NCBI GenBank assembly: GCA_040754375.1
Contig: JBFMCT010000007.1
Span: 1-64,000 of the forward strand
DNA length: 64,000 nt
Direction of reading: 5' to 3'
DNA from: Actinomycetota bacterium
Lineage (GTDB): Bacteria; Actinomycetota; Acidimicrobiia; Acidimicrobiales; AC-14
Shown piece after piece: positions 1-64,000 of this stretch (positions are counted from its first letter, which is position 1; every line of letters begins with the position of its first letter). Under the pieces are notes generated by a model that was given only the letters and a program-made list of their open reading frames with translations, made no database searches and was not told where the DNA came from. The position numbers and the translations under genes were made by a program.

Positions 1-1521
1 CCCGCCCGCCGGCCCGTCCCCAGCCCCGCCCGCCGGCCCGGGCCCGGCAGGCCCGTCGGGCGACACGGCTGCGGCGGCCTGGTGGGCCAGGTCGGCCAGG
101 GCGTCGTCGAGGCCGGTGTGGTCGTCGGGGGTGGGCCACGTGCGGACGAGGTCCCGCTGGCGGGGACCGCCCAGCAGGCCGACGGCCGACAGCACACCAG
201 CCCGGGGCGGCACGACCACGGCTCGCATGCCGAGGGCGGCGGCCACCGCGCAGGCGTGCAGCGGCCCCGCGCCCCCGAACGCCACCAGGGCGAGGCCGGT
301 CGGGTCGACCCCCCGCTCGACCGTGACCCGGCGCACGGCCCGTTCCATGCTGGCGTCGACCACGTCCACCACCCCCGAGGCGGTGACGCCCGCCCGGGCC
401 AGGGCCCGTTCGGCGGCGGCCACGTCGAGCCGGCCCAGGCCGGCGAAGGCGGCGCCTGCCGGCACCCGGCCGAGCACGAGGTCGGCGTCGGTGACGGTGG
501 CGTCTGTGCCACCGCGCCCGTAGCAGGCGGGGCCGGGGTCGGCTCCCGCGCTCTGGGGCCCGACGGCCAGCGCGCCACCGGGGTCGATGCGGGCGATCGA
601 CCCGCCGCCCGCCCCGATAATGTGGATGTCGAGGGCGGGCAGGCGCAGTGGGAACCCGGCGGCCAGGCGTCCCGGCGCGGGCTCCGGCACGCCGCCCTGC
701 ACGAGGCACACGTCGGTGCTCGTGCCGCCCATGTCGAAGGTGACGGCGTCGGGGAACCCGGCCGCGGACGCGGCCGCCGCCCCCGCCAGCACGCCGCCCG
801 CCGGTCCGGAGAGCACCAGGGCCACCGGCAGGTCGGCGGCCTCGGCCGCCGGCACCAGCCCGCCGGCAGACGTCATGACCAGGACCTCGTCGGCCAGTTC
901 CTCCAGGGACCGTACGTAGGCCCGGCACAGGGGCCGCAGGTAGGCGTTGACGACGGTCGTGACCGTCCGTTCGTACTCCCGGAACTCGGGGGCCACCTGG
1001 TGCGAGCACGTCACGTCGGACGCGCCGGCCGCGGCTAGGGCTGCGGCCACTGTCTTCTCATGGATAGGGACCAGGTCGGCGTGCAGCAGGCAGACGGCCA
1101 CCGCGTCCACCCCCGGGGGCACGGGCGGCAGCGAGCCCAGGTCGACCGCCACGAGCTCGTGCCCGGCGGCGTCGAGCCGGCCCACCACTTCCAGCCGGTC
1201 GCGGCGGGCCACCAGCGGCTCGGGCCGGTCGGCGAACGGGTCGTAGAGCGAGGGCCTGTCCTGGCGGCCGATCTCGATCACGTCGGTCAACCCGGCGTTG
1301 GTGAACAGCGCCACCCGTGCCCCTCGCCGCTCGAGCAGGGCGTTGGTCGCCACCGTCGTGCCGTGGGCCACTACGGCCGGGCGGCCAGGCCCGGCCAGTT
1401 CGCCCAGGCCGGCGGCCACCGCCCGGGCCGGGGCTTCCGGGGTCGACAGCACCTTGGCCGTCCGGCCGTCCTCACCCACAAGGTCGGTGAAGGTGCCGCC
1501 CGTGTCCACTCCGCAACGCAT
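1..1521 (-). CDS. Hydantoinase/oxoprolinase family protein, HyuA-type (3' end cut by window edge)
   Basis: ATP-dependent ring-opening amidohydrolase subunit of the hydantoinase/5-oxoprolinase family; the substrate cannot be told from sequence. I translated the - strand from ATG at 1521: the N-terminus carries GVDTGGTFTDLV (the actin-like phosphate-binding signature), then HGTTVATNALLERRGA near residue 55, VLSGPAGGVLAGA near 240, FDMGGTSTDVCLV, HIIGAGGGSIA and GPQSAGADPGPACYGRGG in the second half. About 507 codons are present against roughly 650-700 in the family, so the C-terminus lies beyond base 1. A HyuB partner would be expected further left. It is divergent from aat with only 15 nt between start codons. 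No Shine-Dalgarno is visible before this ATG. Confidence 0.9.
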   Translation of the reverse strand, partial: MRCGVDTGGTFTDLVGEDGRTAKVLSTPEAPARAVAAGLGELAGPGRPAVVAHGTTVATNALLERRGARVALFTNAGLTDVIEIGRQDRPSLYDPFADRPEPLVARRDRLEVVGRLDAAGHELVAVDLGSLPPVPPGVDAVAVCLLHADLVPIHEKTVAAALAAAGASDVTCSHQVAPEFREYERTVTTVVNAYLRPLCRAYVRSLEELADEVLVMTSAGGLVPAAEAADLPVALVLSGPAGGVLAGAAAASAAGFPDAVTFDMGGTSTDVCLVQGGVPEPAPGRLAAGFPLRLPALDIHIIGAGGGSIARIDPGGALAVGPQSAGADPGPACYGRGGTDATVTDADLVLGRVPAGAAFAGLGRLDVAAAERALARAGVTASGVVDVVDASMERAVRRVTVERGVDPTGLALVAFGGAGPLHACAVAAALGMRAVVVPPRAGVLSAVGLLGGPRQRDLVRTWPTPDDHTGLDDALADLAHQAAAAVSPDGPAGPGPAGGAGDGPAGG

Positions 1522-1536
1522 CAGGAGGGGACACTA

Positions 1537-2322
1537 TTGGTCGTGACCGACCCCGCCCCTGGTGGCCCCTCCCACGGCCCCCCCGGCGGCCGAGCTGGCG
1601 CCCACCGGGCGCCGCCGCCCACGCCCGTGGGCCCGTCGCGCTGGGCCCTGCCCAGCCCGGACCAGGCCTCCGAGGACGGGGTGGTCGGCGTGGGTGGGGA
1701 CCTGGCCCCCGAGACGCTGGTGGACGCCTACCGGCGGGGCATGTTCCCGTGGCCCCACCCGGGCATGCCGCTGCCGTGGTTCTCGCCCGACCCCCGGGCC
1801 GTGGTCCGCCCCCACCGGGTGACGGTGGCCAAGTCCCTGCGCCAGCGCCTGCGCCGGTGCGGTTGGACGACGACCGTCGACGCCGACTTCGACGAGGTCG
1901 TAGCCGCCTGCGCACTGCGGCCGGGCGAGGGTACGTGGGTCAACCGGCCCATGCGCCAGGCCTACGGCCGCCTCCACCGTCTGGGGTGGGCCCACAGCCT
2001 CGAGGTCTGGGACGGGGAGCGCCTGGTGGGCGGCTTGTACGGGGTGCGGGTCGGCGCTTGCTTCACCGGCGAGTCGATGTTCCACCGGGCCACCGACGCC
2101 TCCAAGGCCGCGCTCGTCGACCTGTGCGCCCGCTGGGCCGAGGCCGGCGGTGAACTGGTCGACGTGCAACTGCCCACCGCTCACCTGGAGTCGATGGGCG
2201 CGGTCGCCGTCGACCGGGCGGACTTCCTGGCCGAGCTGGCCGAGGCCCGCCTGCGGACCGTGTGCATGGTCGTCGACCGGCTGGCGGTCGGCCGGCTGGT
2301 TCCTCCCCGGCCCGCGGGCTGA
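1537..2322 (+). CDS. aat: Leucyl/phenylalanyl-tRNA--protein transferase
   Basis: N-end-rule enzyme that moves Leu or Phe from aminoacyl-tRNA to proteins with N-terminal Arg/Lys, marking them for ClpS-ClpAP-type degradation in the cytoplasm. Family signatures are GVVGVGGDLAPETLVDAYRR, GMFPWPHPGMPLPWFSPDPR, TWVNRPMRQAYGRLH, LEVWDGERLVGGLYGV, FTGESMFHRATDASKAAL and the terminal VDVQLPTAHLESMGA. Length is about 260 residues, normal apart from a Pro/Ala/Gly-rich N-terminal extension. AGGAGGGG at 1523-1530 gives 6 nt to TTG 1537 and 12 nt to GTG 1543. I chose TTG; GTG 1543 is nearly as good. The last codons and the TGA lie inside the direct repeats that follow. Confidence 0.92.
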   Translation: MVVTDPAPGGPSHGPPGGRAGAHRAPPPTPVGPSRWALPSPDQASEDGVVGVGGDLAPETLVDAYRRGMFPWPHPGMPLPWFSPDPRAVVRPHRVTVAKSLRQRLRRCGWTTTVDADFDEVVAACALRPGEGTWVNRPMRQAYGRLHRLGWAHSLEVWDGERLVGGLYGVRVGACFTGESMFHRATDASKAALVDLCARWAEAGGELVDVQLPTAHLESMGAVAVDRADFLAELAEARLRTVCMVVDRLAVGRLVPPRPAG

Positions 2323-2530
2323 CGACCATCACCTGGCCGTGGCCTGGCCCGTCGCCGCCTCGACGGGCTGGCCGTCCGCGGGCTGGTGCCTCCCCGGCCC
2401 GCGGGCTGGAGCCTCCCCGGCCCGCGGGCTGACGACCATCACCTGGCCGTGGCCTGGCCCGTCGCCGCCTCGACCGGCTGGCCGTCAGCGGGCTGGTTCC
2501 TCCCCGGCCCGTGGGCTGACGACCATCACC
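2284..2530. repeat. GC-rich direct repeats across the aat/rnhA convergent ends
   Basis: A module containing CTCCCCGGCCCGCGGGCTGA followed by CGACCATCACCTGGCCGTGG and a CCTGGCCCGTCGCCGCCTCG stretch occurs at about 2302 and again at 2412 (spacing 110 bp). A third, shorter copy starts near 2500 (spacing 87 bp), and a 23-bp partial copy lies near 2391. The first copy holds the last codons and stop of aat. The third holds the end of the oppositely oriented RNase H fusion gene, where it encodes the tail VMVVSPRAGEEPAR. The array therefore looks like tandem duplication of a convergent gene junction. No transposase or terminal inverted repeats are seen. Confidence 0.85.
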
Positions 2531-3516
2531 TGTTCCTCGCCTAGGGCGTCCTGGAGCGATCTCACCTGGCGGCCCACGACGGGGTCTTGGCCGTCCCACA
2601 CCACCAGGGCCTCGTCGGAGTTGCGGGCCAGCCAGGCGTCGCGCCGGCGCAGGGCGGCACCCGCCTTCTCCCGGTCGGCGGGCGGGCGGGCCCCCAGCAC
2701 GACCTGGCCCTTGGCCGCCCCCAGCAGGCCGGCGTAGCGCCGCCGGCTGGTAGCCGGCCAGGGCGAGTCGGGCTCGGGGTAGGGGAGGACAGCCACGTAG
2801 GGCACGCCCTCGCCGCCAGCGGCCTCGGCCGCCAGCTGTTCGGTGCCCAGGCCCAGGCCGGTCAGCACGACCAGGTCGGGGTGGACCTGCTGGTAGGCGG
2901 CCAGCAGCTCGGCCAGCCGGGCGCGGACGGCGCCCGCCACCGGGTTGTCGTCGCCCCAACCACCCAGCTCAGGAGGCTTGTGCCCGGTGACGACGAGCCG
3001 GAAGCCCTCGGGTACCCCGGCGTCTCGGCTCCCCCCGCCCGGCCCGGGCGCGTCGGCCGGGCCGAGGGTGGAGGGCGGCCCGTCACCGGTGCGACCCGCT
3101 TGCGCCCGGGCGGCCTCCACGGCCAGGCGGTCGACCAGGTCGTTGCCGGGGTCGCCGCCGTGGCCCTTGACCCACCGCCAACGGACGCGGCCCGGGTCGG
3201 CCCGCACGAGGCCCACCAGCGGTTCCCACAGGTCCCGGTTGGCCACGGGCTGGCGCGCCTTGTTGGTCCACCCGCGGGCCAGCCATCCCTCCCACCACCG
3301 GTCGCGGAAGCAGTTCACCACGTAAGTCGAGTCGCTCACGATCTCCAGGGGGCCGTCGAACGCCCTCACGGCCTCGAGCGCGGCCTTGATCTCCATGCGC
3401 TGGTTGGTGGTGTGGGGCTCGGCCCCGCTCTCGAACCGCCCCCCCGGCTCGGCCCACGCCCACCCCCCGGGCCCCGGGTTCCCCAGGCACGCGCCATCGG
3501 TGTAGACGGACCTCAT
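2485..3516 (-). CDS. RNase HI fused to a C-terminal SLOG/DUF1273-like domain
   Basis: The N-terminal ~145 residues are a complete RNase HI, which cuts the RNA strand of RNA-DNA hybrids. The four metal-binding acidic residues are visible in VYTDGACLGNPGPGG, RMEIKAALEAV, IVSDSTYVV and GNDLVDRLA. After a Gly/Pro-rich linker, residues ~180-335 carry VVTGHKPPELGG, LTGLGLGTEQLAAEAA, VAVLPYPEPDSPW and EALVVWDGQDP. This is the pattern of the SLOG Rossmann-like nucleotide-binding superfamily (YspA/DUF1273 group). The start is the second ATG (3516), 9 nt after AGGAGG; the first ATG abuts that site. The C-terminal tail is encoded by the adjacent repeat. A role coupling R-loop processing to nucleotide sensing is inference only. 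Confidence 0.85.
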   Translation of the reverse strand: MRSVYTDGACLGNPGPGGWAWAEPGGRFESGAEPHTTNQRMEIKAALEAVRAFDGPLEIVSDSTYVVNCFRDRWWEGWLARGWTNKARQPVANRDLWEPLVGLVRADPGRVRWRWVKGHGGDPGNDLVDRLAVEAARAQAGRTGDGPPSTLGPADAPGPGGGSRDAGVPEGFRLVVTGHKPPELGGWGDDNPVAGAVRARLAELLAAYQQVHPDLVVLTGLGLGTEQLAAEAAGGEGVPYVAVLPYPEPDSPWPATSRRRYAGLLGAAKGQVVLGARPPADREKAGAALRRRDAWLARNSDEALVVWDGQDPVVGRQVRSLQDALGEEQVMVVSPRAGEEPAR

Positions 3517-3529
3517 CGCGCCCATCCTC

Positions 3530-4186
3530 CTACGCCATTCGAGCGGTGGCGCTCGCGTGAGCCTGGCTGTGGCGCAGGTGGTAGACGATGACCAGGCTCG
3601 AGACGGCGGCCCAGGCACACCACAGCGACACGAAGCCGGTGATGGTGGTGATCGCCAGCACGACCACGGCCACCAGGTTGACCGCCCCGTAGATCACCAT
3701 CAGCCGGTGGCTGGAGGCCAGGAAGGTCCCCAAGGTCACGACCACGTAGACAGCGGTGAGCACGCCCCCGTGGAACAGGCGGGCCTCGTAGCTGAGGTGG
3801 TCACCGTGGTCCACGGCCGTCACCGGCCCCGTGAACACACCCCCCAGCAGGATCACGGCCACGAACGCCCCCACGATCCCCATGCGCTCCATCAGCCGCT
3901 GGCGGTCAGGGCGGGGCTCGATGGCTCTCACCGCGCGCGGGACGAGTAGGGGTAGCCCGAAGGCGATTACCAGGTAGGTGTAGACCGCGGCCTGGAACAC
4001 CGACTCGGCCACCCGGCCCTCCACCCCCCACCACACGAAGACCTCGACGAGCTGGTGGAAGGCCAGGACGACGGGCAGCGACGCCAGGGCCAAGTGGGAC
4101 GGCTCGCGCACGTGGCGCAGCCCGTCCACGGCGATGGCGCCGATGACGACGGCCATGGCCGCGTCGGCCTCGGCCGAGAAGCACAC
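3530..4186 (-). CDS. DUF6629-like multi-pass membrane protein
   Basis: Small integral membrane protein of unknown function, 218 aa. It begins [20 protein letters not shown] and contains [17 protein letters not shown], both typical of the DUF6629 group in actinobacteria. About six to seven hydrophobic helices are visible, ending in a short His/Ala/Arg tail. The start is GTG 4186 with GGAGG 11 nt upstream. It sits 13 nt downstream of the RNase H fusion gene start on the same strand, so it is transcribed before that gene and the two may share a message. The family call rests on remembered motifs; no catalytic residues are apparent. Confidence 0.7.
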
Positions 4187-4331
4187 CTGCCGTCAGGCCT
4201 CCGCCAGCGGGCGGAACCGAAGGCTGGCCATCACCCCATCTTGCTACCCTTCGGGGCCGGCTCGGGCACTTGCCGCCGCCGGTGGTCACCAGCGGCGCGG
4301 CACACGCCGGCGGGAGTGCAAGCATGGAGCT

Positions 4332-7046
<2,715 letters not shown>

Positions 7047-7067
7047 CCGCGGCCGCCACGGTCGGCC

Positions 7068-7073
7068 TACGAT
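7068..7073 (+). promoter_or_regulatory. -10 element TACGAT of a leaderless promoter
   Basis: TACGAT is followed by 6 nt and then GTG 7080, so transcription would begin at or next to the start codon. No Shine-Dalgarno precedes the gene. No convincing -35 element is seen. Confidence 0.55.
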
Positions 7074-7079
7074 CCTGGG

Positions 7080-7673
7080 GTGCCCGCACCGAAGAAGACC
7101 GCCGTAGTGCTCCCGCTGTCCGGTGACCCCGAGGCCGACGAACTGCTGTCGGCCGACCCGCTGGCCCTGCTGATCGGCATGCTGCTCGACCAGCAGGTCC
7201 CCATGGAACGGGCCTTCCACAGCCCCTACGACCTCAAGCGGAGGATGGGCGGCCGGCTCGACGTGAACGAGATCGCGTCAATGGCCCCCGACGAGCTCTC
7301 CGCGCTCTTTGCCGAGCGCCCGGCCCTGCACCGGTTCCCCGGTTCGATGGCGGGCCGCACCCAGGAGCTGGCCCGCCACCTGATCGAGCACCACGGAGGA
7401 CAGGCGGCGGCGGTGTGGACCTCGGCGGCCACCGGCCAGGAGCTGTTGTCCAACGTCAAGGCCTTGCCCGGGTTCGGGGAGCAGAAGGCCCGGATATTCG
7501 TGGCCCTGCTGGCCAAACGGCTGGGCGTCAAGCCTCCGGGCTGGGAAGAGGTGGCCGGCCCGTTCGGCCAACCGGGCTGGTTCTCGGTGGCCGACATCGA
7601 CGGCCCGGAGGCCCTGGCCCGGGTGCGCGAGCACAAGAAGGCCATGAAGGCCGAGGCCAAGGCCCGCAAATAG
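7080..7673 (+). CDS. HhH-GPD-type base excision DNA repair protein
   Basis: Predicted DNA glycosylase-like protein of 197 aa, a small actinobacterial HhH-GPD family. Visible elements are [20 protein letters not shown] (glycosylase fold start), the helix-hairpin-helix [20 protein letters not shown] near residue 140, and the terminal [20 protein letters not shown]. The conserved catalytic Asp of the Endo III/MutY type is not obvious after the hairpin, so activity and lesion specificity remain open. The tail is Lys/Ala-rich ([12 protein letters not shown]), suited to DNA contact. The GTG start lies 6 nt after a -10 element with no ribosome-binding site, so a leaderless message is likely. It is 33 nt downstream of aceE but probably independently transcribed. 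Confidence 0.85.
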
Positions 7674-7814
7674 GCGTACCGGGCACGTGCCCCCGCCGCT
7701 CGATCGCCAGCGAGCCGGGTGGCGATGGGGGAGCAGCGCCCGGCGGCGCGCCCGGGGCGAGAGCTCCGAGCGGCAGCCGTTCGTGGCCCCACGGAGCCAC
7801 GGGAGCGAGCCGAG

Positions 7815-7820
7815 TACGGT
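7815..7820 (+). promoter_or_regulatory. -10 element TACGGT before thiS (leaderless)
   Basis: TACGGT, 7 nt, then ATG 7828. The 154-nt space upstream (7674-7827) has no ribosome-binding site. I found no THI-box/TPP riboswitch core in it (no CUGAGA, no conserved pyrimidine-sensor helix). Confidence 0.55.
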
Positions 7821-7827
7821 CTCGGCC

Positions 7828-8028
7828 ATGTTGGTGACGGCCAACGGGGCGCCCGTCGAGCTGCCGCAGGGGGCGACGGTCGTCGATCTACTCCACCACC
7901 TGGGCCTGGGCCGGCGCTGGGTGGTCGTCGAACGCAACGGGGAGCCCGTGCCTCGGGCCGACATGGCTTCGACCGTCCTCGACGCCGGCGACCGCCTGGA
8001 GCTGGTGAGGGCCGTGGCCGGCGGTTGA
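7828..8028 (+). CDS. thiS: Sulfur carrier protein ThiS
   Basis: Ubiquitin-like sulfur carrier for synthesis of the thiazole half of thiamine; its C-terminal glycine is adenylated and then thiocarboxylated. The 66-aa product starts [20 protein letters not shown], has the beta-grasp core [20 protein letters not shown] and [12 protein letters not shown], and ends in the required Gly-Gly. Expected partners ThiG and ThiF are not in the window; only thiE follows. The stop codon overlaps the thiE start (TGATG), which implies translational coupling. Confidence 0.9.
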
Positions 8029-8666
8029 TGGCCAACGCCCTGCTGGCGGGCCGCCGCCTCTACCTCTGCACGTCCGACCGCCCCGACCTTGCCCAGTTCT
8101 TGGAGGCGTGCATCGACGGCGGGGTCGACGTCGTCCAGTTGCGGGACAAGCTCCTGGAGGCCCGGCCTCTGCTCCGGCGGGCCCGGCTGGCGGCCCTGGT
8201 ATGTCGCGACCGGGGTGTGCCCTTCATCCTCAACGACCGTCCCGACCTTGCGCTGGAGGCCGGCGCCGACGGCGTGCACGTCGGCCAGGACGACGCCCCG
8301 CCCGGGCTGGCTCGACGCATCCTGGGGACGGGCGCCATCGTCGGTCTGTCGACTCACGCGCCCGCCGAGCTCGACGCCGCCGGCCCCGAGCCCGTCGACT
8401 ACGTGTCGGCCGGGCCGGTGGCGCCCACCCCGACCAAGCCGGGGCGCGACGGCACGGGCCTCGACTACCTGGCTTACGCGGCCGCCCGCTCCCGGCGCCC
8501 GTGGTTCGTCACCGGCGGGGTCACGCCCGAGACCGTCGGGGACATGGTGGCGGTCGGGGCCGAACGCTTCGTGGTCGTCCGGTGGCTGACCCAGGCCCAC
8601 GACCCGCGCCGGGCGGCCTCGGCCCTGCGTGCCGCCATCGACGAGGCCCTCGCCGCCGCCCACTGA
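8028..8666 (+). CDS. thiE: Thiamine-phosphate synthase
   Basis: Condenses HMP-pyrophosphate with the thiazole phosphate to thiamine monophosphate. A TIM-barrel protein of 212 aa, normal for ThiE. Recognisable elements are VDVVQLRDKLLEARPLL (pyrophosphate and Mg site), FILNDRPDLALEAGADGVHV, GQDD, VGLSTHAPAEL, YVSAGPVAPTPTKPGRDGTG (phosphate loop) and WFVTGGVTPETVGDMVAVGA. The start ATG overlaps the thiS stop. Its final codons (LAAAH and the stop) are duplicated 155 bp downstream in the repeat that follows. Confidence 0.93.
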   Translation: MANALLAGRRLYLCTSDRPDLAQFLEACIDGGVDVVQLRDKLLEARPLLRRARLAALVCRDRGVPFILNDRPDLALEAGADGVHVGQDDAPPGLARRILGTGAIVGLSTHAPAELDAAGPEPVDYVSAGPVAPTPTKPGRDGTGLDYLAYAAARSRRPWFVTGGVTPETVGDMVAVGAERFVVVRWLTQAHDPRRAASALRAAIDEALAAAH

Positions 8667-8925
8667 CCCCAGGCCGTGTGCGGCCGCCCGCCGCGCACCG
8701 CTGCCCATCCCCGCCGGCCGCCGGCCCAGCCCTCGCCGCCGCCCGACCCAGGCCAGCCGCCGGCGCAGCCGCCCGACCCAGGCCGCCGGCCGCCGGCCCA
8801 GCCCTCGCCGCCGCCCACTGACCCCAGGCCGTGTGCGGCCGCCCGCCGCGCACCGCTGCTCATCCCCGCCGGCCGCCGCCCCAGCCCTCGCCGCCGCCCG
8901 ACCCAGGCCGTGTGCAGCCGCCCGC
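8651..8925. repeat. GC-rich direct repeats at the 3' end of thiE
   Basis: The segment running from the thiE terminal codons through CACTGACCCCAGGCCGTGTG and the following GCGGCCGCCCGCCGCGCACC to CCCGCCGGCCGCC appears at about 8651 and again about 155 bp later. Shorter units (GCCCTCGCCGCCGCCC, GCCGCCCGACCCAGGCC) recur between and after the copies. The ~300 bp between thiE and the alpha/beta hydrolase hold only this array. The convergent gene junction, the inclusion of a stop codon and the extreme GC bias all mirror the aat/rnhA repeat at 2284-2530. Confidence 0.8.
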
Positions 8926-8967
8926 CGCTGGCTGACTGCCGGCCCACCCAGCGACCACCCGTCGCCT

Positions 8968-9741
8968 TCAGGTGGCCCGCTGGCGGTCCATCCACCCGAT
9001 CACGAAGGCCACCGCCCGGGGGTCGTGGCGCAGGCGATGGCCGGCCCCGTAGACGAGGCGCAACTCGGCGCTGGGACCGGCGGCCGTGGCCAGGGTGCGG
9101 GCGTCCTGGGATGGGACCCGGTCGTCGTCGGTGCCGTGCACGAGCAGGAGGGGCCGCGGCGGCACCTGGTCGACCACGTCGAGGGCCCGGACCTCGGCCA
9201 GTTCCCGGCCCCAGGCGTCCACGTCGGGTGGGAAGGCCCGGTTGGGGATGACCCCGATCTGGCGGGCCTGGTCCAGGAACCGGCGGGGGTGGGCGGCCCA
9301 CACGTCGAAGGTGGCGGGCGCGGCCAAGGCGGCCACCCCCCGCACCCTCTCGTCCTCGGCGGCCTGGACGATGGCCAGCGCCCCCCCGGTGCTCGATCCC
9401 GCCAGCCAGATGCCGCTGACCTCCTCTGCCTGCAGGTGGTCGATCGCCGCCGCCAGGTCGGCCAGCCAGCCCCGCAGGGAGAAGTTGCCGGCCGAGCGGC
9501 CCGCGCCTCGGAAGTTGAAGGTCAGCACCGCCCAGCCCGTCTCGGCCGACAGGTGTTCGGCGAACGACGGGTAGGTCTTGCCCGAGGTGGCCGCTCCGCC
9601 CGGCCCGCTGGGGAAGCCGTGGCATAGCACCAGCCCGGGCGGCCGCCGCCCGCCTCCGGCCGAGGGCATCACCAGGTGGCCAGCCAGGGGCAGGCCCTCG
9701 GAGTCGATCGTCACCTCAGTCAACGCCGCCCTACCCCTCAT
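8968..9741 (-). CDS. Alpha/beta hydrolase
   Basis: Predicted serine hydrolase of the dienelactone hydrolase/BAAT-like group; substrate unknown. It shows the oxyanion region VLCHGFPSGPGG, the conserved TFNFRGAGRSAGNFSLRGW, the nucleophile elbow LAGSSTGGALA (Ser in GSSTG), an acid in LLLVHGTDDDRVP, and the catalytic His in VYGAGHRLRHDP. Length is 257 aa from ATG 9741; a downstream TTG at about 9726 or GTG at about 9717 are possible, since no start has a clear ribosome-binding site. A perfect 15-bp hairpin lies 14 nt upstream of ATG 9741, at the end of a structured region on this strand, so a 5'-leader control is possible. Confidence 0.85.
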   Translation of the reverse strand: MRGRAALTEVTIDSEGLPLAGHLVMPSAGGGRRPPGLVLCHGFPSGPGGAATSGKTYPSFAEHLSAETGWAVLTFNFRGAGRSAGNFSLRGWLADLAAAIDHLQAEEVSGIWLAGSSTGGALAIVQAAEDERVRGVAALAAPATFDVWAAHPRRFLDQARQIGVIPNRAFPPDVDAWGRELAEVRALDVVDQVPPRPLLLVHGTDDDRVPSQDARTLATAAGPSAELRLVYGAGHRLRHDPRAVAFVIGWMDRQRAT

Positions 9742-9754
9742 GATCGGTGTGACG

Positions 9755-9787
9755 CGACGAAGGGGCGCGCCACGCGCCCCTTCGTCG
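9755..9787. terminator. Perfect 15-bp hairpin with a 3-nt loop
   Basis: Left arm CGACGAAGGGGCGCG (9755-9769), loop CCA, right arm CGCGCCCCTTCGTCG (9773-9787). There is no T-run on either side, which is common for actinobacterial terminators. It lies at the 3' end of the structured region on the - strand, just before the alpha/beta hydrolase start. Confidence 0.6.
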
Positions 9788-9985
9788 TCAAGAGCTGGAT
9801 AAGGAACCCAAGGGCCGAGGACTGCTCCGGGCGGGACCATCTCCCGGCTCGCTTCCCTTGGTGGTGGCTGGCGGGATTCACCAGCCCGGCCCAGCTGCCA
9901 GCTAGTGGTCAGCCACCTCCGGGGTCCCAGGACAACTATCGATCAGCTGGACCACCTCCTTTCTCCGGTACCGGATATGAAAGCA
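9755..9985 (-). ncRNA. Candidate structured RNA or leader, unnamed
   Basis: About 300 bp (9742-10042) lacks a convincing gene but is rich in complementary segments. Reading the - strand: AGAAAGGAGGTGGTCC (9964-9949) is the exact type of extended Shine-Dalgarno, so the + strand reads like a 16S rRNA 3' tail. Next come GGTGGCTG pairing with CAGCCACC, inner GGCTGG with CCAGCC, then a long nested helix CCAAGGG...CGAG...CCGGG closed by CCCGG...CTCG...CCCTTGG. The region ends in a perfect 15-bp hairpin (9755-9787). A 20-codon reading frame beginning RKEVVQLIDSCPGTPEV follows the purine-rich motif. It could be a small RNA, a leader of the alpha/beta hydrolase, or a short peptide gene. I cannot name a family. 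Confidence 0.45.
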
Positions 9986-10042
9986 CAACCGGCGGGCGAA
10001 GTGGGGTGATTTCCGGCTTAGCGAGAGCTGGTGGAGGGCCGG

Positions 10043-10483
10043 TCAGGGCTCCGGGCCGGGGTCGGTGAGGGGGCCGACGGCGCCGATGTCGGTGAGGTAG
10101 CCCATCTGGGCCTCCAGCACGGCGTTGACCTGGGCGGCCGTGTAGCCCGTGCCCGCGTCGGCTGACCGCTTCATCACGAAGCTGGCCGACTCCGCCCCGG
10201 TCACGACCACGGGGCCGTCGAGGTGGGGCCCGCTGCCGTTGCCGGCCACGCCCTTGAGCCGGAAGTACTCCAGGTGCCAGTCGATGATCTGGCGCACGTC
10301 GTCGGGGGAGAGCACGGCCGCCACATCGTCGCTCACGTGGTCGCAGACCCAGGCCACGGCGTCATCGAAGTTGAAGGTGCGCTCTACGGGCACGGCCGCC
10401 AGCCGGCGGGCTTCGCGCCCGATGACCACGGCGGCGATGGCGAACACGGCCAGGGCGGCCACGACGACCAGCAGGATCCCCAC
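10043..10483 (-). CDS. Conserved hypothetical protein with N-terminal membrane anchor
   Basis: 146 aa, function unknown. Residues ~3-22 (GILLVVVAALAVFAIAAVVI) form one transmembrane segment, followed by a basic stretch REARRLAAVP and a soluble domain with NFDDAVAWVCDHVSDDVAAV, SPDDVRQIIDWHLEYFRLKG and a C-terminal AAQVNAVLEAQMGYLTDIGA. The soluble part looks helical and cytoplasmic, though topology is inferred. ATG 10483 is 44 nt from the divergent metallo-hydrolase start, so the two share a short promoter region. I recall similar proteins of unknown role in other actinobacteria but cannot name a domain. Confidence 0.75.
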   Translation of the reverse strand: MGILLVVVAALAVFAIAAVVIGREARRLAAVPVERTFNFDDAVAWVCDHVSDDVAAVLSPDDVRQIIDWHLEYFRLKGVAGNGSGPHLDGPVVVTGAESASFVMKRSADAGTGYTAAQVNAVLEAQMGYLTDIGAVGPLTDPGPEP

Positions 10484-10515
10484 GGCCCGAGACTACCGAG
10501 GGCGTGAGCGCGGGC

Positions 10516-10521
10516 AATACT
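10516..10521 (+). promoter_or_regulatory. -10 element AATACT before the metallo-hydrolase gene
   Basis: AATACT (4 of 6 matches to TATAAT), 6 nt, then ATG 10528; no Shine-Dalgarno is present. This fits a leaderless start. Confidence 0.45.
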
Positions 10522-10527
10522 CGGGCC

Positions 10528-11139
10528 ATGGCTGACGGTCTGCACTACGAGGACGAGAACCTGGCGGTGACCAAGGTGGTGGTCGGGCCCATGGACAACA
10601 ACGTCTTCGTTGCCCGGTGCCGGCACACCGGCGAGTCGGTGCTGATCGACGCGGCCAACGAGGCCGACCGGGTGCTCGAGCTGTGCCGGCGCCTGAACGT
10701 GGGCAAGGTGCTCGAGACCCATGGCCACGCCGACCACATCGGGGCCGTACCCGCCGTCCGGGAGGCGGGCTACGACGTGTGGGTGATGGCCGGCGATGCG
10801 GCCATGCTGCCCGGCTACGACCACCTGATCGAGGACGGGCAGGTGATCGAGGCCGGCCGCCTACGTCTGCACTGCCTGCACACGCCGGGCCACACACCCG
10901 GGTCGGTCTGCTTCCTGGTCGAGGGCTCGCCGGTGTTGTTCGCGGGCGACACGCTCTTCCCCGGGGGGCCGGGGGCGACGCGGGGACCGCTGGGCGACTT
11001 CCCGACGATCCTGCGCTCGATCGAGACGAGGCTCTTCACCCTGCCGGACGACACGGTCGTCATGCCCGGCCATGGGCTCGACACCACGATCGGTAAGGAA
11101 AAGCCGCACCTTCAGGAGTGGGCCGAGCGCGGTTGGTGA
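10528..11139 (+). CDS. MBL-fold metallo-hydrolase (glyoxalase II-like)
   Basis: Metallo-beta-lactamase-fold hydrolase of 203 aa, probably a cytoplasmic thioester hydrolase of the hydroxyacylglutathione-hydrolase-like type; its substrate is not known. The zinc motif THGHADHIGAV is present, followed by the second-shell histidine in HTPGHTPGSVCF, the bridging Asp in LFAGDTLFPGGPG, and the terminal His in VVMPGHGLDTTIGKEK. The ATG lies 6 nt after a -10 box. An in-frame GTG at 10504 would place the -10 inside the gene, so I rejected it. A strong hairpin follows the stop codon. Confidence 0.9.
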   Translation: MADGLHYEDENLAVTKVVVGPMDNNVFVARCRHTGESVLIDAANEADRVLELCRRLNVGKVLETHGHADHIGAVPAVREAGYDVWVMAGDAAMLPGYDHLIEDGQVIEAGRLRLHCLHTPGHTPGSVCFLVEGSPVLFAGDTLFPGGPGATRGPLGDFPTILRSIETRLFTLPDDTVVMPGHGLDTTIGKEKPHLQEWAERGW

Positions 11140-11154
11140 CAACTCGGTGCCGTG

Positions 11155-11189
11155 GCTCTCAATAGGTGTGACGAACACCTATTGAGAGC
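11155..11189. terminator. Perfect 15-bp inverted repeat after the metallo-hydrolase gene
   Basis: GCTCTCAATAGGTGT (11155-11169), loop GACGA, ACACCTATTGAGAGC (11175-11189). It is AT-richer than the surroundings and has no T-run. A terminator for the upstream gene is most likely; an operator for the following surface-protein gene is possible. The 117 nt from here to the next start hold no gene that I can see. Confidence 0.65.
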
Positions 11190-11306
11190 TGCCCACCAGG
11201 GTGGGAGCATCTGAACGCCCGGGGGGGCAAGGCTGTGCCAATCGGCGCCCGACGCGCCGGCGGGGCTCTCGTGGGCTGGTCCGATCGACCACCGAGGGGA
11301 GAAGGC

Positions 11307-13085
11307 GTGGATCGTGTTACGGCACCGGCCACCCGTTCAGGCGGGCAGGCTCCGAAGAAGAGGTCCTGGCGGGCCCAGCTGGCTGTGGGGGTGACAGCCT
11401 GTGCCGTGTTGGCGCAGGGCTCCGTCTCGGGGGCGCAGTCCCAGACGGCGGAAGCCCCGACGACCCCCGTGCACGCCACGTGGGCCGATCTGTCGCCTGG
11501 GCGCATGTACTCCAGCCCGGCCTTCGCGGTCGACCCCAAGGACCCCAAGCGGGTCGTGGCCGGCTTCGCCGACCTGTTCACCCGCCGGTGCGGGCTGCTG
11601 CGCTCGACCGACGGCGCCGCCACATGGAGGTTGGCCGAAGGCTCCCCGGCCCTGGCCTCGTACCCGTTCTGCTCGCAGTCCCAGGGCAGCCAGATCCAGG
11701 CCCCAGTGGCCTTCGGCCGCAGCGGCACGCTCTACATGGCCCTTGGCGGCTGGGACGACCCCGACGGGGCACGCACGGGCGGTGCCATCCTGCTGGCCCG
11801 GTCCGACGACTTGGGCGACACCTGGGAGACCGTCGAGGTGTACTCGGCCCGGGGCAAGACGGGTGAGGATGCCGAGAACGTGAGGCCCATCCACAGCCTG
11901 GCCGTCGACACCCGCACCGGGGGCGACGATCTCATCTACGTCACCTACAACCTGGCCCGGCCTGGACGAACGGCGCCTAACCAGTCGCCCACCGTCCCGA
12001 TCGTGGCCGTGTCGCGCGACGGCGGCCGCACCTTCGGCACGCCGGTCGACCTGTCCAGCGGGGTGTTCGAGGCTCAGGCCCTGCGCGACCAGGCCTTCAC
12101 GGCCATCACGACTACGACCCTGGCCCCCAACGCGTCGACCACGACCACCACGGCCCCGGCCGCCGGTTCGCTGCGGGCCACGCCCAACCAGGCCGCCAAC
12201 TTCGGTGGCAGCACCAGCCGGTTCCACGTCCAGGCCCGGGTCGACGGCCAGGGCAACGCCTACGTCCACTGGATGTCGGGCAGCGCCAACCTGACGCCGG
12301 CGCCGCCCACGGCCCACTTCATCTCCCGCTCGAGCGACGGGGGCCAGACGTGGACCACCGAGATGGCCATCCCGTTCGACTACGAGAACGCCGCGCCGCG
12401 CTTCGAGGTCAGCCCCGGCGGGGTGCTCCACATGGTGTACCACCGCAACCCCGACGGGATTAACAGCAACGGCGAGGTGTTCCACCGTGCTTCCAGCGAC
12501 GGTGGCCGCACGTGGACCGAGCCCAAGGTCCTGACCGACGACAACCCGGCCGACTACTTCGGCCAGTACTTCCCCAACATCAGCGTGGCCCCCAACGGCC
12601 GGGTCGACGTGGTGTGGTGGGACACGCGCGACGACGTCGGGATCCGGTCCAACGACGTGTACTACACGTACTCCAACGACGACGGGGCCACGTGGAGCGC
12701 CAACCGGCGCATCACCGACCGCAGTGTCGACCGGCGCTACGGCGTGTGGGGCATCAACTACGACATCAACTCCCCGCCGGGCGTGGGATCGGTGAACCAG
12801 TACGCCATCTTCGGATGGGACGACACCCGCAACACCGACGTGTCCAACCCCGAGTACGCCTCCGGCTTCGGGGCGGGCACCCAGGACATCTACATCTCGG
12901 CCGTCCAGTTCGAGACCCTGGGCGGGGGGACATCGAGCACGGCCCAGATCGTCCTGGCGGCTACCGCCGGCCTCGTGGCCGTCGGGCTTGCCCTCCTGCT
13001 GGTCACCATGGCCGGCAAGCGCAAGTCGGGCCCGTCTCCGGCCCGCAAGACGGCCCCGAAGGAGGAGGCGGCGCCGGTCACCTGA
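11307..13085 (+). CDS. Membrane-anchored BNR-repeat (sialidase-like) surface protein
   Basis: Predicted extracytoplasmic beta-propeller of 592 aa. A basic N-terminus (KKRSWR) and a hydrophobic stretch AQLAVGVTACAVLAQG form a signal peptide. At least six Asp-box/BNR motifs (S-x-D-x-G-x-x-W/F) are visible: LRSTDGAATW, ARSDDLGDTW, VSRDGGRTF, SRSSDGGQTW, RASSDGGRTW and YSNDDGATW. A Thr-rich insert lies near residues 270-290. The C-terminus has a transmembrane helix (LAATAGLVAVGLALLLVTMA) and a Lys/Arg tail. The sialidase arginine triad could not be confirmed, so it may bind rather than cleave glycans. GTG 11307 follows GGGGAG by 5 nt; the in-frame GTG 11235 lacks a ribosome-binding site. Confidence 0.85.
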   Translation: MDRVTAPATRSGGQAPKKRSWRAQLAVGVTACAVLAQGSVSGAQSQTAEAPTTPVHATWADLSPGRMYSSPAFAVDPKDPKRVVAGFADLFTRRCGLLRSTDGAATWRLAEGSPALASYPFCSQSQGSQIQAPVAFGRSGTLYMALGGWDDPDGARTGGAILLARSDDLGDTWETVEVYSARGKTGEDAENVRPIHSLAVDTRTGGDDLIYVTYNLARPGRTAPNQSPTVPIVAVSRDGGRTFGTPVDLSSGVFEAQALRDQAFTAITTTTLAPNASTTTTTAPAAGSLRATPNQAANFGGSTSRFHVQARVDGQGNAYVHWMSGSANLTPAPPTAHFISRSSDGGQTWTTEMAIPFDYENAAPRFEVSPGGVLHMVYHRNPDGINSNGEVFHRASSDGGRTWTEPKVLTDDNPADYFGQYFPNISVAPNGRVDVVWWDTRDDVGIRSNDVYYTYSNDDGATWSANRRITDRSVDRRYGVWGINYDINSPPGVGSVNQYAIFGWDDTRNTDVSNPEYASGFGAGTQDIYISAVQFETLGGGTSSTAQIVLAATAGLVAVGLALLLVTMAGKRKSGPSPARKTAPKEEAAPVT

Positions 13086-13110
13086 CGGGGGCCCCAGGAG
13101 CGGGAACCGC

Positions 13111-13146
13111 CAACAGCCGGCCGGGAGATCTCCCGGCCGGCTGTTG
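13111..13146. terminator. 36-nt perfect palindrome, probable terminator
   Basis: CAACAGCCGGCCGGGAGA followed directly by its exact reverse complement TCTCCCGGCCGGCTGTTG, 26 nt after the BNR protein stop. The central GAGATCTC would form the loop of a very stable hairpin. Confidence 0.7.
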
Positions 13147-13290
13147 CGCGCCTGGCCTCGTCGGGCGCGACTGTCAACGAAGCGTCACGCGAGGGACGGC
13201 TCGATGTCGCATGACGACGCGACGATGACCCCACGTGGCTCCCGGCCGCGCAACCAGCCCTCCCAAGGGCCGCTCTCAAAGGGGGAGACG

Positions 13291-13875
13291 TTGAAGACTC
13301 GTAGATGGGCGCTGGTGACCATCGGTGCCGTGGGGACCATGGTGGCTTTCGCAGCAACAGCCTGGGCGTGCGTATCGGGCCCGGCGGTGAACCTCTCCAC
13401 GGTCAACGCCCAGCCCGGCCAGGAGGTGACGGTCTCGGGCACCAACTTCCGCCAGCCCAACCCGGTGACCGTGCGCTGGAACGCGCTCGACGGGCCGGTG
13501 CTGGCCACATTCGACGAGCCCAGCAACCGCCTCATCGGCGGCACCTTCACCGTGCCCGCCGACGCTCGGGCCGGCAACTACGTCGTGATCTTCTCGCAGA
13601 CCGACGAGCAGGGCTCGCTGACCCAGCTCCCGATCCGGGCCCTGCTGACGGTCACGCCTGACGGCAGCGCAGCCCCGGTCCTGGGCGGCGGCCTGGTCGC
13701 CGCGGATGTCGACCGGCCGGCGGGCCTGGTCATCGAGGACAACTCGGTCAGTGGCGCCACCCTCGCCCTGGTCGGCCTCGGGGTCGCCGGTATCGGCATG
13801 TTCGTCGCCGGTATGGCTGCCCTGTTCGCCGGCCGCGGCTCCAAGGCCCCCGTGGCGGTCCCCGCCCGGAGGTAG
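13291..13875 (+). CDS. Membrane-anchored Ig-like (IPT/TIG-type) surface protein
   Basis: 194 aa, predicted to be exported and anchored. The signal peptide is KTRRWALVTIGAVGTMVAFA with cleavage near AWACVSGP. The ectodomain AQPGQEVTVSGTNFRQPNPV to GGTFTVPADARAGNYVVIFS looks like one immunoglobulin-like/IPT fold. A C-terminal helix (LVGLGVAGIGMFVAGMAALF) is followed by the basic tail AGRGSKAPVAVPARR. TTG 13291 follows AAAGGGGGAG by a few nt. An in-frame ATG at 13204 would add 29 residues without a ribosome-binding site. It shares its architecture with the preceding BNR protein (signal, ectodomain, helix, short basic tail), so they may work at the same surface. Confidence 0.75.
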   Translation: MKTRRWALVTIGAVGTMVAFAATAWACVSGPAVNLSTVNAQPGQEVTVSGTNFRQPNPVTVRWNALDGPVLATFDEPSNRLIGGTFTVPADARAGNYVVIFSQTDEQGSLTQLPIRALLTVTPDGSAAPVLGGGLVAADVDRPAGLVIEDNSVSGATLALVGLGVAGIGMFVAGMAALFAGRGSKAPVAVPARR

Positions 13876-13910
13876 CAGCACCCGAGCTCACGCTCGCTCC
13901 TTGCACGGCT

Positions 13911-13946
13911 CTCCGGCCGGTCCCCGCTGTCGGGGGCCGGCCGGAG
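13911..13946. terminator. Hairpin between convergent genes
   Basis: CTCCGGCCGGTCCCCG, loop CTGT, CGGGGGCCGGCCGGAG: a 16-bp stem with one T-G pair. It lies between the Ig-like protein and the convergent glucosidase gene and could serve both. Confidence 0.65.
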
Positions 13947-14034
13947 GTCGTTGGGCGCTTGCGGCCCCCGCATCGACAACAAGCTGTCGATGGCCAGCGC
14001 CGCCCGACCGAGCGAGCGCCAGCGACCCGGGTGC

Positions 14035-16191
14035 TCAGGCGGTCAGCGGTCGCCGGGGTTCGCGGAGGAGCTCGATGTCGTCGGTCAGGCCCTCCACGTG
14101 GAGGTCGTCACCGTCGACCTCGACGGTCACCCGGCGGCCGCCCAGGGGGACCCGGTCGATGCGCAGGCGGTTCATCCAACTGGGGAGAGCGGGCGCCATC
14201 CACACCTTGTGGTGGGGCATCCAGGGGTCGAGGCGCAGGACGGTCCGCAGGCACAGGAGGGGGGAGGCCGCGGCCCAGGCCTGGGGCGAGCACGACGACG
14301 GGTAGCTGACCGGGAACGGCAGGTCGCGCCGGCTGGTACCGCCGAACAGCTCGGGCAGGCGATGGCCCTGGTGGACGGCGGCGTCGATGATGCCGCCGAT
14401 GACCCGGTGGGCCTCCTCGACGAACCCGTAGCGCATGAGCCCGGCGGCGCACAGGGCGTTGTCGTGGGGCCAGACCGATCCGTTGTGATAGCTGATCGGG
14501 TTGTAGCCGACCATCGACTCGGCCAGCGTACGGATCCCCCAACCGCTGAACATCTCGTCGGACAGCAGGCTCTTGGCCACCAGCGGTGCCCTCTCCTGGT
14601 CGACGATCCCCGTCCACAGGCAGTGGCCGATGTTGGAGGCCATGGCATCGATGGGCACCTTGTCGGCGTCTAGGCCCATTGCGAACCAACCCCGGTCCTC
14701 GATCCAGAAGTCGCGGTTGAAGCTGTCCTTCAAGGTGGCCGCCTTGGCCCGGTAGCGGGCGGCCGTCGAAGGGTCGTCCATCTCGTCGGCGAAGTAGGCC
14801 CGGGCCAGGTAGGCGGCGTAGGTGTACCCCTGGACCTCGGCCAGGGCGATGGGTGCCCGCGCCAGCCGGCCGTCGGCGAAGCGGATGGCGTTCCACGAGT
14901 CTTTCCAGCCCTGGTTCTGCAGGCCCCGGTCGGAGTAGCGCTTGTACTCGACGTAGCCGTCGCCGTCGCGGTCGCCGAACTTCTCGATCCACTCCATGGC
15001 CCGCTCCACGTGGGGGAGAAGGCTGTCGACCAACTCGGGGGCGAGGCCCCAGCGCCGCAGCTCGCCGAGCAGCATGACGAACAGGGGGGTGGCGTCGGCC
15101 GTGCCGTAGTAGACGCGGCCCCCGCCGAGCGACAGCGAAGGAGCTTCGCCGAAGCGCATCTCGTGGAGGATGCGGCCCGGCTCCTCCTCGCTGCGGGGGT
15201 CAACCTTGCGGCCTTGGAAGCGGGCCAGGGTCTGGAGCACCCCGAGGGCCAGGTCGGGGTCGAGGATCAGCGCCATGTAGGACGTGAGCAGCGAGTCTCG
15301 GCCGAAGAGGGTCATGAACCAGGGGGCGCCGGCCGCGATCACCGTGCGCTCGGGGAAGTCGGGGTCGAAGATGCGCAGGGCGCCCAGGTCCTCGGCGCTC
15401 TGGTCGACCGAGGCCTGGAGGGGGGCGTAGTCGGTCTGCACGGCCGGAACCTCCCGGCGCCACTTCTCCAGCCGGGCCTGGGGCATGGCCTGCTCAACGG
15501 GGATCCCGCAGCGGTAGCGGGGCTCGATCTCCTCCTGATCGATGATGGGCGTGAACAGCAGGCACGTGCTCCACTCGCCGCGGGCGGGCACGATCAGCTC
15601 GAAGGAGGCGATGTTGTCCGACAGGTGGGGCGAGCCGACGATCGACACTCTCAGGCCCTTGTGGACCCCTCCTCGGCGGTAACGGAACAGCAGGTGGTGG
15701 AGCCCGTCGCGACCCTCCACCGTGTCGACCTGCACGTCGCCGTCGGTACGGGGCCGGCCCTCCTTGACCTCGAACAGGTCGGCGAAGTCGGCGTTGAGGG
15801 TCAGCTCCAGCGAGCAGTACGCCGCTTCTTCGCCGTAGTTGTGGACGGCGACGTCCTCGCGCATGCCCCGGCCCACGTAGCGGCGCCGGAAGACGAGCAG
15901 AGAGCTGTCGGCCTGCCCCGACCGGGGATGGGACCGCTGCACGAAGGTGGCCGAGAACGGGGTGGTCCGTTCGGCCGAGAGAGGCTCGGGCCGCTGGTCG
16001 TTGACCCTGACCTCGAAGCGTGAGAGGAACCGGGTGTCGCGGAAGAACAGGCCCTGGGGCGTGTCCGGCAGCATGTCACCCGAACGCCCCGAGATCGAGA
16101 AGGCCGGCCCCTCCACCAGGGTCACCGCTCCGCCCAGCAATCCCAGAGAGGCGCTCGTCCCTGAAAAAGTCCACGGGTCGGCCACAGCCAT
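14035..16191 (-). CDS. Glycogen-debranching-type amylo-alpha-1,6-glucosidase
   Basis: Predicted cytoplasmic glycoside hydrolase of 718 aa. The N-terminal part (residues ~20-240) matches the bacterial GDE N-terminal beta-sandwich: FSISGRSGDMLPDTPQGLFF, RDTRFLSRFEVRVN, VAVHNYGEEAAY. The C-terminal (alpha/alpha)6 barrel has GAPWFMTLFGRDSLLTSYMA, YVEYKRYSDRGLQNQGWKDS, EVQGYTYAAYLARA, NPISYHNGSVWPHDNALCAA and PELFGGTSRRD, which includes the usual acidic catalytic candidates. Activity on glycogen or on trehalose/sucrose-type sugars cannot be decided. ATG 16191 lies 6 nt after TACCAT (- strand), so the mRNA is probably leaderless. It diverges from the sufC operon. Confidence 0.87.
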   Translation of the reverse strand: MAVADPWTFSGTSASLGLLGGAVTLVEGPAFSISGRSGDMLPDTPQGLFFRDTRFLSRFEVRVNDQRPEPLSAERTTPFSATFVQRSHPRSGQADSSLLVFRRRYVGRGMREDVAVHNYGEEAAYCSLELTLNADFADLFEVKEGRPRTDGDVQVDTVEGRDGLHHLLFRYRRGGVHKGLRVSIVGSPHLSDNIASFELIVPARGEWSTCLLFTPIIDQEEIEPRYRCGIPVEQAMPQARLEKWRREVPAVQTDYAPLQASVDQSAEDLGALRIFDPDFPERTVIAAGAPWFMTLFGRDSLLTSYMALILDPDLALGVLQTLARFQGRKVDPRSEEEPGRILHEMRFGEAPSLSLGGGRVYYGTADATPLFVMLLGELRRWGLAPELVDSLLPHVERAMEWIEKFGDRDGDGYVEYKRYSDRGLQNQGWKDSWNAIRFADGRLARAPIALAEVQGYTYAAYLARAYFADEMDDPSTAARYRAKAATLKDSFNRDFWIEDRGWFAMGLDADKVPIDAMASNIGHCLWTGIVDQERAPLVAKSLLSDEMFSGWGIRTLAESMVGYNPISYHNGSVWPHDNALCAAGLMRYGFVEEAHRVIGGIIDAAVHQGHRLPELFGGTSRRDLPFPVSYPSSCSPQAWAAASPLLCLRTVLRLDPWMPHHKVWMAPALPSWMNRLRIDRVPLGGRRVTVEVDGDDLHVEGLTDDIELLREPRRPLTA

Positions 16192-16197
16192 CGGAGG

Positions 16198-16203
16198 ATG
16201 GTA
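16198..16203 (-). promoter_or_regulatory. -10 element TACCAT of the glucosidase gene
   Basis: On the - strand TACCAT is followed by CCTCCG and the ATG (16191-16189), giving a leaderless start. It is divergent from the sufC promoter about 60 bp away. Confidence 0.5.
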
Positions 16204-16264
16204 GTGGCGATGGGCCCGTCCGCCTGACGGGCGCCCCGCATTTCCACTACGCCGATAGGGGTAA

Positions 16265-16270
16265 TAAGAT
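16265..16270 (+). promoter_or_regulatory. -10 element TAAGAT of the suf operon
   Basis: TAAGAT is followed by 9 nt and ATG 16280, so the leader would be only 2-3 nt. CCGAT (about 16250) and ATCGG (about 16269) form an imperfect inverted pair around this element, a possible but weak operator for an Fe-S-responsive repressor. Confidence 0.5.
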
Positions 16271-16279
16271 CGGCCTAGC

Positions 16280-17043
<764 letters not shown>

Positions 17044-17047
<4 letters not shown>

Positions 17048-18294
17048 GCCCGCCGGTGGCCACGGGCCTCGACGGCCGGGCCGTACGCCGTGACTTCCCG
17101 ATCTTCTCGGCCGACCACGGTGGCCGCCCCCTCGTCTATCTCGACTCGGCCGCCAGCTCCCAGAAGCCGCTGGCCGTGCTCGAGGCCATGGACCGTTATT
17201 ACGCCACGACCCACGCCAACGTCCACCGGGGGGTCTACGCCATCGCCGAGGAGGCCACCGCCGAGTTCGAGGCGGCCCGGGCGGCCGTGGCCCGGTTCAT
17301 CGGGGCACCCTCGCCGCGCGGGGTGGTGTTCACCAAGAACGCCACCGAGGCCGTCAACCTGGTGGCCCACAGCTGGGCCCGGGCCAACCTCGGTCCTGGC
17401 CACGCCGTGCTGTTGAGCGAGATCGAGCACCACGCCAACTTGGTGCCCTGGCTCATGCTCCGGGAGCGTACGGGTGTCGAGCTGCGGTTCCTGCCCCTGG
17501 GTGACGACGGCTACCTCGTGCTCGACGACCTCGAGCGCCTGCTCGACGGCGTGGGGCTGGTGGCCCTCACCGCCATGTCCAACGTGCTGGGCGTGATACC
17601 CCCGGTCCGCCGCATCGCCGACGCCGCTCACTCGGCCGGGGCCCTGGTGCTCGTCGACGGCGCCCAGTACGTGCCCCACCTGACCACCCGGGTGGCCGAG
17701 CTGGGCTGTGACTTCCTGGTGTTCTCGGGCCACAAGATGTGCGGGCCCACGGGGATCGGCGCGCTGTGGGGTCGCGAGGACCTGCTCGAAGCCATGCCGC
17801 CCTTCCTGGGCGGGGGTGAGATGATCCGCGACGTGCGCCTCGACGGGTTCCTGCCTAACGAGCTGCCGTGGAAGTTCGAGGCCGGCACCCCGCCGATCGC
17901 CGAGGCCATCGGGTTGTCGGCCGCCATCTCCTACCTCGACGGCCTGGGCATGGAGGCGGTCCGCGACCACGAGCTGGCCCTGACCGGTTACGCCCTGCGC
18001 ACCCTCAAGGAGCGCCATGGCGACGACTTCACCGTCCACGGCCCGGCCGCGCTGGAGGAGCGGGGCGGCGTCCTGTCCTTCGACTACAAAGGGATCCACC
18101 CCCACGACCTCTCCCAGGTCCTCGACCAGTCGGGCGTGTGCGTGCGGGCCGGCCACCACTGCGCCAAGCCCCTGATGCGCCGCCTGGGCGTGGCCGCTAC
18201 CGCCCGGGCCTCGTTCTACGTCTACAACGACGAGGACGACGTCGACGCCCTCTCCGAGGCGCTGGTGTCGGCGTCCGACCTCTTCTCGGTCTAG
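17044..18294 (+). CDS. sufS: Cysteine desulfurase SufS
   Basis: PLP enzyme that takes sulfur from cysteine as a persulfide for Fe-S cluster assembly. 416 aa, class II (SufS) type. Visible motifs: LVYLDSAASSQKPLAVLEAM, HANVHRGVYAIAEEAT, ATEAVNLVAHSWA, the PLP-Lys region VFSGHKMCGPTGIGALWGR, EAGTPPIAEAIGL, and the catalytic Cys in CVRAGHHCAKPLMRRLG. The start overlaps the sufC stop (ATGA). sufU follows 14 nt downstream, the usual Gram-positive SufS-SufU pairing in which SufU accepts the persulfide. Confidence 0.95.
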
Positions 18295-18308
18295 GTTCGG
18301 CGCTCTCG

Positions 18309-18806
18309 ATGGCCGGGCTCGAAGACCTCTACCGGGAGATCATCCTCGACCACTACCGCAACCCCCGTAACCGGGGGGACCTGCCCGTGCCGCCCGCCCA
18401 CCGGGTCGAGGGCTTCAACCCCCTGTGCGGCGACGAGGTGGTCGTGTACCTCTATACCGATGCCGACGGCAACGTGGCCGACGTCAAGATCTCGGGGCAC
18501 GGGTGCTCCATCAGCCAGTCGTCGGCTTCGATGATGTCAGGTGCGGTCAAAGGCAAGACCATGGCCGAGGTCCGCTCGGTCATCAGGGCATTCAAGGCCA
18601 TGATGTCGATCCACGAGAACCGCCTCGACGGTGACGGCCAGGAGGTGGAAGAGGCCGTGCTGCCTGACCCATCGGTGGCCCTGGGTGACCTGGAGGCCCT
18701 GCGAGGCGTGGTCAAGTTCCCCGTCCGCATCAAGTGCGCCACCTTGTCGTGGAACACGCTGGCTCAGGCCCTCGACGAGGCCGAGGCCGGTCCCGTCGCC
18801 GGTTGA
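18309..18806 (+). CDS. sufU: Fe-S cluster assembly sulfur-transfer protein SufU
   Basis: Zinc-dependent sulfurtransferase partner of SufS, 165 aa. It starts MAGLEDLYREIILDHYRNPR. The three conserved cysteines are in GFNPLCGDEVVVYL, ISGHGCSISQSSASMMSG and RIKCATLSWNTLAQAL. The SufU-specific insertion before the last Cys (residues ~85-120) is present, which distinguishes it from IscU scaffolds. It is the third gene of the operon, 14 nt after sufS. An upstream in-frame start is not needed. Confidence 0.93.
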   Translation: MAGLEDLYREIILDHYRNPRNRGDLPVPPAHRVEGFNPLCGDEVVVYLYTDADGNVADVKISGHGCSISQSSASMMSGAVKGKTMAEVRSVIRAFKAMMSIHENRLDGDGQEVEEAVLPDPSVALGDLEALRGVVKFPVRIKCATLSWNTLAQALDEAEAGPVAG

Positions 18807-18810
18807 GCCC

Positions 18811-19290
18811 ATGTCCGGGGGGCGGGTTCGGGGGCTGGCGTTTGCGGTCGCCGGGCTGGCGCTGGTCATGGTTGGGTGTTCGACCGGAGGGCGGGCAGCA
18901 GCCCCGGCGGCTGCACCCACGGTCGTGACCGGTCCCGCCACGGCCGCCGGTGGTGCCACTGACTACTGCGACCTGGCCCGCAGCTACGCCAAGGCGTTCG
19001 AGCGCTTCGGCCAGCCGGCCACGGCCGACGACCACCGTTCCTACTACCGCAACGCCCTGGCCGCGGCCCGCCGGGCGCCGGCTGTGGCCCCGGCCGAGTT
19101 GCGGGCCGACGTGGTGGTCGTGGCCGACGGGTTGCAGGCCCTGGTGGCCGGCCTCGAGGGGATCGACTACGACTTCGCCCGGGTGTCCTACCTGCCTGCC
19201 CAGGTCATCACCAAGCTCATGTCCGGCCCGTTCGTGGAGTCCTCGCGCAAGGTCGCCGACCATGCCCGCCAGTCGTGTGGGGCCGGGTGA
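18811..19290 (+). CDS. Small lipoprotein of unknown function
   Basis: 159 aa. The N-terminus has a signal peptide ending in a lipobox (LALVMVGCS), so the mature protein is probably lipid-anchored to the outer face of the membrane. An Ala/Thr-rich linker follows, then a compact helical domain with DYCDLARSYAKAFERFG, YYRNALAAARRAPAVAPAEL, VVVADGLQALVAGLEGIDYD and a terminal Cys (RQSCGAG) that could pair with the Cys of DYC. No known domain is recognised. It starts 4 nt after the sufU stop and overlaps the next gene by GTGA, so it is part of the same operon. Confidence 0.75.
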   Translation: MSGGRVRGLAFAVAGLALVMVGCSTGGRAAAPAAAPTVVTGPATAAGGATDYCDLARSYAKAFERFGQPATADDHRSYYRNALAAARRAPAVAPAELRADVVVVADGLQALVAGLEGIDYDFARVSYLPAQVITKLMSGPFVESSRKVADHARQSCGAG

Positions 19291-20153
19291 ACGGAGACCG
19301 CATACGGGACCTGCTGGCCGCCGGCCACAGCGTCCTCATGCCGGGCGTGTGGGACGCCCTGTCGGGCCGGCTGGTGGCTCAGGCCGGCTTCGAGGCCTGC
19401 TTCCTGTCGGGTTACGCCACGGCCGCCACCCTGCTGGGCATGCCTGACTTCGGGTACCTGACGCAGGTGGAGATGGCCGAGGTGGCCCGCCGGGTGTGCG
19501 CGGCCGCCCCCGGCGTAGCCGTGGTCGTCGACGGCGACACCGGCCATGGCAACGCCCTGAACACGATCCGTACGGTCGAGCTGTGGGAGGCGGCCGGGGC
19601 GGCCGGCATCTTCTTGGAGGACCAGGTGTGGCCCAAGAAGTGCGGCCACATGGCGGGCAAGCGGGTGGTCCCCCGGGAGGAGTGGCTGACCAAGCTCCGA
19701 GCGGCCGTCGACCACCGCGACCGGCTGTTCGTGGTCGCCCGTACCGACGCCCGTGCCGCCGTGGGGCTCGACGAGGCCTGCCTGCGGGCGCGGATGGCGG
19801 CCGACCTGGGGGTCGACGCCGTCTTCGTGGAGGCGCCCGAGTCGGTCGAGGAGATGGAGGCCATCGCGGCCGCCACCCCCGGCCTGGTGAGGGTGGCCAA
19901 CATGATCGAAGCCGGCCGTACGCCCCTGCTGACCCCGGCCGAGCTGAGCGAGCTCGGCTACCGGCTGGTGGTCTCCCCCCTGACCGGCCTGTTCGCCACG
20001 GCCCGGGCCCTGGCCGGGGCCTACGGCGTGCTGCGGGAGAAGGGTTCCCTGCGTGACGACCTCGACCTGGTGACCGACTTCGCAGCCTTCAACCGGCTCG
20101 TCGACCTCGACCGCCACTACGAGCTCGAGTCGCGCTACGCCGACGGCCCTTGA
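19287..20153 (+). CDS. Isocitrate lyase/PEP mutase superfamily protein
   Basis: C-C lyase of the methylisocitrate lyase/carboxyvinyl-carboxyphosphonate mutase family, 288 aa, TIM barrel. Motifs: LMPGVWDALSGRLVAQAGFE, LSGYATAATLLGMPDFGYLT, VVVDGDTGHGNALNTIRTVE (metal site), GIFLEDQVWPKKCGHMAGK (the KKCGH catalytic loop), FVVARTDARAAVGLDEA and VRVANMIEAGRTPLLTPAEL. A 2-methylisocitrate lyase or oxaloacetate decarboxylase role is equally plausible. No prpC or prpD is nearby. GTG 19287 overlaps the lipoprotein stop and the 3' end overlaps the MFS gene, so it is translationally coupled on both sides. Confidence 0.88.
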   Translation: MNGDRIRDLLAAGHSVLMPGVWDALSGRLVAQAGFEACFLSGYATAATLLGMPDFGYLTQVEMAEVARRVCAAAPGVAVVVDGDTGHGNALNTIRTVELWEAAGAAGIFLEDQVWPKKCGHMAGKRVVPREEWLTKLRAAVDHRDRLFVVARTDARAAVGLDEACLRARMAADLGVDAVFVEAPESVEEMEAIAAATPGLVRVANMIEAGRTPLLTPAELSELGYRLVVSPLTGLFATARALAGAYGVLREKGSLRDDLDLVTDFAAFNRLVDLDRHYELESRYADGP

Positions 20154-21472
20154 ACCAGCCCGAGCCTGGGCCGATCGGGCCGGCCAAGGTGCGGTTCGCC
20201 TCGCTCCAGCCCCTCCGCCACCGCGACTACTCCCTCATCTGGTTCGCGGCCCTCGTCAGCAACTTCGGGACGTGGATGCAGACGGTGGCCGTCGGCGTAC
20301 TCGTCACCCAACTGACGGGCCAGGCGGGCTGGACGGGCCTCGTGGGGGCGGCCGCCTTCCTGCCCATCGGGGTGCTCTCGCCCGTCGGGGGGGCCATGGC
20401 CGACCGGGTCGACCGCCGGAAGTGGCTGGCTTGGACCACGATGGGCGAGATCTTCTTCGCGGTGGCCCTCACCGTGCTCACGGCCACGGGCAACATCAAC
20501 GCCCCGGTGCTCACACTGCTGGTGCTCGGGGGCGGGTCGATGGCCGCCCTGGGCCTGCCCGCCTTCCAGGCCATCCTGCCCGACCTCGTCCCCCGCGAGC
20601 AGCTCCTGGCCGCCAGTTCCCTGGGCCTCATGCAGTACAACCTGGGACGGGTGGTGGGCCCGGCCCTGGCCGGTCTGGTGCTCGCCTTCGGGTCTTACAC
20701 GTGGGCCTTCGCCATCAATGCGGCGTCGTTCGGGGCCGTCCTGGTGGCCGTCCTGGCCGTACGCCTGCCCGCCGCTCAGCCCTCGGACGAGGCCGGGGGT
20801 CTGTGGGCCCGCATCGTCACCGGGGCCCGGGCCGCCCGGGCCGAGCCCGGGTGCCGGCTGGCCATCATCTCCATCGCCGTCATCGCCTTTCTGCTCTCGC
20901 CGTTCATCGCCCTGGTGCCGGCTGTGGCCCTCAAGCTGTTCGGGAGCGCCGGCACGGGCACCTCGGTGCTCATCACCGCCCAGGGGGTCGGGGCGGTGGC
21001 CGGCGCGCTGGTCCTGGCCAACCTGGCGGCCCGCTTCGGCCGGCGCCGCGTCCTGACGGCCGACATGGCCGTGCTGCCCCTCCTGCTGGTCGTCTACGCC
21101 TTGGCGCCCACCCTGGCGGCGGCCACGGTCGCCATCGCGTTGGTCGGCGGCGCCTACGTCGGCCTGCTGTCGGGGCTGGGCACGGTCGTCCAGCTGCGGG
21201 CCCCGGCGGCGCTGCGGGCGCGGGTGCTGAGCCTCTACATGGTTTCCCTGGGTGTCGTGTACCCGCTCGGCGCCGTGGTCCAGGGCGTCCTGGGTGACCT
21301 GTTCGGGCTACGGGCCGTGACGGTGGCCACCGCGCTGATGTTCCTGGCAGGCCTGGCGGCCGTACGGACGCTGCGCCCGGGCCTGGCCGACGCCCTCGAA
21401 GACCCGGTGGACGGTCCCGGGCCGGGCCCCGGCCCCGCCCCGGCTCCCTCGGGCCCCCTCCTCGAACGCTGA
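20150..21472 (+). CDS. MFS transporter (EntS/MFS_3-like)
   Basis: Inner-membrane proton-coupled exporter candidate, 440 aa with about 12 hydrophobic helices. The N-terminal region has RHRDYSLIWFAALVSNFGTW and MQTVAVGVLVTQLTGQAGWT, and the loop 2-3 motif is GGAMADRVDRRKWLAW, all typical of the enterobactin-exporter-like MFS_3 group. A Pro/Gly-rich C-terminal tail (GPGPGPGPAPAPSGPLLER) is probably disordered. Substrate unknown. TTG 20150 overlaps the preceding stop (TTGA); a GTG at about 20189 is an alternative. It is the last gene of the sufC operon and is followed by a small hairpin. Confidence 0.85.
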   Translation: MNQPEPGPIGPAKVRFASLQPLRHRDYSLIWFAALVSNFGTWMQTVAVGVLVTQLTGQAGWTGLVGAAAFLPIGVLSPVGGAMADRVDRRKWLAWTTMGEIFFAVALTVLTATGNINAPVLTLLVLGGGSMAALGLPAFQAILPDLVPREQLLAASSLGLMQYNLGRVVGPALAGLVLAFGSYTWAFAINAASFGAVLVAVLAVRLPAAQPSDEAGGLWARIVTGARAARAEPGCRLAIISIAVIAFLLSPFIALVPAVALKLFGSAGTGTSVLITAQGVGAVAGALVLANLAARFGRRRVLTADMAVLPLLLVVYALAPTLAAATVAIALVGGAYVGLLSGLGTVVQLRAPAALRARVLSLYMVSLGVVYPLGAVVQGVLGDLFGLRAVTVATALMFLAGLAAVRTLRPGLADALEDPVDGPGPGPGPAPAPSGPLLER

Positions 21473-21478
21473 CGCTGA

Positions 21479-21498
21479 ACTGGCCCGACCGGGTCAGT
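21479..21498. terminator. Short hairpin between convergent genes
   Basis: ACTGGCCCG-A-CCGGGTCAGT can form a 9-bp stem with one mismatch, placed between the MFS and thioredoxin-like genes. Weak evidence. Confidence 0.35.
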
Positions 21499-21514
21499 GA
21501 CGGTTGCGGCTACC

Positions 21515-21988
21515 TCAGCCGGGCCGGAAGACGGGCAGGCCGTCGCCTTCGGCCGAGATCGGGGCCACGCCCGCGGCGGCCGCCAGGGCGTTCCACCCCT
21601 CGCGGTCCCAGCCGGGCACGGCGGCCTGGACGTCCCCGTCGCCGTCGACCAGGAACAAGGTGGGGACGGACCTGACCCCGTAGGCTGTGGATACCCGGTA
21701 GGGCGGGGGTTCGGTGACGGTCTGGACCCTCTGCCCGTAGCGTTCGGCGTAGGCCCGCAGGGCAGGGGCGGGGTCCTCGCCGATGGCCACGACCCGAGCG
21801 CCGGCGCGGGCCAGTGCATCGACCTTGGGGGCCACCAGCTGGCAGACGGGGCAGGTGACCTTGAAGAAGGCGAGCACGACAGGCCCTTGCTCCCATGGGT
21901 CCGTCACTTGTTCGCCGGTCTCGGCGTCGTCGAGGATGAACGTGGGCGCTGGGTCTCCGGGGGACAGCATCGGGGCGATCGTAGACAT
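21515..21988 (-). CDS. Thioredoxin-like/peroxiredoxin-type redox protein (CPVC motif)
   Basis: 157 aa with the AhpC/TSA-TlpA fold: LSPGDPAPTFILDDAETGEQ, then VVLAFFKVTCPVCQLVAPKV with an active-site CxxC, the cis-Pro loop GVRSVPTLFLVDGDGDVQAA, and a C-terminal helix. No signal peptide is seen, so it should act in the cytoplasm as a thiol reductase or peroxidase. Start ATG 21988; a second in-frame ATG six codons in is possible. It is divergent from the L,D-transpeptidase gene with about 50 nt between the starts. A TACGGT promoter for the other strand lies in that gap. Confidence 0.83.
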   Translation of the reverse strand: MSTIAPMLSPGDPAPTFILDDAETGEQVTDPWEQGPVVLAFFKVTCPVCQLVAPKVDALARAGARVVAIGEDPAPALRAYAERYGQRVQTVTEPPPYRVSTAYGVRSVPTLFLVDGDGDVQAAVPGWDREGWNALAAAAGVAPISAEGDGLPVFRPG

Positions 21989-22014
21989 GACGCGGCGCCC
22001 GGGTTGAACCTTGG

Positions 22015-22020
22015 TACGGT
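22015..22020 (+). promoter_or_regulatory. -10 element TACGGT before the L,D-transpeptidase gene
   Basis: TACGGT at the distance expected for a leader of about 15 nt carrying GCGGGG before the start. It is the same hexamer as at 7815 and 27771. Confidence 0.4.
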
Positions 22021-22042
22021 CGGGCCGAAAGCGGGGATGAAC

Positions 22043-23035
22043 ATGGCGATGCGAGACAGATCTGTTCCAGTGACGGCCCGGCGGGTGGGGAGGGTGCCCG
22101 CTGTCCCGGCCCTCGCACTGGCGGCCCTGCTCCTGTCGGCCTGCGGCCAAGGGGCGGGGGCCGATCTCTCGGCCCGCCCGGTGGCCGCCGCGGTTGCCGC
22201 CGAGGAGACGACGACCACCTCGGTGCCGCCCACCACGGCCGCCCCCTCGACCACGACCACCACCACGACGTCTTCTGCTCAAGCTCCGGCGCCACCGCCT
22301 CCGCCCGGGCTCACGGTCGGCTCCGAGGGCCCTGCTGTCCTGGCCCTCGAGGAGAAGCTGGCCGCCCTCCACTACTACGTAGGCCAGGTCGACGAGGGTT
22401 ACGACGGAGACACCCGCGACGCCGTGCTCGCCTTCCAGAAGGTCACGGGCATGGAGCGCACGGGCCGGGCCACAGACGACGTGGTGGCCGCCGTGGCCGC
22501 GGCCAGCGGCCGCCCCACCCCGCTCGTGCCCGGGGGCGGGTTCAAGCGGGTGGAGGTCGACCTCGACCGCCAGGTGCTGTTCCTCTACGAGGGAAACAAC
22601 CTGGCCACCATCCTCAACGTCTCGACCGGGAACAACGAGCGTTTCTGCTCCCAGGGTTGGTGCCGCCGGGCGGTGACCCCGACGGGGGCCTACACGGTCT
22701 ACTCCCGGGCCTACGGCTGGGAGACGGGGCCGCTGGGCTCGCTCTACAACTCGCTCTACTTCAACGGTGGCATCGCCATCCACGGTTCCCGGTCGGTGCC
22801 CGCCTACCCCGCCTCCCACGGCTGCGTGCGGATCTCCATGAGCGCGGCCGAATGGATGCCCGAGCGGGTCACGATCGGCACCCCGGTCTACGTGGTAGCC
22901 GCCGGCGAACCCACGCCCGCCCCCGTCGGCCTCTCGGCCCCCCCGACCAGCACCCCGACCACGGTCGTGCCCGACACCACCACGACCACCACCCGGCCCG
23001 ACCTGCTCAGCCAACTGCTCGGGCCCCGCACCTGA
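22043..23035 (+). CDS. L,D-transpeptidase lipoprotein with peptidoglycan-binding domain
   Basis: Cell-wall enzyme that would form 3-3 cross-links between peptidoglycan stems. About 330 aa. A lipobox signal peptide (ALLLSACGQG) gives an extracytoplasmic lipoprotein. A Thr-rich linker is followed by a PG_binding_1 domain (LTVGSEGPAVLALEEKLAAL to AVLAFQKVTGMERTGRATDD). The YkuD catalytic domain starts FKRVEVDLDRQVLFLYEG and has IAIHGSRSVPAYPASHGCVR, giving the H-x(n)-SHGC active site with the catalytic Cys. The tail is Thr/Pro-rich. Three ATGs (22037, 22043, 22049) are in frame; GCGGGG at 22031-22036 favours 22043. Confidence 0.92.
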   Translation: MAMRDRSVPVTARRVGRVPAVPALALAALLLSACGQGAGADLSARPVAAAVAAEETTTTSVPPTTAAPSTTTTTTTSSAQAPAPPPPPGLTVGSEGPAVLALEEKLAALHYYVGQVDEGYDGDTRDAVLAFQKVTGMERTGRATDDVVAAVAAASGRPTPLVPGGGFKRVEVDLDRQVLFLYEGNNLATILNVSTGNNERFCSQGWCRRAVTPTGAYTVYSRAYGWETGPLGSLYNSLYFNGGIAIHGSRSVPAYPASHGCVRISMSAAEWMPERVTIGTPVYVVAAGEPTPAPVGLSAPPTSTPTTVVPDTTTTTTRPDLLSQLLGPRT

Positions 23036-23036
23036 T

Positions 23037-23063
23037 CCCGGCGGGTCGAGCCGGTCCGCCGGG
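23037..23063. terminator. Bidirectional hairpin
   Basis: CCCGGCGG (23037-23044) pairs with CCGCCGGG (23056-23063), between the convergent L,D-transpeptidase and sufC2 genes. Confidence 0.5.
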
Positions 23064-23069
23064 CGGGCG

Positions 23070-23852
23070 TCAGGCCCGGGTCGGGGGCTCCGCCGCGGGC
23101 TCGTCGTCGTCGGTGTAGCCCGCGTAACCCGTCGTCTCCAGTTCCTCGGCCAGCTCGGGACCACCGCTGGCCACGATGCGGCCTTTACGCAGCACCGACA
23201 CCTTGTCGGCGTGCAGTTCGTGGAGCAGGCGGCTGTAGTGGGTGATCACCAACACGCCGATCCCCAGCTCCTCGGTCATCTCCTGTACCCGGCGGCTGAC
23301 CTCCCGCAGCGCGTCGACGTCGAGACCGGAGTCGATCTCGTCGAGAACGGCGATCTTGGGCCGCAAGGTGCCGAGCTGCACGACCTCGTTGCGCTTCTTC
23401 TCCCCGCCCGAGAACTCCACGTTGAGGGCCCGGCTGAGCAGGGCGACGCTCATGCCCACCTTGGCCGCCTCGGTCGCGATCCGGTCGCTCACCCCGAGGG
23501 CGTCGTCGCCGCGTGCCCGGAGGGCCTCGGCCAGCGCTTCCTCCAGGGCCACACCCGGCACCTCGGTGGGGTACTGCATGGCCAGGAAGAGGCCGGCTTG
23601 CGCTCGCTGCCAGGTGGCCAGGGCGGTCAGATCGGCGCCGTCGAGGGTGATCGACCCACCCGTCACGTGGTAGCCGGCCTTGCCCATGATCACGTGGGCC
23701 AGAGTCGACTTGCCTGACCCGTTGGGCCCCATGACGGCGTGCACCTCGCCGCTGGATACCGAGATGTCGACGCCATGGAGGATGTCCTGGCCGTCGACCC
23801 CGGCCCTGAGGCCCGAGACGATCAGGGAGGAGCCGGTGCTCGGGCCTGTCAA
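23070..23852 (-). CDS. sufC: Fe-S cluster assembly ATPase SufC (copy 2, sufD-linked)
   Basis: ABC ATPase of the SufBCD complex, 260 aa. Walker A GPNGSGKST, AMQYPTEVPGV after the Q-loop, SufC signature FSGGEKKRNEVVQL, Walker B IAVLDEIDSGLDVDAL and H-loop VLVITHYSRLL. It has an acidic C-terminal extension (YTDDDEPAAEPPTRA). The start is TTG 23852 overlapping the Rieske gene stop (TTGA). As third gene of sufD-Rieske-sufC it is the likely partner of SufB/SufD. Compared with copy 1, the Walker B has EID rather than ETD and the C-terminus differs. Confidence 0.93.
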   Translation of the reverse strand: MTGPSTGSSLIVSGLRAGVDGQDILHGVDISVSSGEVHAVMGPNGSGKSTLAHVIMGKAGYHVTGGSITLDGADLTALATWQRAQAGLFLAMQYPTEVPGVALEEALAEALRARGDDALGVSDRIATEAAKVGMSVALLSRALNVEFSGGEKKRNEVVQLGTLRPKIAVLDEIDSGLDVDALREVSRRVQEMTEELGIGVLVITHYSRLLHELHADKVSVLRKGRIVASGGPELAEELETTGYAGYTDDDEPAAEPPTRA

Positions 23853-24169
23853 TGTGCCTCCACGAAGATCTGGTCGTCCTCGAGGACCACCCGGTAGACC
23901 GGGACGGGCCGGGTGGCGGGCAGGCTCTGGGGCTCACCCGTCTCCAGGGAGAACGTGCTCCCGTGCTTGGGGCACTCGATCTCGCGCTCGTCGGCCCACA
24001 CCTCGCCTTCGGCCAATGAGTAGTCGGCGTGGCTGCAACGGTCCCCGAGGGCGTAGAAGTCGTCGCCGATGCGGACCACGGCGATGCGGTGCTGGCCGTC
24101 GTCGAACTTCACGGCCGTGCCCGGCTTCACGTCGTCGACCCGGCCCACGAGCTTGCGCACCGTCTTCAT
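23849..24169 (-). CDS. SUF-linked Rieske [2Fe-2S] ferredoxin (NirD-like)
   Basis: Small non-heme Rieske-type protein of 106 aa. Ligands are in LGDRCSHADYSLAEGEV (C-x-H) and IECPKHGSTFSLETGEP (C-x2-H), followed by the NirD-like end PVPVYRVVLEDDQIFVEAH. It probably supplies electrons during cluster assembly or serves a dedicated oxygenase; actinobacterial suf operons commonly carry such a gene between sufD and sufC. ATG 24169 overlaps the sufD stop (ATGA) and its own stop overlaps sufC2, so all three genes are coupled. Confidence 0.9.
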   Translation of the reverse strand: MKTVRKLVGRVDDVKPGTAVKFDDGQHRIAVVRIGDDFYALGDRCSHADYSLAEGEVWADEREIECPKHGSTFSLETGEPQSLPATRPVPVYRVVLEDDQIFVEAH

Positions 24170-25446
24170 CGCGTTGCCCGTCCCACCCGGCTGGCCACGT
24201 TGGCCTTGACGGACGCCACCATCTCGGGCATGGGCAGGCTGTCGAGCACCTCACCGAAGAACCCGAGGACGATGAGGCGCTCGGCCGCGTCGGGCGGCAG
24301 GCCCCTCGACTCCAGGTAGTAGAGCTGCTCCTCGTCGATGGGGCCGACGGCGGTGGCGTGGCTGCAGCGCACGTCGTTGTTCTCGATCTCCAGGTTGGGG
24401 ACCGACATGGCGCCTGCCCCGTCGCTGAGCACGAGGTTGCGGTTGGTCTGGAAGGCGTTGGTGCCGGGGGCGTCCTTGCGCACACGGATGAGCCCCGAGT
24501 AGACGGCCTGGGCCCGGTCGGACACGGCCCCTTTGAACAACAGGTCGCTGGTGGATGCCGGGGCGGCATGGTCCTGGAGGGTGCGGAAGTCGTGCATCCG
24601 GTCGCCGTCGGCGAAGTAGACGGCCGTAAGCCGGCTGGTGGCCCCCTTGCCGGTGATGGTCGAGTCGGCCCGCACCCGGGCGTAGTCGCCGCCCAGGGCC
24701 ACGGTGGCCGATCGGAGGGTGGCGTCGGCCCCCACCCGGCTGGCCTGGTAGCCGATCTGCCAGATCCGGGGGCCGAGGTCCTGCACACCCAGGTAGGTCA
24801 CCCGGGCGGCCGGGCCCACGTCGAGCTCGACCACCGGGGCCGTCATGGCGACCACGTCGGCCGAGCCCAGGTGTTCGACGACGGTCACCTCGCTGTCGGG
24901 GCCGGCGTGCACGATCGTGTGGGGGAACGTGGCCAGGCCCTCGCCGTCCAGCCATTGGAGCACCAGGACCGGACGCTCGACGGTCATCCCGGCCGGCACG
25001 CGTACCACGGCCACGCCCGGGAGGAAGGCCCCGTTGAGCTCGCAGAAGGCGTCGGTGGACGCGGGCGCCACTGCCCCGAGGAGGTCATCGCCCTCGGCCA
25101 GGTCGGCGATGTCGCCTACGAACAGGCCCCGGGCGGCCAGCGTGGGGTCGAGCTCCACGTGGGTCACCGACCCGTTCCTCACGACCACCAGGGCGGCCAC
25201 GTCTCCGGCCGCGGCAACCACGGACGCCAGCTCGGCCGGGGCCCGGCGGTCGCCACCGCCGCCATCGGGACCGGCGGGCCGGAAGCGATCGAGGTCGAGC
25301 TGGGAGATGCGGCTGTAGCGCCAGATCTCCTCGGCTTCAGTGGGCAGGGCCAAGGCCGAGAACCGTTCGGCGGCGGCCGACCGCCGCGCTCCCAGCCACT
25401 GCGGCCCCGCCAGGGCGGCGGCGGCATCGGCCGTAAAGGTGGTCAG
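24166..25446 (-). CDS. sufD: Fe-S cluster assembly protein SufD
   Basis: SufB-homologous scaffold subunit of SufBCD. Conserved segments: LPTEAEEIWRYSRISQLDLD, VVEHLGSADVVAMTAPVVEL, DFRTLQDHAAPASTSDLLFK (the region of the SufD histidine), AQAVYSGLIRVRKDAPGTNA, NRNLVLSDGAGAMSVPNLEI, DVRCSHATAVGPIDEEQLYY and ESRGLPPDAAERLIVLGFF. The family N-terminus (TTFTADAAAALAGPQWLGAR) is in frame only if translation starts at CTG 25446, which lies 8 nt after AGGAGG; no ATG or GTG exists there. The nearest standard start (TTG 25353) would lose 31 conserved residues. SufB is absent from this operon and window. Confidence 0.9.
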   Translation of the reverse strand: MTTFTADAAAALAGPQWLGARRSAAAERFSALALPTEAEEIWRYSRISQLDLDRFRPAGPDGGGGDRRAPAELASVVAAAGDVAALVVVRNGSVTHVELDPTLAARGLFVGDIADLAEGDDLLGAVAPASTDAFCELNGAFLPGVAVVRVPAGMTVERPVLVLQWLDGEGLATFPHTIVHAGPDSEVTVVEHLGSADVVAMTAPVVELDVGPAARVTYLGVQDLGPRIWQIGYQASRVGADATLRSATVALGGDYARVRADSTITGKGATSRLTAVYFADGDRMHDFRTLQDHAAPASTSDLLFKGAVSDRAQAVYSGLIRVRKDAPGTNAFQTNRNLVLSDGAGAMSVPNLEIENNDVRCSHATAVGPIDEEQLYYLESRGLPPDAAERLIVLGFFGEVLDSLPMPEMVASVKANVASRVGRATR

Positions 25447-25491
25447 CGGGCTCTCCTCCTCGGCTTGGCGGCGGGGGGCGGTCGGTGAAAG

Positions 25492-25511
25492 GGGGCCGCT
25501 CGCGCGGCCCC
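25492..25511 (-). terminator. Intrinsic terminator after ftsH
   Basis: On the - strand GGGGCCGC, loop GCGA, GCGGCCCC, then CCTTTC. An 8-bp GC stem with a short T-run between ftsH and sufD suggests separate transcription of the two. Confidence 0.65.
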
Positions 25512-25538
25512 ACTGCCAGCCATCCTACTCCTGGTGCT

Positions 25539-27602
<2,064 letters not shown>

Positions 27603-27608
27603 GTGGTC

Positions 27609-27614
27609 ATGCTA
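27609..27614 (-). promoter_or_regulatory. -10 element TAGCAT of ftsH (leaderless)
   Basis: On the - strand TAGCAT, GACCAC, then ATG. The 181-nt divergent gap (27603-27783) holds this and the DUF3499 promoter; I see nothing else in it. Confidence 0.5.
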
Positions 27615-27770
27615 AACGGCCTTGGCCACTTGCATGGACGCACCAGCGACATGCCGTCGATCCGCGAGCGGCTCCGGGCCAGCGCGACCGGGGGGCGCCC
27701 ACAGCTCCCAGCGCCGGCGGTGATCGCCCGACTATCGGCCCCCATCCCCCTAGAACGGGCGCTACTTGGG

Positions 27771-27776
27771 TACGGT
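27771..27776 (+). promoter_or_regulatory. -10 element TACGGT of the DUF3499 gene (leaderless)
   Basis: TACGGT, 7 nt, then ATG 27784; no ribosome-binding site. TAGAAC at 27751-27756 is a possible weak -35. Confidence 0.5.
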
Positions 27777-27783
27777 TGGCCCG

Positions 27784-28011
27784 ATGGAACGTGCCCGTCT
27801 CTGTAGCCGGCCGGGTTGCGCCGAGCCCGCGGGGGCCGCTCTCGCATTCCAGTACGCGAGCCGTACGGTTTGGCTCGAAGACCTGGGCGAGCCCGACCCG
27901 CACACGATCGACCTGTGCACCATGCACGCCGACCGCCTCAGCCCTCCCCGGGGCTGGACGGGTGAAGACCGGCGCCGCTCCGCCGGCCCGGCAGCCCGCG
28001 TCGCTTCATAA
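27784..28011 (+). CDS. DUF3499 family protein
   Basis: 75-aa actinobacterial protein of unknown function. It shows the family pattern CSRPGCAEPAGAALAFQYAS, VWLEDLGEPDPHTIDLCTMH and ADRLSPPRGW. The paired Cys/His groups (CxxxxC and CxxH) could bind a metal, a small zinc-ribbon-like fold. In mycobacteria the homologue lies next to manB near whiB2; here it is separated from the phosphomannomutase gene by ~9.7 kb. Translation probably starts on a leaderless transcript. The CPBP protease gene follows 6 nt after the stop. Confidence 0.85.
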   Translation: MERARLCSRPGCAEPAGAALAFQYASRTVWLEDLGEPDPHTIDLCTMHADRLSPPRGWTGEDRRRSAGPAARVAS

Positions 28012-28017
28012 CTCTTC

Positions 28018-28731
28018 TTGGGCGGCAGACCGGACACTCCCCGGTGGGGGCTGGGTGACGCGGCCGCCGGCTTCTTCGTGGGCCTGGTGCTCTCGAGCGC
28101 AGTGGCTGCCGCCTTCCTGCCCGATGCTCCCGGGGAGACCGACATCAGCCTCACAGGCCAGGCCTTGTCCCAGATCGGGCTGTGGACGGGCCTGGTCGGG
28201 GCGGCCGTGCTGGCCTCCCGCCGCAAGGGTACGGGCCGTCTGGCGGCCGACTTCGGCTTGCGGGCCCGCCCGGTGGACGTGCCCGTGGGCATGCTCGCCG
28301 GGGCCCTGGGCCAGCTCGTGCTCGTCCCCCTGGTCGCCTTCCTGCTGCGGCCGCTACTGGGCGAACCCGAAGTGTCGGGACCGGTGCAGGACCTCGTCGA
28401 CTCGGCCACCGGCTCGGCGGTCATCGGGCTGTTCGTTTTCGTAGTCCTCGGAGCGGCGGTGGTGGAGGAGTTGTTCTTCCGGGGCCTGGTGATGGGAGCG
28501 CTCAGGAGGAGGATGGGTGCCGTCGCGGCCGTCGTGATCACCGGTGTGGTCTTCGGGATCGCCCACCCCCAGGACCTGCCGGCCGACGCCCTGGCCCTGG
28601 TGATGATCAGCCTGGCCGCCCTCGGCATGATGTGGGGCGCCCTCGTGGTGCGTACCGGGCGCCTGGGCCCGGCCATCGTGGCCCACGCCACGTTCAACGC
28701 CTGGACGCTCACCGTGCTTCTCACCCGATGA
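28018..28731 (+). CDS. CPBP family intramembrane glutamic endopeptidase
   Basis: Membrane protease of the CAAX/bacteriocin-processing (Abi) family, 237 aa with about seven helices. Catalytic motifs: VVLGAAVVEELFFRGLVMGA (EExxxR) and VVFGIAHPQDLPADALALVM (FxxxH), plus a third-motif histidine/asparagine in GPAIVAHATFNAW. Substrate unknown; many actinobacterial homologues are uncharacterised. TTG 28018 is assumed because it follows DUF3499 closely; no strong ribosome-binding site is seen. Confidence 0.87.
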   Translation: MGGRPDTPRWGLGDAAAGFFVGLVLSSAVAAAFLPDAPGETDISLTGQALSQIGLWTGLVGAAVLASRRKGTGRLAADFGLRARPVDVPVGMLAGALGQLVLVPLVAFLLRPLLGEPEVSGPVQDLVDSATGSAVIGLFVFVVLGAAVVEELFFRGLVMGALRRRMGAVAAVVITGVVFGIAHPQDLPADALALVMISLAALGMMWGALVVRTGRLGPAIVAHATFNAWTLTVLLTR

Positions 28732-28773
28732 GCCCGATCTGGCGCGGCCCGGCCGGGATGACAACATAAGGGG

Positions 28774-31143
28774 ATGCGCCAGCTCCTAAGCCGGCGGCCG
28801 GGACTGTCCGTGCTGCAGTCGCGAAGCCCCGAACAGCTCATCACCTTCGGGATCGTGGCCGCCGCCGCCGTGTTCGTCTTCAGCCAGCTCCATCCCGAGC
28901 TGATCCTGGCCGACACCACCGCCGCGGGCGGTGACATGGGGGCCCACGTGTGGGGCCCGGCCCACCTGCGCGACCACCTGCTGCCCAACTTCCGGATCAC
29001 GGGCTGGGCCAACGACTGGTACGCCGGGTTCCCGGCCCTGTGGTTCTACTTCCCCCTGCCGTCGCTGATGATCGTCATCCTCGACGTGGTCCTGCCTTAC
29101 AACGTGGCCTTCAAGCTGGTGACGGTGGCCGGCGTGGTGGCCATGCCGGTGTGCGCCTGGGCCTTCGGCAAGCTGATGGGGATGCGGTTCCCCGGCCCTC
29201 CGCTGCTGGCCCTGGCCACCCTGCCGTTCCTGTTCGACCGCTACTTCACGATCTACGGCGGCAACATCCCCTCCACCTTGGCCGGGGAGTTCTCGTTCTC
29301 GATCAGCCTGTCCATGGCCCTGCTGTTCCTGGGGTTCGTGGGCCGGGGCCTCGATACCGGCAAGCACCGGGGCACGGCCGCCGTGCTGCTGGCCGTCACC
29401 GGCCTGTGCCACCTGCTGCCCACGATCTTCGCGGTGGTCGGGGCGCTGCTGCTCCTGCTGCTGCGGCCCGGCAAGGTGCGGGCCCAGTTCCTGGGCATGA
29501 TCCTCGGGGTCGGGGCGTTGCTGGCCGCCTTCTGGTCGTTCCCGTTCCTCGTCCGCCTGCCGTATGTGAACGACATGGGGTGGGAGCGCCTCAGCGAGTA
29601 CTCCGCCAACCTGTTCCGCTGGGACGGCCCCCACAGCCTGAGGCTGGTCCTGATGCTGGCCCTGGCCGGGGCCATCGTCTCGGTCCTCTTCCGCCGCCGC
29701 ACCGGCCTGTTCTGGTTCGGGATGGCCGCCATCGCGGCCGCCGTGTTCGTCATGGCTCCCCAGGGGCGCCTGTGGAACGCCCGCGTGCTGCCCTTCTGGT
29801 ACTTCTCGCTCTACATGCTGGCCGCCGTAGCCGTCTCCGAAGCGAGCATCGCCGTCGCCCAGCTGTTCGCCAAAGACCCCAGCTACCCGTCCAAGAGGAT
29901 GCTGCGGGCCGCCCCCCTGATGGCCGCGGTGGCCGTGTGGATGGGCGTCGGGGTGCCCCTGGGGGCGGTGCCGAGCTGGGTGCCGGCCCCCCAGACCACC
30001 GACCAGAGCTTCATCCCGTCGTGGGCGCGGTGGAACTACTCGGGCTACGAGCGCAAGGACGCCTGGCCGGAGCACGAGGGGATCATCCAGACGATGACCG
30101 AGGTGGGCATCACCAACGGCTGCGGGCGCGCCCACTGGGAGTACGAGTCGGCCCTCGACCGCTTCGGCACGCCCATGGCCCTCATGCTGCTGCCCTACTG
30201 GACCGACGGCTGCATCGGGTCGATGGAGGGCCTCTACTTCGAGTCCTCCCCGACGACCCCGTTCCACTTCCTCAACGCCGGGGAGCTCTCGAAGGCGCCG
30301 TCCAACCCTCAGCGCGACCTGCCCTACCGACCCCTCGACATCGCCGCCGGGGTCGAGCACCTCAAGATCGTCGGCGCCCGCTATTACATGGCCTTCTCCG
30401 AGGAGGCGGTCACCGCCGCCAACCAGCACCCTGACCTGCGCCTCGTGGCCCAGACGGGCAAGTGGCAGGTGTACGAGGTCGCCGGGTCCGAGCTGGTGGT
30501 GCCCCTGGCCTTCGAGCCGGCCGTCGTCAAGGGCGCCCAGACGCGGGGCGAGAGGCCCTGGCTGGACGTCGCCGTCAACTGGTACATGGACCCCGCGGCC
30601 CACGACGTCTACCTGGCGGCCGACGGGCCCTCGCAGTGGCCCCGGATCGAGATGCACGAGGTCTCGGGTGGGACCACGATCATCGGTTCGGGGGTGGCCG
30701 TCGACAACCCGCCCCGCAAGCCCGTGCCGGGCACGGGGGTGAGGAACATCACGACGACCGACAACTCGATCTCCTTCGAGGTCGACCGTCCCGGATCGCC
30801 GGTGCTCGTCAAGGCGTCCTACTTCCCCAACTGGAAGGCGTCGGGGGCCGACGGCCCGTGGCGGGTGAGCCCCAACCTGATGGTGGTCGTCCCCACGTCC
30901 AACGAGGTGCGCCTGCACTTCGGGTGGACAGCCGTGGACATCATGGGCTGGTTGCTCACGTTCGCGGGTATAGCGGCCGTCGTGTTCTTCGTGCGGCGCG
31001 GGCCGGTGGACCTCGATCCCGGTGAGCCGGTCGACGGCCCGGTCGCGGCCGGGGGCCCGCCGAGCGGCGAGGCCGAGCAGCCCGCCCTGAGCGGAGTGGG
31101 CCGCCTGCGGGCGGTCGGCGGGCGCGCCCGGGCGCGCTCGTAG
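28774..31143 (+). CDS. Large GT-C-like membrane protein (PTPS-related membrane domain type)
   Basis: 789-aa integral membrane protein with roughly ten N-terminal helices and a large C-terminal extracytoplasmic domain ended by one helix (IMGWLLTFAGIAAVVFFVRR). The first loop has LILADTTAAGGDMGAHVWGP and NDWYAGFPALWFYFPLPSLM, with acidic residues placed like the catalytic DxD/ED of lipid-sugar-dependent GT-C enzymes. I recall this pattern in the 6-pyruvoyl-tetrahydropterin-synthase-related membrane family. It would use a polyprenyl-phosphate sugar to modify envelope glycans or proteins, which is inference. It heads a run with the GT39-like and UGM-like genes, 18-27 nt apart. Confidence 0.75.
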   Translation: MRQLLSRRPGLSVLQSRSPEQLITFGIVAAAAVFVFSQLHPELILADTTAAGGDMGAHVWGPAHLRDHLLPNFRITGWANDWYAGFPALWFYFPLPSLMIVILDVVLPYNVAFKLVTVAGVVAMPVCAWAFGKLMGMRFPGPPLLALATLPFLFDRYFTIYGGNIPSTLAGEFSFSISLSMALLFLGFVGRGLDTGKHRGTAAVLLAVTGLCHLLPTIFAVVGALLLLLLRPGKVRAQFLGMILGVGALLAAFWSFPFLVRLPYVNDMGWERLSEYSANLFRWDGPHSLRLVLMLALAGAIVSVLFRRRTGLFWFGMAAIAAAVFVMAPQGRLWNARVLPFWYFSLYMLAAVAVSEASIAVAQLFAKDPSYPSKRMLRAAPLMAAVAVWMGVGVPLGAVPSWVPAPQTTDQSFIPSWARWNYSGYERKDAWPEHEGIIQTMTEVGITNGCGRAHWEYESALDRFGTPMALMLLPYWTDGCIGSMEGLYFESSPTTPFHFLNAGELSKAPSNPQRDLPYRPLDIAAGVEHLKIVGARYYMAFSEEAVTAANQHPDLRLVAQTGKWQVYEVAGSELVVPLAFEPAVVKGAQTRGERPWLDVAVNWYMDPAAHDVYLAADGPSQWPRIEMHEVSGGTTIIGSGVAVDNPPRKPVPGTGVRNITTTDNSISFEVDRPGSPVLVKASYFPNWKASGADGPWRVSPNLMVVVPTSNEVRLHFGWTAVDIMGWLLTFAGIAAVVFFVRRGPVDLDPGEPVDGPVAAGGPPSGEAEQPALSGVGRLRAVGGRARARS

Positions 31144-31161
31144 TCGCCGGGCGCGGCGTCA

Positions 31162-32766
31162 GTGGGCATTAGACCGGTTGCCGGTCCCGAGGCGCTCCCC
31201 GAGGACGTTCCCATCGGCGAAGTCCCACCCGGTGAAGCCGGGGCTGCGGTCGCGGCTGGGTCGCGCTGGCGGGTGGCGGCGGGGGTGGTCATCGCCGTCG
31301 GTGTCGTGCTGCGGTTCGCCACCGTCTCGCACCTGTGGCTCGACGAGGCCCTGACCGTCAACATCGCCCGCCTTCCGGTGAGCGAGATGTTCGAGGCGCT
31401 GCGCAACGACGGGTCGCCGCCCGTCTACTACCTGCTGCTCCACGGTTGGATGTCGGTCTTCGGCGAGAGCAACCTGGCCGTCAGGGCGCTGCCCGGGCTG
31501 TTCGGCGTGGCCGCCCTGCCCCTCGCCTTCGTGGCTGCCCGCCGGATCGGGGGTCCCAGGGTGGCCTGGGCCGCCATCGTCTTGATGGCCGCGGGGCCGT
31601 TCGCCATCCGGTACTCCACCGAGGGTCGGATGTACTCACTGCTCACGGTGCTGGTGCTGGCCGGCCTGTTGGCCGTCCTCTCCCTCCTGGAGGGGGGCGG
31701 TGCCCGTCCGGCGGCCGCCCTGGCTGTGGTCACCGCTCTCGTCCTGCTCACGCACTACTGGAGCTTCTACCTGGTGGCCGTGGCCGTGGTCGCCCTGGCC
31801 CTGGTCGCCCGCCGGGCCCAGGGCCCGGCCCGGGCCGGCGCTCGGCGAGCGCTGGTGGCCATGGCCGGCGGGGGTGTGCTGTTCCTGCCGTGGGCACCGG
31901 CGTTCCTGTTCCAGCTGGCCAACACGGGGACGCCCTGGGGCCGGCCCGGCAACGTCCGGTCGCTGTTCGACACCGTGACTCACTTCGCGGGGGGCTACTG
32001 GGACCCGGGGATCGCCCTGGGGCTCGTCTACTTCGGCCTCATCGGCCTGGCTCTCTTCGGCTCGTCGGCCGGGCCCCGCCGGGTGGTGCTCGACTTCCGT
32101 TCCCGCGCTCCCGGCAACTGGCTGGCGGCCGTGGCCTTCGGCACGTTGGTGGTGGCCATAGTGGCCGGCCAGCTCGGCCGGTCGGCCTTCGCCGTCCGCT
32201 ACGCGGCCGTCATCTACCCCCTGTTCGTCATCGTCGTCGCCCTGGGGGCCAACGCCCTGGCCGACGTGCGGGTGTTCAACTGGGTGTTGGGCGTGGCCGT
32301 GGTGCTCGGCTTGTGGGCGACGGTCCCCAACGTCATCGGTGACCGCACGAGCGCCGGGCGGGTGGCGGCCGCCATCGACGCCGGCGCCCGTCCCGGCGAC
32401 GTGGTGGCCTACTGCCCCGACCAGCTCGGGCCGTCGGTCAGCCGGGAGGTCACGGCCACCGGCCTGGTGCACCTCACCTTTCCCCGGGCGGGCTCGCCCG
32501 AGCTGGTCGACTGGGTGGGCTACGAGGCCGTGAACCGGGCCGCGCAGACGCGCCCGTTCGCCCAGATGCTGATAGACCGGGCCGGGCCGGACAACGATGT
32601 GTGGCTGGTGTGGTCACCTGGGTACCGGACCTTCGGCACCAAGTGCGCCAACCTCATCGAGCAGCTCGACGATGTCCGTCCGGTGAACGAGCGGGTGATA
32701 ACGGTGTCCACCAAGTACTTCGAGCGGCCCGGTCTCGTCAGGTTCAGGGCTACCAGCGCAGGGTGA
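31162..32766 (+). CDS. GT39-family (PMT-like) membrane glycosyltransferase
   Basis: 534-aa multi-pass protein. The first extracytoplasmic loop has TVSHLWLDEALTVNIARLPV, the usual ..DE.. of GT-C enzymes using polyprenyl-phosphate mannose or arabinose. RNDGSPPVYYLLLHGWMSVF, VRALPGLFGVAALPLAFVAA and FAIRYSTEGRMYSLLTVLVL match ArnT/PMT-like (PF13231) sequences. A soluble C-terminal domain (~residues 400-534) follows the last helix. Likely role: transfer of a sugar to a surface glycan or protein outside the membrane. GTG 31162 lies 18 nt after the previous stop. Confidence 0.85.
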   Translation: MGIRPVAGPEALPEDVPIGEVPPGEAGAAVAAGSRWRVAAGVVIAVGVVLRFATVSHLWLDEALTVNIARLPVSEMFEALRNDGSPPVYYLLLHGWMSVFGESNLAVRALPGLFGVAALPLAFVAARRIGGPRVAWAAIVLMAAGPFAIRYSTEGRMYSLLTVLVLAGLLAVLSLLEGGGARPAAALAVVTALVLLTHYWSFYLVAVAVVALALVARRAQGPARAGARRALVAMAGGGVLFLPWAPAFLFQLANTGTPWGRPGNVRSLFDTVTHFAGGYWDPGIALGLVYFGLIGLALFGSSAGPRRVVLDFRSRAPGNWLAAVAFGTLVVAIVAGQLGRSAFAVRYAAVIYPLFVIVVALGANALADVRVFNWVLGVAVVLGLWATVPNVIGDRTSAGRVAAAIDAGARPGDVVAYCPDQLGPSVSREVTATGLVHLTFPRAGSPELVDWVGYEAVNRAAQTRPFAQMLIDRAGPDNDVWLVWSPGYRTFGTKCANLIEQLDDVRPVNERVITVSTKYFERPGLVRFRATSAG

Positions 32767-32773
32767 GGGAGAC

Positions 32774-34246
32774 ATGAGCAGTTCACAGGACGACCGCCGC
32801 GAGCTGGACGTGGTGGTGATCGGGGCCGGACCGGCCGGGCTGACGGCCGCCTACGAACTGGGGAAGAAGGGGTACCCGTCGACGGTCCTCGAGGCCGACA
32901 CGGTGGTCGGCGGCATCAGCCGCACGGTCGAGCGCGACGGTTGGCGCTTCGACATCGGCGGCCACCGGTTCTTCACCAAGGTGAAGGCCGTGGAGGAGCT
33001 GTGGCACGAGATCCTGCCCGACGAGGAGTTCCTGCTGCGTCCCCGGATGAGCCGCATCTACTACAACGGGAGCTTCTTCGACTACCCGCTCAAGCCTATG
33101 AACGCCCTCAAGGGGCTGGGCGTGGTGGAGGCCGTCAAGTGCGTGGCTTCCTACGGGTGGGCCCGGGTGCGCAAGCCCAAGGACGAGACCTCCTTCGAAG
33201 GCTGGGTGTCGGCCCGCTTCGGCTACCGCCTCTACCGCATCTTCTTCAAGACCTACACCGAGAAGGTCTGGGGCGTGCCGGCCACCACCATCAAGGCCGA
33301 CTGGGCGGCCCAGCGCATCAAGAACCTGTCCCTGGCCAAGGCGGTCATGAACGCCGTGCTCCCCAAGCGCAACCAGAAGGACATCACCTCGCTGATCGAG
33401 GAGTTCCAGTACCCCAAGCACGGCCCGGGCATGATGTGGGAGCGCTGCCGGGAGCTGGTCGAGGGCCAGGGCAGCCAGGTCGTCATGGAGGCGGCCGTGA
33501 CCCAGGTGCACCACGAAGGGGGCCGGGCGGTGGCCGTCACCGCCACCCGAGGGGGCGAGAGCACCCGCTACCCGGCCACCCACGTGATCTCGTCGATGCC
33601 GATCAGCACCCTGCTGCGGATCATGAGCCCGCCCCCGCCGCCCGAGGTGATGGCTGCGGCCGACGGCCTGACCTACCGGGACTTCCTGACGGTGGCCCTC
33701 GTCGTGCCCGAGGCCGACGGGTTCCCCGACAACTGGATCTACGTCCACTCGCCCGACGTCCGCCTGGGCCGCATCCAGAACTTTGGCTCCTGGTCGCCCT
33801 ACATGGTCAAAGAGGGCAAGACGTGCCTCGGCCTCGAGTACTTCGTGTTCGAGGGCGACGACCTGTGGACCAGTCCCGACGACCAGCTCGTCGAGCTCGG
33901 CAAGCGGGAGCTGGCGGCCCTCGGCCTCGTTCAGCCTGAGCGGGTCGAGGCCGGCTACGTGGTGCGGATGCCGAAGGCCTACCCGATGTACGACGGGACC
34001 TACAAGGCCAACGTGGCCGCCCTACGGGCGTGGCTCGAGGCCAACACGCCCAACGTCTATCCCGTGGGCCGCAACGGCATGCACAAGTACAACAACCAGG
34101 ACCACTCCATGTACACCGCCATGCTGTCGGTCGAGAACATCCTGGGGGCCAGTCACGACATCTGGACGGTCAACGTGGAGGCGGCCTACCACGAGGAGAA
34201 GTCGGGCGACGAGGGGGCGGCCGAGGCGGCTGCGGGGAAGCCCTGA
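32774..34246 (+). CDS. FAD-dependent oxidoreductase, UDP-galactopyranose-mutase-like
   Basis: 490-aa flavoprotein. The Rossmann FAD motif DVVVIGAGPAGLTAAYELGK (residues ~10-30) is followed by LEADTVVGGISRTVERDGWR and DIGGHRFFTKVKAVEELW, as in UDP-galactopyranose mutase and related protoporphyrinogen-oxidase-fold enzymes. The C-terminal FAD contact is NVYPVGRNGMHKYNNQDHSM. I infer a nucleotide-sugar or polyprenyl-sugar conversion supplying the neighbouring glycosyltransferases; the true substrate cannot be read. ATG 32774 follows GAGGGAGAC. A Glu/Ala-rich tail is dispensable-looking. Confidence 0.85.
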   Translation: MSSSQDDRRELDVVVIGAGPAGLTAAYELGKKGYPSTVLEADTVVGGISRTVERDGWRFDIGGHRFFTKVKAVEELWHEILPDEEFLLRPRMSRIYYNGSFFDYPLKPMNALKGLGVVEAVKCVASYGWARVRKPKDETSFEGWVSARFGYRLYRIFFKTYTEKVWGVPATTIKADWAAQRIKNLSLAKAVMNAVLPKRNQKDITSLIEEFQYPKHGPGMMWERCRELVEGQGSQVVMEAAVTQVHHEGGRAVAVTATRGGESTRYPATHVISSMPISTLLRIMSPPPPPEVMAAADGLTYRDFLTVALVVPEADGFPDNWIYVHSPDVRLGRIQNFGSWSPYMVKEGKTCLGLEYFVFEGDDLWTSPDDQLVELGKRELAALGLVQPERVEAGYVVRMPKAYPMYDGTYKANVAALRAWLEANTPNVYPVGRNGMHKYNNQDHSMYTAMLSVENILGASHDIWTVNVEAAYHEEKSGDEGAAEAAAGKP

Positions 34247-34250
34247 ACCA

Positions 34251-34949
34251 GTGACCGCTTCCCGCCGGCTCCTGGTGTTCGTGCTCCCTCTGTTGGCCGC
34301 GGTGGCCGGCGGGACGGTCATCTGGGCTCTGGCCGGGCGGGGGGGCGGTGAGGCCTCGGTCGTGGGCACCGGACCGGGGCCCGGGCCCAAGGGCACGGCG
34401 GGAGGCCACCCTCCAGGTGGGGAACGCGAGGGCGCCGAGGGAGCTCCTTCGACGACCGCGGCCGCCGGCCAGCCGGTGCCCACAACTGCCGCCCGCGACG
34501 CCCCGCCCACCTCGGCATCGCCCACCCCGTCCACCACCGTGGCCGGGCCCCAGGTCACGACGCCCACCGGGGAGGGTGAGCGCCTCCACGTGAAGTTCGC
34601 CACCGGGACCGGGGCCCGCTGGCGCGAGGGCCGGTTCGTCAGCCTGAGCGGCCACGACCTGTCGGCCGTGGACGCCGTCCTGGCCCGGTCCCCGGTGGTG
34701 CGGGTGGAGCGGTTGTTCACCCGCCCCGAGCAGGACATCGAAGCCGATCGCCTGGCCGCCGAAGCACGCACCGGGTTGGCCCAGCCCGACCTCAACCTGT
34801 ACTTCCGAGTGGTCCTGGCCTCCGGAGCCCCGGCGGGGCCACTGGTCGCGGACCTGCGGGCACTCTCCGTGATCGAGGACGCCTACCCCGAGCCCGCCGC
34901 CGCCCCCCCACCCGGGGGGCCCTTGACACCGCCACCGCCCCCCGCCTAG
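34251..34949 (+). CDS. Free-standing copy of the S8 protease N-terminal domain, membrane-anchored
   Basis: 232 aa. One N-terminal helix ([20 protein letters not shown]) and a Gly/Thr/Pro-rich linker (~residues 30-105) lead to a domain homologous to residues ~68-178 of the next gene's protein. Paired segments are [20 protein letters not shown] with [31 protein letters not shown] with [11 protein letters not shown], and [11 protein letters not shown] with [11 protein letters not shown]. It ends in a Pro-rich tail with no protease domain. It may be an anchored inhibitor, chaperone or decoy for that protease; this is inference. Starts at GTG 34251, 4 nt after the previous stop. Confidence 0.75.
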
Positions 34950-34987
34950 ACCAGCGCCCGCTGGCACAAGCGGGAGGGGCAAGGGAC

Positions 34988-36910
34988 TTGAACAGGTTCA
35001 GTACGGCCGCGTCCGGGCGTCCGAAGCGGCGGGCGGTCTTCGCCCTCGTCTCGCTCGTGGCGGGTCTCACCGTGTTCTCCTCCACGGGCACGACGTCGGC
35101 CCAGACGAGCGTGCCCGTCGATCGCCCCTTCCAGGCGCGCGTCGGGGGCAACAAGGCCCTGGTGGCGGCCCAGCCCGTCGACCCCTCCAACCTCCGGGTG
35201 CTGCTGAAGTTCCAGGAGGGCACCGGGGTGCGCCTGCGGGACGGGGCCTTCACCGCTCCCGCCGGGGTCGACCTGAGCGGGCTGGAGGCCGTGCTCGCGG
35301 ACCACCCGGGCACCGCGGTCAGCCGCCTGTTCAGCCGCCCGGAGGGCGAGATCGAAGAGCAGAAGGAGCAGGTCGAGGCCCGGTCGCGCCGCCAGCAGGC
35401 CGACCTGAACCTGTACTACCGGCTGGTGGCCCCTGAGGGCACCGACGTCGGGGCCCTGATCGCCGCCCTCAACTCGCTGGCCGTCGTCGAGCTGGCGTCC
35501 CAGGAGCCCGAGCCCGCCCGCCCGCCCGTAACCCCCGACTTCGAGCCCCAGCAGGGCTACCGCCAGGCGGCTCCCGGAGGGATCGACGCCGACTTTACCC
35601 GGACCATCCCCGGTGGCCGGGGCGAGAACATAACCATCGTCGACATCGAGTATTCGTGGAACGTCAACCACGAGGACCTGACCAAGGCCGCCCTGCCCGG
35701 TGCCCTCATCGCCAACGGCACGCCCGAGGACCCGTTCAACGACGACAACCACGGCACGGCCGTGCTCGGGCAGATCATCGCCGACGACAACGGGTTCGGC
35801 GTCACCGGGATCGTCAGCGAGGCCACCCTGCGGATGGTCAACGCCAGCACCGACATGGGCTACGCCCTGGCCAACGCCATCGACCTGGCCACCGCCGCCC
35901 TGGCCCCCGGCGACGTCATCCTCATCGAGCAGCAGACGACCGGGCCCAACGGGGGTTGCGATGCGATGAGCCAGGTGGGCTGCGCCCCTGTCGAGTGGGT
36001 GCAGGCGTTCTACGACGCCATCGTGCTGGCCACCTCGGCGGGGATCATCGTGGTCGAGGCCGCCGGCAACGGCAGCCAGGACCTCGACGGCGCCGAGTAC
36101 GGTTCGCCCTTCCCGGCCGGCCGCCCCGACTCGGGGGCCATCATCGTGGGGGCGGGGGCCGCGCCCGGGTGTACCAACCCGGCCCGGGGACGGCTCGGCT
36201 TCTCCAACTTCGGCGCCCGGGTCGACCTCCAGGGTTGGGGCCAGTGCGTGACGACCACCGGCTACGGCGGCCTGCAGAACGAGGTCAACGCCACCTACAC
36301 CAGCTCGTTCAGCGGCACCTCCAGTGCATCGCCCATCGTGGCGGGAGCGGCCGGCATCCTGTCGAGCATCGCCCAGGAGCGGGGCGTGACCCTCACCCCC
36401 CAGCAGGTCCGTTCGATGCTGCGGGCCACGGGCACGCCCCAGCAGTTCGGCGCCACCGGCCAGATCGGCCCCCTGCCCAACCTGTTCGCGGCCATCGCCG
36501 CCTTCACGTGCACCAACCCGCCGCCAGCCACCATCACCGCCGTGCCCGGGGTCATCACCGTGGGGACGCCGGGCGACGACGTGATCTACGGCACTGCTGG
36601 TGACGATCGCATCTTCGGTGGTGGCGGCAACGACATCATCATCGGGTTCGGGGGCAACGACATGCTCTCGGGGGGCGACGGGAACGACATCCTGTGCGGT
36701 GGTGACGGCAACGACTCGCTGGCCGGTGGTGCAGGCAACGACTTCCTGAGCGGCGACGCCGGGAACGACGACCTGTCGGGCGGCGCGGGTGACGACACCC
36801 TCGTCGGTGGTACGGGAGCCGACCGGCTGGTCGGCGGCCTGGGCACCGACCACTGCACACCCGGTGGCGACCTAGGCGACGCCGCGGTCCAGTGCGAGAC
36901 GGTGTTATAG
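34988..36910 (+). CDS. Secreted S8 (subtilisin-like) serine protease with RTX calcium-binding repeats
   Basis: 640 aa. Signal peptide [20 protein letters not shown] to about residue 39, a prodomain-like region (~68-178), then a subtilase domain: Asp in [17 protein letters not shown], His in [18 protein letters not shown], oxyanion Asn in [16 protein letters not shown], nucleophile Ser in [20 protein letters not shown]. The C-terminal ~110 residues hold about ten Gly-Asp nonapeptides ([20 protein letters not shown] and similar), forming a calcium beta-roll. The cysteine content suggests disulfides. TTG 34988 follows AAGGGAC. It overlaps the convergent GT2 gene by 6 bp. Confidence 0.92.
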
Positions 36911-37636
36911 GGGAGCGTCAGCCCCCCTGGCCCGTCTCTCCTCGTTCCACAGGGCGAAGCGCAGGCGGGCGAGGGCCAGCAGGGTGCGGGGGATGCGCCG
37001 GGCGATCGAGCTGCGCGACGGCCGGCGTTCCTCCACGGTCACGGGTACGGACGTGACCGAGAGCCCGGCCCGTTCGGCCCTCAGGATCAGCTCGGTGTCG
37101 TAGATGTCGGTGCCGTAGCGGCACTGGGCCGCGAGGTCGCGCAGCGGGGCCCTCCGCAGGACCTTCACCCCGTGAGTGTCGGCCACCTTGAGCCCGAACC
37201 CGTAGCGCAGCACAGTGGTGAACACGGCCGTGACCAGCCGGCGGGGCCAGCCCCGCGTGTCGACGGCCCCCGAGCCCCGCTTGCTGCCCACCACCACGTC
37301 GGGGCCGCCGCCGGCGTTCATCAGGGCCAGGGCACGGTCCAAGAACCCGAAGTCGTAGTAGTCGACGTCGAAGATGGCCACCAGGTCGCCGGCGGCCTCG
37401 AGGAACCCGGCCCGCAGGGCCCCGCCGTAGTCGGCGACAGGCCGTGACAGGGCCCGAACCTCGTGGAAGTCGACGGCCAGCTTTCCGGCCACCTCGACGG
37501 TGCGGTCGGTCGAACCGTTCTCCACCACCACGATCTCGAAGTCTCCGGGGCGGGACCGCATCTCGCCCACGACCTCGGCGACGGCATTGGCGAGGAACGC
37601 CTCCTCGTTGTGGGCGGGCATGACCACCGAGATCAT
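36905..37636 (-). CDS. GT2 family glycosyltransferase
   Basis: GT-A fold, DPM1/WcaA-like, 243 aa without C-terminal membrane helices, so probably a cytoplasmic, membrane-associated transferase. [20 protein letters not shown] and [18 protein letters not shown] bind the nucleotide sugar. [18 protein letters not shown] contains a DVD in place of the usual DxD. The distal acidic residues are in [20 protein letters not shown]. It may make a polyprenyl-phosphate sugar for the nearby GT-C enzymes. It is the only - strand gene in this block. TACGCT lies 9 nt before the ATG, so a very short leader is likely. Confidence 0.87.
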
Positions 37637-37704
37637 CGGACGGTGAGCGTAGGCGCCCCGGCCTCCGGACCGGTGCCCGGTGCCCCACTACTGTGGGTGC
37701 CTCG

Positions 37705-39057
37705 ATGTCTCTCGACTCCATCTTCAAGGCCTACGACGTGCGCGGCCTCGTCCCCGACCAGTTCGACGCCCAGGCGGCCCGGGCCATCGGATGGGCGTTC
37801 GCCCGGTTTGCCGGGGAGCCTCGGGTCCTCGTGGCGCGTGACATGAGACCGTCAGGCGAGGAGCTGGCGGCCGCCTTCGCCGAGGGCGCCAACCGGGCGG
37901 GGGCCGACGTGGTCGACCTGGGCCTGGCCTCGACCGACCTGCTCTACTACGCGGCCGGCAAGCTATCGGCCCCGGGGGCCATGTTCACCGCATCGCACAA
38001 CCCGGCCCGCTACAACGGGGTCAAGTTCTGCCTGGCCGGCGCCCGGCCCGTCGGCCAGGACACGGGCCTGGCCGACATCAAGGCCGGGGCCGCGGCCGTC
38101 CTGGCCGGCGAGCAGGCAGTGGAGAGCTCGGGGCCAGCCGGGACGGTGTCCCACCTCGACCTGCTCGACGACTTCGCGGTCCATGTCCGCTCGTTCGTCG
38201 ACGTGGGGGCGCTGCGACCCCTCAGGGTGGTAGCGGACACAGCCAACGGCATGGGGGGCCTGGTGGTACCCCGGGTGTTCGACGGGTTGCCCTTCGACCT
38301 CGAGGTCTTGTTCCCCGAGCTCGACGGCAACTTCCCGAACCACCCGGCCGACCCCATCCAACCCGAGAACCTCAAGGCGCTCCAGGCCCGGGTGCTGGAG
38401 AGCGGGGCCGACATCGGACTGGCCTTCGACGGCGACGCCGACCGGGTCTTCCTGGTCGACGACGAGGCCCAGCCCATCTCCGGGTCCACGACCACCGCCC
38501 TGGTGGCCAAGGTCGTCCTGGCCAAGAACCCCGGGGCCACGATCATCTACAACCTCATCTGCTCCAAGGCCGTGCCCGAGGTGATCCTGGAGAACGGGGG
38601 TGTCCCGGTGCGCACCCGGGTGGGCCACTCGTTCATCAAGGCCGTCATGGCCGAGCACGACGCCCTGTTCGGTGGCGAGCACTCGGGCCACTACTACTTC
38701 CGGGACAACTACCGGGCCGATTCGGGGCTCATCGCCGCCGTCCTCGTGCTCGAGGAGCTTTCCCGGTCGGGCCAGCGCCTGTCGGAGCTACGCAAGCCGT
38801 TCGAGCGGTACGCCGCCTCGGGTGAGGTCAACGTCGAAGTCGACGACCCACCGGCGGTGATAGAGAAGGTGGCAGCCGGGTTCCCGGCGGCCGAGGCCGA
38901 CCGCACGGACGGCCTGACCCTCGACTCGGGCGACTGGTGGGTCAACCTGCGCCCGTCCAACACCGAGCCCCTCCTGCGCATCAACTTGGAGGCGCCCGAC
39001 CCTTCGTCCTGCAAGGAGCACCTCGACCAGGTGCTCGCGCTCGTGAGAGGTGGCTGA
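37705..39057 (+). CDS. manB: Phosphomannomutase/phosphoglucomutase
   Basis: Alpha-D-phosphohexomutase interconverting mannose-6-P and mannose-1-P (and possibly the glucose pair), feeding GDP-mannose. 450 aa. Motifs: FKAYDVRGLVPDQFDAQAAR, the phosphoserine loop GAMFTASHNPARYNGVKFC, the metal loop GLAFDGDADRVFLVDD, the sugar-specificity loop ALFGGEHSGHYYFRDNYRAD and the phosphate loop LRPSNTEPLLRINLEAP. ATG 37705 is 10 nt after TACTGT. GTG 37693 would overlap that promoter. It begins the coupled run manB-Trm112-isomerase-ahcY. Confidence 0.93.
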   Translation: MSLDSIFKAYDVRGLVPDQFDAQAARAIGWAFARFAGEPRVLVARDMRPSGEELAAAFAEGANRAGADVVDLGLASTDLLYYAAGKLSAPGAMFTASHNPARYNGVKFCLAGARPVGQDTGLADIKAGAAAVLAGEQAVESSGPAGTVSHLDLLDDFAVHVRSFVDVGALRPLRVVADTANGMGGLVVPRVFDGLPFDLEVLFPELDGNFPNHPADPIQPENLKALQARVLESGADIGLAFDGDADRVFLVDDEAQPISGSTTTALVAKVVLAKNPGATIIYNLICSKAVPEVILENGGVPVRTRVGHSFIKAVMAEHDALFGGEHSGHYYFRDNYRADSGLIAAVLVLEELSRSGQRLSELRKPFERYAASGEVNVEVDDPPAVIEKVAAGFPAAEADRTDGLTLDSGDWWVNLRPSNTEPLLRINLEAPDPSSCKEHLDQVLALVRGG

Positions 39058-39059
39058 AG

Positions 39060-39298
39060 ATGGCCCTGGACCCGCTCCTGCTCGAGATCCTGGCGTGCCC
39101 CGAGGACAAGGGCCCGCTCTATTACCTGGAGGACGAGCAGTCCCTGTACAACCCTCGCCTCAAGCGCCGCTACGCCATCCGCGACGACATCCCCATCATG
39201 ATGATCGACGAAGCTGAGACGGTGGCCGAGGACGAGCACGACCGGATCATGGCCAAGGTCGAGGCCGGCGGCCTCCAGCCGACCTTCGAGCCTGCCCC

Positions 39299-39302
<4 letters not shown>
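39060..39302 (+). CDS. Trm112 family protein
   Basis: 80-aa small protein of the Trm112/YcaR (PF03966) family. It shows MALDPLLLEILACPEDKGPL and the later NPRLKRRYAIRDDIPIMMID. Only one Cys (ACPEDK) of the zinc ribbon remains, so it may not bind zinc. In actinobacteria it sits between manB and the SIS sugar isomerase, as here. The role is unclear; a partner or stabiliser of a methyltransferase or of the isomerase is possible. It starts 2 nt after the manB stop and overlaps the next start (GTGA). Confidence 0.87.
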
Positions 39303-41625
<2,323 letters not shown>

Positions 41626-41636
41626 CCTCCGACGCG

Positions 41637-41683
41637 GTCTCAGTATATTTGTTGCCGCCTAGCGGCAACAAATCTACCGAGAC
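41637..41683 (+). terminator. Strong terminator hairpin after ahcY
   Basis: ATTTGTTGCCGC, loop CTA, GCGGCAACAAAT makes a perfect 12-bp stem (41647-41673). Outside it GTCTC and GAGAC pair across a 5-nt internal loop. It closes the manB-ahcY operon and also lies in the space before the DUF559 gene. Confidence 0.75.
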
Positions 41684-41713
41684 GTGATCATCATGGTTGT
41701 CACACCCTCTCGT

Positions 41714-41719
41714 TATCCT
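41714..41719 (+). promoter_or_regulatory. -10 element TATCCT of the DUF559 gene (leaderless)
   Basis: TATCCT, 7 nt, then GTG 41727 (GTGATG). This spacing decides the start codon. Confidence 0.5.
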
Positions 41720-41726
41720 GAGGGCT

Positions 41727-42626
41727 GTGATGGAGGTCGACCGGGCCCTAGCGTCACTGGCCGAGCGCCAGCACGGACTGGTGAGCCGGCGCCAGGCCTT
41801 GGCCATGGGCACGTCGGCCAGCGGCTGGCAGCGGCGGGTCAAGGCGGGGCTTTGGTTGCCCGCGGGACCGCCCGCCGTCTACCGCCACGCCAGCAGCTCG
41901 CCGTCGTGGCAACAGCGGGTCATGGCCGCCGTCCTCTCGGGCCCGCCCGCAACCGTTGCGTCGCACCGCTCGGCCGCCGCCCTGCACGGCATCTGGGCAC
42001 CGGACCACGTCGAGGCGACGATGCCGCGCCGCGCCGGCTCGAGGGGCGGGGCCGCCTTCCACCGCGAGGAGCTCGACCAGGTCGACGTGACGGCCGTGGC
42101 CGGGGTCCCGGTGACCGCGGTCGAGCGCACCCTCGTCGACCTGGCGGCCGTCGTGGGCGACAGCGGGGTCGAGCGGGCGGCCGAGGCCGCGTTCCGCCTC
42201 GGCCTCACGACCTCCGAGAGGGTCGCCCGGCGCCTCGAGGAGCTGGCCGGTCCCGGGCGGACCGGCGTGCGGCGGCTGCGGCGGGTGCTCGGGCACCGCC
42301 ACCGCGGGCGTCCGGCGGGCAGCGAGCTCGAGGTACGGGCCATCCAACTCCTGTGGGCGGCCGGGCTGGACACGTTGGTCCGCCAGTTCGAGGTGATCAT
42401 CGGTGGCAACCGGTACCTCATCGACCTGGCCGACCCGGTGCGGCGGGTGGCCATCGAGCTCGACGGGTTCGCGAGCCATAGCGATGCCATCGCCTTTCAG
42501 CGCGACCGTGCCCGGCAGAACGCGCTGGTCCTGGCGGGGTGGACGGTGCTGCGGTTCACGTGGGCCGACGTGGTCCACCGTCCTGGGCAGGTGGTGGCTG
42601 CGGTGGCCGCCGCGCTGGCCGCGTGA
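41727..42626 (+). CDS. DUF559 domain protein with AbiEi-like N-terminus
   Basis: 299 aa. The N-terminal ~75 residues (LASLAERQHGLVSRRQALAM and WQRRVKAGLWLPAGPPAVYR) look like the winged-helix antitoxin domain of AbiEi-type proteins. The C-terminal ~100 residues match DUF559, a Vsr/PD-(D/E)xK-related nuclease-like fold: GSELEVRAIQLLWAAGLDTL, YLIDLADPVRRVAIELDGFA and LVLAGWTVLRFTWADVV. The E...D...ExD pattern is kept, so cleavage activity is possible. No toxin partner (AbiEii) is adjacent. Such proteins are common single genes in actinobacteria; function unknown. Confidence 0.8.
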   Translation: MMEVDRALASLAERQHGLVSRRQALAMGTSASGWQRRVKAGLWLPAGPPAVYRHASSSPSWQQRVMAAVLSGPPATVASHRSAAALHGIWAPDHVEATMPRRAGSRGGAAFHREELDQVDVTAVAGVPVTAVERTLVDLAAVVGDSGVERAAEAAFRLGLTTSERVARRLEELAGPGRTGVRRLRRVLGHRHRGRPAGSELEVRAIQLLWAAGLDTLVRQFEVIIGGNRYLIDLADPVRRVAIELDGFASHSDAIAFQRDRARQNALVLAGWTVLRFTWADVVHRPGQVVAAVAAALAA

Positions 42627-42627
42627 C

Positions 42628-43287
42628 GTGCTGTTCCCGGCCCGTTGCCCGGTGTGCGGTGCCCACGGCCCGGCGCCGTGCGGGGCCTGCCGGGCGGCCC
42701 TGCGCCCGGCGCCGCCCCTGCCGCCCCCGCCCGGTGTCGACTCGTGCCGATCGTTCGTCGCTTACGCGGGAGTGGGCCGCGAGCTGGTGGCCCGGTTCAA
42801 GTACCGCAACGCCCGGGCATCGATCGGGTTCCTGGCCGACGGCATGGCCGCCCTCGTCGACGCGTCGACCGTCGATGCGGTGACGTGGGTGCCGACCACG
42901 CCCGCCCGTCGCCGCCAGCGGGGGTTCGACCAGGGCCAGTTGCTGGCCCGGGCCGTCGCCCGCCGGCTGGGCCATCGCTGCCGCCGGCTGCTGGTCCGGG
43001 GCCCGGGCCCGGCCCAGACGGGCCAGGCGCAGGCCGAGCGCCACCGGGGCCCGACGATCGCAGCCGCCCGCCGGCGCCCGCCCGCCCGGGTGCTGGTCGT
43101 GGATGACGTGGTCACGACCGGGGCGTCCCTGGCGGCTGCCGCCCGCGCCCTGCGGTCCGCCGGTGTTCGGGAGGTCACGGCCGTCACCGCCGCCCGAACG
43201 TCGCTGCGGCGCCTACACTCAGGTATGGCCGAGTGCGGGTCTGTGGTTGAAAGTCGACGCCAGCCGCAGGCGAAACGACCCACGTAA
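42628..43287 (+). CDS. comF: ComF family phosphoribosyltransferase-like protein
   Basis: 219 aa, ComFC-like. An N-terminal zinc-ribbon-like pair FPARCPVCGAHGPAPCGACR, the conserved GRELVARFKYRNARASIGFL, RRRQRGFDQGQLLARAVARR, and the PRPP-binding loop VLVVDDVVTTGASLAAAARA. In competent bacteria ComFC helps in uptake of single-stranded DNA; in actinobacteria its role is not settled. GTG 42628 starts 1 nt after the DUF559 stop. The last ~25 codons overlap the promoter and probable 5' part of the raiA-motif RNA that follows. Confidence 0.88.
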   Translation: MLFPARCPVCGAHGPAPCGACRAALRPAPPLPPPPGVDSCRSFVAYAGVGRELVARFKYRNARASIGFLADGMAALVDASTVDAVTWVPTTPARRRQRGFDQGQLLARAVARRLGHRCRRLLVRGPGPAQTGQAQAERHRGPTIAAARRRPPARVLVVDDVVTTGASLAAAARALRSAGVREVTAVTAARTSLRRLHSGMAECGSVVESRRQPQAKRPT

Positions 43288-43515
43288 GGCAACCATTGGT
43301 TGCCGATCATGGTGCGGCTTAGAGGTAAGACCTGCTCGACCGGGCCCGAATGGCGGGCACCGGTGGGAGAGGGAGGGAAGCGTCACACGTACGGTTGTGA
43401 GGGGCACTCGCCGCCACGGCCGTGGGCGCGAGCTCTCCAGCAGGCGAGTGTGGGGTCAAAGACCAGGTCAGCCGCACGCGGCCTGTCCCGTCCGAGAAGA
43501 CTGCCTAGGCAGAGC
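43226..43515 (+). ncRNA. raiA RNA: Probable raiA-motif RNA between comF and hpf
   Basis: A ~240-nt space between comF and the raiA/hpf gene is full of complementary segments. GGCAACC-ATT-GGTTGCC is a perfect hairpin (43288-43304), and CACTCGCC pairs with GGCGAGTG about 35 nt later, enclosing a GC-rich stem. ACACGTACGGTTGTGAGGGG precedes it. TACACT (43214-43219) could be its -10 box. From memory, the raiA motif is a large structured RNA in Firmicutes and Actinobacteria located next to raiA and often comF. Position and size fit; I could not test the consensus. The boundaries are approximate. Confidence 0.6.
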
Positions 43516-43525
43516 GGAGGTCGGT

Positions 43526-44080
43526 ATGGAGTTCATGGTTACCGGGCGTCACATGGAGGTGCCCGAGCGGTTGAAGGCGGCTGCTGAGGAGAAGGTCATG
43601 CGGGTCGTCCGCCACTACGACGGGTGGGACGAGGCCGAGGTCCGCTTCCTGGAGGAGCGCAACCCGCGGATCACCGACAAGGAGGTCTGCGAGGTCACGC
43701 TGAGGGGCCACGGGCACATCCTGCGGGCCAAGGCGGCGGCCACCGACTCGTTCACGGCGGTCGACCGGGTGGTCGACAAGCTCTCGCACCAGGTCGAGAA
43801 GCTCAAGACCCGCCAGAGCCGCAAGGCCCCGCACAAGCGCCAGCCGGTAGACTCCAACGGCCCGGTGCTCGACGAAGAGGGCGAGGATGAGCAGGGTTTC
43901 GGCAGGATCGTCAAAGTCAAACGTTTCGACCTCAAGCCCATGACGCCTGAGGAAGCCGCGCTTCAGATGGAGATGCTGGGCCACACCTTCTTCTTCTTCA
44001 CCAACGCCGACTCGGGGTCGGCGGCGGTCGTCTACCGCCGCGACGACGGCTACGTCGGCCTCATCGACGCCAGCGCGTGA
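43526..44080 (+). CDS. hpf: Long-form ribosome hibernation-promoting factor (HPF/RaiA)
   Basis: Binds the 30S decoding channel and pairs two 70S ribosomes as inactive 100S dimers under stress. 184 aa. N-terminal S30AE domain: FMVTGRHMEVPERLKAAAEE, RFLEERNPRITDKEVCEVTL and HILRAKAAATDSFTAVDRVV. After a charged linker, the C-terminal dimerisation domain has GRIVKVKRFDLKPMTPEEAA, LGHTFFFFTNADSGSAAVVY and RRDDGYVGLID. ATG 43526 follows CGGAGG by 5 nt; unlike many genes here it has a true leader, which contains the probable raiA RNA. Confidence 0.95.
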   Translation: MEFMVTGRHMEVPERLKAAAEEKVMRVVRHYDGWDEAEVRFLEERNPRITDKEVCEVTLRGHGHILRAKAAATDSFTAVDRVVDKLSHQVEKLKTRQSRKAPHKRQPVDSNGPVLDEEGEDEQGFGRIVKVKRFDLKPMTPEEAALQMEMLGHTFFFFTNADSGSAAVVYRRDDGYVGLIDASA

Positions 44081-44095
44081 CCCGGCCGGGCCCTC

Positions 44096-44758
44096 GTGGG
44101 TGACCCCATCCGTGTCCTGATCGCCGACGACCACGAGCGGTTCCGGCGCGGGCTACGGATGGTGCTCGAGGCTGAGGACGGGATCGACGTGGTGGCCGAG
44201 GCGGCCAACGGTTCCGAGGCGGTGGCCAAGGTCGAGGAGCTGGCGCCCGACGTCGTGCTGATGGACGTCAGGATGCCCACCGTCAACGGCATCGAGGCGA
44301 CCAGGACCATCCGTCAAGTCTTCCCGTCCACCCGCATCATCATGCTCACCGTGAGCGACGAGGAGGACGACCTCTTCGACGCCGTGAAGGCGGGCGCCAA
44401 CGGCTACCTCCTCAAAGAGGTCTCCATCGAGGAGGTGGCCGAGGCGGTGCACGCCGTCGTGCAGGGCCAGAGCCTCATCTCGCCGTCGATGGCGGCCAAG
44501 CTCATCAGCGAGTTCGGGACTCTCGCCCGCCGTGTCACCACCGGCGACGAGCCCAGCTCCAAGCTGTCCGACCGCGAGCTCGAGGTGCTCAAGCGGGTGG
44601 CCAAGGGACTGGCCAACGAGGACATCGCAGCCGAGCTGGAGATCTCTCCGGCGGCCGTCCGCAACCACGTCGCCAACATCCTCGTCAAGCTCCAGCTCCG
44701 GTCCCGCATCGAGGCCGCCCTCATGGGCGTGGAGCCCCGCCTGATCGAGAAGCCCTGA
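44096..44758 (+). CDS. NarL/FixJ-type response regulator (orphan)
   Basis: 220-aa two-component regulator. Receiver domain: IRVLIADDHERFRRGLRMVL with the acidic pair, phosphoacceptor Asp in VVLMDVRMPTVNGIEATRTI, signalling Thr in IIMLTVSDEEDDLF, and Lys in NGYLLKEVSIEEVAEAVHAV. LuxR-type DNA-binding HTH: LSDRELEVLKRVAKGLANED and ISPAAVRNHVANILVKLQLR. No histidine kinase gene is near. It lies 15 nt after hpf on the same strand, so it may be expressed with it. Start GTG 44096. Confidence 0.92.
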   Translation: MGDPIRVLIADDHERFRRGLRMVLEAEDGIDVVAEAANGSEAVAKVEELAPDVVLMDVRMPTVNGIEATRTIRQVFPSTRIIMLTVSDEEDDLFDAVKAGANGYLLKEVSIEEVAEAVHAVVQGQSLISPSMAAKLISEFGTLARRVTTGDEPSSKLSDRELEVLKRVAKGLANEDIAAELEISPAAVRNHVANILVKLQLRSRIEAALMGVEPRLIEKP

Positions 44759-44770
44759 CCGCCGGCCCGG

Positions 44771-46336
44771 TCACCGGGCGGGTGAGGGCCTGGGTGCCGG
44801 AGGGGGCGGCGCCGTCCGTTCGGCCACCAAGACGCCGTCCTGGTCGCTTCGTACCGTGAACTCGGCCCCCAGCAGGTTGTCGACCAACCGCCGGTCGTTG
44901 TCGCTCAGGAGCCAGCGGTCGACCACCAGCCACTTCACCAGGCCGGGGTCGTGCAGGTTCTCCCCGGCCACACCCCAGTCGACCCGCACCCACGGTTCAG
45001 GGAAGTTGTAGATGCGCTCCCGGTGGGACAGGTGGGGGACAAGGTTGTAGATGGCCGAGACGGCCTCCCCTTCGGGCACCGACGCGACCGCCGCCTGCTG
45101 GACCTCCAGCCGAGGCCCGGTGGCCAACGGCCAGTAGCCCTGGTCGTACTTGACACTGATGGGGGAGATGCCCCAGGCGATGCTCGAGGTCAGGGCCGAG
45201 GCCCCGACCACACCCACGAGGATGCGGCGCACCTTGACCGTGCGCCCCAGCCGGGCGATCCCCTCGACGGTGGCCAGCATGATCCCCGCCAAGACCAACG
45301 CGCTGTAGTGGAACATGTAGTCACGGGCGTAGGGGAAGGTGGTCAAGGCGTTGACGGCCAGCATGGGCAGGGAGATGAGCAGGGTCAACGGGGACGCCAG
45401 CGCCATGAAGCCCACCGGCGCGAACATCGCCACGTAGTACGACAGCCGATCGGGCCGGGTCAGCAGGTCGAGGGTCACGCCCGGCTTCAGGAAGACGTTG
45501 CGGGCCACCTCACCGGCACTGGCCCCCAGGTCCCCGAAGAAGGTGTCGTAGAACGGCGCGTCGGTCGGCAGGAGCGCGGGCATCATCACCCGGGTGGCCA
45601 GCACGTACCAGGCGCCGGCGGCCGCCATCACGACCAGGCCCCGCTTCTCCTTGTCCCGCACCAGCATGACCAGGCCGAGGGCGGCCACGGCCAGGGCCAC
45701 GTCCTCCTTGCAGGCCACGGCCAGCACGGCCGATACCGTGAACCAACGCCACCGGCGGGCCCGGGCCGCCCAGTAGGCGAACAGCAGGGGGGCGATGGCC
45801 AGCGTGTCGGGATGGAAGAACTCCCACACCAGGAACTGGTAGGTGGGGTTGAGCAGCAGCACGGCGGCCATGGCAACCCCCAGCCAGCGGTCGGCCAGCC
45901 GGTCGCGCGCCAGCAGGTAGATGGCGACGGCCCCCGAGGCCATGGCCGCGACCTGCACGCCCTGCAGGAACATGGGCCCGGCCCCGAGCCGGTAGAACGG
46001 GGCGAGCAGCAGTAGGACGACGTTCATGTGGTGGCCGAGGATGTTGAGCCCCCGCACGGTCACGAACTGCTTGAAGTTGGACAGCAGCCACACGCCCTGG
46101 TCGTAGGTCCCCAGGTCGAATGCGAACGTGCCGAACCGGTAGTGGCGGGCCCACGAGAGTGCGAAGAACGTCACCACCCACAGCCCGATGAGCCCCCCCA
46201 GCACCCACCACACCGGGCCCCGCCAGCCCATCGGTTCCCCACCCGCCGTCGCCGGCTCTCCCAGGACCGTCGGCTCGGTGGCGGTCCCTCCGGCGCGCAG
46301 GACCGAGGTGGTGGCGTCTTCCTCGCGTCCGCTCAC
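44771..46336 (-). CDS. DUF2079 membrane protein (GT-C-like)
   Basis: 521 aa with about ten helices. DUF2079 features: FALSWARHYRFGTFAFDLGT, YDQGVWLLSNFKQFVTVRGL, LGHHMNVVLLLLAPFYRLGA, FVWEFFHPDTLAIAPLLFAY and CKEDVALAVAALGLVMLVRD. FDLGxYDQ places an acidic residue where GT-C enzymes have their catalytic base, so a lipid-sugar-dependent glycosyltransferase role is inferred. A soluble domain follows the helices and the C-terminus is Pro-rich. GTG 46336 is the start. It diverges from another large membrane protein gene with a 70-nt promoter space between them. Confidence 0.83.
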   Translation of the reverse strand: MSGREEDATTSVLRAGGTATEPTVLGEPATAGGEPMGWRGPVWWVLGGLIGLWVVTFFALSWARHYRFGTFAFDLGTYDQGVWLLSNFKQFVTVRGLNILGHHMNVVLLLLAPFYRLGAGPMFLQGVQVAAMASGAVAIYLLARDRLADRWLGVAMAAVLLLNPTYQFLVWEFFHPDTLAIAPLLFAYWAARARRWRWFTVSAVLAVACKEDVALAVAALGLVMLVRDKEKRGLVVMAAAGAWYVLATRVMMPALLPTDAPFYDTFFGDLGASAGEVARNVFLKPGVTLDLLTRPDRLSYYVAMFAPVGFMALASPLTLLISLPMLAVNALTTFPYARDYMFHYSALVLAGIMLATVEGIARLGRTVKVRRILVGVVGASALTSSIAWGISPISVKYDQGYWPLATGPRLEVQQAAVASVPEGEAVSAIYNLVPHLSHRERIYNFPEPWVRVDWGVAGENLHDPGLVKWLVVDRWLLSDNDRRLVDNLLGAEFTVRSDQDGVLVAERTAPPPPAPRPSPAR

Positions 46337-46406
46337 GCTGGTTCCCGGGAGTAGGGCATATGGGGGTTACGTGCGCCGGTGAGGCCCGTGTCGCTCAAGG
46401 CCTCCT

Positions 46407-48365
46407 GTGACAACATATGTCGTGGGTGACGAGCCTTCCAAGGCGGGCCGCAAGGGGGCTCCAGAACCTGACTCGGTCGACCTGAGCTGGTTGGCGCCCG
46501 TCGCCGTCCGGTTCAATCGCCTCCTGGAGCGGGGCCGTGCCCTGAGGGAGGCGGGGGCCGACGTCGTTCCTGGCCAGGGCACCCCACCCCCGACCGCCCC
46601 GGCCCCGGCCAGCCCCTCGGCGCCCTCGGCCGCCCCCACAGGCGAGGGCCCGCCACCGGCCGCCACCAAAGGGGAGGGCCCGCCACCGGCCGCCACCAAA
46701 GGGGAGGGCCCGCCACCGGCCGACGTCGACGGCCCCGACGGCCTCCCCGGTCCCGAGCAGCCCACCTCCCCAGCCTCGTCGCAAATGGCCGACGTGGTCG
46801 CTCTGATCTCCCACCAGCGCTACCGCGTGCTGTGCGGCGCCCTGCTGCTGATGATCGTCTCCTACCTGCTGAAGTTCACCTGGCCGAGCGGCCTCGACCT
46901 GTGGGAGCACTCGGCCGCGGCGCGCGAGTTCTCTGCTCGCCCCTTCTCGCCCCGTCACCCGCTCTTGTCGACCGACGCGCCCCACCAGTTCATGAACCCC
47001 TACGCGTGGGTCATCGGAGTCTTCTCGCGGTTGACCACCCTGAGCGTCGTCACCGTCTTCAACATCGTCGGGGTGGCCAACCTGGTACTGCTGTTCGTGG
47101 GCCTGCGGCTGTTCGTGCGTCGTGTTGTGAACCGCCCCCACGCCGACTTCTACGCCCTGCTGTTCATGGTCCTGCTATGGGGCCCGGGGGCTTGGTTCTT
47201 CAGCGGGTTCCTACATCTCAACGTGCTTGCCTCGGTCATGGCGTACCCGTCCACGCTGGCCAAGGGCCTTGCCTTTCTGTGCCTGTGGGCGCACACCCGC
47301 TTCCTTGACACCGGGGAGAACAAGTGGCTGGTCTGGTCCGTAGCCGTGCCGGCCCTGCTCTGGCTGGTCCACCCGGTCGACGGCATCTTCCTGGCCATCG
47401 GTCTGTTGGCCCTGAGCGTCACGTTGCCTACGCCCGGGGTCGACCGGCGAGCGTTAGTGACGTTGGCGGCGTTGGCCGCGTCGGGGCTCGTCGCGCTGAC
47501 CTGGCCGTTCTTCTCCCTCTGGGACCTGCTCGTGGGCGAAGGCGTTGAGCCCTACCGGGTGGCCATCGCCGGGGCCGACCGGGACATGTACACCAACGTA
47601 CTGGCGCGGTTGGGGCCGGCCCTGATCGTGCTCCCGTTCCTCGCCTATCGCCTCCGGGGCTGGCGGTCCGACCCGCTGCTGATCATGTTGGCGGGCACTC
47701 TGGCCGCTTACTGGTACGGCTGGCTGGCTCAGAACTGGTCTTACGGCCGCCTGATCTCGTCGGCCCACGTGGTGGCCGCCATCATCCTGGCCGACGAGAG
47801 GTCCCAGGTCGACGAGGCCGCTGGGACGGCAGGCCGGCCCGGCTCAACGCGCCATCTGCCCTGGCTGCGCTGGGCACAGGTGACCACCCTGGGACTGGTG
47901 CTCATCGGCGCCTACCACGTGCGCAACGGGTTCTCGATGCTGCCTGATGCGATCGTCAAGGACCGCCCCTACCACTGGGTCCGCCCCGAGGTCGACCTGG
48001 CCAGGATCTCCGACTACGAGTTCCTGGAGGAGAACCGGGCGACCTACCCCATCGCGATATCCGACGTCTACACCAGCCTGGAGCCACCCACCTTCGGGGT
48101 GAAGGTCGTGGCCTACGCGCGTGCCCAGGCGTTCGCGGACACTTCCCAGCGGGGCCCCGACCTCAACCGCTTCTTCGAAGCGGCCACGACCAACGAGGCG
48201 CGCGAGGAGATCATCCGTCGGTACGACGTGGCCCTCGTCGTGCTCAAGCAGGAGCGCCTCGTCGCCGAACCGGGCACGTTCGTTCCCATGCTGGGCCTTG
48301 GCCCACCCGTGGGGCAGAACGACCGGTTCGTGTTCGTCGACGTCCGGGCCGTGCGGGACGGCTGA
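46407..48365 (+). CDS. Large multi-pass membrane protein, possible glycosyltransferase
   Basis: 652 aa, unrecognised family. Residues ~1-130 are cytoplasmic and low-complexity, with the repeat TGEGPPPAATK/KGEGPPPAATK. Then ~10 helices follow, the first loop carrying SGLDLWEHSAAAREFSARPF and PHQFMNPYAWVIGVFSRLTT. A W-E-H-S acidic loop after helix 1 resembles GT-C enzymes. A C-terminal soluble domain (~550-652) has PIAISDVYTSLEPPTFGVKV. The GTG 46407 start is uncertain, since no ribosome-binding site is seen; GTG 46422 is an alternative. It is divergent from the DUF2079 gene, suggesting a related role. Confidence 0.65.
   Translation: MTTYVVGDEPSKAGRKGAPEPDSVDLSWLAPVAVRFNRLLERGRALREAGADVVPGQGTPPPTAPAPASPSAPSAAPTGEGPPPAATKGEGPPPAATKGEGPPPADVDGPDGLPGPEQPTSPASSQMADVVALISHQRYRVLCGALLLMIVSYLLKFTWPSGLDLWEHSAAAREFSARPFSPRHPLLSTDAPHQFMNPYAWVIGVFSRLTTLSVVTVFNIVGVANLVLLFVGLRLFVRRVVNRPHADFYALLFMVLLWGPGAWFFSGFLHLNVLASVMAYPSTLAKGLAFLCLWAHTRFLDTGENKWLVWSVAVPALLWLVHPVDGIFLAIGLLALSVTLPTPGVDRRALVTLAALAASGLVALTWPFFSLWDLLVGEGVEPYRVAIAGADRDMYTNVLARLGPALIVLPFLAYRLRGWRSDPLLIMLAGTLAAYWYGWLAQNWSYGRLISSAHVVAAIILADERSQVDEAAGTAGRPGSTRHLPWLRWAQVTTLGLVLIGAYHVRNGFSMLPDAIVKDRPYHWVRPEVDLARISDYEFLEENRATYPIAISDVYTSLEPPTFGVKVVAYARAQAFADTSQRGPDLNRFFEAATTNEAREEIIRRYDVALVVLKQERLVAEPGTFVPMLGLGPPVGQNDRFVFVDVRAVRDG
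46641..46720 (+). repeat. In-frame 30-bp tandem repeat (2.7 copies)
   Basis: Units start at 46641, 46671 and 46701 and are nearly identical. Each encodes GEGPPPAATK in the cytoplasmic N-terminal region of the membrane protein. The exact copies suggest recent slippage and length variation between strains. Confidence 0.9.
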
Positions 48366-48395
48366 ACTGCCGGCCGTGGTCAGGAAGGCCCCCGG

Positions 48396-48401
48396 TAGAC
48401 T
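48396..48401 (+). promoter_or_regulatory. -10 element TAGACT of secA (leaderless)
   Basis: TAGACT, 7 nt, then ATG 48409; no Shine-Dalgarno is present. Confidence 0.55.
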
Positions 48402-48408
48402 GGCGGCC

Positions 48409-51150
<2,742 letters not shown>

Positions 51151-51168
51151 ACCGGCCCGGAAGGGGCG

Positions 51169-52275
51169 ATGAGAGACTTCTCTGACGACCTGGCCGCGTT
51201 GCGGCGGCGGCTCGGCGAGGCGGGGCGCGACCTCGACCTCGCCAGCAAGCGCGAGCGCCTGCTCAAGCTCGAGGAACAGGCCTCCGACCCCGAGCTGTGG
51301 AACGACGCCGAGCGGGCCCGGGCCGTCACCACCGAGATGTCACGAGCGCGCGACGACGTCGAGATGATCGACCGCTTGGAGGCCAGGCTCTCCGACCTCG
51401 AGGTGCTCCACGAGCTGGGCCGGGAGGAGGACGACGAGTCGGTCGAGGGCGAGCTGGTCGAGGGCATGGCTGCTCTCGACCGGGAGCTGGGCGCGCTCGA
51501 GCTCCGCTCGCTGTTCTCGGGCGAGCACGACGAGCGTGACGCCCTGTGCGAGGTCCATTCCGGTGCGGGTGGGACCGACGCCCAGGACTGGGCCGAGATG
51601 CTGCTGCGCATGTACCTGCGCTGGGCCGAGCAGCGGGGGTTCGCGGTCGAGCTCGACGAGGTGACCGCGGGCGGGGAGGCGGGCATCTCCTCGGCCACCT
51701 TCATCGTCAAGGGCCGCTTCGCCTACGGCTTGCTCCAGTCCGAGAAGGGCGTCCACCGCCTGGTGCGCATCTCGCCGTTCGACTCCCAGGCCCGGCGCCA
51801 CACGGCCTTCGCCTCCTTCGACGCCGTCCCGTTCCTCGAGGACGTGAGCGACGAGGTGCAGATCGACGAGAAGGACCTGCGCATCGACACCTATCGCTCG
51901 TCGGGCGCCGGGGGCCAGCACGTCAACGTCACGGACTCGGCCGTGCGCATCACCCACGAGCCGTCGGGGATCGTGGTCGCCGTCCAGAACGAGCGCAGCC
52001 AGCACCAGAACAAGGCCAAGGCCCTCCAGATCCTGGCCGCCAAGCTGGCCGAGCGGGCCCGGGAGGAGCGCCGCAAGGAGATGGAGGCCTTCTCGGGCGA
52101 GCAGCGCGAGGTCGCCTGGGGCAGCCAGATCCGGTCCTACGTCCTGCAGCCCTACCAGCTGGTCAAAGACCTGCGTACCGACCACGAGGTGGGCAACGTC
52201 GGGGCCGTGCTCGACGGTGCCATCGACCCCTTCATCGAGGCCTACCTGCACTGGCGCCGTCGCGGCCGGGACTGA
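51169..52275 (+). CDS. prfB: Peptide chain release factor 2
   Basis: Terminates translation at UGA and UAA. 368 aa. The RF2-specific codon-recognition motif SPF is in RISPFDSQARRHTAFASFDA, and the catalytic GGQ is in SSGAGGQHVNVTDSAVRITH. The N-terminus reads through without an in-frame TGA, so the programmed frameshift seen in many bacteria is absent. ATG 51169 follows GGAAGGGG closely. It lies between secA and ftsE, as in several actinobacteria (prfB-ftsE). Confidence 0.97.
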   Translation: MRDFSDDLAALRRRLGEAGRDLDLASKRERLLKLEEQASDPELWNDAERARAVTTEMSRARDDVEMIDRLEARLSDLEVLHELGREEDDESVEGELVEGMAALDRELGALELRSLFSGEHDERDALCEVHSGAGGTDAQDWAEMLLRMYLRWAEQRGFAVELDEVTAGGEAGISSATFIVKGRFAYGLLQSEKGVHRLVRISPFDSQARRHTAFASFDAVPFLEDVSDEVQIDEKDLRIDTYRSSGAGGQHVNVTDSAVRITHEPSGIVVAVQNERSQHQNKAKALQILAAKLAERAREERRKEMEAFSGEQREVAWGSQIRSYVLQPYQLVKDLRTDHEVGNVGAVLDGAIDPFIEAYLHWRRRGRD

Positions 52276-52293
52276 AACCTGTGAAGGGCTCCC

Positions 52294-52321
52294 TTGATCG
52301 CCCAGGTCAGCCTGTTATCCT
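52294..52321 (+). promoter_or_regulatory. SigA-type promoter for ftsEX
   Basis: TTGATC (52294-52299), 16-nt spacer, TATCCT (52316-52321), 66 nt before the ftsE start. It is the best two-element promoter in the window. Confidence 0.55.
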
Positions 52322-52387
52322 TCGCCGTCGGCCCGGCTCGAGGTCGGCCGCCAATTTGCCCTACGAGACCGCCCCCTCGGAGAGCCC

Positions 52388-53074
52388 TTGATCCGCCTCG
52401 AGAACGTCCAGAAGACGTACAAGGGAAACGTCGTCGCTCTGCGTGACGTCTCCATCGACATCCAGAAGCAGGAGTTCGTGTTCCTCGTGGGACCGACGGG
52501 CTCCGGCAAGTCGACGCTGATCCGTCTTCTGATCAAAGAAGACACCCCCGACGCCGGCCGTATCTGGGTCGCGGGCAAAGACATCGGCCGGCTGAGCTCG
52601 TGGAAGGTCCCGCTCCTGCGGCGCAACATCGGCTGCGTCTTCCAGGACTTCAAGCTCCTGCCCAACAAGACGGCCTACGAGAACGTGGCTTTCGCCCTCG
52701 AGGTGATCGGTCGCCCCCACCACGTCATCGCCGCCCAGGTGCCCCAGGTCCTCGACCTGGTGGGCCTGTCCAAGAAGGCCAACCACCTGCCCGGGGAGCT
52801 CTCCGGCGGTGAGCAGCAGAGGGTGTCGATCGCCCGGGCGTTCGTCAACCGCCCCCTGATCCTTCTGGCCGACGAGCCCACCGGCAACCTCGACCCCTCC
52901 ACCTCGGTGGGCATCATGCGCCTGCTCGACCGCATCAACCGCACGGGCACCACGGTGGTGATGGCTACCCACGACTCCGGGATCGTCGACACCATGCGCC
53001 GCCGGGTGATCGAGCTCGACCGCGGGCACCTGGTCCGTGACCAGGCGCGCGGGGTCTACGGGGCGTTCACCTAG
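52388..53074 (+). CDS. ftsE: Cell division ATP-binding protein FtsE
   Basis: ATPase of the FtsEX complex, which couples cytokinesis to peptidoglycan hydrolysis at the septum. 228 aa. Walker [17 protein letters not shown]-loop [20 protein letters not shown], signature [15 protein letters not shown], Walker [16 protein letters not shown]-loop [17 protein letters not shown] 52388 has GGAG 5 nt upstream. ftsX follows after 37 nt. Confidence 0.95.
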
Positions 53075-53111
53075 TGGCTGGCGCGGCGCGAATCACACCG
53101 GTCGCCTAGAT

Positions 53112-54005
53112 ATGGCGATCAAGCTCGACTACATCACCAAAGAGACGGTCACCAACCTCCGTCGCAACCTCTCGATGGCGTCGGCCGCCCTGCTCACCGT
53201 GGCCGTGTCGCTCACGCTCGTGGGCGGTGCCCTGCTCGTCAAGCGGGGGGTGGAGAGGGCCACCATCCAGTGGCGGGGCAACGTCGAGCTGTCGATCTTC
53301 ATGAAACCGGAGGCGACCCAGCAGGAGCTGGAGGCCGTCAACCGCCAGCTCGAGGCCATGCCCGAGGTCAACCGGTTCCGCTACGTCGACAAGGCCCAGG
53401 CCTACGACGAGTTCAAGCTGATCTTCGCCAACGAGCCCGACCTGCGCGACAGCCTCACCGTCGACCAGGTCCCGCCTTCCTACCGGGTGGTGCCCAAGCA
53501 GGCCGAGCAGACCAAGCTCATCGGGGGCCGCTTCGACAACACCGCGGGCGTGCTCCGGGTGAGCTATGCCGCCGAGGAGGTCGATGCCCTCGTTTCGGTC
53601 ACCAACTTCCTGCAGATCATGCTGTGGGCCGTGGCCCTGGTGCTGCTCCTGGCCGCCTCTTTGCTGATCCTGAACACCATCCGCATGGCCATCTTCGCCC
53701 GGCGGCGGGAGGTCTCGATCATGAAGTTGGTGGGGGCCACCAACTGGTTCATACGCCTCCCGTTCATGTTCGAGGGCCTCTTACAGGGGTTAGCCGGAGC
53801 GGCCATGGCCTTCGGGGTGGTGTGGGTGGGCCGCGGCGTGATCGAGAGCCGGGTGGCCAGCGCCAACAACGACATCCAGCTGTTCAAGCAGTTCCTGGTG
53901 ACCAACAACGACGTGATGGGGACGGGGATCTTCCTTCTGCTGGTGGGGGTGATCGTCGGGACCGTGGGTTCGGCCTTGGCCGTGAGCCGCTTCCTCGACG
54001 TCTGA
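53112..54005 (+). CDS. ftsX: Cell division protein FtsX
   Basis: Membrane subunit of FtsEX, 297 aa. It starts MAIKLDYITKETVTNLRRNL, has four helices (residues ~25-45, ~175-200, ~225-250, ~265-290) and a large extracytoplasmic loop after helix 1 (NVELSIFMKPEATQQELEAV to QVPPSYRVVPKQAEQTKLIG) that would bind the hydrolase activator. MAIFARRREVSIMKLVGATN is the cytoplasmic coupling helix. A coiled-coil M23 peptidase gene follows 73 nt downstream; smpB, often next, is absent. Confidence 0.94.
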   Translation: MAIKLDYITKETVTNLRRNLSMASAALLTVAVSLTLVGGALLVKRGVERATIQWRGNVELSIFMKPEATQQELEAVNRQLEAMPEVNRFRYVDKAQAYDEFKLIFANEPDLRDSLTVDQVPPSYRVVPKQAEQTKLIGGRFDNTAGVLRVSYAAEEVDALVSVTNFLQIMLWAVALVLLLAASLLILNTIRMAIFARRREVSIMKLVGATNWFIRLPFMFEGLLQGLAGAAMAFGVVWVGRGVIESRVASANNDIQLFKQFLVTNNDVMGTGIFLLLVGVIVGTVGSALAVSRFLDV

Positions 54006-54065
54006 CCCGGGTGGTGGACGGCCCGCGCCCGCGGGCCGGCCCTTCTATCGAGTGCCTGATGTTGC

Positions 54066-54071
54066 TACCGT
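54066..54071 (+). promoter_or_regulatory. -10 element TACCGT of the M23 peptidase gene (leaderless)
   Basis: TACCGT, 7 nt, then GTG 54079; no ribosome-binding site. It gives the hydrolase gene its own promoter besides any read-through from ftsX. Confidence 0.5.
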
Positions 54072-54078
54072 GCACAAA

Positions 54079-55368
54079 GTGATTCATGGGGGACGCCGGG
54101 GAGGCCCGGCGGGGGCGGTGCTGGCGGCTCTCGCCGTCGTCGTGGCCACGATGACGCCGACGCTCACCGCGTCCGCCCAGAGTGAGGCCGACAAGCGGCG
54201 GGTGGACGAGCAGATCTCGTCCACCCGGGCGCAGGCCCAGGAGGCCTCCGAGGCCGAGGCCAAGCTTCTCACCGAGCTGGATGCGGCATCGGCCGCCAAG
54301 CGCGAGCTCGACGCCAAGGTGGGGGCCATCGACGCCCAGATCAGCGCCGTGCAGCGCAACCTCAACGCCGCCGAGGCCCACCTGGCCGAGGCCGAGGGGG
54401 AGCAGCGGGGGGCCGAGGAGCGGCTGTCGAGGACGCACGAGGAGCTGGAGGAGTCCCGCCGCCGGCTGGCCCTCTACGCGATCGCCGCCTACACCGGCCA
54501 GTCCCAGGCCACCCAGTTCATCCAGACGGCCCTCAAGGCGGGCTCCATGGACGAGCTGGTGGCCAAGCGCAGCTACCTCAAGGCGGTGGGCAACACCCAG
54601 GCCGAGGTGATCGCCAACGACGAGCGACTGCGTGACCAGGTCAAGGACCAGGCCAAGGAACTGGCCAAGCTGACCGAGGAGGCCGCCGGCCAGCGCGACG
54701 CGGTGGCCACCGAACGGGCCAAGCTCCAGGTCACCCGCGACGCCGAGGCGGCCGTGCAGTCGGAGATGGCCGTGGCCGTGGCCCGCATCGACTCGCTCCA
54801 CGACGAGGCGGTGGCCCGCAAGACCGAGTTCGAGACCCAGGTCCGGGAGCTGGAGGCCCAGTCGGCGGCCATCGAGGCGACCCTGCGCCGGCGAGCCGAG
54901 GAGCAACGGGCCGCAGCCGCGGCGGCGGCCGCGGCCGGGCCGGCATCGGCGGCCGCCCCCACGGCGGCCGCCGTGCCCGGGGCCGGCGGGCTCGTCAACC
55001 CTGTACCCGGGGCACCCATCACCTCGCCCTTCGGCTACCGGGTGCACCCCATCTACGGGGACTCCCGGCTGCATACCGGCATCGACATCGGGGCCTCCGA
55101 GGGCACCCCCATCCGGGCCTCGGGCGGCGGGGTGGTCGTGAGTGCCGGGTGGATCAGCGGTTACGGCAACGCCACCATCGTCGATCACGGTGGCGGGCTG
55201 GCCACCCTCTACGCCCACCAGAGCTCCATGGCCGTGTCCGCCGGCCAGCAGGTCTCCCAAGGCCAGGTCATCGGCCGGGTGGGCTGCACGGGTTCCTGTA
55301 CCGGCCCCCACCTCCACTTCGAGGTCCGGGTGAACGGGGCCCCCGTGAACCCGATGTCCTACATCTGA
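54079..55368 (+). CDS. Secreted coiled-coil M23 peptidase (EnvC/PcsB-like)
   Basis: 429 aa. Signal peptide GAVLAALAVVVATMTPTLTA, cleaved near SAQSEA. Residues ~35-285 form long amphipathic coiled coils rich in Ala/Glu/Arg, like EnvC and PcsB. After an Ala-rich linker comes the M23 domain: ITSPFGYRVHPIYGDSRLHT with HTGIDI (zinc His and Asp) and CTGPHLHFEVRVNGAPVNP (HxH). All zinc ligands are present, unlike degenerate EnvC, so it may cut peptidoglycan directly. Its position after ftsX and its domain order suggest it is the hydrolase controlled by FtsEX. A short terminal Cys pair is seen in VGCTGSCTG. Confidence 0.9.
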   Translation: MIHGGRRGGPAGAVLAALAVVVATMTPTLTASAQSEADKRRVDEQISSTRAQAQEASEAEAKLLTELDAASAAKRELDAKVGAIDAQISAVQRNLNAAEAHLAEAEGEQRGAEERLSRTHEELEESRRRLALYAIAAYTGQSQATQFIQTALKAGSMDELVAKRSYLKAVGNTQAEVIANDERLRDQVKDQAKELAKLTEEAAGQRDAVATERAKLQVTRDAEAAVQSEMAVAVARIDSLHDEAVARKTEFETQVRELEAQSAAIEATLRRRAEEQRAAAAAAAAAGPASAAAPTAAAVPGAGGLVNPVPGAPITSPFGYRVHPIYGDSRLHTGIDIGASEGTPIRASGGGVVVSAGWISGYGNATIVDHGGGLATLYAHQSSMAVSAGQQVSQGQVIGRVGCTGSCTGPHLHFEVRVNGAPVNPMSYI

Positions 55369-55381
55369 CCCGGTCCCGGGT

Positions 55382-56002
55382 CTACGGGCGGCGGCGGGCC
55401 GAGGTGGGGGGTGCCCAGGTGGCCAGGAGGTCGGCCCGCCGTTCGAGCCACTCCTCGGCGGTGATGGCGTAGCGGACGTGGTCCTCCCAAACGCCGTTGA
55501 TGGCGAGGTAGCGCAGGGCCACGCCCTCGTCGCGAAGCCCGAGCTTCTCGACGACGCGGCGGCTGGCGTGGTTGCGGGGGATGATGGCGACCTGGAGCCG
55601 GTGAAGGCCGATCTCGTCGAAGGCGAAGCGGGCGGCCACGATCAGCGCCTCGGGCACGTAACCGTTGCCGGCCCGGGCCTGGTCGATCCAGTACCCCACG
55701 TAGGCGTTCTGGAACGGGCCTCGTTGCACGCCCGAGAGGTTCATCTCGCCCGCGAAGCGGCCCTCGACGAAGATCCCGAACCCGTACCCGGTGCCCAGTT
55801 GCCACTCCCGCTCCCGGGCGCCGCAGCGGGCGCCGAAGGCGGTCCGGTCGATGGCCTCGTTGGGGAACCCCTCCGGGGGTCGAGGCTCCCACTTGGTGAG
55901 CCAGTCGACGTTGCGGTGCCGCACCTCGCGCCACTGCTCGAAATCGTGGGACACGAGGGGCCGCAGGACGACTCGCCGCCCCCGCAGTTCGACCCGGGGC
56001 AT
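55382..56002 (-). CDS. GNAT N-acetyltransferase (RimJ/RimL type)
   Basis: 206 aa. It shows VELRGRRVVLRPLVSHDFEQ, FAGEMNLSGVQRGPFQNAYV, GYWIDQARAGNGYVPEALIV (acetyl-CoA loop), GLHRLQVAIIPRNHASRRVV and EKLGLRDEGVALRYLAINGV, the usual RimJ-like order. Likely substrate is the N-terminus of a ribosomal or other protein; this cannot be fixed. ATG 56002 overlaps the ppx stop (ATGA). It is the last gene of the eno operon. Confidence 0.9.
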   Translation of the reverse strand: MPRVELRGRRVVLRPLVSHDFEQWREVRHRNVDWLTKWEPRPPEGFPNEAIDRTAFGARCGAREREWQLGTGYGFGIFVEGRFAGEMNLSGVQRGPFQNAYVGYWIDQARAGNGYVPEALIVAARFAFDEIGLHRLQVAIIPRNHASRRVVEKLGLRDEGVALRYLAINGVWEDHVRYAITAEEWLERRADLLATWAPPTSARRRP

Positions 56003-56970
56003 CAGCCGGGGGCGGCCGGGCCGCCCGTCCGTACCTCCAGCAGGCTGGCCACCAGCCCGTCGAGGATGTCGGACTCGCTGACCAGGCACTCGGCCAACTC
56101 GAAGTAGCGCATGACGGCCGCCAGCACCAGCACGCCACCGACGATCACGTCGGCCCGCTCGGGTTCCAGGCCGGGGTTGTGCACCCGATCGGCCCGGCGC
56201 TCGGTGGCCAGGGTGCGGAACACGTCCTCGACCGCTTCGCGGGTCAGCACGAAATGGTGGATGCGGGCCCGGTCATAGGTGGCCAGCCCCTGCTCGATGG
56301 CGGCCACGGTCGTGACGGTGCCGGCCAGGCCCACGAAGCGGCGGGCCTCGACGGCCGCCGGCAAGTCACGGGCCACGTCGTCGAGGTAGTCGCGCACGAC
56401 CGACAGGGCCTGGCTCAGCTCCACGGGCGTCGGGGGGTCGTGGTGGAGGAACTTCTCGGTGAGCCGGACGCAGCCGATGTCGACCGACACCCCGCCCTCG
56501 GGCTCGGTCGCGGTGCCGGCCGAGAACTCGGTGGACCCGCCTCCGATGTCGGCGACCAGGAACGGCCCGTCCCCTGGGTCGAGCTCGGCCGTGGCGCCCC
56601 GGAACGACAGGCGGGCCTCCTCGGCCCCGGTGAGAAGTTCGGGCCGGTACCCGGTGGCCTGCTCGGCGGCGTCGAAGAGCTCGTCGCAGTTGGCCGCGTC
56701 CCGGGCGGCCGACGTGGCCACCACCCGAGCCCGGGTGACGCCCGCGGCGGCCATGGCCGCGCCGTAGTCTTCGAGGACGGCGACCGTGCGGGCCACGGCC
56801 GCGGGGGCCAGCCGACCGGCGGCGTCGACCCCCTGGCCGAGTCGGGTGATGGTCATGCGCCGGTCGATTGCCCGCCCGTCGGCGCCCGCGATCAGAAGCC
56901 GCGTCGAGTTCGTGCCACAGTCGATGGCCGCTACCGGCCCCCGGTCATCGCCGGGCCCTGGGGAGGTCAT
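56002..56970 (-). CDS. ppx: Exopolyphosphatase/pppGpp phosphohydrolase family protein
   Basis: 322 aa, Ppx/GppA fold without the C-terminal HD domain, as in the short actinobacterial type. Motifs: VAAIDCGTNSTRLLIAGADG, TRLGQGVDAAGRLAPAAVAR, VVATSAARDAANCDELFDAA, LTGAEEARLSFRGATAELDP, FLVADIGGGSTEF and FVGLAGTVTTVAAIEQGL. It releases phosphate from polyphosphate or pppGpp. It is coupled at both ends by 4-nt overlaps, with DUF501 upstream. Confidence 0.93.
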   Translation of the reverse strand: MTSPGPGDDRGPVAAIDCGTNSTRLLIAGADGRAIDRRMTITRLGQGVDAAGRLAPAAVARTVAVLEDYGAAMAAAGVTRARVVATSAARDAANCDELFDAAEQATGYRPELLTGAEEARLSFRGATAELDPGDGPFLVADIGGGSTEFSAGTATEPEGGVSVDIGCVRLTEKFLHHDPPTPVELSQALSVVRDYLDDVARDLPAAVEARRFVGLAGTVTTVAAIEQGLATYDRARIHHFVLTREAVEDVFRTLATERRADRVHNPGLEPERADVIVGGVLVLAAVMRYFELAECLVSESDILDGLVASLLEVRTGGPAAPG

Positions 56971-57422
56971 GGTTGGGCCTCGGGGTGCAGGCGGGCGGCT
57001 ACCCACCGGCCCACCGGGTCGTCGCCCCCGGCCAAGTGCCAGGCCAGGTGAGCATGAAGGCACTTCACGCCCTTGCGTGTGCCCCCGACCCCTCCTGCGG
57101 GCCGCGGACCGGCGTAGCCGGTGGGCAGGGCGGCGTCGCGTTCGGCCGCGTAGCGGGCATGGGCACCCGCGAGCTCGTCGGGGTCGACCTCGTCGGCCGC
57201 GGCCCGCACGCCGCCTGCCGCCTCGATCCCGCTCACCGCCTTGCGCAGGTCGGAGCCCACCAGCCAGTAACGGGTGGGCATCGGGGTGCCGTCGTCGAGC
57301 AGAGGGTCATTGCGGATGACCACCGGGGCGCCCGTGCCGTCGCGCACGACGACCTCGTAGGCTCCCTGCGGTTCCCGGCCCAGGAGGGCGGCCACCTCCG
57401 CCCGGTCCGGTGCCGCGCTCAC
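56967..57422 (-). CDS. DUF501 domain protein
   Basis: 151-aa conserved actinobacterial protein of unknown function. Features: VAALLGREPQGAYEVVVRDG, PMPTRYWLVGSDLRKAVSGI, AHARYAAERDAALP and the highly conserved GGVGGTRKGVKCLHAHLAWH, LAGGDDPVGRWVA. The Cys-x-His-x-His cluster could bind a metal. It normally lies between ftsB and ppx; here DUF72 is inserted before it. GTG 57422 overlaps the DUF72 stop. Confidence 0.9.
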   Translation of the reverse strand: MSAAPDRAEVAALLGREPQGAYEVVVRDGTGAPVVIRNDPLLDDGTPMPTRYWLVGSDLRKAVSGIEAAGGVRAAADEVDPDELAGAHARYAAERDAALPTGYAGPRPAGGVGGTRKGVKCLHAHLAWHLAGGDDPVGRWVAARLHPEAQP

Positions 57423-58159
57423 ACTCCCTCCAGCCTGCTCACAAGCCCATGAGCGTACCGGGGGCCGTCGCCGTGCTCGTCGTGCTTGACGAAGGCGTAC
57501 ACGTCGCGACCGCCCGCGGCCTCGTTGGCCAACCTCTCGGCCCAGCGGTCGAGGCCGGCCTCGTCGTAGGCGGCCCGCCGGAGGCGGAAGTAGGCGACCG
57601 CCCCCGGGGCGGGCCGGCGGAGGGCGGGCTGGTCGAGAGCGGGGCCGCCGCCGGTCCCAGGGTCGTCGCGGTCGACCACGGCCAAGGCGGCGGCCGGCAC
57701 GTCGGCCAGGCGGTCGAGGACGTCGTCGACCCACCACTGCGGGCCCAGTTCGAGGACGCCGCCGGGCCGCCCGCCGCCGGCCCCGATGGCGGCCAGGAGG
57801 AGATCGAGACGGGCCAGGTCGGGCTTGAGGTGGGGCAGGACGTAGAGGACCGGGCCCATGCGGTCCCCCAGCGGGCCCAGGGCGTCGAGGAAGCCGGACA
57901 CCCGTTCGCCCGTCCCTTCGATATCGCGCCGGTGGGTGATGGCGGCGTGGGCCTTGGCCACGAAGCGGAAGCCATCGGGGACCTGCTCGGCCCATCGGGC
58001 CAGGGCGGGCCCCCGGGGCGCCTGGCGATGGGTGCTGTGGGCCTCCACAGCCGTGAACGTCTGGGAGTAGAGGCCCAGCATCTTGGCCGGGGGAGTGCGT
58101 ACGGGGTAGAAGGTGCCCTTCCATGACGGGTAGGACCACCCGCTGGTACCGATCCTCAC
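57419..58159 (-). CDS. DUF72 domain protein
   Basis: 246 aa, TIM-barrel-like DUF72 (YecE) family, biochemical role unknown. Features: MRIGTSGWSYPSWKGTFYPV, LGLYSQTFTAVEAHSTHRQA, FRFVAKAHAAITHRRDI, then AVAYFRLRRAAYDEAGLDRW and VYAFVKHDEHGDGPRYAHGL. The usual EVNSTFYR motif reads EAHSTHRQ here. GTG 58159 lies 29 nt after the ftsB stop and the end overlaps DUF501, so it is fully integrated into the operon. Confidence 0.88.
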   Translation of the reverse strand: MRIGTSGWSYPSWKGTFYPVRTPPAKMLGLYSQTFTAVEAHSTHRQAPRGPALARWAEQVPDGFRFVAKAHAAITHRRDIEGTGERVSGFLDALGPLGDRMGPVLYVLPHLKPDLARLDLLLAAIGAGGGRPGGVLELGPQWWVDDVLDRLADVPAAALAVVDRDDPGTGGGPALDQPALRRPAPGAVAYFRLRRAAYDEAGLDRWAERLANEAAGGRDVYAFVKHDEHGDGPRYAHGLVSRLEGV

Positions 58160-58187
58160 GGTTGCCAGGTGCCCACCCCTTCGGAGG

Positions 58188-59893
<1,706 letters not shown>

Positions 59894-60017
59894 TCAACAA
59901 TACCGCCCGGATGCCCAGGATCGGGCCCTCTCGGTCCGCTTCCCGGTCTGGACCACGGCCCATGTGGGGTAGACCAACCGCCATGGAACCCGTCGGCCAG
60001 GCTGGGATGCTGGTGCC

Positions 60018-61184
60018 TTGAACCTGTTCGACACCATCTTCCTGGTGGTGCTGGCCGGAGCCGTGGTCGGTGGTTACCGGGCCGGCTTCGTGACCCGCGC
60101 CGCCTCGTGGGTGGGGCTGGGCCTGGGGGTGGCGGCCGCCGTCATGGTCGCCCCCACCGTTCTGCGGGCCGTGGGCGACGCCATAGACCCCCAGTTCCGA
60201 GCCATGGTGACCGTCGGGCTCTTCCTCGTGCTGGCCAGCCTGGGAGCGACGCTGGGCGAGGTCGTCGGGGTCACGGTGCGACGCCTCATCCCCTTCGGGC
60301 CGGCCCGGGCCGTCGACCGGGCGGTGGGCGCCGGCTTCGCGGGGCTGGTCACCGTCGTGCTGCTGTGGCTCCTGCTGCCCGCCCTGTCAGAGGTGCCCGG
60401 CGAGGTCTCGTCCCAGGTCCGCAACTCGTCGGTGGCCCAGGTCGTGGACCGGGCCGCGCCCACGGCCCCCGGCCCCCTCCAGGCCCTGCGCAACCTCGTC
60501 CAGGACGCCGACTTCCCGCGGGTGTTCGAGGGACTCGGTCCCTCCCCCTCGACCGGCGAGCCGCCCGAGGCCAGCGGGCTCGACCCCGAGGTCGAGGCCC
60601 GGGTGGCGGAGTCGACGGTCCGCCTCAGCGGCACGGCCTGCAGGCGGGTGCTCCAGGGCAGCGGGTTCGTCCCCGAGCCCGGGATCGTGGTGACCAACGC
60701 CCACGTGGTCGCCGGGGTCACCGCCCCCACCGTGCAGACCCCGTCGGGGCGCCGCCTCGACGCCCAAGTGGTCGCCTTCGACCCCGACCGCGACCTGGCC
60801 GTGCTCCAGGTCGCCAACCTGGGAGCGGCCGCCCTGCCCACGGCCGAGCCCGAGGTGGGCGGGGACGGGGCCGTCTTCGGCCACCCCGGAGGCCAGGTGC
60901 AGCTCGAAGTCTCCCCGGCCCGGGTCGAGCGCCGGATGAACGCCGTGGGGCGCAACATCTACGACGACGAGCTCGTGCGCCGGGACGTGCTCGTCCTCGC
61001 CTCGCGGCTGGCGCCCGGCGATTCGGGCGGTGCCCTGGTGAACACCAGCGGCGAGGTGATCGGCGTGGCCTTTGCCATTGCCCCCGACCGGCCGGGCACG
61101 GCCTACGCCGTCAGCAGCGCCGAGCTTCAGACCGTGCTCGATATGCCCCGCTCGCCCGTCTCCACGGGGCCGTGCATCAGGTGA
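60018..61184 (+). CDS. MarP-like membrane serine protease (CvpA + trypsin domains)
   Basis: 388 aa. Four N-terminal helices make a CvpA/colicin V-type domain (NLFDTIFLVVLAGAVVGGYR on). The C-terminal chymotrypsin-like protease faces outward: His in VVTNAHVVAGVTAPTVQT, Asp in FDPDRDLAVLQVANLG, Ser in LAPGDSGGALVNTSGEVIGV. Cys residues in GTACRRVLQ and at the C-terminus (TGPCIR) match the regulatory disulfide region of mycobacterial MarP, which protects cells from acid and oxidative stress. TTG 60018 is the only start before FDTIF. It converges with the acetoacetyl-CoA synthetase gene, overlapping by 8 bp. Confidence 0.93.
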   Translation: MNLFDTIFLVVLAGAVVGGYRAGFVTRAASWVGLGLGVAAAVMVAPTVLRAVGDAIDPQFRAMVTVGLFLVLASLGATLGEVVGVTVRRLIPFGPARAVDRAVGAGFAGLVTVVLLWLLLPALSEVPGEVSSQVRNSSVAQVVDRAAPTAPGPLQALRNLVQDADFPRVFEGLGPSPSTGEPPEASGLDPEVEARVAESTVRLSGTACRRVLQGSGFVPEPGIVVTNAHVVAGVTAPTVQTPSGRRLDAQVVAFDPDRDLAVLQVANLGAAALPTAEPEVGGDGAVFGHPGGQVQLEVSPARVERRMNAVGRNIYDDELVRRDVLVLASRLAPGDSGGALVNTSGEVIGVAFAIAPDRPGTAYAVSSAELQTVLDMPRSPVSTGPCIR

Positions 61185-63123
61185 CGCGGCGTCCGGCGGC
61201 CAGCGCGGCGATGGTGCCCAGGGCGTCGGGGTTGGCCACCGCCCCCCGGGTCACGACCGCGTCGATGGGTTCGCCCATCAGGACCCGCTTCACGGGCACC
61301 TCCAGCTTCTTGCCGTTGAGGGTCCGGGGCACCTCGGTGACGGCCACCACCTCGTCAGGGACGTGGCGAGGGGACAGGTCGGTGCGCAGCCGGTCCTCGA
61401 TCTCGGCTCTCAGGCTCGGGCTGACGACCGGGGAACCGTCGGCAGGCACGACGAACAGCCACAGCCGCCCGGTGTCCACCACCAGGCTGTCGGCCACGCC
61501 CCCGACGGCCTCCACCACCCGGTAGATCTCGGCCGTGCCGGTGCGCACGCCGCCCCGGTTGAGCGTGGAGTCCGACCGGCCGGAGATCACGACCCCGCCC
61601 GCGGCGGTGACCTCGACCCAGTCACCGTGGCGCCACACCCCCGGGAACGTCGAGTAGTAGCTGGCCCGGTAGCGGTCGGCGCCGGGAGTGTCCCCCCACA
61701 GGAACAACGGCATCGACGGCATCGGTCCCGTGAGGACCAGTTCGCCGACCTTCCCGGTGACCGGCTGGCCGGCGGCGTCGAAGGCGGCCACCGGTGCGCC
61801 CAGGCACCGGCATTGCACCTCGCCGGCCCGCACCGGCAGGGTCGGGCACGGGCCCACGAAGGCGGTGCACACGTCGGTCCCCCCGCTCAGGGACGCGAGC
61901 AGCAGGTCGGGGCCGACGTGGTCGTAGACCCACCGGAAGCCGTCGGGCCCCAGGGGGGCGCCCGTCGAGCCCACGGCCTTCACCTTCGACAGGTCGGCGG
62001 CCCGGGCCGGCTCGGTGCCCGCCCGCATGCACGCCTCCACGAACGGCGCGCTGGTACCGAACCACGTGGTCCCTGTGGAGGCGGCCAGCCGCCACAGGGC
62101 GTCGGCGTCAGGCCAGGTGGGGCTGCCGTCGTAGAGCACGGCCGTCGCCCCGACCAGCAGGGCGCCCACCAGCATGTTCCACATCATCCAGCCCGTCGAG
62201 GTGAACCAGAAGAACCGGTCGTCGGGGCCCAGGCCGGCGTGCAGCGAGAGGAACTTGAGATGTTCGAGCACTATGCCGCCGTGGCCGTGGACCAGGGCCT
62301 TGGGCCGCCCGGTCGTGCCCGAGGAGTACAGCACCCACAACGGATGGTCGAAGGCGACCGGGGTAGTGGCCAGCGCTGTGGGCCCGCCGAGGCCGAGGCC
62401 GGTGCCGAGGCCGGCGAACGGGACCGTACCGGCCAGGGGCCCGGTGCCCACCACGTCGATCAGCACCGTGGCCCGCAGCGTGGGCAGGGAACGGGCCAGC
62501 TCGGCCACCACCGGGCGGCGGTCGTGGACGGCGCCCTTCCACCGGTAGCCGTCGGCCGCCAACAGGACGGTCGGCCCGATCTGGGCGAAGCGGTCGAGCA
62601 CGGCCGCGGTACCGAAGTCGGGCGAGCAGCACGACCACACGGCCCCCAGGCTGGTCACGGCCAAGAAGGCGACCACGACCTCGGCCACGTTGGGGGCGTA
62701 GGCCGCCACCCGGTCACCCCTACCCACGCCCAGGCCGGCCAGGCCCCGGGCCACGGCCGCCACCCGATCGCGCAGCTCGCCGTAGGTGACGACCGGGTGG
62801 TCCCCGGGCTCCTGGCCCTCCCAGCAGCAGACCAGGGCCGGGCGGTCTTCGGGCGCGCGGAAGACCTGTTCGACGTAGTTGAGGGTGGCCCCCGGGAACC
62901 ACACCGCTGCGGGCATGGCCGCATCAGCCAGGGCGGGCCCGGGCCCGGGGTCGCCGACCACGCCCGACCAGTGCCAAACCTGCGCCCAGAACTCGCCGGG
63001 GTGGGCCACCGACCACCGCCACAGCTCGTCGTAGCGGTCGTGGCCCGCAGCCCGCCCGAAGGCGGTCACGGCCGCAGCCTCGACCGCCTCCGGCGAAGGC
63101 GACCACAGCACCTCGGCCGTCAC
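61177..63123 (-). CDS. Acetoacetate--CoA ligase
   Basis: Activates acetoacetate to acetoacetyl-CoA at the cost of ATP. 648 aa, ANL superfamily. Motifs: WFPGATLNYVEQVF near residue 75, VAVTSLGAVWSCCSPDFGT, adenylation loop VLYSSGTTGRPKALVHGHGG, FFWFTSTGWMMWNMLVGALL, SGGTDVCTAFVGPC, DWVEVTAAGGVVISGRSDST and the terminal RTLNGKKLEVPVKRVLMG with the catalytic Lys. GTG 63123 overlaps the Lrp gene stop (GTGA). Next to a divergent phenylalanine hydroxylase, it likely salvages acetoacetate released by the tyrosine/homogentisate pathway. Confidence 0.92.
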   Translation of the reverse strand: MTAEVLWSPSPEAVEAAAVTAFGRAAGHDRYDELWRWSVAHPGEFWAQVWHWSGVVGDPGPGPALADAAMPAAVWFPGATLNYVEQVFRAPEDRPALVCCWEGQEPGDHPVVTYGELRDRVAAVARGLAGLGVGRGDRVAAYAPNVAEVVVAFLAVTSLGAVWSCCSPDFGTAAVLDRFAQIGPTVLLAADGYRWKGAVHDRRPVVAELARSLPTLRATVLIDVVGTGPLAGTVPFAGLGTGLGLGGPTALATTPVAFDHPLWVLYSSGTTGRPKALVHGHGGIVLEHLKFLSLHAGLGPDDRFFWFTSTGWMMWNMLVGALLVGATAVLYDGSPTWPDADALWRLAASTGTTWFGTSAPFVEACMRAGTEPARAADLSKVKAVGSTGAPLGPDGFRWVYDHVGPDLLLASLSGGTDVCTAFVGPCPTLPVRAGEVQCRCLGAPVAAFDAAGQPVTGKVGELVLTGPMPSMPLFLWGDTPGADRYRASYYSTFPGVWRHGDWVEVTAAGGVVISGRSDSTLNRGGVRTGTAEIYRVVEAVGGVADSLVVDTGRLWLFVVPADGSPVVSPSLRAEIEDRLRTDLSPRHVPDEVVAVTEVPRTLNGKKLEVPVKRVLMGEPIDAVVTRGAVANPDALGTIAALAAGRRVT

Positions 63124-63578
63124 TGGCCCACCGCGGGCTCGTCGAGCAGCAGCAGGGTCTGGGTGGTCTTGACCCCGGGGATGGACTGGAGGCCGTCGAG
63201 GATCACGTCCCGCAGGTGGTCGACGTCGGGTGCCCGCACCAGCAGCACGTAGTCCGACGAACCGGTGGTCAGGGCCAGCCACTCGACGCCCGGTAGGTGG
63301 CGCAGGCGGTCGCCCACCGGCCTCCACGAGTGCTGCTCGACCCCCACCAGCACGAGGGCGGCGATGTCGAGGCCGAGCCGGCGGGGGTCGACGTCGACCG
63401 TGAAGCGCCGGACCACACCGGACTCCCGCAGCCGGGCCAGCCGCTGGTAGGCGGTGGCCCGCGAGACGCTGGCCTCGGCCGCCAGTTCGCTGACCGAACG
63501 CCGGCTGTCGGCTCGCAACAGTTCCACCAGGCGGCGGTCGACGGCGTCGAGCCCCGGGCGGACGTTTGGATCAGCCAT
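63120..63578 (-). CDS. Lrp/AsnC family transcriptional regulator
   Basis: 152 aa. N-terminal HTH: LDAVDRRLVELLRADSRRSV and SELAAEASVSRATAYQRLAR with LRESGVVRRFTVDVDPRRLG. The C-terminal RAM (ligand and oligomerisation) domain has GVEWLALTTGSSDYVLLVRA and LDGLQSIPGVKTTQTLLLLD. It is coupled to the acetoacetyl-CoA synthetase and divergent from the phenylalanine hydroxylase gene with an 82-nt gap. Control of phenylalanine/tyrosine breakdown, with an aromatic amino acid as effector, is a reasonable inference. ATG 63578 is chosen over ATG 63596, which would overlap a CAAAAT -10-like box. Confidence 0.92.
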   Translation of the reverse strand: MADPNVRPGLDAVDRRLVELLRADSRRSVSELAAEASVSRATAYQRLARLRESGVVRRFTVDVDPRRLGLDIAALVLVGVEQHSWRPVGDRLRHLPGVEWLALTTGSSDYVLLVRAPDVDHLRDVILDGLQSIPGVKTTQTLLLLDEPAVGQ

Positions 63579-63660
63579 ATAGGTCCACAGCCTCATTTTG
63601 TCTCGTTCTGCGGCGAACTACTGGACATTCAGCGCATCGAGGCGCACACTGGCCTACGAA

Positions 63661-64000
63661 GTGGCTGAGAGCGCCCCGCTCTATGCCCCGGTCGTGCGGG
63701 ACGGCCAGGGGGAGGTCGAAGTGGTGCTGGGGGCCGGCCACCCGGGCTTCTCCGACCCCGCCTACCGGGCCAGGCGCAACGCCCTGGCCGCGCTGGCCCT
63801 CGACTGGCGCCCGGGCCGGCCCATCCCCCGGCCCCAGTACACGGCCGTCGAGCACGGCGTGTGGCGGGCCATCGCCGTCGAGCTCGCCCCCCTCCACCAC
63901 CGCCACGCCTGCCGGGCGTTCCTTGAGGCCAAGGAGGAGCTGGGCCTACCTGCCGACCACGTGCCCCAGCTCGACGAGGTCACCGCCCGCCTCCGGCCAC
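63661..64000 (+). CDS. phhA: Phenylalanine 4-monooxygenase, N-terminal part (cut by window edge)
   Basis: First ~113 codons of an aromatic amino acid hydroxylase. They show VLGAGHPGFSDPAYRARRNA, LAALALDWRPGRPIPRPQYT, AVEHGVWRAIAVELAPLHHR and HACRAFLEAKEELGLPADHV, which match the substrate-binding start of bacterial phenylalanine hydroxylases. The iron ligands lie beyond the window. The reading frame stays open to base 64000. GTG 63661 is the first plausible start. With pterin and non-heme iron the enzyme would convert phenylalanine to tyrosine, the entry to the homogentisate route. Confidence 0.88.
   Translation, partial: MAESAPLYAPVVRDGQGEVEVVLGAGHPGFSDPAYRARRNALAALALDWRPGRPIPRPQYTAVEHGVWRAIAVELAPLHHRHACRAFLEAKEELGLPADHVPQLDEVTARLRP

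Follow-up and report, generated by a model that had tools for sequence, protein, structure and literature searches.

TnaC, ErmCL and TrpL are ribosome-operated leader peptides and attenuators, and SgrS/SgrT is a dual-function sRNA. The lambda bar minigenes are very short ORFs that engage ribosomes with the help of a Shine-Dalgarno (SD) sequence, and tmRNA is a structured, stable RNA whose short ORF and stop codon are read by ribosomes. The RNA described here resembles each of these in part. As in the leader peptides, a short ORF overlaps alternative RNA helices, yet there is no conserved downstream gene, peptide or even frame. As in tmRNA, a structured RNA presents a short ORF and a stop codon to ribosomes, but ARAGORN found no tRNA-like domain or tag and the RNA has its own SD. 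Like SgrS/SgrT and RyhB/RyhP (PMC5331693) it is a small RNA with an ORF, although here the ORF itself supplies strands of the structure and conservation does not extend to the peptide. Minigenes such as lambda bar (compare PMC8708949) likewise combine a very short ORF with an SD to engage ribosomes, whereas the present RNA, spread over several phyla, has 10-15 codons, a covarying fold and another SD near its stop.

The catalogued family to which our locus is related is RF02471 (Ms_IGR-5, 'Actinobacteria sRNA'). Ribosome footprints on Ms_IGR-5 have been reported in two mycobacteria only, M. abscessus and M. smegmatis (PMC4974804). Expression of relatives has RNA-seq support in S. lividans, S. 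avermitilis and M. smegmatis (PMC8079986, PMC8780764, PMC10454040), and stand-alone transcription of relatives is described in Streptomyces (PMC8079986, PMC8780764). The family description, as returned, mentions neither a mini-ORF nor a pseudoknot nor a spread beyond Actinobacteria, and the Rfam match assigns the GGUGGU segment a pairing other than the one found here. Searches of the openly licensed literature with the motif string and with homologue locus names found no functional study. The mini-ORF, its independence of frame, the covarying helices and pseudoknot and the multi-phylum spread are new relative to the catalogue and to the literature searched.

The locus and its relation to RF02471

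The RNA lies in a gap of roughly 300 bp between a 146-aa ORF (10483-10043) and an alpha/beta hydrolase, on the minus strand of the window, by which we mean the whole 64-kb stretch of DNA analysed. By sequence inspection, every segment named in an earlier sequence-only reading was present on that strand in its assigned place, the complementary CGAG/CTCG among them. The features, from 5' to 3' of the RNA, are:

9975..9980 (-): putative -10-like element TCATAT, its position deduced from the promoter-like element that is fixed in relatives
9902..9971 (-): 5' module (SD, ORF, basal helix), common to several phyla (covariance model R1)
9801..9969 (-): RF02471-homologous region, whole model 1-184 (cmscan)
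9965..9968 (-): 5' strand CCGG of basal helix P1, strong covariation; partner 9919-9922
9949..9964 (-): SD1, extended Shine-Dalgarno AGAAAGGAGGTGGTCC, best 16S-tail complement in the genome
9902..9946 (-): mini-ORF kept across loci, CTG start at 9946, 14 codons LIDSCPGTPEVADH, TAG at 9902-9904
9923..9928 (-): pseudoknot 5' strand GGGACC, within the ORF; partner 9833-9838
9919..9922 (-): P1 3' strand CCGG, within the ORF, strong covariation
9913..9920 (-): SD2, second SD-like motif GGAGGTGG, conserved, just 5' of the stop
9910..9917 (-): P2 5' strand GGTGGCTG, within the ORF, covarying with a downstream CAGnCACC element
9863..9870 (-): P2 3' strand CAGCCACC, same covariation
9808..9861 (-): 3' hairpin CCAAGGG..CCCTTGG with inner CCGGG/CCCGG; two-sided changes in all five pairs of the inner stem
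9861-9855 with 9814-9808 (-): outer stem of the 3' hairpin, CCAAGGG with CCCTTGG, from sequence
9847-9843 with 9831-9827 (-): inner stem, CCGGG with CCCGG, from sequence
9833..9838 (-): loop segment GGTCCC of the 3' hairpin, serving as pseudoknot 3' strand; column covariation
9755..9787 (-): 15-bp hairpin, terminator-like but lacking a T run, from sequence

The sequence-only reading had called this RNA unnamed. A cmscan search against Rfam, which it had proposed, shows instead an already catalogued kind, since RF02471 matches the window copy over its full length (41.5 bits, E 2.2e-8). This score is below the gathering score of 45 bits, and the match surfaced with an E-value threshold rather than at the curated Rfam threshold, so we file the copy as a divergent homologue and not as a curated member. 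On comparative grounds the 9755-9985 locus (minus strand) is a divergent RF02471 homologue and probably a stand-alone structured RNA gene. It aligns along its whole length with bona fide members, and it has the SD-ORF-P1 module in common with mycobacterial copies such as L067, which scores 179 bits in RF02471. A relative from the same order clears the gathering threshold with 45.9 bits, as do copies from Mycobacterium, Dactylosporangium, Amycolatopsis, Zixibacteria and Acidobacteria. Model R1 gives the 5' module of the window copy 81.3 bits (E 3.8e-25), a value obtained with that copy in its training set. Other Rfam families matched the interval at chance level only. A tmRNA or tRNA identity was discarded, as ARAGORN found neither in the 64-kb window.

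Conservation in other actinobacteria, which had been suspected, was confirmed and extends to Acidobacteriota, Planctomycetota and others. The segment was found by blastn in 28 of the 41 genomes searched, its own included, and R1 matched 181 of 392 genomes of its own phylum at E <= 0.001. At the same threshold R1 matched 44/149 genomes of Acidobacteriota (32 at E <= 1e-5), 30/149 of Planctomycetota (13 at E <= 1e-5) and 6/148 of the phylum of a deltaproteobacterial copy (2 at E <= 1e-5), where phylum names are the labels of the seed genomes, the calibration of R1 is rough and weak matches include chance ones. Copies labelled Zixibacteria and Acidobacteria score 55.9 and 47.7 bits in RF02471, and because they pass its threshold the family extends beyond Actinobacteria. 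The copies labelled Nitrospirae and Sumerlaeota are single records each and may reflect bin contamination; the weak model matches L236-L238 look like chance and were rejected. Many seed loci of R1 had been gathered with a pattern that fixes GGAGGTGGTCC and GAGGTGGC (SD1 and SD2), and R1 then drove the wider searches, a bias that the blastn relatives and model matches relax but do not remove. Genomes usually carry one copy.

The transcript would start near 9969. Among relatives, TTGnnn-N16-19-[TC]AnnnT stands at a fixed upstream distance in 82 of 164 loci, compared with 5.8 in shuffles; in the window copy a scan recognised no consensus promoter. A hairpin lies 3' of the RNA, and in several copies from outside Actinobacteria a T run comes after it; a scan of the window copy found no consensus terminator.

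Shine-Dalgarno motifs and the mini-ORF

The purine motif had been taken for an extended ribosome-binding site, and this holds. SD1 differs from a perfect complement of the 16S tail by 1 mismatch, which is GU-compatible, while the next-best site in the genome has 2 and all others have 3. The tail itself, TGCGGCTGGATCACCTCCTTTC, was recovered from 8 of 11 genomes of relatives; since the organism's own assembly contains no recognisable 16S tail, the sequence was taken from these relatives. In S. aureus, weak start codons are reported to be recognised with the help of extended SDs (PMC13009471). The SD of copies L299, L286 and L287 is GGUGAUCC where GGUGGUCC is usual, and it complements the 16S tail in full; thus the usual G is not fixed. 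The GGTCC of SD1 can also pair with GGACC at 9923-9927. A further GGACC-type segment lies 3' of the stop, GCUGGGCC at 9888-9895 (minus strand), and is conserved in Acidimicrobiia in the form GCUGGACC; its complementarity to GGUCCAGC of SD1 makes it a possible clade-specific alternative for sequestering the SD.

The mini-ORF of the window copy begins with a CTG 8 nt downstream of GGAGG and reads CTG ATC GAT AGT TGT CCT GGG ACC CCG GAG GTG GCT GAC CAC TAG. To judge its retention we counted, in 82 distinct loci found with R1 and not filtered for an ORF, those in which a start is followed by a stop after 6-22 codons. A canonical start (ATG, GTG or TTG) and a stop were present in 70/82, compared with 18% of shuffles, and with near-cognate starts (CTG/ATC/ATT) included the count rose to 81/82 against 37%. 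In nearly all of these loci 10-14 nt separate GGTG from the stop. A second set, 165 distinct loci found by pattern, had an in-frame stop close by as a selection criterion; the ORF frame is open in 164 and the other two frames in 44 and 25. Their starts are ATG, GTG or TTG in 128/165, the other 37 have CTG, ATC or ACG in the equivalent position, and the stop, for which TAG, TGA and TAA are all used, lies five codons past GAG in 164/165. Across loci the ORF typically has 10-15 codons and its start falls mostly 7-13 nt past GGAGG; for this reason a start within the SD was rejected.

The frame in which the SD2 motif is read is not constant. Most copies read GAG-GTG-GC (EVA.., for example EVAGR*), L295, L296, L297, L302 and L303 read GGA-GGT (..SGGGSS*), and L243, L245, L246 and L249 read AGG-TGG (..RRWLG*). 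The stop nevertheless stays 10-14 nt past GGTG, so that each of the three possible frames across this one RNA motif carries the ORF in some copies, and the N-terminal residues vary freely. Because the reading frame differs by clade, these comparisons suggest that the act of translation, rather than the peptide sequence, is what is conserved; a conserved peptide, as expected of a small protein, was not found. The sequence-only reading had proposed a 20-codon peptide (RKEVVQLID...). It had the right frame and a short ORF, but the start is the CTG after the SD, 14 codons remain, and in view of the frame switching a peptide is an unlikely product.

SD2 would add a further contact at the other end of the ORF. 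From the end of its GGAGGUGG to the stop is about 8 nt, and with the stop codon in the A site the spacing of SD2 from the P-site codon would be that of a typical SD; its conservation also partly reflects its role in pairing. As had been suggested, the extended ribosome-binding site probably does recruit ribosomes.

Covarying helices and the pseudoknot

Folding of the window copy is moderately better than that of dinucleotide shuffles (z -2.4 and -2.8), and in its minimum-energy fold P1 and P2 give way to other local pairings. Since pairing at this level would not settle the matter, the case rests on comparison. In relatives the covariation scores exceed those of every shuffle and, together with the blastn distribution and the full-length RF02471 match, bear out the proposal of a conserved multi-helix RNA.

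P1 joins the 5' end of the RNA to a segment that leads up to GAGG and takes in its beginning; a single register is used, with many types of base pair (pair 6-69: CG31, AU25, GC7; pair 7-68: CG30, AU16, GC13). Its covariation score was reached in 0/500 shuffles and slid controls were far lower. SD1 forms a bulge between P1 on one side and a GGUCC/GGACC top on the other. The top pairing shows no covariation, as is expected if the 16S tail fixes GGUCC. P2 is a long-range helix between GGUGGCUG near the end of the ORF and the downstream CAGnCACC; its variants are CTG/CAG, CCG/CGG, CCA/TGG, CTA/TAG and TTG/CAA, the last also in L025.

The pseudoknot pairs GGAC with GUCC in 132/134 loci (columns 50-154: GC36, UA2), with compensated cases GUGAC/GUCAC, CGAC/GUCG and GGAU/AUCC. 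As SD1 is unchanged in these cases, the loop is the better-supported partner of GGACC. A crude statistic on only the 26 non-GGAC variants gave 14 compensated against 12.5 expected and is uninformative because it accepts any 4-mer anywhere; support for the pseudoknot comes from column covariation and inspection of the loop sequences. One strand each of P1, P2 and the pseudoknot lies within the ORF, and a translating ribosome must therefore open all three.

A proposed ribosome-operated switch and competing readings

The reading we prefer, and to which we give about an even chance, is a free-standing structured RNA whose fold is opened by the translating ribosome, that is, a switch run by ribosome loading and translation. 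Sequence comparison supplies the SD, the ORF, the second SD near the stop and the covarying strands within the ORF; the remaining steps are our proposal. A 30S subunit would bind SD1 and open P1, and the ribosome would translate the mini-ORF and pause at the stop while its anti-SD engages SD2, which would delay release. There it would break P2 and the pseudoknot and expose the P2 3' strand (CAGnCACC) and the GGUCC loop, which may mark the occupied as opposed to the free state. The RNA could thus exist in a closed pseudoknotted and an open ribosome-held form, set by the ease with which ribosomes load and finish, and might serve to sense initiating ribosomes or to park them. More tentatively, and at somewhat less than an even chance, we propose that it represents a multi-phylum class of free-standing RNAs not recognised before, whose moving part is the ribosome, with a near-maximal SD to load it, a throw-away ORF kept in any frame and another SD on which it stops; the fold of a pseudoknotted regulator would then be set by the supply of ribosomes or by the fidelity of initiation.

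Four other readings rank below this switch. An SD1 unmatched in the genome as a complement of the 16S tail and a second SD set just before the stop would also suit a decoy that holds or titrates 30S subunits by means of its two SDs and minimal ORF, its internal fold serving only to tune the effect; however, one copy per genome would titrate ribosomes only if the RNA were very abundant, and a decoy does not need an elaborate covarying pseudoknot and long-range helix, which makes it unlikely. We are a little more doubtful of a conventional trans-acting antisense sRNA that uses the GUCC loop and CACC as target seeds and carries its ORF incidentally. RF02471 is catalogued as an sRNA and these unpaired elements are conserved, but the retention of start, frame and stop is far beyond that of shuffles and the GUCC loop is accounted for by its pairing to the ORF. 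Improbable, too, is a small-protein mRNA or dual-function sRNA with a functional peptide of 10-15 residues: the EVA(A/V/G)(R/S) ending that recurs in Actinomycetota is dictated by covarying RNA strands, other clades use other frames and make unrelated peptides, and the N-terminal residues are free.

The least probable reading, with only a very slight chance, is a cis-acting leader or attenuator of the alpha/beta hydrolase (a Pfam match), as the sequence-only reading had suggested. The gene, which likely starts near 9741, is downstream in 35 Acidimicrobiia loci. Neighbours are kept within this class but differ in other actinobacteria, where a nitrobindin-like downstream gene is on the opposite strand in 37/37 loci, and no conserved downstream gene of the kind a leader or attenuator would have emerged from this comparison. 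In addition, the terminator-like hairpin intervenes between RNA and gene and no antiterminator strand was seen; GGACC has alternative pairings, but none was seen against the terminator stem. With synteny lost outside Acidimicrobiia and this hairpin in between, we discarded the hydrolase leader.

In the ribosome-operated switch, RF02471, listed as a non-coding actinobacterial sRNA, appears to be old, widespread and translated, with an immaterial peptide. If true, this would account for the published footprints on a supposedly non-coding RNA and would offer a direct handle on whether bacteria use RNA to sense ribosome availability or initiation fidelity, for which M. smegmatis and Streptomyces are tractable hosts.

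The surroundings of the RNA yielded some further observations. The 146-aa protein encoded at 10043-10483 (minus strand) has a hydrophobic N-terminus and no Pfam match; in 32 Acidimicrobiia loci its gene is conserved as the immediate upstream neighbour of the RNA. In Mycobacterium, Actinomadura, Nocardiopsis and Blastococcus the RNA is found, by eye, near YgfZ-like folate-binding and nitrobindin-like proteins, a gene order shared across several actinobacterial orders. At the curated threshold, Rfam recognised in the 64-kb window a raiA RNA alone (RF03072, 43230-43480, plus strand, 152 bits, above the gathering score). It is followed by an ORF within 43103-44080 whose protein, MEFMVTGRHMEVPERLKAAAEEKV.., resembles by eye the RaiA/HPF hibernation factor, and the window thus carries two conserved RNAs with a possible link to ribosomes.
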